Source: Cladopsammia gracilis
Lineage: Eukaryota; Cnidaria; Anthozoa; Scleractinia; Dendrophylliidae
Assembly (NCBI GenBank): GCA_022457155.1
Contig: JAJGOT010000194.1
Coordinates: forward strand, 1-64,000
Direction: 5' to 3'
DNA length: 64,000 nt
The notes beneath the pieces were generated by a model. The model was given only the letters and a program-made list of their open reading frames with translations, was not told the DNA's origin and searched no databases. How positions within the stretch are numbered: the stretch's first letter is position 1; every line of letters begins with the position of its first letter. Shown here in pieces: positions 1-64,000 of the stretch. Made by a program: the position numbers and the translations under genes.

Positions 1-895
1 AGGAAGGAAGGAAGGAAGGAAGGAAGGAAGGAAGGAAGGAAGGAAGGAAGGAAGGAAGGAAGGAAGGAAGGAAGGAAGAAAGGAAGGAAGGAAGAAAGGA
101 AGGAAGGAAGGAAGGAAGGAAGGAAGGAAGGAAGGAAGAAAGGAAGGAAGGAAGGAAGGAAGGAAGGAAGGAAGGAAGGAAGGAAGGAAGGAAGGAAGGA
201 AGGAAGGAAGGAAGGAAGGAAGGAAGGAAGAAAGGAAGGAAGGAAGGAAGGAAGGAAGGAAGGAAGGAAGGAAGGAAGGAAGAAAGGAAGGAAGGAAGAA
301 AGGAAGGAAGGAAGGAAGGAAGGAAGGAAGAAAGGAAGGAAGGAAGGAAGGAAGGAAGGAAGGAAGGAAGGAAGGAAGGAAGGAAGGAAGGAAGGAAGGA
401 AGGAAGGAAGGAAGGAAGGAAGGAAGGAAGGAAGGAAGGAAGGAAGGAAGGAAGGAAGGAAGGAAGGAAGGAAGGAAGGAAGGAAGGAAGAAGGAAGGAA
501 GGAAGGAAGGAAGGAAGGAAGGAAGGAAGGAAGGAAGGAAGGAAGGAAGGAAGGAAGGAAGGAAGGAAGGAAGGAAGAAAGGAAGGAAGGAAGGAAGGAA
601 GGAAGGAAGGAAGGAAGGAAGGAAGGAAGAAAGGAAGGAAGGAAGAAAGGAAGGAAGGAAGGAAGGAAGGAAGGAAGGAAGGAAGGAAGGAAGGAAGGAA
701 GAAAGGAAGGAAGGAAGAAAGGAAGGAAGGAAGGAAGGAAGGAAGGAAGGAAGAAAGGAAGGAAGGAAGAAAGGAAGGAAGGAAGAAAGGAAGGAAGGAA
801 GAAAGGAAGGAAGGAAGGAAGGAAGGAAGGAAGGAAGAAAGGAAGGAAGGAAGAAAGGAAGGAAGGAAGAAAGGAAGGAAGGAAAGACGAGAGGG
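1..895. repeat. (GGAA)n microsatellite
   Basis: Almost pure GGAA tetranucleotide array with scattered GAAA variants, cut by the left window edge. A decaying purine-rich tail continues to about 1,020. One strand is all purine, so it could form triplex-type structures (inference). No coding potential. Confidence 0.98.
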
Positions 896-1245
896 TGAAA
901 GAAAGAGAGAGAGTAGAAAGGAAGGAAGGACGAATAGAATTAGGGAGGAGAGAAGTAGGAAAGGGAGGATGGATGAAGGGAGGGAGGGGACAAAAAAAAG
1001 GAAAGGGATGAGAAAGAAGTAAAGAGTAGGGATATCCATTTCCGCACAGTGGAATGCCATTGATAAAATAATGTATCTTTGGTCGCATTGACAGAGTGGT
1101 AGATGCAACAGAGTTCACTGTCATGATAAAGACAGCACAAGCTTTTGTTTGCGCCCCCAAAAAGAGACCATAATAATAACAAGGTGGTCACCAAAAGAGC
1201 ACTAGTCATAAAGTGGGTTTGCGAATGTTGTTTCCTCCCGGGAGG

Positions 1246-1660
1246 GGGGGGGGGGTACTCCCTATAATGGGCTATACGGGGATGCTCCGCCCGAAGAGGC
1301 TACCTTTTTTAGGCTAGAGGTATATGAAAGGTTCGGGATTTCACAAGTTGAAGTATATGAAAGGGTAGGGATTTCACGAAGAATAGGAAAGGGAAGCGAA
1401 GCCATGCCGTTGAAACATAAAAAAGGTAGGGAAAACTGCCATTTAAGTATTATAAAAATGGCTTTCAAAATATATCAAACAGACGCACGTAAAGGCTCTG
1501 AAAGGGGTACCATTTTCATTGAAAGGTATATGAAAGAGGTACCATTTTCAATGAAAGGTATATGAAAGGGGCACCTTTTGTCAAAATCGGTATATGAAAG
1601 GGTAAGGGTTTGGACCTCGGGCGGAGCATCCCCATACAAAACTTTCTTGTGTACCCCCCA
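1246..1660 (+). mobile_element. Short inverted-repeat element, GGGGATGCTCCGCCC family, copy 1
   Basis: Both ends carry GGGGATGCTCCGCCC in inverted orientation (about 1,278-1,292 and 1,618-1,633), outside which lie G-runs and GTAC. The interior is a tandem of the motif GGTATATGAAAGG. A second copy lies inverted at 51,354-51,820. No transposase is encoded, so it is probably a non-autonomous DNA element. About 560 bp of featureless AT-rich DNA follow up to the SINE. Confidence 0.7.
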
Positions 1661-2224
1661 CCCCCCCACCAGGTGTTTCCTAAAGTTGTGTACATTTTAC
1701 ACCTTCCTGAATTTATGTACAAAATATGTACAATGCACTGCCACCAAACGGGACTAAAGAAATCAAAAGTTCCATTTTAGCCAAATTGTACTTGAACTTC
1801 TACAAATCATTCCAGTCATTCCACTGCACATTCGCATGTATGGGAAACCTTTGTAGATTATGATATGACGACTACTGAATGAGATTCATTTATCATGATG
1901 ACTTCTTAATTACCTCCACCATAGTGTCACCTCCAGGATTCAGTGTCTGAATGTCTGGCCCAGTGTCTGGCCTTAAAGACTGATGATCAAAGAAAAAAGG
2001 AAAAAATTAATAATGAAACATCACAAAGAACAGCAAGTATAAGTAGTACATACACATTGTAAAAAATCCATGGAAAAAATTACAGAGACATTAATATTTA
2101 TAGAAAGAAAACTCTAATTAAAGGCAAAAGTGCTCTTGGACCTAGGACAGCTACACCCCTTGTATAATTATAATTTTTATAATCACTAAAAAAATGTTTT
2201 GCCATAATTATATAGTCTCTTTTT

Positions 2225-2520
2225 GTGGAGACACGGTGGTCTAGTGGCTAGCGCGTCGGACTTTCAACCTGAAGGTCGGTGGTTCGAAGCCTGGTCTCTG
2301 TCGTCGTGTTATTTCCTTAGACAAGAAACTTTACTCCACACTGTCTCTCTCCACCCAGATGTATAAATGGGTATCGGCGACAAAATTCTGGGGGGACCCC
2401 TATGATGGACTAGCATCCCATCCAGGAGGGAGTAGCAATATTCCTAGTTGCTTCATGCTACAGAAACCGGGTTAAGCTCCGGCCGTGTGGGCCATCTGGC
2501 TCCTGTGCGACTTTACTTAC
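2225..2520 (+). mobile_element. tRNA-derived SINE
   Basis: An A-box-like TGGTCTAGTGG (2,237-2,247) and a B-box GGTTCGAAGCC (2,281-2,291) form a pol III promoter at tRNA-like spacing. A non-tRNA body follows, ending near CTCCTGTGCGACTTTACTTAC. A diverged, interrupted copy occurs at 8,848-9,672 and shares the ATGCTACAGAAACCGGGTT block. Confidence 0.75.
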
Positions 2521-3724
2521 TTTTATATAGTCTCTTAAATTTAACTGGAAACATTTCATGCTGATTTCCTATTTCTCTCACTTATTGATTTCTAACATGA
2601 TGTTGTACTATAATAATATACATATACCGGTACACGTTGTGGTTCAAATTTTTCCTCTGGTTTGAAAATTTTCAAACCAGTTTGTTTTTTAGTTTTCCTT
2701 CATCTTAGATTTGTCAATGAATCTGAAACTGAGGAAACTAAAGAGAAAACCAGCATGATCAGAAAAATGTGTCTGCCTTTACAGTACATGTTAGCAGATA
2801 AGTTTAAAACAAACCATGTCACGTGCTGGGGTTACTGTCCTCTGCATGGTGTCCTCACCATCAGATCTGTATGAGCCTGCATCAGACATTATTGAAGCCT
2901 GTTTGTTCAATAAACACACAGTCAATGTACACCAATCAGGTCACGCACATGTATTAAAAAAAATCATTATTTTGATCAAATTTATCACATACACAAAATT
3001 TCTATCATGAAAAAAAAAATAGGAAAAGGTAATTAAAAATAATTATAATTATGATGAAATAATTTTTGTTCACAGTATACATGTACTGTACACTGTAATA
3101 TTGAGCACCACACATTCCATCATGTTTACTCATTTCTCTTTTCAGTGTTTGACATGTGAGCAAATGACTGTGTTCCCTATGTGTTCATGTGCATAGTGCA
3201 AAAACCGTTCCCTTCCCTTCATCCATGCCTAAGTAGACTAGTTAGCGCAACTCTTTTTTCAACAAACTTGAATGTACAGCTACAAAATATCCAGCTAAAA
3301 CTATCACATAACCCGATCTTATAATTACTATGAAGCTAATCTCTTGGGAATTACGAAGTTGTGCAGAAGAGTAATGGAAACACACAAAGATTTACCAAGG
3401 TTGATTAATAAAAAATCCAAAAAAAATTCCAAAATCATACCCCTTGTTAAAAAAGTAAGAATTAGGAGCCATCTAACATTACCTCCATTGCGGCTCTTCG
3501 CTTTTTCATCTTTTCCATCAAAGCCCTACAATTCCCCCCAAAAAAGAAAGAAAATTTACAATTTTATATATTTATGTGTCTGGGTATTTAACCTACTGTA
3601 AGGCCTTCAGTACATGTAACTGGGGACACAATTACAGTTAGTGTTAACAATAATTTATACAATGTATATTATAACTCCATAAAATTTATGGGTAAAATTG
3701 ACTTACATGTATAGCTCCCCAAAA

Positions 3725-3970
3725 TATACGTCGGCCAATAAACAGTCAACAGCTGGCCGTAAAACAGCCAACAGTCGACCTGCAAACGACTAACAGTTGG
3801 CCGACAAACAACTGACAGTCAGCTGACAAACAGCCAACTGTCAGCCAACTGTTTACCGACACTTTCAGCAGTTCTCAGATAAAATTGCTGCCCAACAGTC
3901 GGCTGTTTGTTGGCCGACTGTCGATGACCTTTCGGCTACCTGTTGATAGCCTGTTAGTAAGTTGTTATAA
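3725..3970. repeat. Degenerate inverted/tandem repeat of CAACAGTCGGC units
   Basis: The words CAGTC, GTCGGC, GGCCGAC and CAACAG recur in both orientations every 15-30 bp, so the stretch can fold on itself. No coding frame. Likely the core of a small foldback element. Confidence 0.45.
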
Positions 3971-4670
3971 CATTAGGCTGTCGGTGCAACCAACATCATT
4001 TCTGACGATACTCCGCTATTGTCCACCATGTTGTAGTTTGTTTATTCAGACCAAACCCCCCAATTTTAACCATATCCACAGTCAAAGGGCTTCCCAAGGT
4101 CTGTTTTTGTTTTACAATACACTAGCAAGTTCAAAACAAGAATAGGAATAAAAGGTAATATGACAAATTGATCAAAAAATGTTTAAAATACCAATGACAA
4201 GTAATTAAAAACTGTGAGAAAAAAAAGGAGCTTGAGATAAGAGAAGGGCACTGATGATCAGAGAGCCAAACTTTTTTTTTTGTATTCAAAGATTAATTTT
4301 GTGTGATAAAGCAATTCATTTCTCTCTCAATTATGTCAGCTGTTACCAATACTCAATTGAAAAATAATCTATGCTCAAATACTTTGTATCTCAGGATAGA
4401 TTTGTTTGTACTGTAGTATTTTGTCAACATCCATGGACTTGTTCACTTACAGTAGTTGTTGGAAGGCATTGACGGCATATGGGACTTGAATGTAATTGGA
4501 CCCATCCAACAGATGTGGATGAAAGCTTCTGAGCAAATCTGTATGATCCTGAGATACAACGTATTCAAGCAGATTGAAATATTACACCAGGATAAATTAA
4601 TTTACATCATTGTACACCTGTACAGTGAGCATAGATAGAGTACACCGGTACAGTAAGCATAGATAGAGCA

Positions 4671-4701
4671 TAGATATCGCCTCTTAAAGAGGCGATATCT
4701 A
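4671..4701. repeat. Perfect 31-bp palindrome
   Basis: Two 15-bp arms, TAGATATCGCCTCTT and its complement, flank one central A. It sits just after a local duplication of the word AGCATAGATAGAG. Confidence 0.85.
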
Positions 4702-5129
4702 CATTGTATGCTCTAGACAACAGTGACTAACACTCTCTAATAACTTGCCTGTTTGTGCTATCCATATTGTTTCTTAAGTTTGTTGCTTCCTCGACCGGTA
4801 ATTATATCTTCTGACACTTCTAATCTCAGTCAAAGTTCAATCAATTCAAGCTTGAGCTTGTCACTTGCCTAGATAGCAATTTCCTTGACTTTACTTTAGC
4901 TTTAAGTAAGCTTATATGTGCACGAAAAAAATAGACGTTGTGTCAACAAAGGCATCATTCCTTGCCTAAGTTTTTAAATAACGCATTAAATTGCTGTTGC
5001 ACCACATCATGTACTTGTATAGCTTTCATCCACGATCCGTCTTTGTCATGTTGAAGCTTTAAAATAAGCTTCATATTGGCAGATCAGTTACTTGGATACT
5101 TCGTGTAATTTAGCTCCGCAGGTGTAAAC

Positions 5130-5465
5130 ATGTCCATTTCATACGACGTTATTTCCGCATGTCACCTCGTAAACCCTCAGCAAGAGGACTTTGTGATTTT
5201 AGAAAACAAATCCACAGCTCTTAAAGAGAAAGATCAACTGAAAAGTTCCACAAAAATTACCAGAAATCCGCACAAACAGGGAATATTTATAATACAAGTT
5301 GACACTTTTCCTCACCAGAAATACTGGAGCCCAGTCTCCCATCCAACAAAACTACCCAGAAACTCTTGCAATAGTTTTCGTCGTTGTCAAATACACTGTG
5401 ATAAACACCGGTTTTTTATGCCGAAAGTTTGCCTAAGTTTCTCATCATTTTTGCTTTCAGGTTAA
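5130..5465 (+). CDS. Possible hypothetical ORF or first exon
   Basis: An ATG-initiated 111-codon frame whose first half looks protein-like (contains QQEDFVILENKS) and whose second half does not. It could be an upstream exon of the gene beginning at 8,308, but no strong GT donor in the needed phase is visible. No family recognised. It may be chance; transcript data would decide. Confidence 0.2.
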   Translation: MSISYDVISACHLVNPQQEDFVILENKSTALKEKDQLKSSTKITRNPHKQGIFIIQVDTFPHQKYWSPVSHPTKLPRNSCNSFRRCQIHCDKHRFFMPKVCLSFSSFLLSG

Positions 5466-6836
5466 CTACTGTTACGTCGTGGTGTGCCTGAGTATAAACT
5501 CTAGTTAAATTGGCCTTTGATAGTGATATTGGTCTTGAACAAAAGTCGTTTTGACTGAAAAGGAACTGCGTTGTTTCGTTGCGTGTAATTATACATTCGA
5601 CCAAGCCATATCCTTCCTTCCTTCTCTATCTCCAAAGGAACAGAACAATAATTCAAAGCTATGGTAGGTCTATAATGGTGAATGATATACTCTAAAACTA
5701 GAAATACGTAGGTAAACAAACTGCTTTGTAATGCAATGTGGTTTTCAAGGAGGTAAGCTTACATTATTGTACAGTTCAATATTCAGTCGCTCATCAGAAT
5801 TACAATAGCTGCAAAATATAGCTTTGATCTTATGTAAACTAAACTTAATTCTTAAGTTAGGTTGCTTACATTTTGCATAAAATTATATTTTTAGTTTAGT
5901 GAAGGGCCTAAAACATCTGGGTCTTTTGTATTCGATTCAGTAAAGTTTTGGGCCATATAAGCTACATGTTAGCTTAATTATAATCAGAAACCCATTTCTG
6001 TTATAATACAGTCAACTCTCTCTAAAGGTTGATTTGCAAGGTACAACTTTGTCGCATGCGACATGCATATGCCATTGCTACGACATGCTTACAACAGAAA
6101 TTGCTTTGTGTAAATCAACTTAAATCATGTTTAAGTATTGGCATAAGTGGTCACATGCAACAGTCAGCCCTAAGACGGACACCATAGGAACCTAAACCAA
6201 CTGTCCGTCTTACAGAGGTACATGTATGTGTCTGTCTTAAAGAAAATAACTTAGTTTCCTTACCCTGGCACCATCCAACATGTATGTCTAGTAAGTGTAA
6301 TATTCAAGATCTCCATCTTGGACTCTTTCACAGGTTTTATTTCTTGTTCATCTTTCCTCTCATCTCCCTCTCTTTCCATGGTGCTTTTCAACATTAATTT
6401 TTCAGATTTTCAGTACAACCTGACAATTATACAGGGTTTGGCCTAGTGCTGGTCACTAGTCTGTAAAATGTTTTTCCATGTGAGATCACAACAAGTGAGC
6501 ACAAACCATCATACCAAATGAAACACCAAAGCCATGTCAAAGGTTTGTTTCTCGATCATGGAAAAACGTCAAGAAGATATAAGATTCAGCTTTCTATAAA
6601 ATCAAATCCATTAACATTTTGATTTCTAACCAATGCTATATTTTTTTTTTTATTTTTTTATTTTTTTTGTAGCCAACAAGGCTAGTGAAAATAATTTATA
6701 AACCCACCTGCCAAATGAATGTTTAAAGAGCATGTATACATATGCTAGTTGGCAAAAAGTACCATTAGTCTTGAGCCCTGCTATGTACATGTAGACATGT
6801 TGGCTGAGTCTTGTGTCCTTATTACAATCTACTTAA
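5466..6836. other. Gene-free stretch
   Basis: AT-rich sequence without a supported gene. Around 6,010-6,240 the words CAGTCAACTCTCTC and ACTGTCCGTCTTA resemble ends of pogo/Tigger-like elements. A T-rich tract lies at 6,640-6,670. Confidence 0.4.
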
Positions 6837-7663
6837 GGTCGCGGGGGACAGGTTCCGCTCATCAGTATGCATTTATGAAAACAGTATGCACGAAGTGCGA
6901 CGGTTGATACCGAAAATGCGCGAAATATCCACGAACAGGCTCTGCAATGTATCTGCATCAATAATTGCACGTGCAAAGCGCTGTCTGGTAAAAAACACTA
7001 TTTTTAACGCATTATTCTTTCCTCATGAAGTGTTGACAATAGCCCGTGGATTAAAATTAGCAAAATTACCATAAATTTATATTTTTTGCATTCGTGTTTG
7101 CTCGGGAACCCTTCGGAAGCGTAAAAACAAGCAATTTTGTGTCCAAGAATTCCGAGCGGATAGAGAATTTCATGAGTTGACACTGCAAGGAGGTAAACTA
7201 GGTGTATTGTAGATTGTCATATCTGACTCGAAATTTTTAAATAGGCTTTCAAAGGGAAGATATGAGGCTTCAAATTCTAACATGGACAATTTTACTCCTT
7301 TAAAAGCTAATAACTTTTAATTAAAAATGAAATCAAAAAGTCGGAGTCAGATATGACACAATAGACGTTTTGACGGATCAGTGAGTGGGGAAATCAACTT
7401 GCTTTGTGTTCTTCTCGAGGAGAAAACTTGGACACAAAACCACGTTTTAAGAAAAGATAACTTTAGTGGCTTACAGTATTGCCGCAAAGCGCGATCCCTT
7501 CAATAAAAAACAATACTTACGCACTTCCATCATTCGCCAATATCTCTGTTAAATTTTAGCGAAATCGGCTTTCAAACCTTCACGATATAACGTTTTTAAA
7601 AGTGACACCCCTGCCAAAATTTTGCCTTATGAATTTATTCATGGCCAAGTATCCCCCGCGACC
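6837..7663. mobile_element. TTAA-flanked inverted-repeat element, GGTCGCGGGGGA family
   Basis: TTAA at 6,833-6,836 is followed by GGTCGCGGGGGA. The complement TCCCCCGCGACC ends at 7,663 and is followed by TTAA at 7,664-7,667. TTAA duplication is typical of piggyBac and Kolobok transposons (established knowledge). The 827-bp interior has no transposase, so it is non-autonomous. Confidence 0.7.
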
Positions 7664-7788
7664 TTAATCTAGGTCATTATTTTCATAAGACCAAATGCCT
7701 TTATCAGCGGATCTGGAGGTGGGCCCATTGAAGGGTGGGGCAGGTTCCGCTTTTTGTTTGAAGTTACATGAAGCAAGGCCCTGAAGAC

Positions 7789-7993
7789 CAACAAATAGCC
7801 CTTATCGTAGATGAGTACGCCATGCCAACATATCAGCGGTTTCTCGCTTTCTTGACCCTATAGTCTCGTTTTGATGTTTACGCTCATCGTCGTCAGAGGT
7901 TCTCGTAAGCATCAAAACGAGACTATAGGGTCAAGAAAGCGAGACCGCTGATATGTTGGCGTGGCGTACTCATCCACGATAAGGGCTGTTGTC
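7789..7993. mobile_element. Foldback (hairpin) element
   Basis: Two arms of about 85 bp, ending with AAGGGCT/AGCCCTT-type sequence and sharing GACTATAGGGTCAAGAAAGC, lie inverted around a 35-bp loop. Near-perfect pairing indicates a young insertion. No coding content. Confidence 0.8.
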
Positions 7994-8307
7994 TATTCCT
8001 TTACTAACCCTCCAGTTACCACTCCCAACCCCGACAATCCCAGTATTGGGGTTAATAAAGTTTCTATTATTCTATGACTTAACGAAAACACCTTGTGTGT
8101 TTCTACGATTTTCTACAGTTATCACAATGGTAATTTGGGCAGTGTGCTTGTAATGCTTTGAAAACACAAGCCAAAAGAGACCATTTCAAGTTCTCCCAAA
8201 CCACAATTGATCAAAACTACATGTTATTATATTACCCAATCAAAATACAGAAAATTAATTATTCAGCCTGTGTTATTTTAATAAGCATTATTTGTGTCTT
8301 ACTGCAG

Positions 8308-8788
8308 GAAGCCGAAAGCGATTCAGACTGGGACAGTCTACCTGGGGATGTCCCAGAAGCTTCATCAAGCCCTGAACCCACTCCAAGACATCAACCAGCC
8401 CCTCCATCAGGGTCCCCTAAATCTCAAGTGTCTCATAAGAAACCTCAGGTCAGGACACAGGCAGCATTAGCAACCCCAGAAAAAATGTCTCCAGTACATT
8501 CTCCACAAAGTCGAGCAAAGACCATGCCAGTTACGCCATCTTCTCATATGCCCAGTCAGATGTATGGCAAACCTGGGATTACCAACTTTGTCGATAGAAG
8601 TAGTGGTATAAGTGCAACAACATTCACTGATCAGGGTTTGGAGAACCGACAGAACAGGGAAGTTAAACCTAATATTAATGAAAACAGAGTTAAACAGAGC
8701 AGTAAAGGAAGAGGAGATGATGGAATTAACATTGAAATGAATGAGGTGGATTATCATCAACACAATCCACCATTTACTGATTTTCAAG
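8308..8788 (+). CDS. Unidentified multi-exon gene, exon (acidic/proline-rich region)
   Basis: Internal exon between acceptor ACTGCAG and donor AAG|GTGGGT, open in the frame that starts EAESDSDWDSLPGD. About 160 residues, low complexity, rich in Ser, Pro and Gln, probably disordered. It ends after the first base of a codon, and the next exon at 9,784 completes that codon as Ala. Across the four linked exons the frame is continuous for 425 residues to a stop at 13,176. The preceding exon must end in phase 0 and was not found, so the N-terminus is missing. Product unknown; only the C-terminal exon looks like a folded domain. Confidence 0.75.
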
Positions 8789-8847
8789 GTGGGTTTATCA
8801 GCAAATCAGCTTAAAAACCAGGACCCAACAGCGTGAATGAAATCAAA

Positions 8848-9672
8848 TGCACATGACTCAATGGTTAGCATGTTGGACCTCAGCTACAGGGAGATCTGAA
8901 GGTCGATGATTCAAGGCCTAGTCTCCACCATTGTGTCATTTCTTAACTCTATAAGCCCTAACATCAAAATTTAAATTCTCATTTCTAGTCCTATACATTT
9001 CCTATAGAAGTAGTGGGGAGAAATTGTTTAGATATCAAGAGAACTCATCTTGTGTGATCATGTCCTTAATTCTCATGACCTTTTTGATTGATAAGGCATT
9101 AATCTTACAAGGAGAAATTTGATGCTGATCACTCTTAGGGCTTAAAGGGTTAATAGGCAAGGAACTTTGCTCCACATTGTCTATCTGTACCTGGGTGTAT
9201 AAGTGACTACTGCTCTCCTCATATTACAAAGGTGCACTTATCTCGCGATTCGATATTGAGGACCCTAGAACCTGGAAATCTGTCTGCTTAAAATGTAATA
9301 CGCCACGCAACCTTTCTGAGCCTATTAATTTTCGTGTTGTTATTAGTTACTATATTTTACCATTTTATTTGAGTGTTTAGAATTTTGTTAATCTTGGGCC
9401 CACAGTAATTGGCGGCAGCTGTTGTGGTCACCCTGCCATAACCCAGTAGTTGTTTTCTTTGTTCTTATCATTTTGTTTGTTATTAGTTTATTTGAAGGCA
9501 AAGTCTAATAAATAAATAAATAAATAAATAAATATAATGCTACATGTGGGGGTACATTAAAACTCTGCAATGGGCTAGGAGCACTCCTAGTACAGTATCT
9601 TCATAATGCTACAGAAACCGGGTTCAGCTCTGGCCATGTGAACCATCTGCGGTGCCTGTGCAACATTACCTT
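8848..9672 (+). mobile_element. Interrupted SINE copy
   Basis: Relative of the SINE at 2,225-2,520, with a decayed A-box near 8,862 and a B-box-like GATTCAAGGCC (8,908-8,918). The body is interrupted twice, by about 205 bp near 8,942-9,148 and by a LINE-like 3' end at 9,215-9,535. The shared tail ATGCTACAGAAACCGGGTT returns at 9,607. It lies inside an intron of the unidentified gene. Confidence 0.6.
9215..9535 (+). mobile_element. LINE-like 3' end inserted in the SINE
   Basis: About 320 bp without an ORF, ending in a run of AATA units (9,505-9,533). Short tandem A-rich 3' tails of this type are usual for CR1/L2-like LINEs (established knowledge). No reverse transcriptase sequence remains, so the family is uncertain. 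Confidence 0.45.
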
Positions 9673-9783
9673 ACGTTTTGCCATTAGATATTATTTTTGT
9701 TGTTGTTTTTTATGTAAACTTAAATGCTTTGTTTTCATTACTCTCATTTAACACATACATATATGTATGTTATTTCACAACAG

Positions 9784-10102
9784 CTGCTCTTCCAAAACAA
9801 GACTCTGTAAACCTCAACATGCAGACTGAAAAACCCAAGAAAGGCAAAGTTAAGTCTCCTTATGTAACCAACAAAGATGCACACGATGAAAACCATTCAT
9901 GGGATTCTGACAGTGCTACCGAGAAGGAGCCAATTTCTCACAGCAGACAGCACTTAACACCTCGTGAAAAGAATTCAAAGAAACCAAAGAGGCAACATGA
10001 ACCAAATAACTTGGCAGATGAAACAAGCCCTGAAAATCATGACTCAGATAATACCTTAAAAACATGCTGTGTACCTTTAAATACTGACATGCAAGTGACT
10101 GG
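9784..10102 (+). CDS. Unidentified multi-exon gene, second visible exon
   Basis: Bounded by acceptor TTTCACAACAG and donor GG|GTAAGC. In the frame set by the previous exon it encodes about 106 hydrophilic residues (AALPKQDSVNLNMQTEKPKK onward), rich in Lys, Ser, Asp and His, with a basic KKPKRQ patch resembling a nuclear localisation signal. It leaves two bases of a codon, completed as Gly by the exon at 11,354. Probably disordered; no domain recognised. Confidence 0.75.
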
Positions 10103-10538
10103 GTAAGCAATTACAAAATAAATGTATGTATGACTGATGATTTGCATTGCAGTACATGTATGTAAAACCTGGACATAACTTAAAAACTGAAATTACTAAA
10201 TTATCTACAGGAATAAATGCCCAAAGTGTTTGTTTAGTACAAACTTTGAATCTTATAGGGTGCATTCACTTGGCCATAAATTATTCTGGAAGTATAAACA
10301 ATAGTTTCTGAAAATTGTTTGTTCAGGCACATTTGCAGTATACATGTGTATCTGCCAAAACATGCTAAGCCTTATAATACAATAATAAGGAAAATGTAGT
10401 TTTCCAGTGTCTCCAAAATCTGTGTATTCTTATTCCAGAATACAGTCAAAAGAGCACGCCCTTAGTGGGGATCAAGTTCAGTGGAGGCTGATTTGATCAT
10501 GAAAAGACAGTGAAGTGAAGCTGGGGAAACTGTATTAA

Positions 10539-10725
10539 AGGCCCCCCTTCACCCAAAATGCTGTGCGAGCTGTGATCACTTTCTGTGCTGAATTTCGTGT
10601 AACACAAAATTCACGCTTGAATGCATGCAACCAATCAGATCACGCATATGAACATTATGAATGTATATGGAGTGTTTCAAAACAAAAACAAATGACCGCA
10701 TCTTCCTTTGGGTGAAGGTGGGCCT
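10539..10725 (+). mobile_element. TTAA-flanked MITE, AGGCCCACCTTCACCC family, copy 1
   Basis: A 187-bp element with ends AGGCCCCCCTTCACCC and GGGTGAAGGTGGGCCT between two TTAA sites (10,535 and 10,726). It matches a second copy at 50,974-51,148 in the same orientation. It lies in an intron of the unidentified gene. Confidence 0.85.
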
Positions 10726-10915
10726 TTAATATGGTTTGAGTCAGTGGAAAGTGCGAATTATAGGGAGTTCAAGCTATCTAGATTCTACAGCTGTATGTAC
10801 TTGTCTAAATGAAACATGTCCTATGTGATCACCTGTAAGTATCTTAGTAACTCCCTTGTCTCAACAAAATACAAAAGTCATGGTTAATGAACATGACACG
10901 TGTGAGACATTTACT

Positions 10916-11329
10916 ATAATTGAAGGGCTCCTTGCAAGGATGTCCTAAGTGCGTTTTTGGTAACTTTCACTAAAATTGTATGTTTTAGGCCTTTAAAAGT
11001 ACACTTATGTCAAATTAATGATTTATTATTGTTAAGGTACTTAAAACAGCTCCAAAATGGGGAAGAAAATCCATCTTTGAGAAAATGTTTTGGGCCCCTA
11101 TGAGACCCTATGGCCCCCAGGACACGCTATGTATCTTTTCAAAAGTAAAAATTATTCTGTTCGAAGATAGAAGATTTGTTGACCTGGTTTAAATCCTTCC
11201 AGTCATATTTACATGATCCAGTTATAATTTTGGCAAGTGAGTCCCTTTTGAGGCCAAAAATCCAAGATTTCAGTGGAAATTTTCCAAAAAAAGCACTTAG
11301 GACATTATTGCAAGGAGCCCTTCAATTAT
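10916..11329. mobile_element. Inverted-repeat element, TTGAAGGGCTCCTTGCAA family
   Basis: Terminal AATTGAAGGGCTCCTTGCAA (10,918-10,937) is mirrored at 11,308-11,327, and the similarity continues inward (GTCCTAAGTGC / GCACTTAGGAC). No coding frame. It ends about 25 bp before the splice acceptor of the exon at 11,354. Confidence 0.8.
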
Positions 11330-11353
11330 TAAAATTAGTTTTTTTTCTTGTAG

Positions 11354-11443
11354 ATGTTCATATCATTTTGAGCATGGTCGCAACCACCAATTGGATGTGG
11401 GCCCTGAATGGAAAGAAGCTTACATGAAGAAAGTCGCAGACAG
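11354..11443 (+). CDS. Unidentified multi-exon gene, 90-bp exon
   Basis: Short exon with acceptor TTTTTTCTTGTAG and donor ACAG|GTATGG. The open frame from the previous exon continues through CSYHFEHGRNHQLDVGPEWK and leaves two bases of an Arg codon. A polypyrimidine tract precedes it. Start and end were fixed by phase agreement with both neighbours. Confidence 0.7.
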
Positions 11444-11967
11444 GTATGGTATAACTCAATTGTTACAGCCTTGGTTAATCTGCCCTCATCTTTCTCCAAG
11501 TTCTACTGATTAGTTGGTTTAGTAATTATCATTGGTTACTGGTATGTTATAGCCAAGGGGAGGCTAACAAATTCTGCATCTAATGATGAACAATAAATGA
11601 AGTAAATAAAAATTAAAAATCAATGGGAATTTCAGTTGAAATCGACAAAGTGGCTCTACAGGAGATACATGTAATGTAGTGTTGGCAGTAGTAAGTGTGA
11701 CCAATTGCATTGTTGAGTTCTATAAGCAGGCATGAATTAAAAAAAAAAAACGTGAAAGAAGTGCTTTTCGCATTTCTCAAGTGTTTCTTTTTTATTCCCA
11801 AGTGCTTTTATAACTCGACAATAGAGTACCAAGGTGTGACGTCACAAAAATTTAAATTTGTGAAATTATGGGATTTGATTAGAAGCAAATTGAGGCAAAA
11901 TTAGAAGGGTTTGTACATGAAGTCTTCAGAACATAAAAGTGCCAATATCTCACCCTCAATTACAATA

Positions 11968-12250
11968 GAGCAGTTTTCAATTGAGTGTCGAAAGTAATTA
12001 CACAATTGCTTTGGTTTTGCATTGCTACGCTTTGTGATTGGCTAAAAAATCTCGCGCCACTTTCTCGACCAATCAGAAGTAAAACCAAAACCAATCGTGA
12101 CTTGCTCGCACGCGTTTTCCCGCGCTTGGCGCCGCCGACATGTAATTCCTTCGAGCTCTGATTGGTTCATTGGATTGTTTACGACTGCTGTGATTGGTCA
12201 GAGTAATTACTTTGGTTTTGGTTTTACGACACTCAATTGAAAACTGCCCT
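11968..12250. mobile_element. MITE with GCAGTTTTCAATTGAGTGTCG ends
   Basis: The left end AGCAGTTTTCAATTGAGTGT and the right end ACACTCAATTGAAAACTGCC are inverted copies. The interior has two CCAATCA-type words and short inverted GTAATTAC blocks. Length 283 bp, no ORF. It lies in the intron before the last exon of the unidentified gene. Confidence 0.8.
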
Positions 12251-12788
12251 AAGATGCTGATTTTTGGCAAGTGGGCATTTGTCGTCATGCCCTTTCCCAA
12301 TATCTAATCAAATGCACAATTTCACAAATTTCATCATTTTGGAACTCGATGCGCGAAAAGTAAATTTACTTTTTTCTTTATAAAATGTCCCATTATTTGC
12401 ATGGGCTCATACTGGTGATGTCAGCTGCATGCATTATAATTCGATGTGCAACAGGCATGACGTAAGGCGCATACTTTATCGAAGTATAATGAAATCGTTC
12501 TGACCACGCAGAGCACACGCATTTCTTTGAACATTAATTTTATAATGTGCTATAGGAATGCTTCTAATAGATGGTAATCACTTTCTTTTGGGATCTATGA
12601 ATACTACATATTCGTACTCTACCCACCTTAATTAGTCTTCGCATTTCACAGGTATGATAATATAGTGTATATTTTTGCACATATCTTTTAACCTTTTAAT
12701 TCCCGAGAATGCCAAAAGTCAAATTTCAGACAGACTATGTTCAGTGAAAACTCGCATTTTTACTCAAATTCTCTTTCCTTTTTCACAG

Positions 12789-13176
12789 GTCTGAAAAGTG
12801 GCTACACTACTTCTGGCAAGAATTTTTCAGCACACTTCGGATCATCACTGATTTCGCCTTCATCTTCATTTTGGAGCTTTTAAGGTTCGTTTTCCACTAC
12901 GTTGTGCTTCGTGTGCTTGGAGGAATTATCGTTGTGATCGGAGATCATTTCTTGAAGCCATACTTGGCGGTACTTTTTAATAGCATCGTACAACCCTCCT
13001 TTATCTTTACACGGAACGTTTTAGTTGGCGTTAGAAATCTTTTACAACCACTGATGGACATCACAAACAGCTTCATAGCTCAGTTGGCGTCATTGCTTAG
13101 AGCCTTCAGATTATTTGAACTGAACTGGAAGCCTGTTTACGAACGAGGACAAAAACATGATGTCCATGTTCTATAG
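12789..13176 (+). CDS. Unidentified multi-exon gene, terminal exon (hydrophobic domain)
   Basis: Starts after acceptor TTTTTCACAG, completes an Arg codon, and encodes 128 residues to a TAG stop. It opens SEKWLHYFWQEFFSTLRIIT, followed by several long hydrophobic or amphipathic helices (around FIFILELLRFVFHYVVLRVL and GGIIVVIGDHFLKPYLAVLF). The tail is hydrophilic and ends HDVHVL. The pattern suggests a membrane-associated domain. The regularity of the sequence suggests a conserved family, but I could not name it. No canonical AATAAA was found in the next 300 bp. Confidence 0.75.
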
Positions 13177-13513
13177 TGCGATGACAGTGAGCGCAGCGCC
13201 TGCTCTCAGCCAGTAAAGGAATCTCGTCCAGCTCAAATGTCGTGTTTTCGTGACTATGCCCAGGGCTTGCTTTAAGCTTGCTTGTTATCTTGAAATCATT
13301 ACTATTACTTAGTCAGTACTAAGACCATTGCTAACACCATTGCTAACACAATTTGGAAAAACCTTATGATGTTATATCAGTCTTGATGAACTTCTTTCTT
13401 TTTTTTTTTTTTTTTTTTGCTTTGGTAAAATCTTGGTTTTATTAGATTTTTGAAGCAAACTATATTTAAAGGACGCGCAAGTTAACCACGTCTTGTGACT
13501 GAAAGACGCCTTA

Positions 13514-13936
13514 GGCCGCGTCCACACTAATGCGTTTTTGAAAACCTCCGTTTTTGGTTCCCCGAAAACGGATAAAAAGATCTGCGTTCACACTAGCGTT
13601 TTCACGTCGTTTTTGACCGTCCACACTAGGGGCTGGAAGATGCGTTTTCATCGCCAGGCTCTGCTCGGACGTTTTTTTCTGTTGAATACGCATGCTCCAA
13701 CTGCGTCAGCGATACTATGCGTCACGTAAGCGTTTTTGGAAAGCTCCGTTTTTGCCGTCCACACTAAAACGATAGATTTGCGTTTTCAAAAGTCTCCACT
13801 CTGAAAAGCGTTTTCGAAAACCTCCGTTTTCATAGATAAACATCTCCGTTTTTTATCGTTTTAGTGTGGACGATCGGTAAAAACGGATAAAAAAGTATGC
13901 GTTTTCAAACGAAAATGCATTAGTGTGGACGGGGCC
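13514..13936. mobile_element. MITE, GGCCCCGTCCACACTAATGC family, copy 1
   Basis: Ends GGCCGCGTCCACACTAATGC and its complement near 13,917-13,936. The interior is full of AAAACGG/CCGTTTT words in both orientations. A related, longer element lies at 18,716-19,414. It abuts the next element with only four bases between. Confidence 0.85.
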
Positions 13937-14866
13937 TAAAAGGCCTACTCTGGGACCTTAAGTCGCCGTAACTTTAGGCGACTTTAAGCGATTTAAGGCG
14001 ACTTAAGGAAAAATTAGTTTAAAATATTGGCGACTTAAGGCGACTTAAGGCGACTTAAGGCGACTTTAGGCGACTTAAGGCGATTTAAGGCGACTTAAGG
14101 CAACTTAAGGCGACTTAAGGCAACTTCAGGCAACATAAAAGTGTTTCTAAAAAGTGATGAAACAAAAAGTTATTGACAGTCTCTTCATCACTATGCCTAA
14201 ATACCAAGCCACTGGTCTCTGGAGAGAAATATGAGACAGGATTCAAGCCAGGTCCGATCGACTGTCAGGACTTAAGTCAGGATGCGACCAAGGACTCCAG
14301 TTAGGGTTTGACGTAGAGTTAGGGTTAGGGCTATAGCTTGAGTCCTGACTTGAATCCTGTCATTCATGATAGTTTGTCTCGTCTTTCAATACACAAAATT
14401 ATCACGATCAGTTCACTTGGTCTCAGATAGACCTAAGTGACCATAAGTCTCCAGTTTCCAGATTTTAAAGCCCCTTTTAGCTATACTGAGATTCAAATTA
14501 TTACAATAACAACAACAACAACATTACATAAATAACATGAATGCTAAATTGTATTATGAACATTAATTAGCCAAACAAGAAGCAGGAACAATATTGCTTA
14601 TCTAGAATGAGAAAAAATTCGGTTAGCTGCTTAAAAGTTTTTAAGATATTGCAATAAAAACAATAATCAAACAAAAATATAAAGATCACATACACTGCCA
14701 AACCAAATCTGAGGAAGTTTGTTCTAAGTACTTGGGAAAAAAATCCAACTTTTTCACTTAAAAATGGATACCTGATCTGAATCAAACTAACATAAGCTTA
14801 CATTTTGCTTGACTTATTTATACAACAAAGGCATCGAATTAGTTACTTAAAAATCACTTCTCGATT

Positions 14867-15217
14867 TCACATATTACATAAATTTATCTGCCATTGTTGC
14901 GGCAGTTGCACAGTCAATTTTGGCTCGAAAGCTTGGCAAACAACATCCAAAACTGTTTGGTCGGGCACCCAGCCAATTTGTTGTTCTCCTGCCTTAGTCC
15001 AACAGAATACTCCAATATCATATTTGGTACCGTAAGCGAGGGTCCTTCTCAATAGCGCATCTTTCCCATTTTCTCCAACTACTTGTCCGGCTCTGAAAAC
15101 TTGGAAGTTCCGCTGACAGGGAACCGAACCCTCGTAGGAGACTTTCTAGCAGGGTTGATCAGTTCTGTTGACTAGGCCCGAAATGCTCTCACACTTTTCC
15201 ACCTGGCAGCATTTAAC
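14867..15217 (-). pseudogene. Second exon of an unknown gene inside the TIR element, with in-frame stop
   Basis: Minus-strand exon after acceptor TTTTGTTTTGACAG. It is open for 116 codons except one TAG at 15,148-15,146 (codon 24 of the exon), and ends at TGA. The reading VKCCQVEKCESISG then, after the stop, KVSYEGSVPCQRNFQVFRAG and YDIGVFCWTKAGEQQIGWVP has protein-like composition with a Cys-rich start. It joins the exon at 15,505-15,651 in phase 0. Either a pseudogene, a sequencing difference, or the TAG is skipped by alternative splicing. Family unknown. Confidence 0.4.
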
Positions 15218-15504
15218 CTGTCAAAACAAAACTAAATTGTGTTACTGTTGAGGCTGTTGACAGATTTACCGGTGTAGAAGTTAATTATTACCTAAAAAAT
15301 TTCCAGAAAATAATGGATCACAAACGGATGCACAGCAAATGACAAAGTTGACAATATTTATTGGTGTCCGCCATTTTGATTCTCCCAGAATTCCTTTCCA
15401 ATCGTAGATTGTTTCCATGCTTCGCGCGTTTCTTTTCCTCTCGCGCGCGACTAGCTCCCGCGCTCGCTTAACCAATAAATTTCAGAAATTTACTTTTACC
15501 TTAC

Positions 15505-15651
15505 CTCGAATTGAGTTGTCGGAATTAGTTTTCTTTCCGCAATACAAGCAGGAAGCCAGTCAATGGCTACAAGAGCAACTTTATCTCGCACTGGTATCGA
15601 TTTAAAAAATTCCAGGCCAGCTTGACAATCTACGCCACGAAGGAAAAGCAT
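15505..15651 (-). pseudogene. First exon of the unknown gene inside the TIR element
   Basis: ATG at 15,651-15,649, then 49 codons (MLFLRGVDCQAGLEFFKSIP, then VRDKVALVAIDWLPACIAE) to a strong donor GAG|GTAAGG. The exon is in frame with the second exon at 14,867-15,217, giving a 165-codon product interrupted by one TAG. A GC-rich CpG patch lies just upstream on this strand, as would suit a promoter. Confidence 0.4.
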
Positions 15652-15716
15652 GTGAGTGGTAGCTTAGCCAGCCTGTAGCTGTACTGTAAAATGGGAATAT
15701 GTTTGCCGAATCGTGA

Positions 15717-15740
15717 GTGCGCGCGCGGGCGCGCGCGTGG
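15717..15740. repeat. Alternating CG tract
   Basis: Runs of GCGCGCGC on both sides of a GGG, alternating purine-pyrimidine and so a possible Z-DNA former. It lies about 65 bp upstream of the minus-strand ATG at 15,651. Confidence 0.6.
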
Positions 15741-16555
15741 GCATCCATGGTTCAAAGAAGTCACGTGGTCAAAACATGTGAAGTATGGTGGCCATGTTTA
15801 CTCGAGTGAGGCAAAGTTCCTGCTGAAAACAGTTGCAAATCCTTTGCACATTCCTGCTTAATGGTTGATAACAAGAAATCCTTTTGACCTTTGTGACAGA
15901 GAGCTATCATAGTAACATAATCAACGCAAATTTTGCAATCTTGAGCGTACAGGTTGATTTAAATTCTTTGCTTCATCAAACTGTCAAGAAGATGACATGT
16001 ACAAGTTGTACTAGAACACTAAGCTTCAAGTTTTCAAACGTTCAGTTACGATTGGTTGTAAATAGAATACTGTTGGATGGCTAGAACGCAGCTTAGAGGT
16101 TGTATGCGGGAGAAATGGCCCATTTTTGATTGCTCTTTCACGTTGGGTAAGTAAGCTTAAAAGTTAACTCAAGTACATTTGTATACAGTTACATTGCCTT
16201 TGGATAAGCTTATGATCTTGTCAAGCTTACTTGCTCAAAGTAAAAGTGATAAGCAATAATTGGGCTTAACTCCAAAATACTTTTCAAATTATTCTGATCT
16301 TAGTGATCCAAAACAGCTCTCACTGTTGTTATAATGCCCTGCAGGTGAAGGAATGCCTACACCATTATATCAGTATTGACTGCTGATCAGCAGTGTTTCT
16401 TTTTTATGCTGTTGCTCATATTAAATGTTGATTATAATATAAACGACAACTTCAACCATTCAGCAACACTTTGTCGATGAAATATGAGTGAACCTATATA
16501 TTAAATATTAAATAGCTGTCAATGTTTTGAAGATAAATGGGTGTACCCTCCTTGG

Positions 16556-16724
16556 GGATGGACCATTTTATTTTTAGGGGTGGGGGGAGGGGGTTGGGTA
16601 TTTTGTTTTAGCATGAATTTTTTTTCCCATCTTGAGGCTGTGCACTTATGCCAACTCACCTGGATACGGAACAAATCTCTCCCCTCTCTCCCCCTCCCAA
16701 AAAAATAAATAAAATGGTCCATCC
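16556..16724. mobile_element. Small inverted-repeat element nested in the 3.1-kb element
   Basis: GGATGGACCATTTTATTTTT at the left end is mirrored by AATAAAATGGTCCATCC ending at 16,724. About 169 bp, G/C-run interior, no ORF. Confidence 0.65.
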
Positions 16725-17039
16725 TTTATAGGGTTCAACAAATATAATTGAAGCAACTAGGGCATGGTGCATGAGTATTGAAGCATGGTGTTTTACTGCA
16801 TGGGGTCATGGCCTTGCAGCATATAATCATATATGGGAACTAAAAAAGAGATTTGGGGCAATAAAATTATTATATATTCATGAAATAGTAAAAGTGAAAC
16901 CTCTTAGGGCAATTTTAAGGTGTACAGGCCTTTTTTAAGCTTAATGACTTCGGGCGACTATAAGCGACTAAGGGCGACTTAAGGCGACTTAAGGCGACTT
17001 TAGGCGACTTAAGGCGACTTAAGGTCCCAGAGTAGGCCT

Positions 17040-17671
17040 CCTAAATTTGCATTTCACACCCAAAAGGTGTGAAATGGGGGAGGAGCTAAGCCTTTTATAC
17101 CGGAACTTCGTGTTTAAGCGTACAATAACCACAGGGAGCTCAAGCTTACAAAAAGAGTTTGAATAGAGAATACGGACTGATAATTATTATCAAAAATTAA
17201 ACGAGTAAATAGGGTAAGGGCCTGGTCGCAGTACAGTCAAAAACAAAAATTAGCCCGTGCAAAATTCGAGGAAAACAAGACCCTAAGTCGCTAAATAAAA
17301 CTTCATAAAACGTTACATGGCGTTGTTTGTTGTATTTTTTTTTTCGCAATTTCAGCGATTTTAGCTCCTTTACCCTACGGCGCAGAAAAGAGAGACAAGG
17401 AAGAAGACTGACTTGCATTTCAAAAACATCGAACAACAATTCAAAAATAGGCGCCATTTGTGCCTGAGGCGACAGACATGTTCAATTCGACCTCGTCCGG
17501 CACTGGGCACTGAAATAACACGAGACTTCGTGTAGAAAAGAACGGTTTCTTTTCATCAACGTCGCGGACCCTAAACACGATCTGACATTTTAACAAAAAT
17601 GCTAATGTCCACTGCCAACGGCCTAATTTACATATATAGAAACTGACGCACATATTTACACCCTCCCTTTT
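17040..17671 (-). mobile_element. Probable Gypsy 3' end: polypurine tract and LTR remnant
   Basis: Read on the minus strand, the tract AAAAGGGAGGG (about 17,661-17,671) is followed at once by TGTAAATATG, the usual polypurine tract/LTR junction. The other LTR boundary and a matching 5' LTR were not found. A perfect hairpin of TTTCACACC and GGTGTGAAA lies near 17,052-17,075. Confidence 0.4.
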
Positions 17672-17724
17672 ATGAACTGAAATGAATTGAAATAAATTAA
17701 CTGAATGAAACACAAGTCCTTAAG

Positions 17725-18601
17725 CTAAACGCCTAAGTAAGAGCATAGTCCTGGAAACGCTTGGGCGCTTGACGCGGATGCGTTGAGATCTCCTTGGTAC
17801 TTCGACAGGATTTGCAGGCACTTGCGATGCGGTTCGTGTTTCTGGAGGCGGTTGATCGCGTGTCTCCAAACTTGCAGATCTAACTCCAGATGCCAAAAAG
17901 CAGAGGTCAAATCAACCTTTGTAAACACACGTGCATCTGTCAAGTCAGGTAACATATCGTCAATAACAAGAATTTGATAATGTTCCCTCTTCAAAACAGC
18001 ATTAAGTGGTCTCGGGTCGATACAAACACGAAGCTCACCGGACTTCTTTACAGCTACAACAATCTGACTGACCCACTCGGTCGGTTCGTCAACAGGCGTG
18101 ATGACCTTGAGACGTTCCAGTCTTTGGAGTTCCTCTTTAAACTTCTCACGAACAGACACCGGTACCTTTTTTGCTGGAAGAACAACGGGTTTGCAATCCG
18201 GGGTCAATTTGGAGGTGCACTTTTCCCAGAAGTGTTCCAAGACCATTGTCAAAAACATCTGCATATTTAACTGTAAGATAATCACTGGAATCCTCCACGA
18301 CACTTACGAAGTTTTCCTTGTGAACGGTTAGCAGCTTCATTTTCTGCGTCGCATTTAAGCCACGCAGAGGTGTCAAATCCTCTTTCACGACTAGAAATCT
18401 GACTTTGTACTTCTCCTCACTTTTGTGGTTCACGACTGGCAACGCACAGGTTCCAACAGGCTTGAGTTTGGCACCATTCCACATGACCAGCGTTTGCGAA
18501 CACGGTTCGAGCTCTTGTCCTTCAGCATACTTGAGTGGTAAAATATTTGCACTTGCACCACAGTCAACTTGAAATTTAACAGGTTGCTGGCTCACGAGCA
18601 T
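17725..18601 (-). pseudogene. Ty3/Gypsy pol fragment: protease and N-terminal reverse transcriptase
   Basis: On the minus strand one frame (18,601 down to about 18,270) holds a retropepsin-like motif VDCGASANILP with the catalytic Asp. A second frame (18,303 to 17,725) holds the RT start, including KSGELRVCIDPRPLNAVL and the motif-A segment FTKVDLTSAFWHLEL. The two frames overlap and need a frameshift to join. Soon after motif A the RT similarity stops; a different frame near 17,740-17,830 reads like a polyprotein C-terminus, suggesting an internal deletion. A purine tract and TG follow at 17,660-17,671, as at the start of a 3' LTR. Non-functional. Confidence 0.8.
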
Positions 18602-18715
18602 TTCACGTGCAACTTCGCAAACTTTGGCGCCTCAATCTACGATGCTTCATCACGTTTCACCACCTCAGTATCTTGATCTGAGACACAGCGGAGAAAATGA
18701 CAACCTTAACTTTTA

Positions 18716-19414
18716 GGCCCCGTCCACACTAATCCGTTTTCAAACGAAAACGGAGCTGTTTTGCTCCGTTTTCAAAAAGATTTGCGTCCACATTTATCGT
18801 TTTCGTATCGTTTTCGCCCGTCCACATTACAACGCCGTATTGGTTTGAAAACGCTTTGATACCCTAAGCGCGCATGCTCAAATGAACTCTACGCATGCGC
18901 ATTTCAATATATCGGCCCGCGAAATTGGCGCCATTCTTGATTCTTTGTTGTTGAGTGTTGTTTTGGTTTAGAATTCTTCGATATTTTCCTTCTAAACGAT
19001 GCCAAGAACAGCTGGAAAGCAACCAAAGCCTAAAACAGACTGTTTCGCATGAACTGATGATGAAGTCGAGCTACTTCTGAAAGTCACAAACGAATACAAA
19101 GTGCAGAAAAGCACCGAGAGTGTAGACTGGGAGTCAGTCCAGTCGAAGTATGGCGACATCTTGGATATGTTTCACGGTCGAATGGTCTGGCTATTTTGAT
19201 GACGTAACCGTTTTCAGATAGCATCGTTTTCTCCGTCCACACCAGAAAACAGCGTTTTCAAAAAGCATCGTTTTCAAATCGCTCCACTCTGGAGAGCGTT
19301 TTCGAATCGCTCCGTTTTCAGTGGTCGTTTTCGGCGTTGTAGTGTGGACGATAGCCGTATCCGGAGCAAAACAGCTCCGTTTTTGTTTGAAAACGGATTA
19401 GTGTGGACGGGGCC
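18716..19414. mobile_element. Kolobok/Harbinger-like element with broken Myb/SANT frame
   Basis: A perfect 21-bp terminal inverted repeat starts GGCCCCGTCCACACTAATCC. The element interrupts the Gypsy remnant. A 20-bp direct repeat (AATGACAACCTTAACTTTTA) lies on both sides, at 18,696-18,715 and 19,417-19,436. Inside, 18,999-19,199 reads as a Myb/SANT-like DNA-binding start. It shares end sequence with the MITE at 13,514-13,936. Confidence 0.8.
18999..19199 (+). pseudogene. Myb/SANT-like ORF remnant
   Basis: ATG at 18,999 starts MPRTAGKQPKPKTDCFA, followed by TGA (19,050-19,052) and then TDDEVELLLKVTNEYK in the same frame, ending at 19,199. The stop falls where Myb/SANT-like transposon proteins have a conserved Trp (W-T-D-D-E), so TGG to TGA is the likely lesion. 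Such proteins accompany Harbinger- and Kolobok-type transposons (family knowledge). Confidence 0.6.
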
Positions 19415-19436
19415 TTAATGACAACCTTAACTTTTA

Positions 19437-21320
19437 ACTTTTGCAAATTTCTCTCGTTTGACCGCGGTTGATCTTTACCGTTTCGTTCTTGGTCTTGCCT
19501 TAAGTGGAAGGGTCGTCCCCAAGGTTATGGGAAGGCCATGCGGGACTATTCTGATTTACTCTAGCGCAGCCGACAAATTATAGTTTCGGCTCTGAGTTTT
19601 CTTTCTTTTTTTTATCGTGTCACATTAGTGCATGCAAATTTATTCACATGGACTCAGGGATAAGACCGTTTGATATTGTATTCGCCGCTTATTGCTGTGG
19701 GATTTTGTTTCGGCAAGTTCTTGTGTTTTTTAAAACTTGCCATTTCAGTTAGCGATCGTGGTTTCAAGTGTCGGCTACTGAATGTAGTGTAGTGTTACTT
19801 TTAGACATGATTCATTTAAGTTTATGTTTCTCAGTAAAAGTACTCAAAACACTCGGGGATTAATACTGCAATGGGTTAAGGATGCCACGAGTTCAAGCTG
19901 TGCACAGCTTCTTGTTTGGCATGGCCTTTCGCAGCTGTCCGGAGGCAAAGTAAGTTCGCCAAGAAATCAGGCAAATAGTGATATTTTTTTATTTGGCGAT
20001 AGTCCATTAGCCGAGTAAATTCAAGGAAATTTTAAGTCAGGACGAAATCTGTGTCCGATTTACAGATATTCACTTAGAAATTCATTTCTTTTGTATTTTC
20101 CTTTTTTAATTATTAAGAAAAAAATCAACAAAATATTGAAAGCTAGGTCGATCACAAAGGCGATAAGTATGCAAAAATTGAGAACATAAAAGGATGAACT
20201 ACACAACAGTTTATGTTCAAGCATGGCGATCTCTTATTCAAGCCAGCCGGTTGGCTTTAGTTTTTGCAAAGTCAATCAGGGTACCCGTCTGGCTTGAAAG
20301 GGCTTGGGAAAACAGTGAGATTAGCGGTTGGGCTCCTCATTCGGTTATCAAAAATAGGTGATTAAACATCAATCAATAGCCGAAGCTTTTAATTTCCCAA
20401 TCCGAAAATTAGCGAATCGCAGGCGTGCCTCTTTGATTTGTCTTGAAACAAAAGCTTTCAATCTCCGCAAGCAGTACAAATGACCGTCAAACAGCTGCGT
20501 ATAGGCTTCGCAGAGACCGGTAACAAACCTGTCATATCCATCAGTCTTCGACATATGACGCCGTCTTCTACTACACGAGAAATATGTGCGTGAAAATCAA
20601 CATACGCTTGTCTACATTGTGGTAGGTAAGTCACTCGTTTATCTCTGCAAATAAATCTTAAGTGATAGTTTATTCTTAAAGCGATGATTGCAAATTTGTA
20701 GGTTTAATCAACAGCAATTTTAATAGCAATTGCTGTTTTGATTTGCTGTGTTGAGCAAATTCGACAAAACAAAAATAATAAATCAGTGTTAGAAATCAAA
20801 GAATCGATTTTTGGAAAAATCTGTCACTGAATTGGCAGTTGCTCGCCATCCTCTGGTCTGGTCCATGTTGTACTGTGCATATGTAATGGCCTTATCGCTT
20901 TATTTTACTAGCCTCACTTAAGGCGAAATTTAGGGCTCCTAAAACTTATAAAAATCAAAAACTCTTAAAATCACTGTCATGGTGTTGAACTTTGTTTTTC
21001 TGTATTTATTTTCGTGATTTGTGGCTCGCGAAAGCGGTATTTTTAAAAATAACGGCTAAACACAGGAAAACAAAGTAGTTTTCTATCATTTTCATTAGCT
21101 TTAAGAGTCTTAAATTTTGCCTTTAGCGAGGTTAGTTTTACAAACCGATACGGCCATCACTCTGAAAGGGTTTAAGTGAATTGCTGACGGCAATTAACAT
21201 TTGAAAAAGTCGTGGTCATCTGTTACCAACAAAATCAATTAATATTTTAAGATCGATGGCTTTAATAACCAAACAAGGCTATTATCTTTAGGTTTTCTGT
21301 GATGCAAATATTCCTCTAAC
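19437..21320. other. Gene-free stretch
   Basis: No supported gene. The first 120 bp probably continue the Gypsy remnant beyond the inserted element. The rest is AT-rich unique-looking sequence with only short chance frames. Confidence 0.4.
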
Positions 21321-21447
21321 TTTAAAATAGCCTGCTTGGCAGGCGTTTGAAGGAGAAGGGGAAGAATTCAGGCGCGCCCTTCGCGTTCTTGCGCGCCTGA
21401 ATTCTTCCCCTTCCCCTTCGAACGCCTGCCACGCAGGCTAATTTTAA
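21321..21447. mobile_element. Foldback element
   Basis: Arms from TTTAAAATAGCCTGC to CAGGCGCGC are mirrored and end GCAGGCTAATTTTAAA, with a loop of about 10 bp. The pairing is nearly perfect through GAAGGGGAAGAATTCAGGCG. Confidence 0.8.
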
Positions 21448-21570
21448 AAGTGACAATCCAAATTAACAGCCTTACATACACTCTTTTATAATAACGTCTA
21501 AGTTTTGACTTGAGGTGAGCTCATGGGACTGAACATTCTTATTTACTTTTTTGGCGATTTGAGCCTGAAA

Positions 21571-21654
21571 CTACCTCGTTCCCAGGGTCTCTCATCTTCC
21601 CGCCCCCTGAAGCAAGAGAAGAGGCGGGAAGATGAGATACACTGGGAACGAGGT
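21571..21654. mobile_element. 84-bp foldback MITE with 10-bp target duplication
   Basis: The arms CCTCGTTCCCAG...TCTTCCCGCC are mirrored around a short loop. The element is flanked by a direct repeat GAGCCTGAAA at 21,561-21,570 and 21,655-21,664. A 9-11-bp duplication is characteristic of Mutator-like elements (established knowledge). Confidence 0.8.
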
Positions 21655-22174
21655 TGAGCCTGAAAACGTTCGTACAATGTTCTTAAGTTAATGTGAAGAC
21701 AGGTTTTCTGGCACTAAGGACAATTCACTATCTGGGACGGCTCTTGGGGGAGCACTCGCTGGCGTCGGGAAGTCCGGGATCTGTTACAGCACATAATATC
21801 TCCGAGACAAATGGTACAGACGGAACTTTGGTCCAACGTAGTTTATGTTACTTGTACTCAAGAACATAGCCAAAATACAACCAGAGTGTAACCATAGTGT
21901 AACCGGCAACTCGACCATCAGGGGTATAGCCCCACCGGGCGTATTCCGACTCACGTCTTATAAAGTACTTGTATTTGAGACTAACCTAACACACAACTTG
22001 AATTACATCCTAACAAAAAATTAAAAGTCTTGTTTGAAAACATAAACAAACATTTCAGAAGCCTTATTGGATGAGACTTAAACCAAGCTTTGCAACATTA
22101 ATTACTTTCAAACTTACACAGGTACTAACAACTTAACAAAAGGACTTTTGCAGGTTCTTACACTTTACAGCTAA

Positions 22175-22890
22175 GGCTATGTTCACACTTGGTGCCCGAG
22201 CACAGCACAGTGCCCAGTAAAAGATTATCGTTGGGCACTAATGTGAACACACCTTTTTTCTTTCAAGTACCCACGCCAGAATTCGGGCACGTTGCCCGTT
22301 CCCGAGTACAAGGTCGAGACCTTGTTCTCGGGCACTAAAGTGAGCACCGGTTCCCAGTGTGCACGCGTTTTGCGTTAGTTCCGAGGAACTTTACCTACAA
22401 ACCAGTGCTTGTTGTGTACTCACAATTCCCTGGTACACTCTAGTGTGAACACGTTGATATCTTATGTACCCAGTGTCTGAACACAGCACCATTTTGTGCC
22501 GGTACCCAGGCACTTGTGCTTGGGCCCCCCGGCTATGTTCACACTTGGTGCCCGAGCACTAGTGCCTGGGTACCGGCACAAAATGGTGCTCTGTTCAGAC
22601 ACTGGGTACCCAAGATATCAACATGTTCACATTCTGAGTGTACAAGGGAATTGTGGGTATGCAAAGCAGTAGTTTGTGGGTATAGTGCATCGAAACTAAC
22701 GTAAAACGCGTGCACACTGGGAACCGGTACCCACTTTAGTGTCCGAGTACAAGGTCAAGACTTTGTACTCGGGCACGGGCACCGTGCCCAAATTCTGGCG
22801 TGGGTACTTGAAAGAAAGGTATGTTCACATTAATGCCCAGCGATAATCGTACTCGGGCACCGTGCTCGGGCACCAAGTGTGAACATAGCC
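22175..22890. mobile_element. Head-to-head pair of GGCTATGTTCACACTTGG elements
   Basis: 22,175-22,530 and 22,531-22,890 are imperfect reverse complements along their full length. Both units begin GGCTATGTTCACACTTGGTG, and the outer right end is its complement. The first unit lacks this sequence at the junction, where it ends in a C-run. Confidence 0.8.
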
Positions 22891-23964
22891 TTTTACTCCT
22901 AAGGTTGGGCGAGAACAGTTTACGCTAACCTTAACAGCAGGTGTTAAGGTTATCGTACTGGAAAACTATAAGAGAAAATAATTATACGCTGGATTTTTAT
23001 ATTTTTACACAGCAAAGCAAGCGAAACTAAATAACAATAATTCCCGGCTGTTATCACAATAAACTGTGCAGTAATTTTCAGTAAATCATATTTCTGAGTG
23101 AAAAGAAAGAAGAACAGGCCATCCCGCCAAGTTCTACCAATTCCCTAAATTTGATATACATATTTATTATTTTAAAATGGAAATCAAGCATTTTGGACTC
23201 AGTTGTACTGTAAATTTTCTCTGACCGTATTATTATACTTTATTGTTTGACATAGCATTCTAGAGTACAAATATGCATCAAAACGAGTGCAAATATGATA
23301 TGTTATTACACTCTTCTGACCGCGCGCAAGGAAAACACTTTTACGAGAAGTCTACTGTCGTATAATAATTTATTCGCCTAAACTCGTAATAATACTCAGC
23401 CATATTACACAACTTTTCACCGAATAACCTCATGTATTTTTTATTCTTAGTTTATTGTAAAAACAAGAGGACAGAATAAAGACATTGTTAACAAAATCTC
23501 AGCCCGGGTAGGTTTCTTCAAATTTTGGCCATTCCCAGTCTCAACGTTCTTATATATAATAACAGAGTGACTGTATACATTAAAGTTGAAATGTAGAATT
23601 AACGACAGCGAACGAACCTGAAATCATTCGCGAAATGAAACTCCAAGTTGTCCATAGACACCGGTAACGATAGTAACCAATAAATCCCAGCCATCAGCCT
23701 CGTTTTCAAAACGAGGCTGACATATATGTTGGTATCGTATGCGACCGTGACAAAATCCTCAGGTCCGTAGCCAGTATGAGGCAAACCGAAGCACTTGCCT
23801 CAGTCATTTTTTTTTCGTGGAAAGAAAGATTTCTTTTTGAAGGAGAAAGTAAGACACTACCAGCAAATAACCATGGATATTGCCTTAGTCCTTATTTTTG
23901 TCTGGCTACGGCCCTGATCCTACATGGTGTTACAATTCAATAGGCCATTTCCGAGTTGCCTTTA
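22891..23964. other. Gene-free stretch
   Basis: AT-rich sequence, no supported gene. A 25-bp palindrome CAGCCTCGTTTT / AAAACGAGGCTG lies near 23,695-23,720. Confidence 0.4.
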
Positions 23965-24112
23965 GCCTCTCTATCAAAGCGAGGTTACGTGCGAAACCTT
24001 TCATATGAAAATGAGTTTTCATTCACATGCAAATTAGTTTTATTTGCATGTAAATGAAAACTCATTTTCATATGAAAGGTTTCGCACCTAGCCTCGCTTT
24101 GATAGAGAGGCC
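23965..24112. mobile_element. Foldback MITE
   Basis: The arms GCCTCTCTATCAAAGCGAGG and the following AAACCTTTCATATGAAAATG are mirrored almost perfectly around a short AT-rich loop. No ORF. Confidence 0.85.
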
Positions 24113-26638
24113 ACTTTTTTTGTTCGTTTTTCAATATTTTACAAAATAAAATTTGAGAGTTTTTTGAATTTTGATTTTTGGCACTCTTGGGAGTTTTAAA
24201 GGGTTAATAATTTTCTTATCCTTTTTCTTCCTCTTTGGTGGTATTTTGGGAGCATTTCATGTGTGATTGGGGGTTCTTGCATGTAGCTATAATTAGTACA
24301 GTATTGACAAAACAGAATCCAAGTGTCCCTTAATTTTCTTAACACGTATAAGTTGTTCTTGACTTGGCTCTGTACATAATATATTAGGGGTTTTTTTTAC
24401 GTTCCTATTTAAAGACTTCAACTTATTACTTACGCAAATGCTAATGGCCCATGGAGTGATTTTAGCACTTTTCCCTAAACTCAATGAATAATTCATTCTT
24501 CGCCTTATTGACACACCTGTCGCTCAAGTGTCTGTTGTTGCATGATATCTGTTTGGATAGACATCGCCACGTGATATTAATCAGTGCCAAATTTCATGGT
24601 CTTGCAGTGCAATCTTTCATTTCAATTGAGACCTTGTGTAAACCAGCTACTCCGCCCGGCGTCGAGTATCGTTAGCTATTTTTTTTTTTACCGTTTTACG
24701 TGAAAACTACATTCTACGAAAATTGAAACAGAGTCAAAAGCCTCAAGTTTGGAAGGTAAGAATGGAGTCTTAGTATAGGCTTTTTTCTTATGACAATTCT
24801 AGGTGATTCGTTTTGGTCGATGGTAGTCAGCATGGGGTACTGATTCTAGTCGGATACTGAGGAGATTTAACAGTTTCTTTTCCTTGTTTACTCTGCATAG
24901 TTGTTTTTTTCGGAATGAAAACCGGACTGCGGTCATTTTATTTTTTTAAAAAAAATTAAACCTGGCGAGCAATACTTTTATTTTTCTGTACAAGGCCTAA
25001 TGTTTTAAATTGAAGATGAAATTCTAAGTGCGCGCCTGTTAAAATAAAAGCCCTGCTTCTGCTGTATTTTCCCTCGGTGCGGTTTAGTCTTTGGATGAAA
25101 TCCGAAAGTGAGACCACAAGCTGCTAAGCAATGGTTTCGATCCCGTGGTGCTGTTTATTAATTTTAGAAAAATGTATAAAATGAAATGTGGAGCTTTCTT
25201 TTGAGTTCGAACTTGGACGCCTTTGGGAGCAAAAATGAACGGCAAGACAGGCACAAACTATTAAATAGTAAATGGATATCAGCAGGAATATATATTTTAT
25301 TGTCACTGAAGCGGTAAATGAATGGCAGGCTGATAGTTTGAAGTGTCAAATATTTTTTCACTACAGACTGGCAGGCTCAGAAACAAGGAAAACGACGGAG
25401 GAGCCCCCAGCGTTAAATGAATGAATTATATTTTAATTTAGCCTGCACTGAGCCAACAAATTAGGATTATCGTTTCAAGTCTCCAATCGATGAAACTTTA
25501 ACAAACAAGCGACAAATCGAGCCAAAAAAAGCGGTCATCATCTTTTATTTAAAAACACGGGATCACATTCATTACAAAAATCGTCTTCCAGTGAGCTGTG
25601 GGCAACTACATACAATAAATACAAATAGTGATCGTCAAAAAAAAAAAAACAGCCATTTGCCATTTGCATCCACTGAACGCGTGTTACATAAGATATCCAA
25701 TCTACACAATTCCACTAAAAATGTTTGTTGTATGCCTGACTAGTTAAACTTAATTATTTTCAGTTTCCATTAGCAGATTTGTCATGTTTATCATAACTTT
25801 CATTTGAATTATTCATTTAGCCTGTATAAAAATCAGATTTTAAAAGTGTCAGTCTTGTTTGTTTTTTTTTTCTGTTTTTTCGTCCCAGTTTCTAACCCTA
25901 TGAAATCAAGGCTTGCGCTTTTCTCTATAAGTTTAATATTAGAACATTTGAAGAAACAAAACAACAACAAAACACAGATCTTGAAATCATAGCTTCCCGA
26001 GTATTTGTACGAAAAATTGCCAAAGGCAATAAATCATGATAATTACTCGAAATGTAGGGAAAAAATAACTTGCAGAATTATGAACGGATACATTAGGTGC
26101 TGCCGTATTATTGGATAACGGTGAAAAAAATGTAATTAAAGCTTTTAAGGGGCTCTTTCCTGTTAGTGGCAATATCAAGTAACAGAGTGTTTCCGTAAGA
26201 AGGAAATTTGATTTGATCAAATTCATATTGGGTATTGATAACGGATGCATGTGTGAACAAGTGCACAAGTTTCTCAGAAAAAAGAAAATAAAACCAACAA
26301 TAACGTTATTTTTATAAAGAAAGTTATTTAGGGACATGTTCAGGGCTGCTCACCATTTGGGATGACCGTGTTAAATAATGGAAAATTTTTTTCCAAAATC
26401 AGCATTCGGTCGAAACAACCGAAAGAAATGTCGCTTGCCATTTACAACTGATACGTTTTCCTGTTTTTGTGTTCCCCTTGTTAAAGGATTGGAACCGGAG
26501 GAAATAATCACTGAATATTTCGGTTCGTTCATATCAACTGGGATGAAAGGACTACCGCAGAACGGACTCCACAATTTCTAAAAATGAACTGTTCCATTTG
26601 TTTTCAAGCCGAAATTTCGGGGATTTTTGTTAAATGGC
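24113..26638. other. Gene-free stretch
   Basis: AT-rich sequence without splice-consistent coding signal. The open frames on both strands have low-complexity or hydrophobic chance composition. Poly(A/T) runs lie near 24,393, 24,680 and 25,640. Confidence 0.4.
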
Positions 26639-26930
26639 ATAAGCACCCCATGAAAGGTCATCAACAGCGCAGGTTATGTTTCAACCAATATTCAGAGTTA
26701 TTGCGAACAGTAGAAAAGCTTTTAAGCGTTTAAAAGTGAATGCACTTGTTTACAAATTACGCACTGTTGTGTCAGCAACAATAAGCTCCCCATGAAAGGT
26801 CATCATAAACACGCAGGTTATGTTTTAACCAATATTCAGAGTTATCAGGAACAGTATAAAAGCTTTTAAGCTTTTAAAAGTAAATGCACTTGTTTACAAA
26901 ATACGAACTGTTCGGTCTCAGCAACAATAA
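26639..26930 (+). repeat. Two tandem copies of a 142-bp unit
   Basis: Both copies start ATAAGC and share CCCATGAAAGGTCAT, CAGGTTATGTTT and AGCTTTTAAGC. The second begins at 26,781. The copies have diverged by scattered substitutions and small indels. Confidence 0.85.
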
Positions 26931-27009
26931 CTTTATCTCGTAAATGAAAATTTAAACACACGTAAAAACTGTACCTGAGAATGTTAGGGATTTTTAAGGA
27001 TTTTGATAA

Positions 27010-27288
27010 GTTATATATATATATACCTGGATTTTTGAAAAGGTGATCAACGAAAATTACAGCAATTTCACTACAACTAGCCCAAACAAGGGTTTTTATG
27101 AACCCAATCAGCCCGAAAATCACAGAGAAGAGAGGGAAGATGGGAAAGGTTGCGTGGGCGAGAGAAGAAAACACTCTGTAATTTTCGGGCTGATTGGGGT
27201 CATAAAAACCGTTTTTTGGCTATTTCTAGTGAAATTGCTGTAATTTTCGTTGACCACCTTTTCAAAAATCCAGGTATATATATATATA
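27010..27288. mobile_element. Inverted-repeat element with TA-rich ends
   Basis: Arms of about 115 bp (27,010-27,127 and 27,174-27,288) share ATACCTGGATTTTTGAAAAG and CCAATCAGCCCGAAAAT in inverted orientation. The loop is about 50 bp. A T-run and G-run (27,290-27,325) follow directly. Confidence 0.8.
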
Positions 27289-27741
27289 TGTTTTTTTTTT
27301 TTTTTGGGGGGGGGGGGGGGGAGGAGGGGGGAGACTCGAGTGATGTGAAATACTGATTCGACCACAGGGGAGATTATGTTCACTATGATATTTGTATGCC
27401 TTCGTATTAGCACCATTATCTAAAACCTAATTAGCGGTTTGAACTTCATAACATCGCCTTCCCCACTTTAATGAGACCACCTGGCAGTTTTTTTTTAATG
27501 TTTTTGTAAATTGAGCTCTGGCAGACACAAATTGACACTCCATCTGGAAAGAGCACCTTCAAGTTAGCAAGCCTCAGACTTATTTCTCAGCTGATTACTT
27601 GCCTACTTCTTATACAAGCAATCGCTAACACCATGCATGCAGTGTACAACTGTAAAAATTCACTGACCAAAATCTTCACGTCCAAACAAGATATAATAAC
27701 GTTCTAAATTAATGACGAGAACACAAAGGAAATCACTGAGA

Positions 27742-27922
27742 CCCTGCCAGGGGGGATCCCCTGTCGCTTGTCTGAATTTTATAATGTCTCGTGTCGGTGT
27801 TTTATCAATGTTTCACGTTGCTGTTGGAAATTGAAAGAACATTTGTCTTTTGTCGCGATTTCATTTTACGTGCTGTCGCTACTTTTTGGGTCATGTCGCC
27901 TGTCGGAATTTACCCTGGCAGG
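27742..27922. mobile_element. Possible MITE with CCCTGCCAGGG ends
   Basis: CCCTGCCAGGG near 27,742-27,752 and CCCTGGCAGGG near 27,913-27,923 are mutual complements. Inside, TGTCGC/TGTCGG words recur. Decayed. Confidence 0.4.
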
Positions 27923-28036
27923 GCCTCATCACTACCGTGAAGGAGTCTAAATTTGCATAGAGTTGGACGAAATTATTCCTTCGTTTTCTCCCCATTTAAT
28001 GGTTATTTTGAGAAGCTTTATCAAACACTCGAAAGA

Positions 28037-28150
28037 GTGTTTCATAAGATATCCAAACACCTCGAAGTGGGTCAAAAAAAAAACTCGGCTGCGCCTCGTT
28101 TTCCAATCAACCCACTTCTCGGCCGGTGTTTGGATATACTGATGAAACAC
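28037..28150. mobile_element. Foldback element
   Basis: The arms share TATCCAAACACC and CGAAGTGGG in inverted orientation, outer ends GTGTTTCAT / ATGAAACAC. A loop of about 35 bp contains an A-run. Confidence 0.75.
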
Positions 28151-29074
28151 TGATATATTACGTTTCTAAAATTTTCAAGATGTTGCTCATTTGAAGGTGC
28201 TCTACTTTCGAGCAGTATCAATTGTTGAAACATTCTAAAACAAAAATTTCTAAACTAAAAATGAAGTTATAATAGCTAATAATCTAGTCCTTAGCTTTCA
28301 GGGTACGAAAGTTAATTTTACATACGCACAGGCGACAAACCTTTTATTGATACAGCTGGAGTTTGCTTTTATTCGGTTTTTTTTTTGGCCTGCGTAAATA
28401 ATATCGTACTCAATTTACATATCTTGAAAGCTTCATCATATTTTAAGTTTATTGGAAATTCCAAATATTAAAACGTTATTACCGGCTTTGAAGCCCACCT
28501 TCATGTCTCAAATTTGAACAGAAAAGTATTTCACCTGGCATGTTATCTGAAGTTTTAATTAGTTTTATTTTTAAGTTTTAATTTTTCAATATTTCAAATT
28601 TTATAATCTAGGAAAGTATTCGTCTCGATACTTGGGCTTTCCCCACACAAACACTGCATTTCTCGCGCTGTTTGACTCCTTTTAAAAATGGGGGATTTTA
28701 CTGCAAATTTAATAATAAAGGTTTATTTTTCAATAACAGGATCAGCAATCAATATTTTTCCTAATTGTTTACAGTTATATTTATTATCTAGAACATTCCA
28801 GATTTATTATATATATTTATACAAACAAACAAACAAACAAACAATATCAAGTAATATGTGATCTAAATTTCTCTGAGTCGTGTCTTCCCGTTTAAAAATT
28901 TTGTTTATGAACTTCCTTGTTATATTTTAAAATTATATTATTATGATCATTACCCACTGGAAATGAGTGCTTCAAAACTAATAAAAACATAAAATTAAAC
29001 ATCCTTAGGGTAACTAAACGAGGAAATTGAAATCAGTGTAGATAGTCCTCGATTTTCTGCATCCAATATATGTT
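28151..29074. other. Gene-free stretch
   Basis: AT-rich sequence, no supported gene. A short ACAA microsatellite lies at about 28,822-28,845. Confidence 0.4.
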
Positions 29075-29470
29075 TCGTGATCAGGGCCTTTTAAAGGGAC
29101 ACCGGTCCGCCAAAATAACAAAATTTTGCTTACTTAATTTCCATCTTATATCGCCAAATATACAACAAAATTGGATGAAAAGGTTCTACAGATCAAAACA
29201 AAAGCATTAGTTTGGAGAAAAAGTGTAGGATTGCAAGGATGGAATTAAAGTGGATTACAGTTCATCAAATTTGATTTCGTGACGGGCGGTCAAGAAATCG
29301 GCAAAATTACAATTCTGGTTGAATTCTTTCCCTTTAGTACATATTTCTTCGCTTTCATCGCTTTTGGCGATGTTTTTTCCTATTTCAAGACTAATAAAGC
29401 AAGTTTAAAGCAAGCTCCTGGCCATAATCATGAAAACACGATATATCAGCAGGGAAAGTGCATCGAATAG
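29075..29470 (+). repeat. Interspersed repeat, uninterrupted copy
   Basis: About 400 bp from TTTTAAAGGGACACCGG through TATATCGCCAAATAT to GAAAACACGATATATCAG. It is similar in order to 50,230-51,190, where the same family carries two nested insertions. This copy therefore serves as the unfilled reference for both. Family not recognised. Confidence 0.7.
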
Positions 29471-29940
29471 CTTTTTAAAATAATGCACTGTGAACGGGAT
29501 TTTCGAGGAAACGTGATTATAGGCAGCTGATAAGTTTTCCGAGTGAGTGAATTGCCTACACAGTTTTTCTTAGCAATTTAAATAGCATTTTTGATCTCTC
29601 CACTGATTGCAAGACATTTTTTCCTGTGCATTACCGAAAACTACCGCATGTCAAAGATGGGTTTTTTGAAGCAAACATACTCCGTGCTTTGCCGCAGGAA
29701 AACAAAACAAAAGCGTTTTTCCAAGCTTGTTGTCGATGGAACCATCAACAGTCTGAACTGCATCTTAAGCGATGACGTTACAATATGAGTGTCGAGCGAT
29801 GACTTAATAATGTCGATATAAAAAGGAATGCCGAGTATCGGCAAATATCTTAACTGGTAGCTTCATGCTTTAAAAAAAGCCCTATCGTCCCACCCTTATC
29901 GTCAACCTAACATTCCAATTGTTTTCCACAGACTAACACC

Positions 29941-30244
29941 ATGGAGAACCTGACAAATCTTGCAGATGAAGCAAGTGAAAGATCTAACAAAACTTCCGTC
30001 AACGATGACTCAGAAAAACACGATGATTGGACTCCAATGACATTATTCATAGCAGTTTTTCTCTCGTTCCTTGTTTTACTCACCACAGCCGGGAACCTTG
30101 TGGTATGCCGTCTTGTCTGGGTTTGTCGACGCATGCATATTACGTCCTTTTATTTTGTGGTCAGCATGTCGCTTTCTGATTTCCTCATGGGCGTGTTAGT
30201 CATCCCTATGAGCTTGGCATATCATATCACCTTCCAAACAACAG
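29941..30244 (+). CDS. Class A (rhodopsin-like) GPCR, exon 1
   Basis: ATG in good context (ACACCATGG), 14 bp after a CCACAG acceptor that may end a 5' UTR intron. It encodes residues 1-101: an extracellular tail with N-glycosylation sites NLT (3) and NKT (16), TM1 with GNLVV (Asn 52, position 1.50), and TM2 with SLSDFLMGVLVIP (Asp 80, position 2.50). Donor ACAG|GTAACC, phase 1. With exon 2 (31,314-32,047) the protein is 345 residues, a normal complete length. The TM2 pattern most resembles biogenic-amine receptors, which sense small ligands at the plasma membrane and signal through G proteins. Confidence 0.92.
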
Positions 30245-30423
30245 GTAACCAAACTGCCAAGACTTAAAATGATATCAACGTTTGCAAGCTTCGTAGAATT
30301 CCCTAAAACAAACAACACCACAGGAAAGTACGGCGAAAGCGCTTTTATATTTGATTCGTTACAGTCGGGGATTTTATCAAAGACTCGAAAGTTAAACACA
30401 CATACGAAAACTCATGGAAGGTT

Positions 30424-30512
30424 TATATATAACAACTGTTATATATAACTGTTATATATGTTATATATATATGTTATATATATACTGTTATATATATTAT
30501 ATAACAGTTTAA
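30424..30512. repeat. AT-rich TATATAACTGT repeat
   Basis: Short palindromic TATATA and CTGTTATAT words repeated within the GPCR intron, just before the inverted-repeat element at 30,531. Confidence 0.7.
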
Positions 30513-30530
30513 TGATATTGAATATGAGTA

Positions 30531-30889
30531 TACAGTAAACGCTCTTAAGAAGGATACCCCCTTTTTCATTTTTCTGTTAGCCCCTGAAGAAGGTTTGTTT
30601 TCAAACCGAAATATTGGGCAAATTCGTTTAAATATAAATTTTGTTTTATTCTTTTATTTACTCCTTCATCGCCTTGCCGTAAGGATCAGTTTGCCTTTTT
30701 CTGATTTTACCCCCTGTAAGCCAGACACATCTCTAAGACGGACATTAATTATTGGCTGGCTCTGTCCGAATTTCACTGGTTCGTGTGTAACTGAACTCTC
30801 TAAATGGTGGACACCTCTTTAAGGTGAACAGCTAGAGCTGTTCCCGAGGGTGACCCGAGGGTGCCTGACTTAGACAGAGTTTCACTGTA
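30531..30889. mobile_element. TA-flanked inverted-repeat element in the GPCR intron
   Basis: The left end TACAGTAAACGCTCTTAAG and the right end, read inverted as TACAGTGAAACTCTGTCTAAG, are related. Ends of this kind resemble pogo/Tigger MITEs. The interior includes a hammerhead motif and AGACGGACATT. Confidence 0.5.
30577..30622 (+). ncRNA. Minimal hammerhead ribozyme motif
   Basis: The core CTGAAGA (30,584-30,590) fits CUGANGA. Stem II GGTTTG-TTTT-CAAACC (30,592-30,607) is perfect. GAAA follows at 30,608-30,611, then a two-base helix III without a loop, and U-H at 30,614-30,615. Stem I pairs GCCC (30,580-30,583) with GGGC (30,616-30,619). Loopless helix III matches the minimalist hammerheads of Penelope-like elements, proposed to act as dimers (published knowledge). 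Confidence 0.65.
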
Positions 30890-31313
30890 TACCAAACCGC
30901 GCGCTCAACTGGCTACACAAACTCACCTCCAGATCTCTCCAGGCATTGTTCTGGATTTCGCGCAAGGTTTTGTTTGTATCTGTCAGAAAAAAAAGGAGTA
31001 TGAATTTTCGGCTGGTTATCCACTGGTTTGGTATATACTAAAACAATTATTTACTTCAGTGTCGGTGAAGAGTAGATATTTACCTCCACTTTGCTAACTG
31101 GATGTGACACAGAGTCATGTTGCAAGTTGCGCGGTATTTCTTTTTTTGCACTATGTCGTTACAACAGAGCTTACAACAGAGTTAAGTGAAACACCACAGA
31201 CGTGCTGAACTTGAATTCCAAAAATTTTCTTTTTCAAACAAATTCACAAACATTTTAATGTAAACCTGATCAAACCATAATAAACGTAGCTAAAACTTTC
31301 TTCATTCCTGTAG

Positions 31314-32047
31314 GCCGATGGATTTTTGGCTCGTTCTCCTGCGATCTATGGCTATTCCTCAACTTCATTCTGTGTAGCGCCTCCATTTACAACCTGTGTG
31401 TGGTCAGCGGAGACCGATACCTTGCAGTGACGTCACCATTAAAGTACGTGTCGCAGATGAGTAACCGTAGAGTCAAGCAAATCATTGGAATCTCCTGGTG
31501 CTGCGCATCGATTTTGGCTGGTTTTCTAACTTACGGTATAAATGCTTCCAAGGATAACACCGACAACTGCTCGATTTGGGGTTTGCGTTACGAATACTTA
31601 GTCGTTTTGGCCGTAGCTGGATATATTCTGCCAGTGTTATTTATTGTGTTTGTGAACGGCAAAGTCTTCGTAATTGCTCGTTCCCATATGAACAGAATTC
31701 ACGCACAAGAGTTTTCTCTCGCTTCTTGTTCGGTTAACCCCGAGGCTGTCAGCACTGCATCACAGCAAGGAGCAACAACGAAAAACAGCCAGAGACCTTC
31801 AAGATCGAGAATTAAACAGGAGATAAGGATATTCAAAACGTTTGTTATTGTGACATGCGCTTTCTTGTTTTCCTGGACTCCATTTGTTGTCATCCTTTCG
31901 ATGGATTCAATTTTTAACGTACCGACACTTATCAGACATTCATCGATTATCCTTTTATATTGCAACAGCGCTCTGAATCCATTCATATACGGTTTCTTTA
32001 ATGCTGAATTTAGAAAAGCTTTATCTCAAAGCTTAGGTTGTAAGTAA
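31314..32047 (+). CDS. Class A (rhodopsin-like) GPCR, exon 2
   Basis: Starts after TTCCTGTAG and completes the split Gly codon (residue 102). It encodes the GRWIFGSFSC loop (Cys 111, position 3.25), TM3 with GDRY (Asp 135, 3.49), an ECL2 Cys in DNCSIW, TM4-TM5, a polar third loop of about 50 residues, TM6 with FLFSWTPF (Trp 6.48, Pro 6.50) and TM7 with NSALNPFIYG. The short tail ends with Cys. Position 3.32, where amine receptors keep Asp, is Asn 118, so binding of classical amines is doubtful. Ligand unknown. A possible poly(A) signal AATAAA lies at 32,507. Confidence 0.92.
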
Positions 32048-32631
32048 TTTCGCAATAACATAGATTAAAAGCTACGCGCACTCTAATTGGCTAAAAGTCC
32101 ATGTTTAATCTTGCTTTCTTCATGCGTGTCGCATGAAAAAAATATTTAGTGAATAGACAGCTGTAAATTATATAAGAATGTAGACGACTGCTTTTAAAAT
32201 TACAGAAAGACCAAACAGCGAAACAGTATAAAGTTTCCTAAACTCGATTTATTTTAGTTTTCGCAGTTCTACCTTTGAGTTCTATTCCGTGAAGTTTATG
32301 AAGACCTAAACACAGGGCCGGAACATGTGTAATATTGACATAAAACACGATATGGCATTCAAGAAGATAAGGGAAATGTATAAAAAAGCACTGTTTTTTG
32401 CCTTGTTATTTGAGTATACGTCGAAAACCATCTGCACGGTGCTTTTTTAAATTGATCAAAAATAATATAAGTTTGAGCAGTGATTATGATGCATCTAAAG
32501 TGTGAAAATAAACGGTAAAGTCGTACACGGTTCCCTTTGCTAAAGCGTATCACTAAGCGCTAGCAGTAGACATCGGTTTTTGAATATCTTTACGGTTGTC
32601 AACTTACCTAGTCAACTCAGTTGATAAGTGC
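32048..32631. other. 3' flank of the GPCR gene
   Basis: AT-rich sequence without a supported gene. It probably includes the GPCR 3' UTR, up to an AATAAA at 32,507-32,512. Confidence 0.45.
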
Positions 32632-32830
32632 AGTTAGTCTCCCACGCAGCCGTTATCTGTCTCGTCACGCAATGCTCCTCCCCACTAACGGCTGCTCAAA
32701 CCTGGACCACATACCTTTCACGATTTAAGCCAATCACAGTTGCAGTGCCATTTTCGGAACTTGCTCGCGCCAAATTCTCTACGCGTGACTCGTCCAATCA
32801 TAGCCTGCGTTTTATCGTTGACTACGTTGG

Positions 32831-33130
32831 ATGGCGACGCTGAATGAAGGTTTTCGTGCAGTGTCGTCAATGTTTAAAATACCCGATCTAAATGTTCACC
32901 AGGAGCAGGCCATTCGTAAAATTATTATTGACAAGGAATACTTATTTGTTGACTTGCGGACGGGCTTCGGAAAATCATTAATCTTCCAAGCTCTCCAGCT
33001 CGTGTTTGGCCATGTTTCCGAACAGACGGGTCACATCATTGTCGTGGTCTCACCTTTGGTTCGAAGATCGAGAAAGGCGAATATTCTGTCATGTGTGGCT
33101 CAACAGAAGCGTGGTTGTTATAAAAGATGA
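32831..33130 (+). pseudogene. RecQ-family helicase N-terminal fragment
   Basis: ATG in strong context (TTGGATGGCGAC) starts a 99-codon frame. LNVHQEQAI resembles the Q/0 motif, LRTGFGKSLIFQ is a Walker A (motif I) box, and IIVVVSPL is motif Ia. Around 33,067 the similarity moves to another frame (GEYSVMCGSTEAWLL), a piece normally found further along in RecQ proteins, so the gene has an internal deletion and frameshift. The DEAH box and C-terminal helicase lobe are absent. DNA unwinding is therefore not expected. Confidence 0.7.
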
Positions 33131-33564
33131 CAGGCATAGCACAAATCCTGCTTGTCGCTAAAAACATTTTAGCCCAGCTTTAGAATAAGTCTACCCCAAG
33201 TACGTGCCTTAGAGATTTTTCCTTTTAGACCAAAATAAAGATATAACGGGACTGTTGTTCTAAATGTTTTGAAAATGTTGTCGTTTCTTTGATCTGAGGA
33301 AAAAATCTCTAGCTGTGATACTGACAGGAGGAATTTCCAGAGCCGTTGGATTATTTAGTTATGCCGTCGTTTATTTGCTAGCTCTTGGCATAACAATGGA
33401 GTTTTTTTGGCTCATTTTGAAAAAGTTGCAAGATAAAAAGGAATTATTTCCTGCTTAGGATCAGTTCATTACTCATTCCGTGATTTAATGTGAGCGTGAT
33501 GATACATGATTGGTTCGCTGAATTAATCGCAAACACAATAGACAAGGCATGTGGTCCAGAGAGC

Positions 33565-34088
33565 CGTTTCTCGAAAGACCCGGTAATTACCGGGCCCGGA
33601 AAGCTGTTTTATTTTCATTGAAGATCGAGGTTTCAAAAAAGTTTTGCAAATAATACGATAAAACTATCAGTTAGCAAAACAAAATGGACTGGTTTGCACA
33701 GGGAGCAGAGGAGCCAAATTTGACCTAATACGGTTAATACGCGTTCCATCTTTGAGCTTTATACGCGTGCTGTGTCTTGCGTTATTCGATCTGTTGTTTT
33801 CGAGAGACCCCAAGCGTAATCGGGCTGCGTAACGATTTTGTGGCGCCCACAGTCAGCAATTTGCGGTTACCCAACGGAAAGTTCCGATTACGCTTGGGGT
33901 CCCGCTGGGGCGAAAACCAGACTCGTAAACAACAGATCGAAGATCTAACGCGTAAAGGTCACATTTGGCTCCTCTGCTCCCTGTGGGTTTGTTCGCTAGG
34001 ACCCGCGCTTTTATTCTTCAGATTCTGATTTCAATATTATTTTGGCTTCAGGCCCGAAAAGTTACCGGGAGTTTCGAGAAACGGGCCT
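33565..34088. mobile_element. Second-level nested inverted repeat
   Basis: GCCGTTTCTCGAAAGACCCGG at the left is mirrored by TTTCGAGAAACGGGC at the right, with TTACCGGG blocks inside. It encloses a third inverted repeat, 33,697-33,987. Confidence 0.7.
33697..33987. mobile_element. Third-level nested inverted repeat
   Basis: CAGGGAGCAGAGGAGCCAAA and TTTGGCTCCTCTGCTCCCTG are exact complements at the two ends. Inside, CCCCAAGCGTAATCGG pairs with CCGATTACGCTTGGGG. Confidence 0.8.
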
Positions 34089-34162
34089 CAGGTTTGAGCA
34101 GCCGTTCGTGAAGAGGAGCATTGCGTGACGGGACAAATAACGGCTGCGTGGGAGACTACAGT

Positions 34163-34339
34163 GCAGTGTGCCGCCATGATTCGCGTGTCACATTCGCCAG
34201 ACATGATTCGCTCACCATGATTTGTCCATTGTCAAGAAATGGTGAAACATTTTTCCGTATATATCAAAGAAATAAAAACGCGCCGAGTGCATTATTGAGT
34301 TATATAAGCACGCGGGAATTTTAAAGAACACGAGAGAAT
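34163..34339. other. Spacer with AACGCGCCGAGTGCATTATT word
   Basis: The sequence from AAAACGCGCCGAGTGC to GAACACGAGAGA is shared with the palindrome cluster at 35,450-36,085, so it is probably a fragment of the same family. Confidence 0.5.
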
Positions 34340-34905
34340 CCGGCCCGACCTAAGTTTGTCAATAAGTATTTTATCATATGACCAATTTGGAGGCAAAATA
34401 AGTCGAAATCTTTACGTGCGAGGCCGCGTCCGCTTTTGTAGTAGGGCCGTACGGCTTTTTATCATATGGCCGTACGGCCCTGCGAACCTTTTCTTTGGAA
34501 AACCATTGATGAAAGTCCCGTATGAGGGCCGTACGCATCTGCGCGAGCGGGGCCGGAAAAAGGCGTGCGGCCCTACTACAAAAGCAGACGACCTCGCGCG
34601 TTAAAATTTCAAGTACTTTTGTCTCCAAATTGGTCATATGATGAAATACTTATTGACTAAGTTAGGTCGGGCCGGATGGGAAAATATTTGGCTCTCGGTC
34701 ATGGCGCACGGACCTCGCTGCGCTTGGTCCGTACGCCATGACCTCGAGCCAAATATTTTCCCATCCGGCCCTCCCACTTAGTCAATAAGTACATATTCCG
34801 GCCCCGCTCGCGCAAATGCGTACGGCCCTCATACGGGACTTTCGTTAATGGTTTTGCAAAGAAAAGGTTCGCAGGGCCGTACGGGTCATATGATAATGAA
34901 CCTTA
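34340..34905. mobile_element. Compound palindrome with GGGCCGTACG units
   Basis: 34,340-34,673 is an imperfect inverted repeat (ATCATATGACCAATTTGGAG mirrored near 34,620-34,642). 34,674-34,774 is a second, near-perfect one (GGATGGGAAAATATTTGGCT mirrored). 34,795-34,890 is an inverted copy of part of the first (CGTACGGCCCTCATACGGGA). No ORF is expected here. Confidence 0.75.
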
Positions 34906-35449
34906 CGTCACGCGAGTGCTTCATCGAGTTATTGGGGGGAGGATTTTGCCGGTAGTCTCATTTTATGGTTTTCATTATCGGAGACTTGGGAATCAGGGAT
35001 ATAGTTTGTTGGTAACAGAAAAGAACCACAATGTAAGAATTTCATTTATATTTCTAAGTTTAATCCTCGTTTCTCGTCCTTAGAAAATATCATTTTCCGC
35101 TCGCAGGAAAATAGCGATCATCCCCGAAAATATCACGAAAGTGCAGTTGTACCTCCTCCTTAACCGAAGCGTCACTTGTATTTTAACATAAATAACGTAT
35201 TCCTTAATATCATAACGACTTAAAACATCAGATCCCTCCAAGGTTTTAAAACCAAACTAGGCCGTGAAAGGTTTCGTTATTTTGTTGGGTTCCGATTGTT
35301 GCGAGAGAAAGGCTACTGCAAACACGTAATTTTCGCACGGTAGGTGTCTTTGTATGTCGGAATAAGAATTCGCTCGAAAACTGTTATTTCACTGAAAAGG
35401 AATTAATGTATCCCTCCACCACCCCCAAATGGATATTCGGTTTAACCAA
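34906..35449. other. Gene-free stretch between palindrome blocks
   Basis: No supported gene or repeat beyond a short TTACGTCACGCGAGTGCTTC word shared with the next block. Confidence 0.4.
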
Positions 35450-36085
35450 TCATAGCGCGCGCATTTCCTTGAGCATTTTATTAAAGAAATAAAAAACGCG
35501 CCGAGTGCATTATTGAGTTATAAAGCACGCGGGAATTTTTAAGAACACGAGAGAAGTGCAGAGAAGCACGAGCCAAAGGCGAGTGCTTCTCGCACTTCTC
35601 GAGTGTTCTTAAAAATTCCCGCGTGCTTTATAACTCATTATAAAATGCTCAAGGAAATGCGCGCGCTATGATTGGTTCCCGCAAGTTCATTATAACTCGA
35701 TAAAGCACGCGCGTGACGTAAGATTCATTATAACCGTTTTTATTTTATAAAAGAAATAAAAAAACTTGTTCCTCGTGCATTGTTGAGTTATATAAGCACT
35801 TGGGAATTTTTAAGAACACGCGAGAAGTGCGAGAAGCACTCGCCTTTGGCTCGTGCTTCTCTGCACTTCTCTCGTGTTCTTAAAAATTCCCGCGTGCTTA
35901 TATAACTCAATAATGCACTCGGCGCGTTTTTTATTTCTTTAATAATGCACGAGGAACAAGTTTTTTTATTTCTTTTATAAAATGAAAACGGTTTTAATGA
36001 AGCTTACGTCACGCGCGTGTTTTATCGAGTTATAATGAACTCGGTTTGACCAATCATAGCGCGCGCATTTCCTTGAGCATTTTAT
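35450..36085. mobile_element. Nested palindrome cluster
   Basis: The word ACCAATCATAGCGCGCGCAT starts and (same orientation) nearly ends the block. In between, AACGCGCCGAGTGCATTATT, GCACGCGGGAATTTTTAAGA and GAAGTGCGAGAAGCAC recur in both orientations several times. At least two hairpin elements of one family appear to be inserted into one another. Confidence 0.7.
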
Positions 36086-37095
36086 AAAATAGCTTATATT
36101 GTTCTTTACGTATGTTACTATTTCAGGAAGTACGTAAGTATTTACTCTATGAGTTCATTTTATTGGCCAATTTCTTCACCATTATCTTATCATGGGAGAA
36201 TCATGACGGGCGATCGAATCATAACCAGCGAATTTTGTAATTTGGGACAACCCGGGTCAGTACACAGCAGTAAAATCGGTTGTAACCTAGCAACTGTTCA
36301 GCTTTATATACGGCCTCATGTGTTTTATTTCGTTTGAGGTAAGCGCGCGCTTCAGATCATTCACTTGCGCGAACATTCAACATTCGCGTAAGAACTCCAA
36401 CGGTCATTCCAAGGAACAGTATGTCACGAATTCGTCACGCTCAGTACGAATCACTATGCTCGTTCGAGCATTCTGTTAAAGGTAAGTGTTTGTTAGCATG
36501 TTTCCGAATTTTCGTGAAATTCAAACGGTTGTAAATCTTGGAAATGTTAAGTGCACAGAAATATTATTGTTATTTAGAATTTAGGGTCATTTATATAAAA
36601 TAACTTTCAACCAGGTGCCATATTTTAAAATTTCTCCTTAAAGTTGAGCTATTTTGTTTCCCTCGGAGACCGATTATGTGTGTAAAGAAACTCGTTGTTT
36701 GCTGTTAAAATAAGAAATTTATCTAGATCTGATGTATAGCTGAGCAAACTACAAAAATGTACCTGTAGATTGAACAAAATAATTGAACCTCTCTTTTAAC
36801 AGCGACGGCAATGCTTGTGATTTAGTCGGGTCTCACGGCATAAAACTAGTACCGACCACATGAAACTTTTGGATAAAACTAATTGCATTTTTATGACTGC
36901 TAATGTAAAGGCTTTCTAATAGCCGCATATAAAAAATTATTGGTTGTTCCTTAGAGATAAAACGAATGCTTTGCGACTCGAAAACATCTTTGCGCGCGCT
37001 TGTTTGAACTGTTGTCAGTGGTCTGTTGGTGACGCATTTCGAACGACATTACGAAACAAAGGAATCCGAGATCCTGTATCAAAGACATCTCAATC
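36086..37095. other. 5' flank of the repeat-protein gene
   Basis: No supported coding region. A pyrimidine tract and AG at about 36,941-36,954 could be a splice acceptor of a 5' UTR exon that runs into the gene at 37,096. Confidence 0.4.
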
Positions 37096-39222
37096 ATGGC
37101 GTCCAATGACTGGGAGCTTAGTCAAGTTAGCAAGTCCATCGAGGTGGATAACCAAAGGTACACAGAAGTTATTCAAATGGCGGAACGAAGAAGAACCGCC
37201 GAAAAGTACATAAAAATTCAAAAGATACGTGAGGAGTTCACGGTTGGTGTCAGGCTGACAAAGACTGTTTTGATTGGAAAGAAAGGTAATCAGTTCGGCT
37301 ACAGAACCTTCGTACTATTGGAGCTTGTTCCTCCTCCGCAACTGTATTTAACAGACAGAGAATTCTACATCACCTTTAGCGGAACTCCATTCCACTTGCC
37401 GGATGGCTACAAATTCAAATTTTATGAAAATGCAGTGGAATGCTGGACACATAACAACATTTTTCAAGATAAGAAACAAGTGAAAATCTTAGTTAAAGCA
37501 AACTTCGACAAATTTCTTAAAGCACTACAGAACCTTACCAGACCAACAGCAACAAGGACCTCCTTTAACTACAGTTTCTGTGTCAGCAATATATCACCAT
37601 TTTCTGAATCCGACTCCGAGTACGAAAGCGAGAGCGAATCGGAATCTGAACAAGAACGTGAGAATGACATTGAGAAAGAGTTCTTTATCACTTTTAAAGG
37701 GACTCCATTACAGCTGCCGGATAGTTATCAATTCAAGTTTTATGAAAATGCAGTAGAATGCTGGAAGCACAATGTGCTTTTACAAGATGAAAAACAAGCG
37801 AAAATCCTGGTGAAATCAAACTTTGACAAATTCCTTAAGGCACTAGAGAACCTTTCCAGACCAACAGCAACAACAACCTCTTTTAATTACAATATTTGTG
37901 TCTGCAATATCTCCTCCTTCCTAGAATCGGACTCCGAGTACGAAAGCGATTCGGAATCCGAGGAAGAAGACCAGGAAACAACTGATAAACAAATGCAAAA
38001 TGGAACTGATAAAAAACTGCAGATTGCCACTGATGTAGTACTACAGAATGCAACTGATGAAGAACTGGAAAATGCCATTAATGATGAACTGCAGAATGCT
38101 ACTGATGAAGAACTGCAGAATGCAACTGACAAAGAACTGCAGAATGCAGAAGACGAGCGAAACACCACTGATGAAGAACTGCAAAGTACCACTGACGAAG
38201 AACTGCAGAATGTTACTGCAGAACTGCAGAATGTTACTGATGTACTGCATATTACCAGTGATGAAAAAATCCCTACTGACGAAGAAGACCAAAAAACTAC
38301 TGACGAAGAACTGCAGAATGTCACTGATGAAGAACTGCAGAATGCTACTGATGAAGAAGAGCAAAATACCACTGATGAAGAACTACAAAGTACCACTGAT
38401 GAAGAACTGCAGAATGCCACTGAGGAAGAACTGCAGAATGCCACTGATGAAGAACTGCAGAATGCTACTGATGACGAATTGCAGAATGCCACTGATGAAG
38501 AACTGCAGAATGCCACTGATGAAGAACTGCAGAATTGTACTGATGAAGAACTGCAGAATGCTACTGATGAAGAACTGCAGAATGCTACTGATGACGAATT
38601 GCAGAATGCCACTGATGAAGAACTGCAGAATGCCACTGATGAAGAACTGCAGAATGCCACTGATGAAGAACTGCAGAATTCTACTGATGAAGAACTGCAG
38701 AATGCTACTGATGAAGAACTGCAGAATGCTACTGATGAAGAACTGCAGAATGTCACTGATGAAGAACTGCAGAATGCTACTGATGAAGAAGAGCAAAATA
38801 CCACTGATGAAGAACTACAAAGTACCACTGATGAAGAACTGCAAAATGCCACTGATGTAGAACTGCACTGGAATGCCACTGATGAAGAACTACAACATTC
38901 CACTGATGAAGAATTGCAGAATGCTACTGATGAAGAACTGCAGTATGCCACTGTTGAAGAACTACAGAATACCAGTGAGGTAAAATGCCACAATAGCAGT
39001 AAGCAAGAACATCACTGGAATAACTCTAAAAAAGAAAGCCAGAATAACGCTAAGAAAGAACATCAGAACATCATAACACCAGGATACCAGAATAAAACTA
39101 AGAAAAACACGAACAAAAGGAAAATAAAGCAAAGACAAAACATATTCATGGGCTGGCTTAGTGCCGGATTAGTGAAGGTATTTTCCAAAGGCGTTCTTAT
39201 CTGTTTGTTACCTTATAAATAA
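37096..39222 (+). CDS. Unknown 708-aa protein with duplicated domain and TDEELQNA repeats
   Basis: ATG in good context (CAATCATGG), one exon. Residues 1-88 are a polar, partly basic start. Two copies of a roughly 100-residue domain follow (about 89-188 and 195-290), each running from EF-ITF-GTP through YENAVECW to NFDKFLKAL and SFNY, and each ending in an acidic Ser/Glu tract (ESDSEYES). About 40 copies of the octapeptide TDEELQNA fill residues 295-630. Each repeat contains the sequon N-A-T, but there is no signal peptide, so glycosylation is not implied. The tail is basic (KRKIKQRQ) and ends in a hydrophobic stretch (FMGWLSAGLVKVF). The family is not recognised. The ORF is intact despite a 1-kb minisatellite, which argues for selection or recent expansion. 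Confidence 0.75.
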   Translation: MASNDWELSQVSKSIEVDNQRYTEVIQMAERRRTAEKYIKIQKIREEFTVGVRLTKTVLIGKKGNQFGYRTFVLLELVPPPQLYLTDREFYITFSGTPFHLPDGYKFKFYENAVECWTHNNIFQDKKQVKILVKANFDKFLKALQNLTRPTATRTSFNYSFCVSNISPFSESDSEYESESESESEQERENDIEKEFFITFKGTPLQLPDSYQFKFYENAVECWKHNVLLQDEKQAKILVKSNFDKFLKALENLSRPTATTTSFNYNICVCNISSFLESDSEYESDSESEEEDQETTDKQMQNGTDKKLQIATDVVLQNATDEELENAINDELQNATDEELQNATDKELQNAEDERNTTDEELQSTTDEELQNVTAELQNVTDVLHITSDEKIPTDEEDQKTTDEELQNVTDEELQNATDEEEQNTTDEELQSTTDEELQNATEEELQNATDEELQNATDDELQNATDEELQNATDEELQNCTDEELQNATDEELQNATDDELQNATDEELQNATDEELQNATDEELQNSTDEELQNATDEELQNATDEELQNVTDEELQNATDEEEQNTTDEELQSTTDEELQNATDVELHWNATDEELQHSTDEELQNATDEELQYATVEELQNTSEVKCHNSSKQEHHWNNSKKESQNNAKKEHQNIITPGYQNKTKKNTNKRKIKQRQNIFMGWLSAGLVKVFSKGVLICLLPYK
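37978..38985 (+). repeat. 24-bp coding minisatellite
   Basis: About 42 copies of ACTGATGAAGAACTGCAGAA plus TGCC, encoding TDEELQNA. The variants are mostly single substitutions (GAC for GAA, ATT for GCC). Because the unit is a multiple of three and lacks stops in most frames, long shadow frames open on both strands. Confidence 0.95.
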
Positions 39223-39495
39223 CTTTCAGAATGTTAGGCTGTTTTGTTTTTATTTCTCTGTTTTAACCAACTTTTTAATCTCTTAGAATATTCCTCTTTT
39301 TATCTCTGAGAGAATATCGTTGTGTTTCATCACTTTGTATATCGATCTTTCAGCTCTTAGAAAATCCTTTCTTTCTCTCTTGGGATATCGCTGTGTTTTA
39401 ACGAGCAACTGTTGGAATATAATGTTTCTTTTTTTGGCTTTTATAATAGCCATCTTTTATGTTGTACAATATCGCTGTGTTTTATCACTTAAGCT
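39223..39495. other. 3' flank of the repeat-protein gene
   Basis: Loose repeats of TCTTAGAATAT and ATCGCTGTGTTTTA words recur every 60-80 bp and also reappear after the MITE at 39,773-39,850. Confidence 0.45.
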
Positions 39496-39772
39496 TGGTT
39501 CCCACTAGCGACGTAAGCGACGTAAGCGGAATCGTAAGCGGAATTCGAATCGCAAAAACCTTACGATCTAGTGGAAATCAAAACGACGGAAGCGGATAGT
39601 AAGCGACGGAAGCAGAAGCGGAGTCGGAAGATAAAGGAAACCTTCTGATCCTTCCGATTCCGATTCCGTCGAGCTTCCGATTCCGATTCCATTTTTTAAT
39701 TTACACTAGAACGTAAGGCTCCTTACGCTTCCGACTCCGACTCCGCTTCCGATTACGTCGCTAGCGGGAACC
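39496..39772. mobile_element. MITE with GGTTCCCACTAGCGACGTAA ends
   Basis: The left end GGTTCCCACTAGCGACGTAA and right end TTACGTCGCTAGCGGGAACC are inverted copies. The interior is built from GGAAGCGGA and TTCCGATTCCG words in both orientations. Confidence 0.85.
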
Positions 39773-41011
39773 AGCCCTCAGTATATCGATCTTTTATCTC
39801 TTAGAATATCCCTGCTGTTAACTCTTATACCATATCGGTGTGTTCCAGCAGTTGTTCCATCAGTTTATTATACCAAAGGTCTTTTCTCTCTTGATAGAAA
39901 ATTTTGAAGGGCACAGATTGCGAAAACATGACGTTAAAAAGATCAAAAAAATAAAAACATAATAATATTACATCACTTTAGAATACCACTAAAACTACAG
40001 TGAAGGCATGTTTAATTTTACACTTGTTTAATTGCATTAATTACATATTATGACAACAATTTCAAGTTTTACAATTGGCGCATTTCTATATTTCTGGGGT
40101 GGAGGGAGGAGGTGGTGTAGGGAGGTTGTCTCTTTTGGTACAAAAAATAATAAGAAAAGAATATACAGCTATACTTCCTTTCTCCTTTTTAAAACACCCA
40201 TGCTTCTGAAAAAATGCAATTTTTTCACTCAGAGTGTTTTTCTAGTCTTTTTAAACACTCGTCGGATTTATAAATGTTGGTTACGAGAAACACTCGTGAT
40301 TTATTGAAGTCTGTGCGCCGCAGTTGTTTGGTAATGCAAACATATAATTGGTTTTGCTCTATTTTAGATGACAAGATTAAAATTGAGTGCTTTCCGTGTA
40401 ATTTGTATCCAGCTTTTGTTACCTCTTCAGATTCTTTGACAAAATTGCTATCCTTTCAGTTCCCAGTCTATATTTGCTATTTCGGAAATACTAAAACTTT
40501 AAATTTGGCTACCTTTTCTTATACTTAGAGCAAAACCATTCCAAACACGAAATCCACTTCTTACTACGTCGTCATAAAATGAACTTGTAGATCACCTGCT
40601 GAACTTTTTACACATTGTAGTTTTAACCCTGTAACTCCATCCCAAGAGTGCCAAATATCAAAATTCAAGAAAACTTCTATTTTAATTTTGTTAAATATTG
40701 AAAAACAAATGGTAGCACGCAAAAGTACGACTGAAAAGGATTTATAATTTGAATGGTCACATCATAGGATTTCATTAACAGACTCAAAAGTTAGAACTAT
40801 ACTGCATGTCTCCATAATTGACTCTTGGAGTGAAATGGTTAAGTAATATGTGTAGAATATTCAGAAGGTGATCCACAGAGGATATTGTAAAAATATAACG
40901 ACTCTAAGTGATAAACTGAGATACAAAAATCGGGATATTCTATGGAAAACGAGGATATTCATAGCGCGATGTTAAAAGAAAACATGTTCTAAAAGATACA
41001 AGAAGAAATAT
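39773..41011. other. Gene-free stretch
   Basis: AT-rich sequence without a supported gene. Its last 12 bases, AAGAAGAAATAT (41,000-41,011), recur at 49,844-49,855 just beyond the giant palindrome. Confidence 0.4.
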
Positions 41012-41051
41012 ACTAGTAAAGAAATATTTTTCGTTTGTCTCACGATGTAGT

Positions 41052-41312
41052 CACTTCCGATGTGGATCGCGACGTTTCGACTGCATACTGCTAGTCTTCT
41101 TCAGGCGATGGGGTCGACTGGTTACGCGTCACCTTATGAAGCACGATGCTCTGCTGTGATTGGTTGGTTTTCAACAGCTGTGACTAGTGCATTTTGATCC
41201 TCGTTGTTTCGGCGAATTGAAGAAGACTAGCAGTATGCTAGAAGACTAGAAGACTAGCAGTATGCAGTATGCACGAAACGTCGCGATCCACATCGGAAGT
41301 GACTACATCAGT
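41052..41312. mobile_element. Insertion in the left arm only, with hammerhead-bearing inverted ends
   Basis: The right arm reads straight through ACGATGTAAGTAGTGG, whereas the left arm has about 260 extra bases here. The insert's ends, GTCACTTCCGATGTGGATCG and its complement, are inverted, each leading into GCGACGTTTCG. The left copy is an intact hammerhead core; the right copy (about 41,221-41,287) is degenerate, with TTGAAGA and an expanded stem II. Confidence 0.75.
41066..41109 (-). ncRNA. Minimal hammerhead ribozyme motif (Penelope type)
   Basis: On the minus strand, stem I ATCGC (41,109-41,105) pairs with GCGAT (41,070-41,066). The core CTGAAGA is followed by stem II GACT...AGTC, then GAAAC and GTC. 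All core positions of the hammerhead consensus are present; helix III is two base pairs without a loop, as in Penelope-like elements. Confidence 0.65.
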
Positions 41313-41389
41313 AGTGGTGTGCGCTACTATCCTACCATTTTTGCGCGAAAATTTCAACCAATCAGAGAGCAGGAGAGAACAATAGGCCT

Positions 41390-41562
41390 ATAACCCTATT
41401 AGCATATTAACCCTAAGAATTACAGCTGCGCATGTCCTAATAACCCTAACCCTATTAGCATATTAACCCTAAGAATTACAGCTGCGCATGTCCTAATAAC
41501 CCTAACCCTATTAGCATATTAACCCTAAGAATTACAGCTGCGCATGTCCTAATAACCCTAAT
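41390..41562 (+). repeat. Three 56-bp tandem units with TAACCC words, left arm
   Basis: Each unit contains TAACCCTATTAGCATATTAA, CCCTAAGAATTACAGCTG and CGCATGTCCTAA. The array is mirrored in the right arm at about 49,517-49,690. Internal TAACCCTAACCC words recall telomere repeats but are not a telomeric array. Confidence 0.9.
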
Positions 41563-41690
41563 TCAAAATGGCGGATGTCATTGTTTATTCAAAATGGCGA
41601 AATTGAGACAAATATTCAAAATGGCGGAACTTATGAAATATTCAAAATGGCGAAGTTGAGTAAAGTATTCAAAATGGAGGATCTCATGAT
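41561..41690 (+). promoter_or_regulatory. Array of five TTCAAAATGGCG sites, left arm
   Basis: ATTCAAAATGG followed by CGG, CGA, CGG, CGA or AGG, spaced 20-30 bp apart, mirrored at about 49,390-49,515. AAAATGGCGG is the core recognised by YY1-type zinc-finger proteins in animals (established knowledge). A binding or promoter role here is inference. Confidence 0.5.
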
Positions 41691-44269
41691 TTATTCATCA
41701 AAGTCAGGGGGGCCCATCCAGTTCAAGGCGGGCCCCGCCAGTGCAAAAACGACCAAAGTCGTGTATTTGCTTACCTAACCTCGAATTCTAAGATCCCTTT
41801 ATAAGGACACAAGTTCTCTTCCATGTGGGACAACATGGTTGGGACACTTTGGATTTTTCAACCAGTACGCATGCGCAGTAGGGTTTTTTGGTCTAAATGG
41901 GTTCAAATTCAATTACAAACATGATTGTCACCCAAGATCTCTTCCATGTGGGACACATGTAGTAAACTTAACGGATTTTTAGCGACAGCGCATGCGCAGT
42001 ATCCTTTCTTAGTTTGATGTTAAAGTTTTTAGCCGAAAGTCTCACACATGTTTTTAACAAACATCTATATCAGAGCTCCCCTTGATTCTATTTGGCCCAT
42101 CGTAGATAGCGTGAATGATTCGATTCTGAAGATTACCGTCAAAGAAGGAAAGGATGTTTTGGATCAAAAACCAAAGAAAGATGACCTTAAAATGGAACCA
42201 GTCAAAAGCAAGGGCTAAATGTCTTGGAGTCAATAACCAAACGTCAAGTCAAACCGAAAAAGCGAAAGCTGTCAACTTTGAAAGTTGAGATTCCCAAACG
42301 ACCAAAACTTCACAGACAACACGGAGTTTTATATTTGTGTGTGCTTTAAGTTTTGATAACAAGACCTTCCGGTAGCTTCAAAGTTCAAACGTTTAATTAT
42401 GCGAATTCTGAACTATTAATTTGCATGGAAAATTAGCACCTCGGTCAAAAAACAAAGCCACACGTTTAATGTTAACAAACCTCATCAAAGTTAAGTCAAC
42501 CAAAGCGGTTTTTATTTACAACCATTCAAATCCACGCACAGCAAAGCACAGTCAAATGATAAGGAAATCAAACTTAACGATGGAACTGATCGTCTTCTTT
42601 CTTGAAATACTTTCGGCCATATCAATCAGTGAAGCCGAGTTCGCACTTTTACGTTTATCATTCGATAAATGAACTTGTTGGATTCGAGGCTGTTTTCGGA
42701 AACCTTTACCATATTTATTTATCATAAAGTAACCAGATAACCAAAGCAAAGTTGCATGTCCAAACATTAATTTATATTAAATTTAACAACTTTACTCGAA
42801 AGAAAAGTAACTGGGCTGCGATAGTTTAAAGCGTGACGAATGAACGTTCAATTAGCGATAACAGTTTACGAACGAATTAACAATGCTTTTCTTGAAGTCA
42901 ATGAATGCGCAGCGCTATTCGCGTACCAACGAACCTTTTCTGTCATTTGAATTTAAGCGGCCATTTATAAAAACATAATGAACTAAAACAAATTCTGTTT
43001 AAACAACGTTTAAACGCAACCGTTGCTTCAAACATGGCGAAAGCATGTTTGCATGGAATGGAAAAAATATAAGCTACATGAAGTGATATTATACGCAGCG
43101 AAACCTTGCGAGTGTTCTGCTGTTTATTTGTGGAACTTCTTTAGACAAGTTAAACAATAAACTTAAAAGCCATTGTAATTATCAATTGCCAACTTTGAGG
43201 GTGACTGACATGCAGAGGAAACGTTTAGGAAACGCGAGGCTTGTTATTGGGAAAGCAGGACAATTTTTTTTTATTTGGTTTCACAGGGAGATATTTTCTT
43301 TAGAACGTGATTGACCATAACAACAACACTATGTATTTGAGCAAACGCTAAAATGTTCTCTATTTTAACAAGCTTTAATAAGCACTGAAACAAAGTTAAC
43401 AATGTCTTTAAAGTAATTTACTGTGAATACTATTTACAACAACCGAAACGGCCATTCATCATTCGAAAAGTCTGCTTTCCAACTAAAAGCCTTTTTCTGC
43501 GGTACGATTAGAGAATCCAAAAAACGTAAGGCAAAGTTACATGTTCAAACGAATAACAGCAAACAATGTACCCGCTTTATAATTTACCAACATACACATC
43601 ACAAGTTTACTTTACGCAACAGAAAAGTAACTGGGCTGTGATTCTTTTTGCGGTAACGAGTTAAGGGTCAATTAATGATAACAGTTTAGGGACGAATAAG
43701 TCAAGGATTGTTTGGATGCACAGCGCTATCCGCGTGCTAAAGAGAAACGACACGAGTTTAAAATACTCTTTTTAATTACAATTAAGCTGTCTCAAGGGTA
43801 ATTGAACTATTCATTTGTATTTACATACTGTTGAAAACATGAGATTGTAATAAGACATTACATAATGTTTTCGTAAAAAATATGTGATTTTGTTGGTCCG
43901 TATTACCGTTCACACTAAATTTTTGCGGGTTCTAATTTTTCTAATTTATATTCCCGCAACATTTTCTCCTTAAAAACGTTCGGCTCCGCTGTCGAAGCTA
44001 TATACAAACTTATCATTATTTAGTAATTAACGTAATGTAAAATCGTGTTGGTGCCCATTTATTAAATAAACGTCTCTTTCGTTAAGAAAATGCCACTGAT
44101 AACTCAGGTGATAATGTATGAAATGGTTCCGTTGCTATTGCTGATCGATCCACTGCCAGAGAATCAAGTCAGCCACACAGCTGACTAGGGCACAAAAGTA
44201 AGTTTCTGCAAAACATCAAAATTTAAGTTACTGAAACGACAAACAATAGATTGGAGTCATTCAGCGCGA

Positions 44270-44620
44270 ATTCAAGAGCAACTTAGACCGACCCCTGGAG
44301 TAGCTCATTGTAACTCAGAGCAACTCAGAACATTTGAGTAAGAAACTCAGAGCACTTGAGCGAGCAACTCAGACCATACAACGTAGACCAACCCCCTAGA
44401 GTAGCTCATTGTAACTCAGAGCAACTCAAAGCATTTGAGTAAGAAACTCAGAGCACTTGAGCAAGCAACTCAGACCATTTGATTGAGCAACTTAGAGCAA
44501 CTCGGAGCAACTCGGAGCAACTCAGAGCAACTCAGAGTAACTCAGAGCAACTCAGACCATTTGATTGAGCAACTTAGAGCAACTCGGAGCAACTCGGAGC
44601 AACTCGGAGCAATTCACACG
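44270..44620 (+). repeat. GAGCAACTCA tandem array, left arm
   Basis: 10-bp units GAGCAACTCA/GAGCAACTCG alternate with CATTTGAGTAAGAAACTCAG-type spacers. The mirrored array is at about 46,470-46,805. Copy order differs slightly between the arms. Confidence 0.85.
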
Positions 44621-44759
44621 ATGATACAGGGTCGATAACAGATGAATTTGACCTCCTTGTCGATCTGTTTAGTCAGTTTGAGCAGAGGTCAAAGACTATA
44701 ATCAGCAGAGGTCACAGCAGAGGTCAAAGACTACAATACCCAATATTTCAAGAATGACA

Positions 44760-44765
44760 TTTATT
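44760..44765 (-). terminator. Poly(A) signal of the zinc-finger gene
   Basis: AATAAA on the minus strand, 34 nt after the stop codon at 44,799. A mirrored copy lies at about 46,319-46,324. Confidence 0.6.
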
Positions 44766-44798
44766 AAAGACAATTGCAAAATAATGCATTACAGAAAA

Positions 44799-45557
44799 TC
44801 ACGTTGTATAAAAACTATCGTAATATTTTCTCTTTTTTGCTGTGTAAGTCAAGTCTTCATCTTCATTCGCCGTTTCTTTAGGTACTAGATCCTCCTGGTC
44901 AAACAGTCTGTTCAATAAATATTTTCGTGTATTGACTGCTGCTTCAGCGGCTTCCGCATAATCCATGTCATCATCTTCCATAAAGCTATGTAATGTTTTC
45001 ATGACCTTTTTATGCAGTGGGTCAGTTCTAAGATCACGATACCACTTTAGATAGTTCAGATACAACCATCGTAGCCTCTTTCTGTAAACAGGGAGTAAAA
45101 GATTGGATGCTTGAACCTCCGCAACGTCTTGTGGCAAACCCTGCATCGTGTTCTCTTTCACCTGCTCTTCCCAGGTTGAGCTAAGGTCATTAATAACTTG
45201 CTCACGTAACTTATCCCAAGGATCAGTATCATCATTTTCAGCGTCACTAGCTATGCTTTTCTGGTCTTCGCTTTCGTCATCGTCACTATTGCCATCATCA
45301 TCATCATCATCATCATCATCTTTCTCTTCTTTTTCTTCTTCTTCTTCTTCTGCTTTCTCCATCCGACGTATTGCCTTTTCATATTCTTCAAATGGGTTCT
45401 CATCATTACAAGTATCTGGAGAATTCTCTCCCGTTCTATACTGGTTGGTCATCTCTTCTTGTTGTTGCTCTGAACGTTTATTACAACATTGTTCCTCGTG
45501 CCTATCTCTGTTGTATTTTCGGCTAAATACTCTTTCACAGAATTGACAAGAATGCAT
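44799..45557 (-). CDS. C2HC zinc-finger acidic protein of the palindromic element
   Basis: 252 residues, single exon. The N-terminus has a finger C-x2-C-x12-H-x3-C (CQFCERVFSRKYNRDRHEEQ then C). Next is a long acidic region with Glu-rich coil and nine consecutive Asp, then a conserved-looking helical part around NLLLPVYRKRLRWLYLNYLK, and a C-terminus with TAKKRKYYDSF. A TATA box lies 64-75 nt upstream and AATAAA 34 nt downstream of the stop, so the unit looks expressible. The last roughly 40 codons lie in the inverted arm and are duplicated at 46,166-46,290. A DNA-binding role is inferred from the finger only; it may serve the element. Confidence 0.8.
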   Translation of the reverse strand: MHSCQFCERVFSRKYNRDRHEEQCCNKRSEQQQEEMTNQYRTGENSPDTCNDENPFEEYEKAIRRMEKAEEEEEEKEEKDDDDDDDDDGNSDDDESEDQKSIASDAENDDTDPWDKLREQVINDLSSTWEEQVKENTMQGLPQDVAEVQASNLLLPVYRKRLRWLYLNYLKWYRDLRTDPLHKKVMKTLHSFMEDDDMDYAEAAEAAVNTRKYLLNRLFDQEDLVPKETANEDEDLTYTAKKRKYYDSFYTT

Positions 45558-45620
45558 ATTGATCCTCGATGGTTACTCGATGATGACTTGTTGTAAAATG
45601 AGCACAAACACATCACCTTG

Positions 45621-45641
45621 CTTATTTATATAGTTGAGTCA
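45621..45641 (-). promoter_or_regulatory. TATA box and AP-1-like site of the zinc-finger gene
   Basis: Minus-strand TATATAAATAAG (45,632-45,621) lies 64 nt before the ATG at 45,557. The palindromic TGAGTCA/TGACTCA at 45,635-45,641, just upstream, matches the AP-1 consensus. Confidence 0.55.
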
Positions 45642-46046
45642 CTCAAAAGGGTTTTGTAAATTGAGCATGTCATTTTGTTACAAAAAGAGGTTTTACTTGA
45701 CCTTAAGCCAAATTAAACAAATAAAAACTATACATACAACGCGTTCCAAAATAATAAATAAACAAATAAAAATTAACAATTATCACACGGGGTGGAAGGC
45801 ATGTGAAGCATCAGGGTGAGTAGATGCCCAACATTTTTCAAGCCTTGCTACTGTCTTCCCCTTGCATTCCCAGTCTTCCCTACATTATCAATGCTTTACA
45901 ATTTGGTCTTCCTGCATTTTTACTTCGATTTCCTCCTCCTTTCAAAACATTAGAAAAAATGGGCTTGCCCCGTGTCAGAATGCCCACACGGACTAGTTTC
46001 GCTTTGCTTCAAAACAAAACAGTTACTAAGATCAAAACAATAATTA
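45642..46046. other. Spacer of the palindrome, no further gene
   Basis: Unique AT-rich sequence between the zinc-finger promoter and the tRNA-like sequence. No convincing coding frame. Confidence 0.45.
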
Positions 46047-46117
46047 TGCCTTGACAAGGATTCGAACCTGGGTTACTACGGCCACAACGCAGTGTATTAA
46101 CCACTAGCCATCAAAGC
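46047..46117 (-). tRNA. tRNA-His(GUG)-like gene or pseudogene
   Basis: On the minus strand: acceptor GCTTTGA pairs with TCAAGGC (one G-U). A-box TGGCTAGTGGTT. Anticodon stem CTGCG/CGTAG (one G-U) with loop TTGTGGC, anticodon GTG. B-box GGTTCGAATCC. Compared with animal tRNA-His it lacks one base in the D-arm and has a mismatch in the T-stem, so it is probably a tRNA pseudogene or a SINE head, though pol III could still read it. Confidence 0.55.
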
Positions 46118-46165
46118 GGTGGCTACTATAGCTGGTTAATTTAAAAATATTTATAAGTTTAAATA

Positions 46166-49100
46166 ATTTATTGAACAGACTGTTTGACCAGGAGGATCTA
46201 GTACCTAAAGAAACGGCGAATGAAGATGAAGACTTGACTTACACAGCAAAAAAGAGAAAATATTACGATAGTTTTTATACAACGTGATTTTTTGTAATGC
46301 ATTATTTTGCAATTGTCTTTAATAAATGTCATTCTTGAAATATTGAGTATTGTAGTCTTTGACCTCTGCTGTGACCTCTGCTGATTATAGTCTTTGACCT
46401 CTGCTCAAACTGACTAAACAGATCGACAAGGAGGTCAAATTCATCTGTTATCGACCCTATATCATCGTGTGAATTGCTCCGAGTTGCTCCGAGTTGCTCT
46501 AAGTTGCTCAATCAAATGGTCTGAGTTGCTCTGAGTTACTCTGAGTTGCTCTGAGTTGCTCCGAGTTGCTCCGAGTTGCTCTAAGTTGCTCAGTCAAATG
46601 GTCTGAGTTGCTTGCTCAAGTGCTCTGAGTTTCTTACTCAAATGCTCTGAGTTGCTCTGAGTTACAATGAGCTACTCTAGGGGGTTGGTCTAAGTTGTAT
46701 GGTCTGAGTTGCTCGCTCAAGTGCTCTGAGTTTCTTACTCAAATGTTCTGAGTTGCTCTGAGTTACAATGAGCTACTCCAGGGGTCGGTCTAAGTTGCTC
46801 TTGAATTCGCGCTGAATGACTCCAATCTATTGTTTGTCGTTTCAGTAACTTAAATTTTGATGTTTTGCAGAAACTTACTTTTGTGCCCTAGTCAGCTGTG
46901 TGGCTGACTTGATTCTCTGGCAGTGGATCGATCAGCAATAGCAACGGAACCATTTCATACATTATCACCTGAGTTATCAGTGGCATTTTCTTAACGAAAG
47001 AGACGTTTATTTAATAAATGGGCACCAACACGATTTTACATTACGTTAATTACTAAATAATGATCAGTTTGTATATAGCTTCGACAGCGGAGCCGAACGT
47101 TTTTAAGGAGAAAATGTTGCGGGAATATAAATTAGAAAAATTAGAACCCGCAAAAATTTAGTGTGAACGGTAATACGGACCAACAAAATCACATATTTTT
47201 TACGAAAACATTATGTAATGTCTTATTACAATCTCATGTTTTCAACAGTATGTAAATACAAATGAATAGTTCAATTACCCTTGAGACAGCTTAATTGTAA
47301 TTAAAAAGAGTATTTTAAACTCGTGTCGTTTCTCTTTAGCACGCGGATAGCGCTGTGCATCCAAACAATCCTTGACTTATTCGTCCCTAAACTGTTATCA
47401 TTAATTGACCCTTAACTCGTTACCGCAAAAAGAATCACAGCCCAGTTACTTTTCTGTTGCGTAAAGTAAACTTGTGATGTGTATGTTGGTAAATTATAAA
47501 GCGGGTACATTGTTTGCTGTTATTCGTTTGAACATGTAACTTTGCCTTACGTTTTTTGGATTCTCTAATCGTACCGCAGAAAAAGGCTTTTAGTTGGAAA
47601 GCAGACTTTTCGAATGATGAATGGCCGTTTCGGTTGTTGTAAATAGTATTCACAGTAAATTACTTTAAAGACATTGTTAACTTTGTTTTAGTGCTTATTA
47701 AAGCTTGTTAAAATAGAGAACATTTTAGCGTTTGCTCAAATACATAGTGTTGTTGTTATGGTCAATCACGTTCTAAAGAAAATATCTCCCTGTGAAACCA
47801 AATAAAAAAAAATTGTCCTGCTTTCCCAATAACAAGCCTCGCGTTTCCTAAACGTTTCCTCTGCATGTCAGTCACCCTCAAAGTTGGCAATTGATAATTA
47901 CAATGGCTTTTAAGTTTATTGTTTAACTTGTCTAAAGAAGTTCCACAAATAAACAGCAGAACACTCGCAAGGTTTCGCTGCGTATAATATCACTTCATGT
48001 AGCTTATATTTTTTCCATTCCATGCAAACATGCTTTCGCCATGTTTGAAGCAACGGTTGCGTTTAAACGTTGTTTAAACAGAATTTGTTTTAGTTCATTA
48101 TGTTTTTATAAATGGCCGCTTAAATTCAAATGACAGAAAAGGTTCGTTGGTACGCGAATAGCGCTGCGCATTCATTGACTTCAAGAAAAGCATTGTTAAT
48201 TCGTTCGTAAACTGTTATCGCTAATTGAACGTTCATTCGTCACGCTTTAAACTATCGCAGCCCAGTTACTTTTCTTTCGAGTAAAGTTGTTAAATTTAAT
48301 ATAAATTAATGTTTGGACATGCAACTTTGCTTTGGTTATCTGGTTACTTTATGATAAATAAATATGGTAAAGGTTTCCGAAAACAGCCTCGAATCCAACA
48401 AGTTCATTTATCGAATGATAAACGTAAAAGTGCGAACTCGGCTTCACTGATTGATATGGCCGAAAGTATTTCAAGAAAGAAGACGATCAGTTCCATCGTT
48501 AAGTTTGATTTCCTTATCATTTGACTGTGCTTTGCTGTGCGTGGATTTGAATGGTTGTAAATAAAAACCGCTTTGGTTGACTTAACTTTGATGAGGTTTG
48601 TTAACATTAAACGTGTGGCTTTGTTTTTTGACCGAGGTGCTAATTTTCCATGCAAATTAATAGTTCAGAATTCGCATAATTAAACGTTTGAACTTTGAAG
48701 CTACCGGAAGGTCTTGTTATCAAAACTTAAAGCACACACAAATATAAAACTCCGTGTTGTCTGTGAAGTTTTGGTCGTTTGGGAATCTCAACTTTCAAAG
48801 TTGACAGCTTTCGCTTTTTCGGTTTGACTTGACGTTTGGTTATTGACTCCAAGACATTTAGCCCTTGCTTTTGACTGGTTCCATTTTAAGGTCATCTTTC
48901 TTTGGTTTTTGATCCAAAACATCCTTTCCTTCTTTGACGGTAATCTTCAGAATCGAATCATTCACGCTATCTACGATGGGCCAAATAGAATCAAGGGGAG
49001 CTCTGATATAGATGTTTGTTAAAAACATGTGTGAGACTTTCGGCTAAAAACTTTAACATCAAACTAAGAAAGGATACTGCGCATGCGCTGTCGCTAAAAA

Positions 49101-49804
49101 TCCGTTAAGTTTACTACATGTGTCCCACATGGAAGAGATCTTGGGTGACAATCATGTTTGTAATTGAATTTGAACCCATTTAGACCAAAAAACCCTACTG
49201 CGCATGCGTACTGGTTGAAAAATCCAAAGTGTCCCAACCATGTTGTCCCACATGGAAGAGAACTTGTGTCCTTATAAAGGGATCTTAGAATTCGAGGTTA
49301 GGTAAGCAAATACACGACTTTGGTCGTTTTTGCACTGGCGGGGCCCGCCTTGAACTGGATGGGCCCCCCTGACTTTGATGAATAAATCATGAGATCCTCC
49401 ATTTTGAATACTTTACTCAACTTCGCCATTTTGAATATTTCATAAGTTCCGCCATTTTGAATATTTGTCTCAATTTCGCCATTTTGAATAAACAATGACA
49501 TCCGCCATTTTGAATTAGGGTTATTAGGACATGCGCAGCTGTAATTCTTAGGGTTAATATGCTAATAGGGTTAGGGTTATTAGGACATGCGCAGCTGTAA
49601 TTCTTAGGGTTAATATGCTAATAGGGTTAGGGTTATTAGGACATGCGCAGCTGTAATTCTTAGGGTTAATATGCTAATAGGGTTATAGGCCTATTGTTCT
49701 CTCCTGCTCTCTGATTGGTTGAAATTTTCGCGCAAAAATGGTAGGATAGTAGCGCACACCACTACTTACATCGTGAGACAAACGAAAAATATTTCTTTAC
49801 TAGT
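46166..49804. repeat. Right arm of the giant palindrome
   Basis: Reverse complement of 41,012-44,920 without the 260-bp insert. It begins inside the duplicated 3' end of the zinc-finger gene (46,166-46,290) and ends at ACTAGT (49,804). Mirrored arrays: GAGCAACTCA (46,470-46,805), TTCAAAATGGCG (49,390-49,515) and the 56-bp units (49,517-49,690). Confidence 0.85.
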
Positions 49805-50229
49805 GTGTTCACCACGATGAACAACAACCCTTATTACGATATTAAGAAGAAATATGTAGAACCAATGTAACGATAACGAGTTTCAATTTTTATTTTGCTT
49901 TGATACTTTTACCAAAAAATACAAGGGAGGTGGGCAAAACTGCCACAAGTAAAATTTTGAATCTTGTAAATCTTGTTAAGTAAAATTTTGAATCTATCAT
50001 CATAATATTTAAAATTAAAATATTTGTAATAAGAAGTATTGTATATTGTAAAACCATGGTTACGCTTAATCAAGACCCACTTGGTAGCTTGTATATCAAA
50101 ATGAATTTATTGAAAGCTCTCGTGTAAAATAGTTTCACCAGAAACAAATTGCTTTCTGTTGAATTAATAGTAATATAATAATAAAAAAGAACGGATTATT
50201 GTTAAAAAAACTTGTGCCTTCTCTTTGTC
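49805..50229. other. Right flank of the giant palindrome
   Basis: AT-rich sequence without a gene. AAGAAGAAATAT at 49,844-49,855 repeats the 12 bases before the left arm, 39 bp beyond the right arm's end. Confidence 0.4.
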
Positions 50230-50294
50230 TCAGTGAATTCCATTTTTAAGGGACACTGTTCTGCAAGAATAAAATGACAAAATTTGGCTTATTT

Positions 50295-50693
50295 TTCTCT
50301 CCTGCCAACTTTTTTCGAGTGATAGGCGTGAGAATTTGTTCGTGGGAGTGCCAGGATTTCCGAAGGCGACCCGACCAAATCCGAAAAGGACCCGATCTAT
50401 TCCGAAGATATCCGAAGATGTTACGAAGAATTCGGAAGTTTCCATGGACCACAGACCTCCCACAGACCTCTGTAATTGTAATGTTCAGAACGATAAAAAC
50501 CTACAATAAAGTGCCATATTTTCATGAACGTAACTATATTTTTAATTGGATCACGCGATCAGTTAAGGCTGATAGCTCAAATCTGTAAGTCAGGCGTGAG
50601 AAATTGCTCCATAAGCGTGAGTAGACGTGAGATCGGAGTTTTGGACTCGCAGGCGTGAGACTCACGTCTAAGGCGTGAGACTTGGCAGGTCTA
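50295..50693. mobile_element. Nested element with CCTGCCAA/TTGGCAGG ends
   Basis: Absent from the reference copy near 29,130. It starts CTCCTGCCAAC and ends GACTTGGCAGGTC, with GGCGTGAGA words throughout. About 400 bp, non-coding. Confidence 0.6.
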
Positions 50694-50973
50694 TGTTATA
50701 TCGCCAAATGCCACCAAATATATAACTGAAATTAATATGATAAAAAGATTCTATAGAGCAAAACAGAAGCAGTGGCTTGAAGATAAAGTGCAGGATTGCA
50801 AGGATGGAAGTGGATTACAGTTCATCAAACTTGATTTCGCGACAGGCGGCAAAGAAATTAAAATTGTCATTCAGGTGGAATTCACTCTTGACTTATTTGG
50901 CCGTTATTTTGTCTCCTTTTCAATACTTTTGGCTATTTGTTATTCCTATTTGTTATTAACAAAACAAGCTTAA

Positions 50974-51148
50974 AGGCCCAACTTCACCCAAAATACTGTG
51001 CGCGCCGTGATCACTTTCTATGCTGAATTTCGCGCAACACGAAATTCACGCTTGAATGCGTGCAACCAATCAGATCACGCGTATGAACAATGGAGCATTT
51101 TAAAACAAAAACAAACGACAGCAACGTCGTTTGGGTGAAGGTGGGCCT
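50974..51148 (+). mobile_element. TTAA-flanked MITE, AGGCCCACCTTCACCC family, copy 2
   Basis: A 175-bp element with ends AGGCCCAACTTCACCC and GGGTGAAGGTGGGCCT, flanked by TTAA on both sides. The related repeat at 29,398-29,415 has a single TTTAAA at the same place, i.e. the unfilled site. Confidence 0.9.
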
Positions 51149-51353
51149 TTAAAGCAAGCGCCTGGTCATATCCATGAAAACACTATCTATCAGCATTATA
51201 GAAATAAACAGTAATAAATAAAATAGAATCCACGTAAGGGTACACGAAAATACTGGCTATAGAGTAGATTTCCCGCTATGCCGTCCACTGGGGAACATTT
51301 TCAATTTACTCGTCGCGGATTGCAAGTAAAATGTCCATGATCTAAAATAACCC

Positions 51354-51820
51354 TGGGGGGTACTCAACAAAGTTTTGTACGGGGATGCTCCGCCCCGAGG
51401 TCCAAACCCTTACCCTTTCATGCATATACCGTTTTTGACAGAAAAGGTACCCCTTTCATATACCTTTCATTGAAAATGGTACCCCATTCATATACCTTTC
51501 ATTGAAAATGGTACCCCTTTCATATACCTTTCATTGATAATGTTATCTTTTTCATATAGCCTTTACGTGCGTCTGTTTGATATATTTTGAAAGGCGCTTT
51601 TAATAATACTTAAATGGCAGTTTTCCCTGCCCTTTTATAATTCAACTCGTGTTTTCGCTACCCTTTCCTAGTCTATTCTTTGTGAAATCCCTACCCTTTC
51701 ATATACTCCAACTCGTGAAATCGCTACCCTTTCATATACCTCCAGCCTCAAAACGGTACCCCTTTCGGGCGGAGCATCCCCGTATAGCTCATCATAGGGA
51801 TTACCCCCCCCCGGGAAAAT
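51354..51820 (-). mobile_element. GGGGATGCTCCGCCC element, copy 2 (inverted)
   Basis: Same structure as 1,246-1,660 in the other orientation, with inverted GGGGATGCTCCGCCC ends and CCTTTCATATACC units inside. About 580 bp of sequence without a gene follow before DIS3L, including a doubled GAGGTACGACAAGCACCC. Confidence 0.7.
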
Positions 51821-52344
51821 AACGCCCGGGGGAGGGGTTATCATTTAAAAGTGATGGAGGTGCTCGTCAGAAACTTTCGACCCTAAAAGATACCAGAATC
51901 CTCGTTGGATGAGCGTGGCTTAAATAGATTCTTGCCCTTTTTAATAGACACATTAGAGGTACCAATTCTAAAACAACACATGTCATATTCTGTAATATGT
52001 TTTTAGGCTCAATGCCCTAAAATGTGCCGCGATAAATCTAACGGTTGTCGATCGTTTTAGATTTTAGCACCCTAAGCAGAAGCACAAATTTTGAGGTACG
52101 ACAAGCACCCGAGGTACGACAAGCACCCGAGAGTCCAACCCCCCTCCCCCCTTCCCCCCATGCACCACTCCCGCACCGGCAAATTACAGTGACGGCCATG
52201 CATGGAAAATGAACTCTATTCAGACAGGGCTCTTTTTGTGGTATTTCTGGTAGCGGGCCGGGATTCCCCCGCCATTTTGAAAGCGGAGAAAACCTGAGAA
52301 CGAGGGACGATTGAGCCCGCATTTCGCATCAGTTCATAAACAAA

Positions 52345-52398
52345 ATGGCGCCGAGTTCGATGCACACGAAAATTCAGCGTTTTTGTGCTATGACATAG
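52345..52398 (+). CDS. Upstream ORF in the DIS3L leader
   Basis: ATG in strong context (AAAATGGCG) opens a 17-codon frame that stops at TAG 52,396-52,398, five bases before the DIS3L start codon. If the transcript begins upstream of it, it would limit DIS3L translation (general knowledge of uORFs; inference). The AAAATGGCG core also matches a YY1 site, common in start regions of housekeeping genes. Confidence 0.35.
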
Positions 52399-52402
52399 AA
52401 AC

Positions 52403-52529
52403 ATGATAAAAACCAACAAGCTGCTCAGGCTCAAGACCAAAAATGGCCGACTACTGGACGTTGTGCGTGAACACTATCTACGAAATGATGTCCCCTGCCA
52501 CAGTGAAATTTGCACTGATTGTGTACAAG
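52403..52529 (+). CDS. DIS3L: DIS3-like exonuclease (DIS3L), exon 1
   Basis: Start ATG at 52,403. It encodes [20 protein letters not shown] and then [20 protein letters not shown], matching the DIS3L N-terminus, including the VREHYLR block and the Cys-rich CR3-type motif. Donor CAAG|GTCAGG, phase 1. DIS3L is the catalytic 3'-5' exoribonuclease of the cytoplasmic RNA exosome. Five exons of this gene are in the window, covering the N-terminus and most of the PIN domain (first 165 codons). The RNB catalytic domain lies beyond the right edge. All four visible exon junctions agree in phase. Confidence 0.9.
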
Positions 52530-52739
52530 GTCAGGAATAAAATGGGGTTTCATTACCTCGGTGTAAAAACCTGCCAAACTCACGAGTGACGTGAAACAGA
52601 GAAAGTAGGGCTAAACTACAGAATACAGGGCCACTTATTTGCATCTCATCGAATAACAAAAGTGCCTATATTGTATTATACCTCGTTCTACAAAGATTTC
52701 TGACACATGTAAATGAGGTGGACGAAAGTGGCCCTGCAT

Positions 52740-52895
52740 TCTGTATTTGCTCCCAAATTTACAATATACTGTAAAAACTGTCGTATAAGCCACATTTGCC
52801 CAAAGTTTTTGCTCAAAATTGGAGGTGCGGCTTATCTGGGGGAACATCTGCAATAGATTATACTTTCCGGTGATATAAGTTGACCAGACTTTTTT
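52740..52895. repeat. Interspersed repeat (GGTGCGGCTTATC family), copy 1
   Basis: Shares GCTCAAAATTGGAGGTGCGG, GGCTTATCTG and GTTGACCAGACTTT with 62,700-62,810, same orientation. It lies in DIS3L intron 1; copy 2 is in intron 5. Family not recognised. Confidence 0.6.
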
Positions 52896-53631
52896 AGCTT
52901 TGAAATTGAACATTCTATTTATTTAAGGTGTACAACGCAACGTGGAGCAAACATAATTCTTTAACTTTAGATGGTGTTACAGTGTTTCTGCAACAGAGCT
53001 GCCAAAGTGCCTCTGAGACCAAAAATCACATGAAACACGTATTTTCGTAATGCACGAACGTGAACGTTGTGTTTAAAAATTGTAAAATTTAGCCTCAAAT
53101 TGTCAAAATACCTGTGTTGAAAGAGTGCGCCCTATCTTTGTTGGACATTTTGAAGCTTTTAGCAACAAAGGAACACCGAACACGAACATCTTGCCATCTT
53201 GGTTATCCTTAGTAACCAGTCTAAATAAAAACGTGCTCAAGAAATTTGCATGGTCGGGAAACGGTTAAGTTTATGAGTGACAAGAAACAGACATTTGCGG
53301 AAGTCCAGAGACGCTTGGGAAACGTAGAACTCAGTGAATAACGAGACAAACTTCTCCTGGTAAATAATTATTGTACTCGTCCTGTCGGATAAGTGCTTTT
53401 GGAAATCCACTTGTCCGAGACCAAGAAGTACTCGTCTCAGACGACAGACAAGTGGAAGTTTTTTGCCCTGTAGAAATAATTTTATTAAAAAAAACTGCAC
53501 TATGAGCTAGCCAAATGTGCCAGCCAACTCGTGAACCATGTGGATCGAGAGAGCCACAATGTGACCAGGAATGAAATATCTATGTAGTCGATTTCATAAG
53601 GCCAGGAATAAGGTCAATGATATGTGATACA

Positions 53632-53750
53632 AAACTAATTATTGCAATTTTGAGACAGCAATACTGCATTATATTGATGGCATTGTTTTTTTTCTTCCAG
53701 CTAGCTGTCAATATAATGCAGTATTGCCATCTCAAAATTGCAATTACTTT
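53632..53750. mobile_element. Foldback element in DIS3L intron 1
   Basis: The arms TAATTATTGCAATTTTGAGA and AATACTGCATTATATTGA are mirrored around a 27-bp T-rich loop. Confidence 0.8.
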
Positions 53751-54279
53751 ATACGATTTTAGTGACAACAAAGTCAAATTTCATTAGGGGTAAGGATGTC
53801 TGATGTCTGTGTAGGAGGCTAACATGCAATAAGACTGCGAGAATTTGGCAAAAGGGGCCCTAAATGTGAATGCAATAAGAAATTGTACAATTGTTCACCA
53901 ACAAGCAAGCTAACATTCATTTATGTACGCCTCGAATACCCTGTGTGGAAGATCTTGGATATAGAGCAAAATAGGTGGACCATTTCCGTCTTCTTACAAT
54001 GTAGTTAATGTAGTGTTATCACACAACAATATTTTCTGATATTGAAATAATTATAAGTCAAATAAAACAGTTGTTAATATGTTATACTTCACAGTGGAGA
54101 AAAGAGAGATCTGATATGGTGGTTTTTTTTTAAATTTTTGATACCAAACAATTTACTTGTCAGCTTGCAGCTTGCATTTTTCTGCTTGCATGCTCCCCAC
54201 ATCCCCTCCTGGCAATGACTGTAAATGCCTGTTCATGACAAATGTTTTTGCATTAAACTTATATTATTGTATTGTTTAG

Positions 54280-54335
54280 GCAGTGGAAGCCAGCTTTCCT
54301 CTTGTTTGACTCATTATGTCGTGCCTGACTGTCAG
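54280..54335 (+). CDS. DIS3L: DIS3L exon 2
   Basis: 56-bp exon between acceptor TTGTTTAG and donor TCAG|GTATGT. It completes the split Gly codon and encodes SGSQLSSCLTHYVVPDCQ, matching the family's LSS-x-THYV-PD block at the start of the PIN domain. Ends in phase 0. Confidence 0.85.
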
Positions 54336-55082
54336 GTATGTGTTGCATACCGGTAGTTAACAACCTTTCCAAATTACCTACACTGTACAACTAGACCAAA
54401 CTAAAGTAATAAGCCAGGATATGCCCATATTTCTGGCATTTGAGCAAAGATTTACATCTATACATGTCTGCCACACCAGTTTGCATTTTGTGTGAATCTC
54501 ATGCCAAAGATGTATGCCAACACTTTCACAATCTATGCCAAGCAGCAAAAATATTTAAAACCTAAAGAATGAATCAATCAACAAACACATGTCAGAATAT
54601 GCTGAAGACTAAAAAAAATATACCATTACATTTCCGTACATCATGAGCTTGACCTTATGGACAGAACTGAGGAAAATTAACCGTCGGTGTTTTCATTCTC
54701 CACAAAACCTGATTCGTGGTTGCTTTTAAGTTCCCATTGCCATAGCTGTAGCAATAATGCATTATGGGGGGTACTTGATCACCTGCATTTACCACAGGAT
54801 GGCAAATTTTGGTATTTATTTACAAGTCATGTTGTCCCTGGTGGGTGGAACTTTCAGATTTTGTTGGAAAATGTCAAAATCCCCACCCCTTGCTGCCCCT
54901 ACTCCACTGGCTTAACATTGACAGGTGCATAATTAATACCTGTTGTGGTTCAAATTTTTGAAAATTTTCAAACCAGTTTAATTTTTATTTTCCGTTGTCC
55001 GAGATTCATTATCATTAGGAAAAAAAATCAAACTTGTTTGAAATTTTTCAAACCGGACCATAACATACTCCTGTGCTATTAA

Positions 55083-55287
55083 AGAATCTGACCCACCCAG
55101 TTTGTTTGCATTGCGCGCCTATGTTGGTTCATCTGCCATTTTCAGGGCCCCCGAAAGTACATACTGTATTGTAGATGAGAAATTCACTCGTGCAAGAGGT
55201 GATATGCTTGCCCAATGTTATTATGGAATAGAGCCGTATCATAACAATAAGAGAAGCGCGCAATGCAAACTGGGTGGGTCAGACTCT
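55083..55287. mobile_element. TTAA-flanked inverted-repeat element in DIS3L intron 2
   Basis: TTAA sites at 55,079 and 55,288 flank ends AGAATCTGACCCACCCAGTT and AACTGGGTGGGTCAGACTCT; the similarity continues through TTGCATTGCGCGC. 205 bp, no gene. Confidence 0.8.
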
Positions 55288-55348
55288 TTAAAATGCAATA
55301 TTGTTAGAATGTGCCAATAATTATTTTATTTATGATTTTGTATTTCAG

Positions 55349-55426
55349 GTTTCAAAGCTGTTCTTGGAAATATTTGAGTGTCTAGAAATTCAGGGAGTTA
55401 TTTTCCTTCAGACAGTTGTCAATTTT
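55349..55426 (+). CDS. DIS3L: DIS3L exon 3
   Basis: 78-bp exon, acceptor GTATTTCAG, donor TTTT|GTGAGT, phase 0 on both sides. VSKLFLEIFECLEIQGVIFL then QTVVNF corresponds to the first strand and helix of the PIN domain. Where nuclear DIS3 has a catalytic Asp (DTN), this protein has QTV, as in vertebrate DIS3L, whose PIN domain lacks endonuclease activity. Confidence 0.88.
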
Positions 55427-55546
55427 GTGAGTATCCCACTTTACAGATATAATTTGTTCCCCATGATGATCAGTCTGTTTGCTCAATTTCCTGGGGCAAG
55501 TAAAGTGACTTACCGGGCAAGTAAAATTCAGACCTGTACAACTTAA

Positions 55547-56354
55547 GGTGATTCCTCAGAAATAAAAGTTGTCGAACGATTTTTTTTAAATTTTCCCTAA
55601 CAGCTCCCTACCATAAGTTGTTTCGAAAAATTCAATAAAAAAGATAGGTCACCGTGCTCGGTAAAGAGATATGATGGACCAATGTTGCCCCATTTATGCC
55701 TATAGCAATACCGATCACGCACGTCATTATTTGATCGGTTCATGTTTCTTTTCCCGGTAACTCGTGAAAGTAAAGTTTACAATTCTTCAAAAAAACTTGA
55801 TAGGTTAAAGTCTCCACCATATAGGAACACTTTAAAATAAAATTTATGAAAAAGTCACACAACTTCAAATGACACGTACTCAAAACGTTCCTCGCGTCCA
55901 TGTTTTCAAGGTCAACAATTTGCTCCCACGAGTAACTGATTTGAGAACGTTTTTAGCGATATCTTTTTTTCTTATCGAGGAATTTTTTTTTAACTTTGTT
56001 AACTTAAAAAGCATTAATTTAACATCAAAATGATGCAATAAAAAATATAGGTCACCATGCTCGTTAGAGAGAAAAAGACAGTCGTATTTTCTAACGAGCT
56101 TGCGGGCCTTTGATAAAAAACATTCCATCCTCCGAAATGTGCGCACGCTCATTTTGCTCAACCGCGCACGCTCATTGCTTATAAATTATGGTAATTCTCC
56201 TTTTGAAAAATACTCGTAAGAAAATTAAATTTCCAGCTGCGTGTTTTAAAAAACCGTTCACTAAAAAGAGTGTTGTTATCAACTGGCTGCCATGAAAGGA
56301 CTATTACGTGTTATGCGCAGTACAGGATGCGCAGTGCAATACTGAGGAATCACC
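55547..56354. mobile_element. TTAA-flanked inverted-repeat element in DIS3L intron 3
   Basis: TTAA at 55,543-55,546 and 56,355-56,358 flank ends GGTGATTCCTCAG and CTGAGGAATCACC. 808 bp without transposase; a 93-codon minus-strand frame inside shows no recognisable protein. Confidence 0.8.
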
Positions 56355-56449
56355 TTAAATGATTTGCAGTTATGTTTACTTTGGAGATCATTGGTGGGCC
56401 AAGCTGGGGGATCATTATGTGGGCCAGGGATCATTGCAAGCTTTTACAC

Positions 56450-56580
56450 AGTGCAGTGCATTGCAGTACAGTACATGTACATGTACATGTACATGTACAG
56501 TGCAGTACAATACAATATGTACAATACAATTTAGTTTTACAGTAAGGTGCATTGCAGTGCAGTGCAGTACGGTACGAAAC
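56450..56580. repeat. Low-complexity GTACAT/GCAGT tract
   Basis: Runs of TACATG and CAGTGCAGTAC units, each nearly self-complementary, just before the retrotransposon. Confidence 0.8.
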
Positions 56581-56647
56581 TTTGGTCAATGAGCATAATA
56601 CACTGTATATGTAATATACAGTATCACACTGTAGTTATCCACAGATA

Positions 56648-56776
56648 ATGTATTTCCCTTGGGGCACGCATAACGGAATGCGTGCCATATGCACAGGAGT
56701 GGTATTTATACCACTCCTTGATTCACAGTTGTCATTGAAGCCTACCAGTATTCTTACGACGAGGTTGTACCTCGGG
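56648..56776 (+). repeat. Split direct repeat A1
   Basis: ATGTATTTCCCTTGGGGCAC to GGTTGTACCTCGGG, repeated as A2 at 61,220-61,348. Contains AGTGGTATTTATACCACT, a palindrome. The gag-like ATG is six bases downstream. Confidence 0.9.
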
Positions 56777-56781
56777 TTTTC

Positions 56782-57507
56782 ATGGCTACTACAGAAGATT
56801 TAGATTCTTTGAAGACATTTATTCTTAAAGAGCTGAAAGATCACAGGGATATTTTGGCAACGCAGCTATCAAAGGCTAACGACTGTGCAGAGTCGGCTCT
56901 GTCTATTTCACAACAGATTAAGAAGAGCGCCGATATCAACTTTAGAAGTATTCATAACGAGAAGAACTATAAGTTCAACCTCGAAACCATAGACAAGGCC
57001 AAGGCAGCCGCTTCTGCTGAGGACATACAACAGAAGAACGACTTGATCGGCGAGTTAATATTGTTTATCGAAGAAAGGAATCGAAAGATTAGGATTGCTG
57101 ACTCCTCCGACGCCGGTTGGCTAACGGTTAAACATTATGAGAGCAACGCTGTTGCTCTTGATATTGACGATGACAAGAAGATACGAGCCGCCGAGAAAGA
57201 AGCCATCAGAGAACGAGCCTCTCGTAACAGATCCAAGAGAAACGTGGAGCGCTTTCAGAGCAGAAATTCACAATACTCTACAGCCCCCCGAGGTCTTTCC
57301 AACTATCAGCGAGGGTTCAGACAACCCTATCAGCCCCACTATGGTCCACAACCCTGGACCCAAGATCAGTTCAGGAATGGCTGCCGTTTCTGCGGTAGTT
57401 CAACACACTGGGTCCGTGATTGCCCCGTTCGCTTCGCGAAATCCACTCTTGGAAACTCCACCTCTACCTCGACCAGAGCTCCCTTTTACGGAAACTACGA
57501 CCGCTAG
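56782..57507 (+). CDS. Gag-like protein of the Ngaro element
   Basis: 241 residues from ATG 56,782. The first two thirds are helical and charged (LKTFILKELKDHRDILATQL; probable coiled coil), then an Arg-rich, Tyr/Pro-rich stretch, then a zinc knuckle C-x2-C-x4-H-x4-C in CRFCGSSTHWVRDCP (about residues 211-225). This is the usual nucleic-acid-binding capsid-like protein of DIRS/Ngaro elements. Its 3' half overlaps the next frame, shifted +1, for about 370 bases. Confidence 0.85.
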   Translation: MATTEDLDSLKTFILKELKDHRDILATQLSKANDCAESALSISQQIKKSADINFRSIHNEKNYKFNLETIDKAKAAASAEDIQQKNDLIGELILFIEERNRKIRIADSSDAGWLTVKHYESNAVALDIDDDKKIRAAEKEAIRERASRNRSKRNVERFQSRNSQYSTAPRGLSNYQRGFRQPYQPHYGPQPWTQDQFRNGCRFCGSSTHWVRDCPVRFAKSTLGNSTSTSTRAPFYGNYDR

Positions 57508-59569
57508 TTGCCATAATGGACCACGGAGTCCTATAGAGCAAGAAATGGATGAGTTAATATCAGATAAGTTTATTGATGATCACCTCATTGACTATTATAG
57601 AAACAATTTATACGAATACGAACAGGGTACTTCAGTGCCTATTGTTAAAGGCCGGTTAAGAGCACATTTACCATTTTGGATCCAGTTGGGCGCTTCTGAT
57701 TGGGTATTGAATATAATTAAGCATGGTTATTTCATTCCTTTTCTTTCCACGCCCACAAGCGTTGTGTTGCCTAACAATAAGTCTGCTAGGGTTAATTCAG
57801 CGTTTGTTTCGGAAGCCGTTTCATCCTTGTTAGACTTAGGTTTAATTACTGAAGTTTTTTCGGCGTCTACGGTTGTTAACCCATTGTCTGTTTCATTCAA
57901 CTCGGATCATAAGCCTAGGTTAATTCTTGACCTCAGGCATGTTAATCAATTTGTGGCTAAGGAGAGGTTTAAAATGGACGATTGGAAGGTTTTTGTTCAG
58001 TATGCAGTTCCAGGCGGTTTTATGTTCAAATTTGATATGAAGTCTGGGTATCATCACATTGATATCGCTCACGCACACCAACAATTTTTAGGTTTCTCTT
58101 GGCCACTCGGTTCGGATAAGCCGAGATATTTTTGTTTCAACGTTCTCCTGTTCGGTTTGTCTTCGGCTCCGTATTTGTTTACCAAATTGTTTCGTCCTCT
58201 CGTCAAACGATGGAGAGCACAGGGTTTTCATTTCGTATTATATCTGGATGACGGTGCGGGCTGCGAGGCGGATTTTGATAGTACCTCCTCAGTTTCTGAA
58301 AGCATTCGTTCTGACTTGGCTAACGCTGGCGTTGTTGCTAATCACGCGAAATCAGTTTGGTTGCCGACCCAGGTTTTGGAATGGTTAGGTTTGTTATGGA
58401 ACCTGCGTGATGGTATTCTGTCTATTCCACACGCCAGGATAGATAAGCTCAAAAACGCTCTGCTATCGCTTAGAAGTTCCGTGCATAGTATTACTCCGCG
58501 TACGCTCGCTTCGGTTGTTGGTAAGATTATCTCTTTAGCGCCAGGCGTAGGTAATGTTACTCTCATCATGTCCAGATATTTACAGTCCGCCGTTAATTTT
58601 CGAGGTGAATCCTGGGAGATTCCTATCGATTTAACTAAGTATCAATTTTTCTCACATTGCATGGATGAGATCGAATTTTGGCTGCTTAATTGTTCTAAGA
58701 TCAACGGTAAATCACTTCTTCATTATTCCGCACCCGTTGTTATTATTCATACAGATGCCAGTGCGTTTGCGTGCGGGGGTCATGGCCTGCGGGTCGATTC
58801 AGAGGAATTCGAGCTTTATTTCCAAGCTTTCACGTCCATGCAGAAAATGCACGATAGCAACGCTAGGGAATTATTGGCTATTCTATATGGGCTCCAATCA
58901 TTCAAGCCAATGGTTCAAGGGAAAACCGTGAAGGTTTTCACTGACAATAAAAACGCAGTGGTCATAGCCAAAAAAGGAAGCATGTCTTTTCGTTTACACG
59001 ATTTGGCTATCAGGATCTTTAGATTTTGCGTACGTAACAATGTTTCATTAGAGATTGAATGGATCCCCAGATCCCTGAACGATTTCGCAGACTGCATGAG
59101 CAGGATTGTCGATTATGATGATTGGCGTCTTTCTACACAATTCTTTGATTACATTAGTTTAATTTTCGGTCCATTCTCTGTAGATCGCTTTGCTTCTTCT
59201 GACAATACCAAGTGTGCCAAATTTTTCTCTAAGTTTTGGTGTCCCGGTTCTTCAGGCGTAGACGCGTTCAGCGCCAGTTGGGCAGGCGAGAATAATTGGC
59301 TCGTGCCACCTGTTTACCTCATCTCGCGTGCTATTTTTCACTTAGAGGCTACTAGAGCTCGCGGTGCCTTAGTGGTCCCGAATTGGTCCTCAGCGGTTTT
59401 TTGGCCCGTTCTGTTCCCCCGACACCATTATCGGCCATCAGTCAGTCAAGTTCTCGAGTTCGCGGATCCTTCATGGATTTTTTCTCACTATCAGCCTATC
59501 CCGAACACAGTCTTTTCGCCCACTCGGTTCAAATCCTCGGTTCTTGTCATTCTTCTTGATGCCACTTAG
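57137..59569 (+). CDS. Reverse transcriptase/RNase H of the Ngaro element
   Basis: Open frame of 810 codons. The part before the gag stop overlaps gag in the +1 frame, and the first ATG after it is at 57,545 (674 residues), so expression is either by internal initiation or by +1 frameshifting. RT motifs: RLILDLRHVN, FKFDMKSGYHHIDI (motif A Asp), LFGLSSAPYLF (motif B) and YLDDG (catalytic Asp pair). RNase H: HTDASAFACGG, ARELLAILYGL and VFTDNKNAVV. The C-terminal part (VDRFASSDN ... LVPPVYLISRAI) is the segment typical of DIRS-order proteins. No frame damage seen. Confidence 0.9.
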   Translation: MRATLLLLILTMTRRYEPPRKKPSENEPLVTDPRETWSAFRAEIHNTLQPPEVFPTISEGSDNPISPTMVHNPGPKISSGMAAVSAVVQHTGSVIAPFASRNPLLETPPLPRPELPFTETTTASCHNGPRSPIEQEMDELISDKFIDDHLIDYYRNNLYEYEQGTSVPIVKGRLRAHLPFWIQLGASDWVLNIIKHGYFIPFLSTPTSVVLPNNKSARVNSAFVSEAVSSLLDLGLITEVFSASTVVNPLSVSFNSDHKPRLILDLRHVNQFVAKERFKMDDWKVFVQYAVPGGFMFKFDMKSGYHHIDIAHAHQQFLGFSWPLGSDKPRYFCFNVLLFGLSSAPYLFTKLFRPLVKRWRAQGFHFVLYLDDGAGCEADFDSTSSVSESIRSDLANAGVVANHAKSVWLPTQVLEWLGLLWNLRDGILSIPHARIDKLKNALLSLRSSVHSITPRTLASVVGKIISLAPGVGNVTLIMSRYLQSAVNFRGESWEIPIDLTKYQFFSHCMDEIEFWLLNCSKINGKSLLHYSAPVVIIHTDASAFACGGHGLRVDSEEFELYFQAFTSMQKMHDSNARELLAILYGLQSFKPMVQGKTVKVFTDNKNAVVIAKKGSMSFRLHDLAIRIFRFCVRNNVSLEIEWIPRSLNDFADCMSRIVDYDDWRLSTQFFDYISLIFGPFSVDRFASSDNTKCAKFFSKFWCPGSSGVDAFSASWAGENNWLVPPVYLISRAIFHLEATRARGALVVPNWSSAVFWPVLFPRHHYRPSVSQVLEFADPSWIFSHYQPIPNTVFSPTRFKSSVLVILLDAT

Positions 59570-59629
59570 TTCATTTTTTATCTTAGGGCGGAAAGGGGCT
59601 TATTTGGTTCAATTGATGTTGCATTACAC

Positions 59630-59990
59630 TGCCACGGGTGGCAGAATCGAGATTGAACGACAAGTGTTATTTATTCGGAAGCGTCTATTTTATTATATTT
59701 GTCGCCACGGGCGAGAGTTCGTAAGGACATGGGTTGTGTATACGTATTATATTTTTGCCGCCACGGGCGGGAGCACCAAAGCCTATGGGTTGTGCATACT
59801 TATTATGTTTGTCGCCACGGGCGAAATTGGGCAGGCCATGGGCCATGCGTATGTGTTATGTTTGCCCCCACGGGCGAAAGCATGAAGGCCACGGGCCGTG
59901 CATTTTTCTTATATTTTGTCGCCACGGGCGTAAGTTCGAAAGGCCACGGGCCGCGGAAATGTATTACTTTTGCTTCCACGGGTGAAAGCA
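59630..59990 (+). repeat. Seven CCACGGGCG units between RT and recombinase
   Basis: CCACGGGCG or CCACGGGTG with flanking GCC/GAAAG recurs seven times at 52-68-bp spacing (near 59,634, 59,704, 59,761, 59,815, 59,867, 59,922 and 59,975). Between units GGCCATGGGCC or GGCCACGGGCC often occurs. Each unit can form a small hairpin. The recombinase frame happens to stay open through it. Confidence 0.85.
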
Positions 59991-61069
59991 TGAAATGTCA
60001 AGGGCGTTGTCTGTATGCATTAATCTTCGGTTCGCTTCTGCGCTTATTAACATACAACTTTTCTCTTTCTTTTACAAATCGCTTCAGATTTATTTCGAAC
60101 CCTACATTGAGAAGTCTAGCAGCGGAAGCATCTACCACACTTGCCAAAAGTAGAGCTCCATCCACGCTCAAAGGATACCTACAGCATTTTCAAAAGTGGA
60201 AGGCCTGGACCTTGATGTTTCCAGAATGTCAGTATTTTCCCGCCAACGATACCTTTTTGGCGCTTTATTTAATTAACATCGCCCAGTCGGGTTATTCGTT
60301 TTCGTATTTATCCTCCGCGTTTTATGCTATAAGCTTTTTTCATAAGTCATGCGCTGTTTTGAATCCATGCGATTCTGCGTTTACTAAGCTCATATTAGAA
60401 GGCTGCAAAAGAAGACTCGCATTGTCGGTTTCACACAGTAAAAGATCGCCTATTCTTCCCATTCATTTACATCAGCTTGTAGACAAATTTGCTACAGCCG
60501 ATGCTACCCTTTCGGACATTAGAGATGTTTGTTTTTGCTTAATTGCTTTTGCAGCGTTTTTACGCTATGATGAGGTATCTAATTTAAAGTGGTCCGACAT
60601 TCATTTTGAGGCCACTTATTTTTCCATCTTTATTTCTAAGAGTAAGGCCGACCAATATCGGGAAGGTTGCACCAGACTAGTCGCCAAAACAGGCAGATCT
60701 ACGTGCCCACATGCTATGCTCAACCGATATGCTAATTTGGCTCAAGATAATGTTCACTCCGACGAATATGTATTTCGTTCTCTGGGTGGCAGCAAGGCGA
60801 GAGGATATTTCCTCAGACCTGGAACCAAATTTTCTTACTCTAGGGCTAGAGAGGTTATATTAGGCAAACTTAAAGCCATTGGTTTGGATACCTCCTATTT
60901 TGGTTTACATTCACTCAGGATTGGGGGGGCTACTGCCGCTGCTAACAATGATATACCTGATAGAGTCGTTAAGAAACACGGTAGATGGAAAAGTGAGAGA
61001 TCAAAAGATCTTTACTGTCGTGAGGACATTAAACACCAATTGTTGGTCAGTCTCAACTTGGACATATAG
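59990..61069 (+). CDS. Tyrosine recombinase of the Ngaro element
   Basis: 359 residues from ATG 59,990 (frame open upstream to 59,699 but only through the CCACGGGCG array, so this ATG is preferred). An N-terminal SAM-like DNA-binding region (STLKGYLQHFQKWKAWTLMF) is followed by the catalytic domain. Visible catalytic residues: Arg in FLRYDEVSNLKWSD, His and Arg in LHSLRIGG, Tyr in SKDLYCRED. The R-H-R-Y set is complete. It would integrate a circular DNA copy, explaining the lack of an obvious target duplication. It ends 63 bp before B1. Confidence 0.92.
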   Translation: MKCQGRCLYALIFGSLLRLLTYNFSLSFTNRFRFISNPTLRSLAAEASTTLAKSRAPSTLKGYLQHFQKWKAWTLMFPECQYFPANDTFLALYLINIAQSGYSFSYLSSAFYAISFFHKSCAVLNPCDSAFTKLILEGCKRRLALSVSHSKRSPILPIHLHQLVDKFATADATLSDIRDVCFCLIAFAAFLRYDEVSNLKWSDIHFEATYFSIFISKSKADQYREGCTRLVAKTGRSTCPHAMLNRYANLAQDNVHSDEYVFRSLGGSKARGYFLRPGTKFSYSRAREVILGKLKAIGLDTSYFGLHSLRIGGATAAANNDIPDRVVKKHGRWKSERSKDLYCREDIKHQLLVSLNLDI

Positions 61070-61132
61070 TCATGATAGTGGTCAGCAATCGGCATTATTG
61101 ATCCACTTCCGACACCCGGTTCTTTGGGTTTG

Positions 61133-61626
61133 AGATTACTGGCGGGCCCTCCTCCAACTCGTGTGAGTGTTACATTGGAAATGATTTCTGTGCGGCTAAG
61201 CGTAGCGCAAGAGAACAGAAATGTATTTCCCTTGGGGCACGCATAACGGAATGCGTGCCATATGCACAGGAGTGGTATTTATACCACTCCTTGATTCACA
61301 GTTGTCATTGAAGCCTACCAGTATTCTTACGACGAGGTTGTACCTCGGGGGTACTTTTCGTATCTGCATGTTTTCCAGCACGGGTTATTATCATTATATA
61401 CACCAGTTATGTACAAATTGTGTTTACGAGTACTGCAATCGCAGCATGTATTTCATTTTAGGTAGAATACATCATATTTATATTGTATCTTTGATATATG
61501 TACACATTTTGATATATGTACACATTCTGTAGCAATAAAGATTACTGGCGGGCCCTCCTCCAACTCGTGTGAGTGTTACATTGGAAATGATTTCTGTGCG
61601 GCTAAGCGTAGCGCAAGAGAACAGAA
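61133..61626 (+). repeat. B1-A2-B2 terminal block of the Ngaro element
   Basis: B1 61,133-61,220, A2 61,220-61,348, spacer, B2 61,539-61,626. B copies start AGATTACTGGCGGGCCC and end GAGAACAGAA. The spacer has two ATATGTACACATT words. Confidence 0.9.
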
Positions 61627-61657
61627 TAATGAACTTATTTCTTGCTCTTCCTTTCAG

Positions 61658-61809
61658 GTCCAGCACCAAGGTGGAAGGAAGCTTCATTCGCAGCTCAAAA
61701 ATCTTGTTAATGATAACAGACAACAGTGCATCATATTCAGCAATGAGTTCTGTGATGGTGCATATTCCCCTCGGGAGCCAGGGGAGTCTTTAGAAGACTG
61801 GCAATGGAG
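61658..61809 (+). CDS. DIS3L: DIS3L exon 4
   Basis: 152-bp exon, acceptor CTTCCTTTCAG, donor GGAG|GTGAGG, phase 2 at the end. It encodes VQHQGGRKLHSQLKNLVN through QQCIIFSNEF and SPREPGESLEDWQWR, a strong DIS3L match. The retrotransposon in the preceding intron ends at 61,626, leaving only 31 bp (ATAATGAAC plus a pyrimidine tract) before this exon. Confidence 0.92.
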
Positions 61810-62344
61810 GTGAGGATACTCTCTCAGACTCTTTTTGTCAAGAAGAAGTACAGTAATCTAAACTTGAATACCATATTTTCTCCGTTGAACGCCAAATTTA
61901 AGGTTTATTGAACATTTATTTGAACCCCGGTGTTAATTCGAGGCCTGCCATTTATTAAATGTGGGTAATTTTTCAGGATCACATTTTACGCCTTTTATTC
62001 CTAATTATTTCTGATTCAAAAGCTAAACTGATCAAAATGTTCCTAAAATCTTGATGGAAACAAGAGCGAGAAGTCCCAAAGAGAATATATAGTCATTAAA
62101 CTGTTTTTTTTTTTACTTCAACTTTCTTTTATTATTAATAATAATTATCACTATTTACAAGTGATCTAACCTTAAATAATAGTATTTACATTTTTAACAG
62201 ATAATAAATATACTGGAACATATTTGCAAAAAAAAATTAATGTTAATGAGTGTGTGAACAGTGATCAGAGTGGAGGTTTGTCAGGAGTTTGTCAACTTTA
62301 GATTGTGATGTGAACAGGGCTTTAATGTGCGGACTTTTTTGCAG

Positions 62345-62426
62345 ATCTGTTTATAGTGGTGCTGTCTGGTATCATAGCCACTTAAAACAAATGATTCCAC
62401 TTGTCATTCTCACAGAGGACCAACAG
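62345..62426 (+). CDS. DIS3L: DIS3L exon 5
   Basis: 82-bp exon, acceptor TTTTTTGCAG, donor ACAG|GTACTA. It completes the Arg codon and encodes SVYSGAVWYHSHLKQMIPLV then ILTEDQQ, matching the PIN-domain core RSIYN-AVWYY of DIS3L. The gene continues past the window; no further exon was found before 64,000. Confidence 0.9.
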
Positions 62427-63153
62427 GTACTAGTCCTACATGTGCGTCTCTCAAATAAACAGGGCTTCTGAAAGGGTGTGAAAAAAAAGACAAATTATTC
62501 AGCATTTTCAGGCAAATATGTGGCAAGAAGGGCCTTTAATGCAGCAAATTATGCAATTTTTTCTGAGCTACTTTAAGGTCTCAGAGGAAGAAAACTACTT
62601 TTATGCTGTTCAAAAGCCAATTAAGAGCATAAAGTAACAATAATTAAGCATGTACATGTAAATTGGGATAAAATAGATAAGCATATGGTAAAAGGTCTAA
62701 ACGTTTCACTCAAAATCAGGGGTGCGGCTTATCTGCGAGAACATCAGCTGTAAATGGTTACCCATACTTTTCAGTGATATACATGTAAATCAACCAGACT
62801 TTATAAAGCAAGGATGTCATGCATACAGAAACAACTGGCTTGTGAGAGAACTGTGGTTGTGTTTCTTTATACATTTGGTGTTGTCTTCTAGACTTTTCTG
62901 TGTGTGTATGGTTAGTACTGTATGTTCATTTGACTGTACACTGTAAGTCTTGCCTTTGCCTTTTTTCCTTGCTTGCATTTCCATGGTTCATAAGTACACT
63001 TGTCTTGCCTTCTTGACATTTTTCTGTACCCGGGAATGATCATGCATGAGCAGTATTTTTATTGTAAATGGTTTGAACCCAGGAGTATCAGTAGTCTGTT
63101 GTTTGTGATCGTCCGGGTGAGTGTAGTTCTGAAAAGAACTGTTGTTGTTGACA
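62427..63153. other. DIS3L: DIS3L intron 5, left part
   Basis: No exon seen. 62,700-62,810 is the second copy of the GGTGCGGCTTATC repeat also present in intron 1. Confidence 0.5.
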
Positions 63154-63200
63154 ATGACTGACGTTTCGACAACCTGAGCGGAAGTCATCTTCAGAGTCAT
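63154..63200 (-). ncRNA. Minimal hammerhead motif of the Penelope-like element
   Basis: Minus strand: stem I ATGACT (63,200-63,195) pairs perfectly with AGTCAT (63,159-63,154). Core CTGAAGA at 63,194-63,188. Stem II has GAC/GTC and CC/GG pairs. Then GAAAC and GTC (63,167-63,160). Helix III lacks a loop. It lies downstream of the GIY-YIG coding remnant, the place expected for the element's terminal repeat. Confidence 0.6.
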
Positions 63201-63419
63201 GTGAATTGTGAATGGTCAGTTGATGTTATATACGTCTGGTTATAACTGTCATTGGTCAGTTTAGCCGTGATGTTATTGGCTGTAGAGACTCAAGTCAGTG
63301 ATAGGTGCGTTTCGATCCGGGTATTGTTAGTGTAATTTCTGTAGTCGTATTGTTAGTCAAATTTGTCAGTGAGTTCAGTCTATTGTTCGTCTGTTTTGTT
63401 GACAAGTCGTTTGTAAGCC

Positions 63420-63924
63420 GCAGGTAGCTGTTGGCATCTGTTCAGTGGTGTCTGTTCTAAGTTAGTAAACCAACTTTCTAGAGTGAGTCGTTTGTAGTAG
63501 TCCGTACTGTAGGTAACGCATTCGGCAGAGTCCCAGTCAATTCTGTGATTCGTGCGTAAATGGTGTTCAGCAATGTGATTGTTGATGTCACCATTTTTTG
63601 TCGCCCGTTTGTGTTCAGTCAGTCGTATGTTCAGATTCCTGCCAGTCTCACCGATGTAAGAGGCCTGGCAGTCGCAGCATTTGATCTTGTATACTGCTCC
63701 TTGTCTGTCGTTAGGTTCGTCCTTGTCTTTAACGTTTGTGAGAAGCTGTCGTAAAGTAGCAATGGGACACGGATGTTGTAAGGTTGTAAGATCCGTGCAA
63801 TAGTCTCAGAAGTGCCCTTGATATTTTTATGTTTAGAACAATTTGTAGCAAACTTTCTTCCCTTTGGTGGGCCCTTTATTTTGTCCAATTTACTCATAAC
63901 ATATTGTTTTATTTCAAGCCACAA
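63420..63924 (-). pseudogene. Penelope-like element, C-terminal GIY-YIG endonuclease remnant
   Basis: Minus strand. One frame (63,924 to about 63,770) reads ATNCSKHKNIKGTSETIARI and LQPYNIRV. After a small deletion the similarity continues in another frame: QGAVYKIKCCDCQASYIGET (GIY-YIG core, with CCDC Cys pair), RNLNIRLTEHKRATKNG, INNHIAEHHL and NHRIDWDSAECV. These are the linker, zinc-binding and endonuclease parts of Penelope-like retroelement proteins; the reverse transcriptase would lie beyond the right edge or is lost. Antisense to DIS3L, in its intron. Frameshifted, so probably dead. Confidence 0.8.
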
Positions 63925-64000
63925 ATTACAGTAAATGCTTTTTGAATAATTGGTTCATGATTTACTCAATTTTATTTCCATGCTACAAGATTTTGGCAGA

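Follow-up and report, generated by a model that had tools for sequence, protein, structure and literature searches.

The window is the 64,000-nucleotide stretch of Cladopsammia gracilis DNA that was analyzed (assembly GCA_022457155.1, contig JAJGOT010000194.1, positions 1 to 64,000 of the forward strand). It contains a giant palindromic element of 8457 bp at 41310–49766, composed of two arms of ~3.6 kb and an unmirrored spacer of 1.24 kb. The left arm (41310–44924, plus strand) starts with AGTAGTGGTG, and the right arm (46161–49766, minus strand), its inverted copy, terminates in CCACTACT. The arms were found to be 99.475% identical across 3616 aligned positions, in agreement with the ~3.6 kb of mirrored, near-identical sequence described in an earlier, sequence-only reading of this DNA. 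The scattered substitutions of that reading are also present: the arms differ by 8 substitutions, including the one it quoted (44011 versus 47065), and by a single indel of one 10-bp repeat unit. All 8 substitutions are located within the inner 1534 of the 3611 bp, and the outer 2077 bp are without difference (p = 0.001 under an even spread). Each arm contains a subterminal tandem repeat of 3.1 copies of a 56-bp unit (41391–41561, plus strand; mirror at 49515–49685) and inner tandem repeats with 10-bp GAGCAACTC-type and 101-bp units (44279–44616, plus strand; mirror at 46470–46797). Most of a zinc-finger gene lies in the spacer (44925–46160), along with the sequence 5′ of it and a tRNA-like segment (46047–46117, minus strand) that is called tRNA-His by ARAGORN and matches Rfam RF00005 with 33.8 bits (cut-off 29). 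This segment travels with the element family.

The zinc-finger gene (44802–45557, minus strand; stop codon at 44799–44801) encodes 252 amino acids and is the longest frame of the element. Its last 41 codons lie inside the left arm, and a truncated copy of its 3′ end forms the inner end of the right arm. Two frames of 143 and 91 aa are found opposite this gene. The protein consists of one C2H2-like knuckle (MHSCQFC...RHEEQC), an acidic linker, and a conserved helical C-terminal part; its zf-C2H2 score of 13.4 bits is under the Pfam cut-off of 25.2. The ORF list and the Pfam scan of this copy bear out that one zinc-finger protein and no visible transposase are encoded. An rve-type integrase was found neither in the ORF list nor in the Pfam scan of this element, and the ORF list contains no PolB, double jelly-roll major capsid protein, adenovirus-like protease, or packaging ATPase.

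The element entered an older host repeat and duplicated 6 bp (TACATC) of it. The left part of the repeat (41012–41309) includes one copy of the target duplication (41304–41309), the second copy is found at 49767–49772, and the repeat continues at 49773–49804, with host homology extending to 49842–49845. Positions 1–208 of the host repeat have at least 10 other full matches in the genome at 98–100%; loci C1097 and C354 are outside the set of retrieved sequences. Rejoined with one duplication copy removed, the repeat is 330 bp long and contains an inverted repeat of 94 aligned positions at 94.7%, and this hairpin mimics the palindrome at its outer edges. The outer limits given previously, 41012 and 49804, must be moved inward, as the outer 38 bp on each side (41012–41049 and 49767–49804) are host repeat plus one duplication copy. 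The apparent 260-bp insertion in the left arm (41050–41309) is likewise host repeat plus one TACATC copy and lies outside the arm. A MITE inserted in the left arm was considered and rejected, because 41050–41309 is accounted for by host repeat and duplicated TACATC. ACTAGT was similarly rejected as a target duplication at 41012/49804. Because the three host copies examined all run past ACTAGT into GTGTTCACC, the true end of the repeat is to the right of 49804.

Both ends of the element carry the motif AGTAGT...ACTACT (AGTAGTGG at 41310 and CCACTACT at 49766). Exact 6-bp target duplications were identified at 15 of the 17 loci with both ends read, a count that omits C1421, C1178, C990, and C2 (one or both ends not found) and C793, C708, C803, C704, and C1424 (single end retrieved). 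The duplication is absent from C50 and C1057, and at one end each of C50, C581, and C1057 the end motif is altered by one base. In the accessible part of PMC8097293, the Maverick end motif is given as (AGT)2//(ACT)2 or (AG)3//(CT)3 with a perfect 6-bp target duplication, and the palindrome resembles the vertebrate Polinton/Maverick set described there in its (AGT)2//(ACT)2 ends, its perfect 6-bp duplications, and its terminal inverted repeats. The sequence-only reading had left the palindrome unclassified and had held that no known family, Mavericks included, matched it; these termini and duplications are Maverick hallmarks.

The same genome contains relatives with the corresponding coding capacity. 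The ends of the palindrome and, in each arm, 3.06 kb (41310–44374) match the coding elements C1246 or C1201. Positions 41310–42069 constitute the terminal inverted repeat of the 13.7–13.8-kb relatives C1246 and C1374, and 42064–44374 is present on both sides of the palindrome. Because this latter segment sits at a single end in C1246 and C1374, the palindrome has one and the same Maverick terminus on either side of the zinc-finger gene. C1246 encodes an rve integrase (Pfam, 4.6e-13) with a chromodomain (1e-6) and a 439-aa protein that is predicted to be a double jelly-roll capsid protein through its homologue P0070 (94% identity); the predicted structure of P0070 (pLDDT 84) matches the mavirus MCP (6g44, 5.3e-16) and Sputnik (3j26, 5.6e-16). 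C1246 also has a Peptidase_C5 match of 19.1 bits, below the cut-off of 21.3, and a 225-aa ORF, truncated where the stretch stops, with weak AAA matches and nothing stronger; an ORF of PolB length is absent. C1201 shares its terminus with the palindrome at 88% and has a PolB match (PF03175, 4e-42) whose end falls in a second ORF, and its ORFs of at least 120 aa are PolB plus short ones. The integrase, capsid gene, and PolB occur together in none of the elements retrieved. With its arms matching elements that encode integrase and capsid protein (C1246) or PolB (C1201), the palindrome can no longer be regarded as unclassified; a match of this kind is what the sequence-only reading had itself named as speaking against its view. 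We file it as a non-autonomous derivative, and not as a complete Polinton, because integrase, PolB, and capsid gene are absent here.

In Foldback, Galileo, and Tetris elements, a short loop separates inverted arms that contain tandem repeats, and autonomous relatives of the Foldback/Galileo type encode P- or Mutator-type transposases. The palindrome, with its kilobase arms, internal tandem repeats, and short loop, is similar to these elements as they are commonly described, and a cut-and-paste transposon of the Foldback/Galileo type would account for such an architecture. The ends, the duplication length, and the enzymes of the relatives set it apart. Target duplications are 7 bp for Galileo and 8–10 bp for Mutator, whereas this element has (AGT)2 ends and a 6-bp duplication. 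Relatives sharing its terminus encode the rve integrase along with capsid protein, or else PolB, and no P- or Mutator-type transposase was detected in the 36 distinct proteins of relatives scanned with Pfam, which are part of all their ORFs. An assignment to Foldback/Galileo is therefore very improbable.

A genome-wide search with one arm returned at least 43 matches. This and the other genome-wide counts are lower bounds in which the best candidates were scored. Copies are dispersed and have fixed ends, as a mobile element would have, and a single-locus inverted duplication is ruled out by them. One junction is common to all 11 zinc-finger palindromes compared, which are on separate contigs, and the exact 6-bp duplication is present at 7 of the 8 shared-junction loci with both ends read, C50 being the exception. 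The shared junction, together with the different flanks, therefore indicates that the palindrome moved and spread as a unit. If the locus were instead an immobile stretch of chromosomal DNA duplicated in inverted orientation, with arms held alike by gene conversion, the 99.5% likeness and the confinement of the differences to the inner part would be what conversion tracts could leave, but the same junction at 11 loci, the target duplications, and the number of arm matches make this explanation extremely unlikely. A haplotype or chimeric read folded back during assembly is just as improbable: the evidence is the sequence of a single assembly, but the arms differ at 8 sites and an indel, the target duplications fit, and the junction recurs on separate contigs at 11 loci. 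Many copies, fixed ends, and a constant duplication length had been named beforehand as marks of a new class of mobile element; the mobility stands, and the new class does not, as the element derives from a known superfamily. Taken jointly, it is very likely that the locus contains a non-autonomous Maverick derivative within an older repeat, with one terminus at both ends and an inverted duplication that spread as a unit.

The expectation that the arms are kept alike is supported by the other copies. The outer arms within one copy differ by 0–0.5% in 10 of the 11 palindromes, versus a between-element median of 2.8%. Among the 11 palindromes for which the tree includes both arms, the two arms of the same element are supported sisters in seven (C17, C1421, C990, C1265, C1015, C1054, and C1057). 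The left arm of C1178 groups with the Maverick C1246 and not with its own right arm (0.934), and therefore the arms recombine with other elements too.

This palindrome type arose when sequence was duplicated in inverted orientation, turning within the 3′ end of the zinc-finger gene, and it then spread as a unit, as the shared junction and the differing flanks show. The element probably moves by means of Maverick enzymes, and the Maverick integrase, acting in trans, would with high probability recognize the AGTAGT termini and insert the element. The protein-primed polymerase of Mavericks might copy the linear molecule, a snap-back (template switch) might yield the palindrome, and pairing of the arms might preserve their likeness; this combination is about as likely to be wrong as right. 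Ordinary gene conversion would explain the likeness of the arms as well as replication does.

Defective adenovirus genomes with the left end in duplicate are known. Left-end DNA has been described in incomplete adenovirus particles (PMC5033970, in the part available). These shortened linear genomes with the same terminus twice are what would be expected from protein-primed snap-back replication, and the palindrome has a comparable organization; unlike them, it is integrated and multicopy, has its own conserved gene, and is not known to form particles. Derivatives with one terminus twice are the expected product of linear protein-primed replication and may therefore record replication outside the chromosome. 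Mavericks have been argued to be viruses, with particles not observed as of 2021, according to the accessible text of PMC8097293.

The zinc-finger gene has at least 196 matches in the genome, and copies with stop codons are present among them. With 26 uninterrupted copies, dN/dS was determined to be 0.36 for the whole gene (289 pairs, dS > 0.02) and 0.30 without the acidic part (288 pairs), with no pair at or above 1; the set takes in neither interrupted copies nor the remaining intact ones, and the choice of uninterrupted copies favors low values. These ratios indicate that the gene is under purifying selection. With the 252-aa ORF as the only query among the frames of the element, homologues were found at ~50% identity, of which 4 of 60 are named, those from corals. 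At least three types of palindrome carry the gene, as do C987 and C1256, which are elements lacking the giant palindrome and in which the inner-arm tandem repeats again adjoin it.

Non-autonomous deletion products are common among DNA transposons, and the palindrome could be a decaying Maverick deletion derivative, with an accidental palindrome and a functionless passenger gene. The interrupted copies would fit such decay, and no match establishes a function for the protein. Its fold prediction has a mean pLDDT of 60.5, Foldseek returned 55 matches at E ≤ 10 and none at 0.001, the PDB search by sequence gave a single match (E 0.26), a scan of viral contigs for the family gave 29 pattern matches with 0 confirmed, and the distant relative P0060 belongs to a group of 10 proteins, itself included, with 0 named. 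Against decay are the many uninterrupted and selected copies, the homologues at ~50% identity, and the recurrence of the gene in several palindrome types and in non-palindromic elements, and we consider this explanation unlikely. On the reading of a selected gene in a non-autonomous Maverick derivative, the protein may most plausibly bind element DNA, as a regulator or as a replication or packaging helper.

From these features we infer a satellite-like life that would depend on Mavericks in trans. One tentative extension, possible but rather doubtful, is that coral Maverick satellites exist as symmetrical genomes that arise by snap-back in protein-primed replication and that Maverick proteins copy and perhaps also package, with the selected zinc-finger gene exploiting or restraining the helper, much as defective interfering genomes and virophages affect theirs. 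An element that depended on Mavericks while carrying a selected gene of its own would open Maverick hyperparasitism to testing in an animal. Among the open-licence PMC papers searched, none speaks in those exact words of Polintons that are nonautonomous, defective, or palindromic, or of Polinton satellites, and in wider searches of the same papers such elements are not described in the titles or abstract starts among the matches listed.

The palindrome is also tied to Polintons/Mavericks by relatives in its own genome that encode an integrase and a double jelly-roll capsid protein, or PolB. It differs in having 3.6-kb palindromic arms and one zinc-finger gene and in lacking integrase, polymerase, and capsid gene, and its 8.5 kb compares with the 15–20 kb stated for Mavericks in the available portion of PMC4028283. 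The coral CMITEs, as far as the accessible part of PMC2872659 describes them, are also non-autonomous and presumed to rely on a relative that is autonomous. They are MITEs, usually under 500 bp, piggyBac-linked, and without a gene, whereas the 8.5-kb palindrome is Maverick-linked and carries one. A giant palindrome in an animal genome can be a mobile, homogenized unit.

A self-comparison of the window located two inverted arms, at 41310-44924 and 46161-49766, which are 99.475% identical over 3616 aligned positions and are separated by a spacer of 1236 bp. The mirrored arms of about 3.6 kb described in the sequence-only reading are thus present, and its outer limits of 41012 and 49804 need to be revised. 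The element itself runs from 41310 to 49766, starts with AGTAGTGG, ends with CCACTACT, and is flanked on either side by TACATC. Joining the flanks minus one TACATC yields a 330-bp repeat with an internal inverted repeat (94 aligned positions, 94.7%); the host repeat continues farther to the right, up to 49842-49845. The element is located in the right half of this hairpin-like host repeat, and this accounts for the surplus arm sequence of that reading (38 bp) and for its 260-bp insertion. Between the two arms there are 8 substitutions and a single 10-bp indel, and every one of them falls in the inner part. No difference occurs in the outer 2077 bp (p = 0.001 under an even spread of the substitutions). 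With 41012-41600 as the query, a search of the 878-Mb genome that the window comes from (1469 contigs) found at least 66 matches (best 40 of 1225 candidates scored). Many of these start at ~41310 and are paired in inverted orientation on other contigs; other matches cover query positions 1-208 only, which is the flanking host repeat.

The criteria applied to Mavericks in PMC8097293 include the end motif (AGT)2//(ACT)2 and perfect 6-bp duplications, and the repeated motif is stated there to permit jumping-back during protein-primed replication. Exact 6-bp duplications were found at 15 of the 17 loci with both ends read: the window (TACATC) and the related copies on contigs C1012 (TACATA), C1246 (GATATT), C1374 (ATGATT), C1054 (CAAGAA), C1321 (GATAGG), C987 and C581 (both TATATG), C1201 (TACAAG), C17 (TTAATA), C605 (AGTAAA), C1265 (ATGGCT), C1015 (GTAGTA), C312 (AGCGCT), and C1014 (CTTGAT). 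The exact duplication is absent at C50 and C1057, and C50, C581, and C1057 each have one end at which a base of the end motif is altered. C1421, C1178, C990, and C2, for which either one end or both could not be located, are outside this count.

The element is a Maverick derivative. In its relatives C1246 and C1374 (13.7-13.8 kb), the terminal 770 bp recur at either end (99% and 93% alike), and 42064-44374 is confined to one end; in the window's element this terminus is duplicated, so that both sides carry it. C1246 has genes for an rve integrase bearing a chromodomain (49.7 and 29 bits, both over the cut-offs), for a protein that matches adenovirus protease below threshold (19.1 bits; cut-off 21.3), and for a 439-aa protein, several homologues of which are named F54H12.2-like. 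The predicted structure (pLDDT 84) of P0070, a homologue of the latter with 94% identity, matches double jelly-roll capsid proteins, including those of mavirus (5.3e-16) and Sputnik (5.6e-16). C1246 lacks any ORF as long as PolB. C1201, which shares a terminus with the element at 88%, has a PolB (E 4e-42, the final part of the match falling in a second ORF), and its ORFs of at least 120 aa are PolB and short ones only. ORF and Pfam scans of the window's element found no integrase-, capsid-, PolB-, or protease-type ORFs; it is therefore non-autonomous. The integrase would be supplied in trans, and PolB may replicate the element. The palindrome could have originated by snap-back, and the element might be likened to the symmetrical defective genomes of adenovirus.

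The junction between spacer and right arm at 46161 is common to 11 of the 11 zinc-finger palindromes compared (window, C1012, C1321, C50, C581, C1265, C990, C17, C1178, C1421, and C1015); the palindrome types of C34 and C1014 were outside this comparison. Since the junction is shared at differing loci with differing duplications, the palindrome with this junction arose once and then moved as a unit. The junction is missing from C987, a zinc-finger element of 3.5 kb bounded by terminal repeats of 350 bp. The arm stretch 42800-44270 has at least 43 genome matches (best 40 of 455 candidates scored). Among the matches listed, mirrored arm pairs flank the zinc-finger gene at 9 loci and occur without it at C2 and C605. 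The tRNA-like segment of the spacer is found at 16 loci including the window (95-100%), 15 of which have the gene nearby among the matches listed.

In a tree of 27 arms, a palindrome's own two arms were supported sisters (0.967-1.0) at 7 of the 11 palindromes that contributed both arms (C17, C1421, C990, C1265, C1015, C1054, and C1057). The arms of the window, C1012, and C1321 are too similar for the tree to tell apart, and the left arm of C1178 clusters with Maverick C1246 (0.934). Within a copy, divergence between the two outer arms is 0-0.5% for 10 of 11 palindromes and 1.4% for C1178; an additional internal arm copy in C1015 differs by up to 0.8%. The median difference between elements is 2.8% (range 0.07-5.0%; 105 pairs, 15 elements). 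Together with the one shared junction, this within-copy likeness means that the arms were homogenised after palindrome formation, either by chromosomal gene conversion or, putatively, because the arms pair with each other during replication.

The zinc-finger gene (44802-45557, minus strand) lies mostly in the spacer, 44925-46160. Its 252-aa protein combines a single C2H2-like knuckle (under the cut-off in Pfam) with an acidic linker and a helical part that is conserved, and may bind DNA. There are 60 homologues at E <= 0.01, with invariant residues; the four that are named come from Montipora, Acropora (two), and Oculina, which makes a coral the probable source of the window. A structure-database search found no solved relative, and the predicted fold gave no informative structure match. 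The gene has at least 196 genome matches (best 150 of 1071 candidates scored) and is under selection: for 26 uninterrupted copies, a choice that biases towards low values, dN/dS was 0.36 over 289 pairs with dS > 0.02 and 0.30 outside the acidic part (288 pairs), and no pair was at or above 1. We think that it was originally a Maverick accessory gene. Among the matches listed, PolB is within 20 kb of the gene at C1256 only, where sequence matching subterminal positions 41497-41765 sits between the two.

C1014 carries a second palindrome type, a 17.5-kb element (stretches L088 1488 to L089 5816) with ends AGTAGTATATCC, the duplication CTTGAT, and arms of ~6.5 kb (99.9% over 5823 aligned positions). 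Besides the zinc-finger gene and an inverted, truncated copy, it has further ORFs and encodes a 236-aa protein that shares 53% identity with one from Maverick C1246. In the C34 palindrome the arms (L086 1-1522 / 2756-4277) measure at least 1.5 kb and each contain a complete 283-aa zinc-finger ORF, 100% identical, and C1054 and C1057 have ~5-kb arms with a different C2H2 protein in between. A stretch with a 114-aa ORF near the zinc-finger gene of C1256 and C1037 is also in C1054 (96%, ~515 bp). Palindromes therefore arose on more than one occasion in this lineage, and what surrounds the zinc-finger gene is a mosaic with Maverick sequence.

Several further features of these loci were observed. 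Among the matches listed, many other loci have the gene and a truncated inverted copy (residues ~123-252) a few kb apart. tRNA-like segments lie farther outward on both sides of C34. C1057 (L020/L021), a palindromic Maverick relative with 5.0-kb arms, has mirrored outer flanks as well and contains a retroelement-like ORF (DUF1759/DUF1758). At C1037:200284-205163 (L090), the gene and the tRNA-like segment are separated by ~4.9 kb, which holds three ORFs (319, 217, and 179 aa) of no assigned kind; the spacing is comparable at C1270, C803, C1002, and C1198.

Elsewhere in the window, a 729-aa open frame at 37033-39222, with no Pfam family above the cut-off, has as its second half a 24-bp tandem repeat (~42 copies) encoding an acidic TDEELQNA-type repeat. 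A smaller palindrome at 22173-22892 is 84.8% self-complementary over 736 aligned positions, and inverted stretches akin to it are at 35465-35956, 35638-36087, 34338-34677, and 27012-27288. An AGGA microsatellite of ~221 copies occupies 1-884, and 51354-51812 and 1247-1660 are inverted repeat copies, 81.6% alike and partly of 32-bp units.
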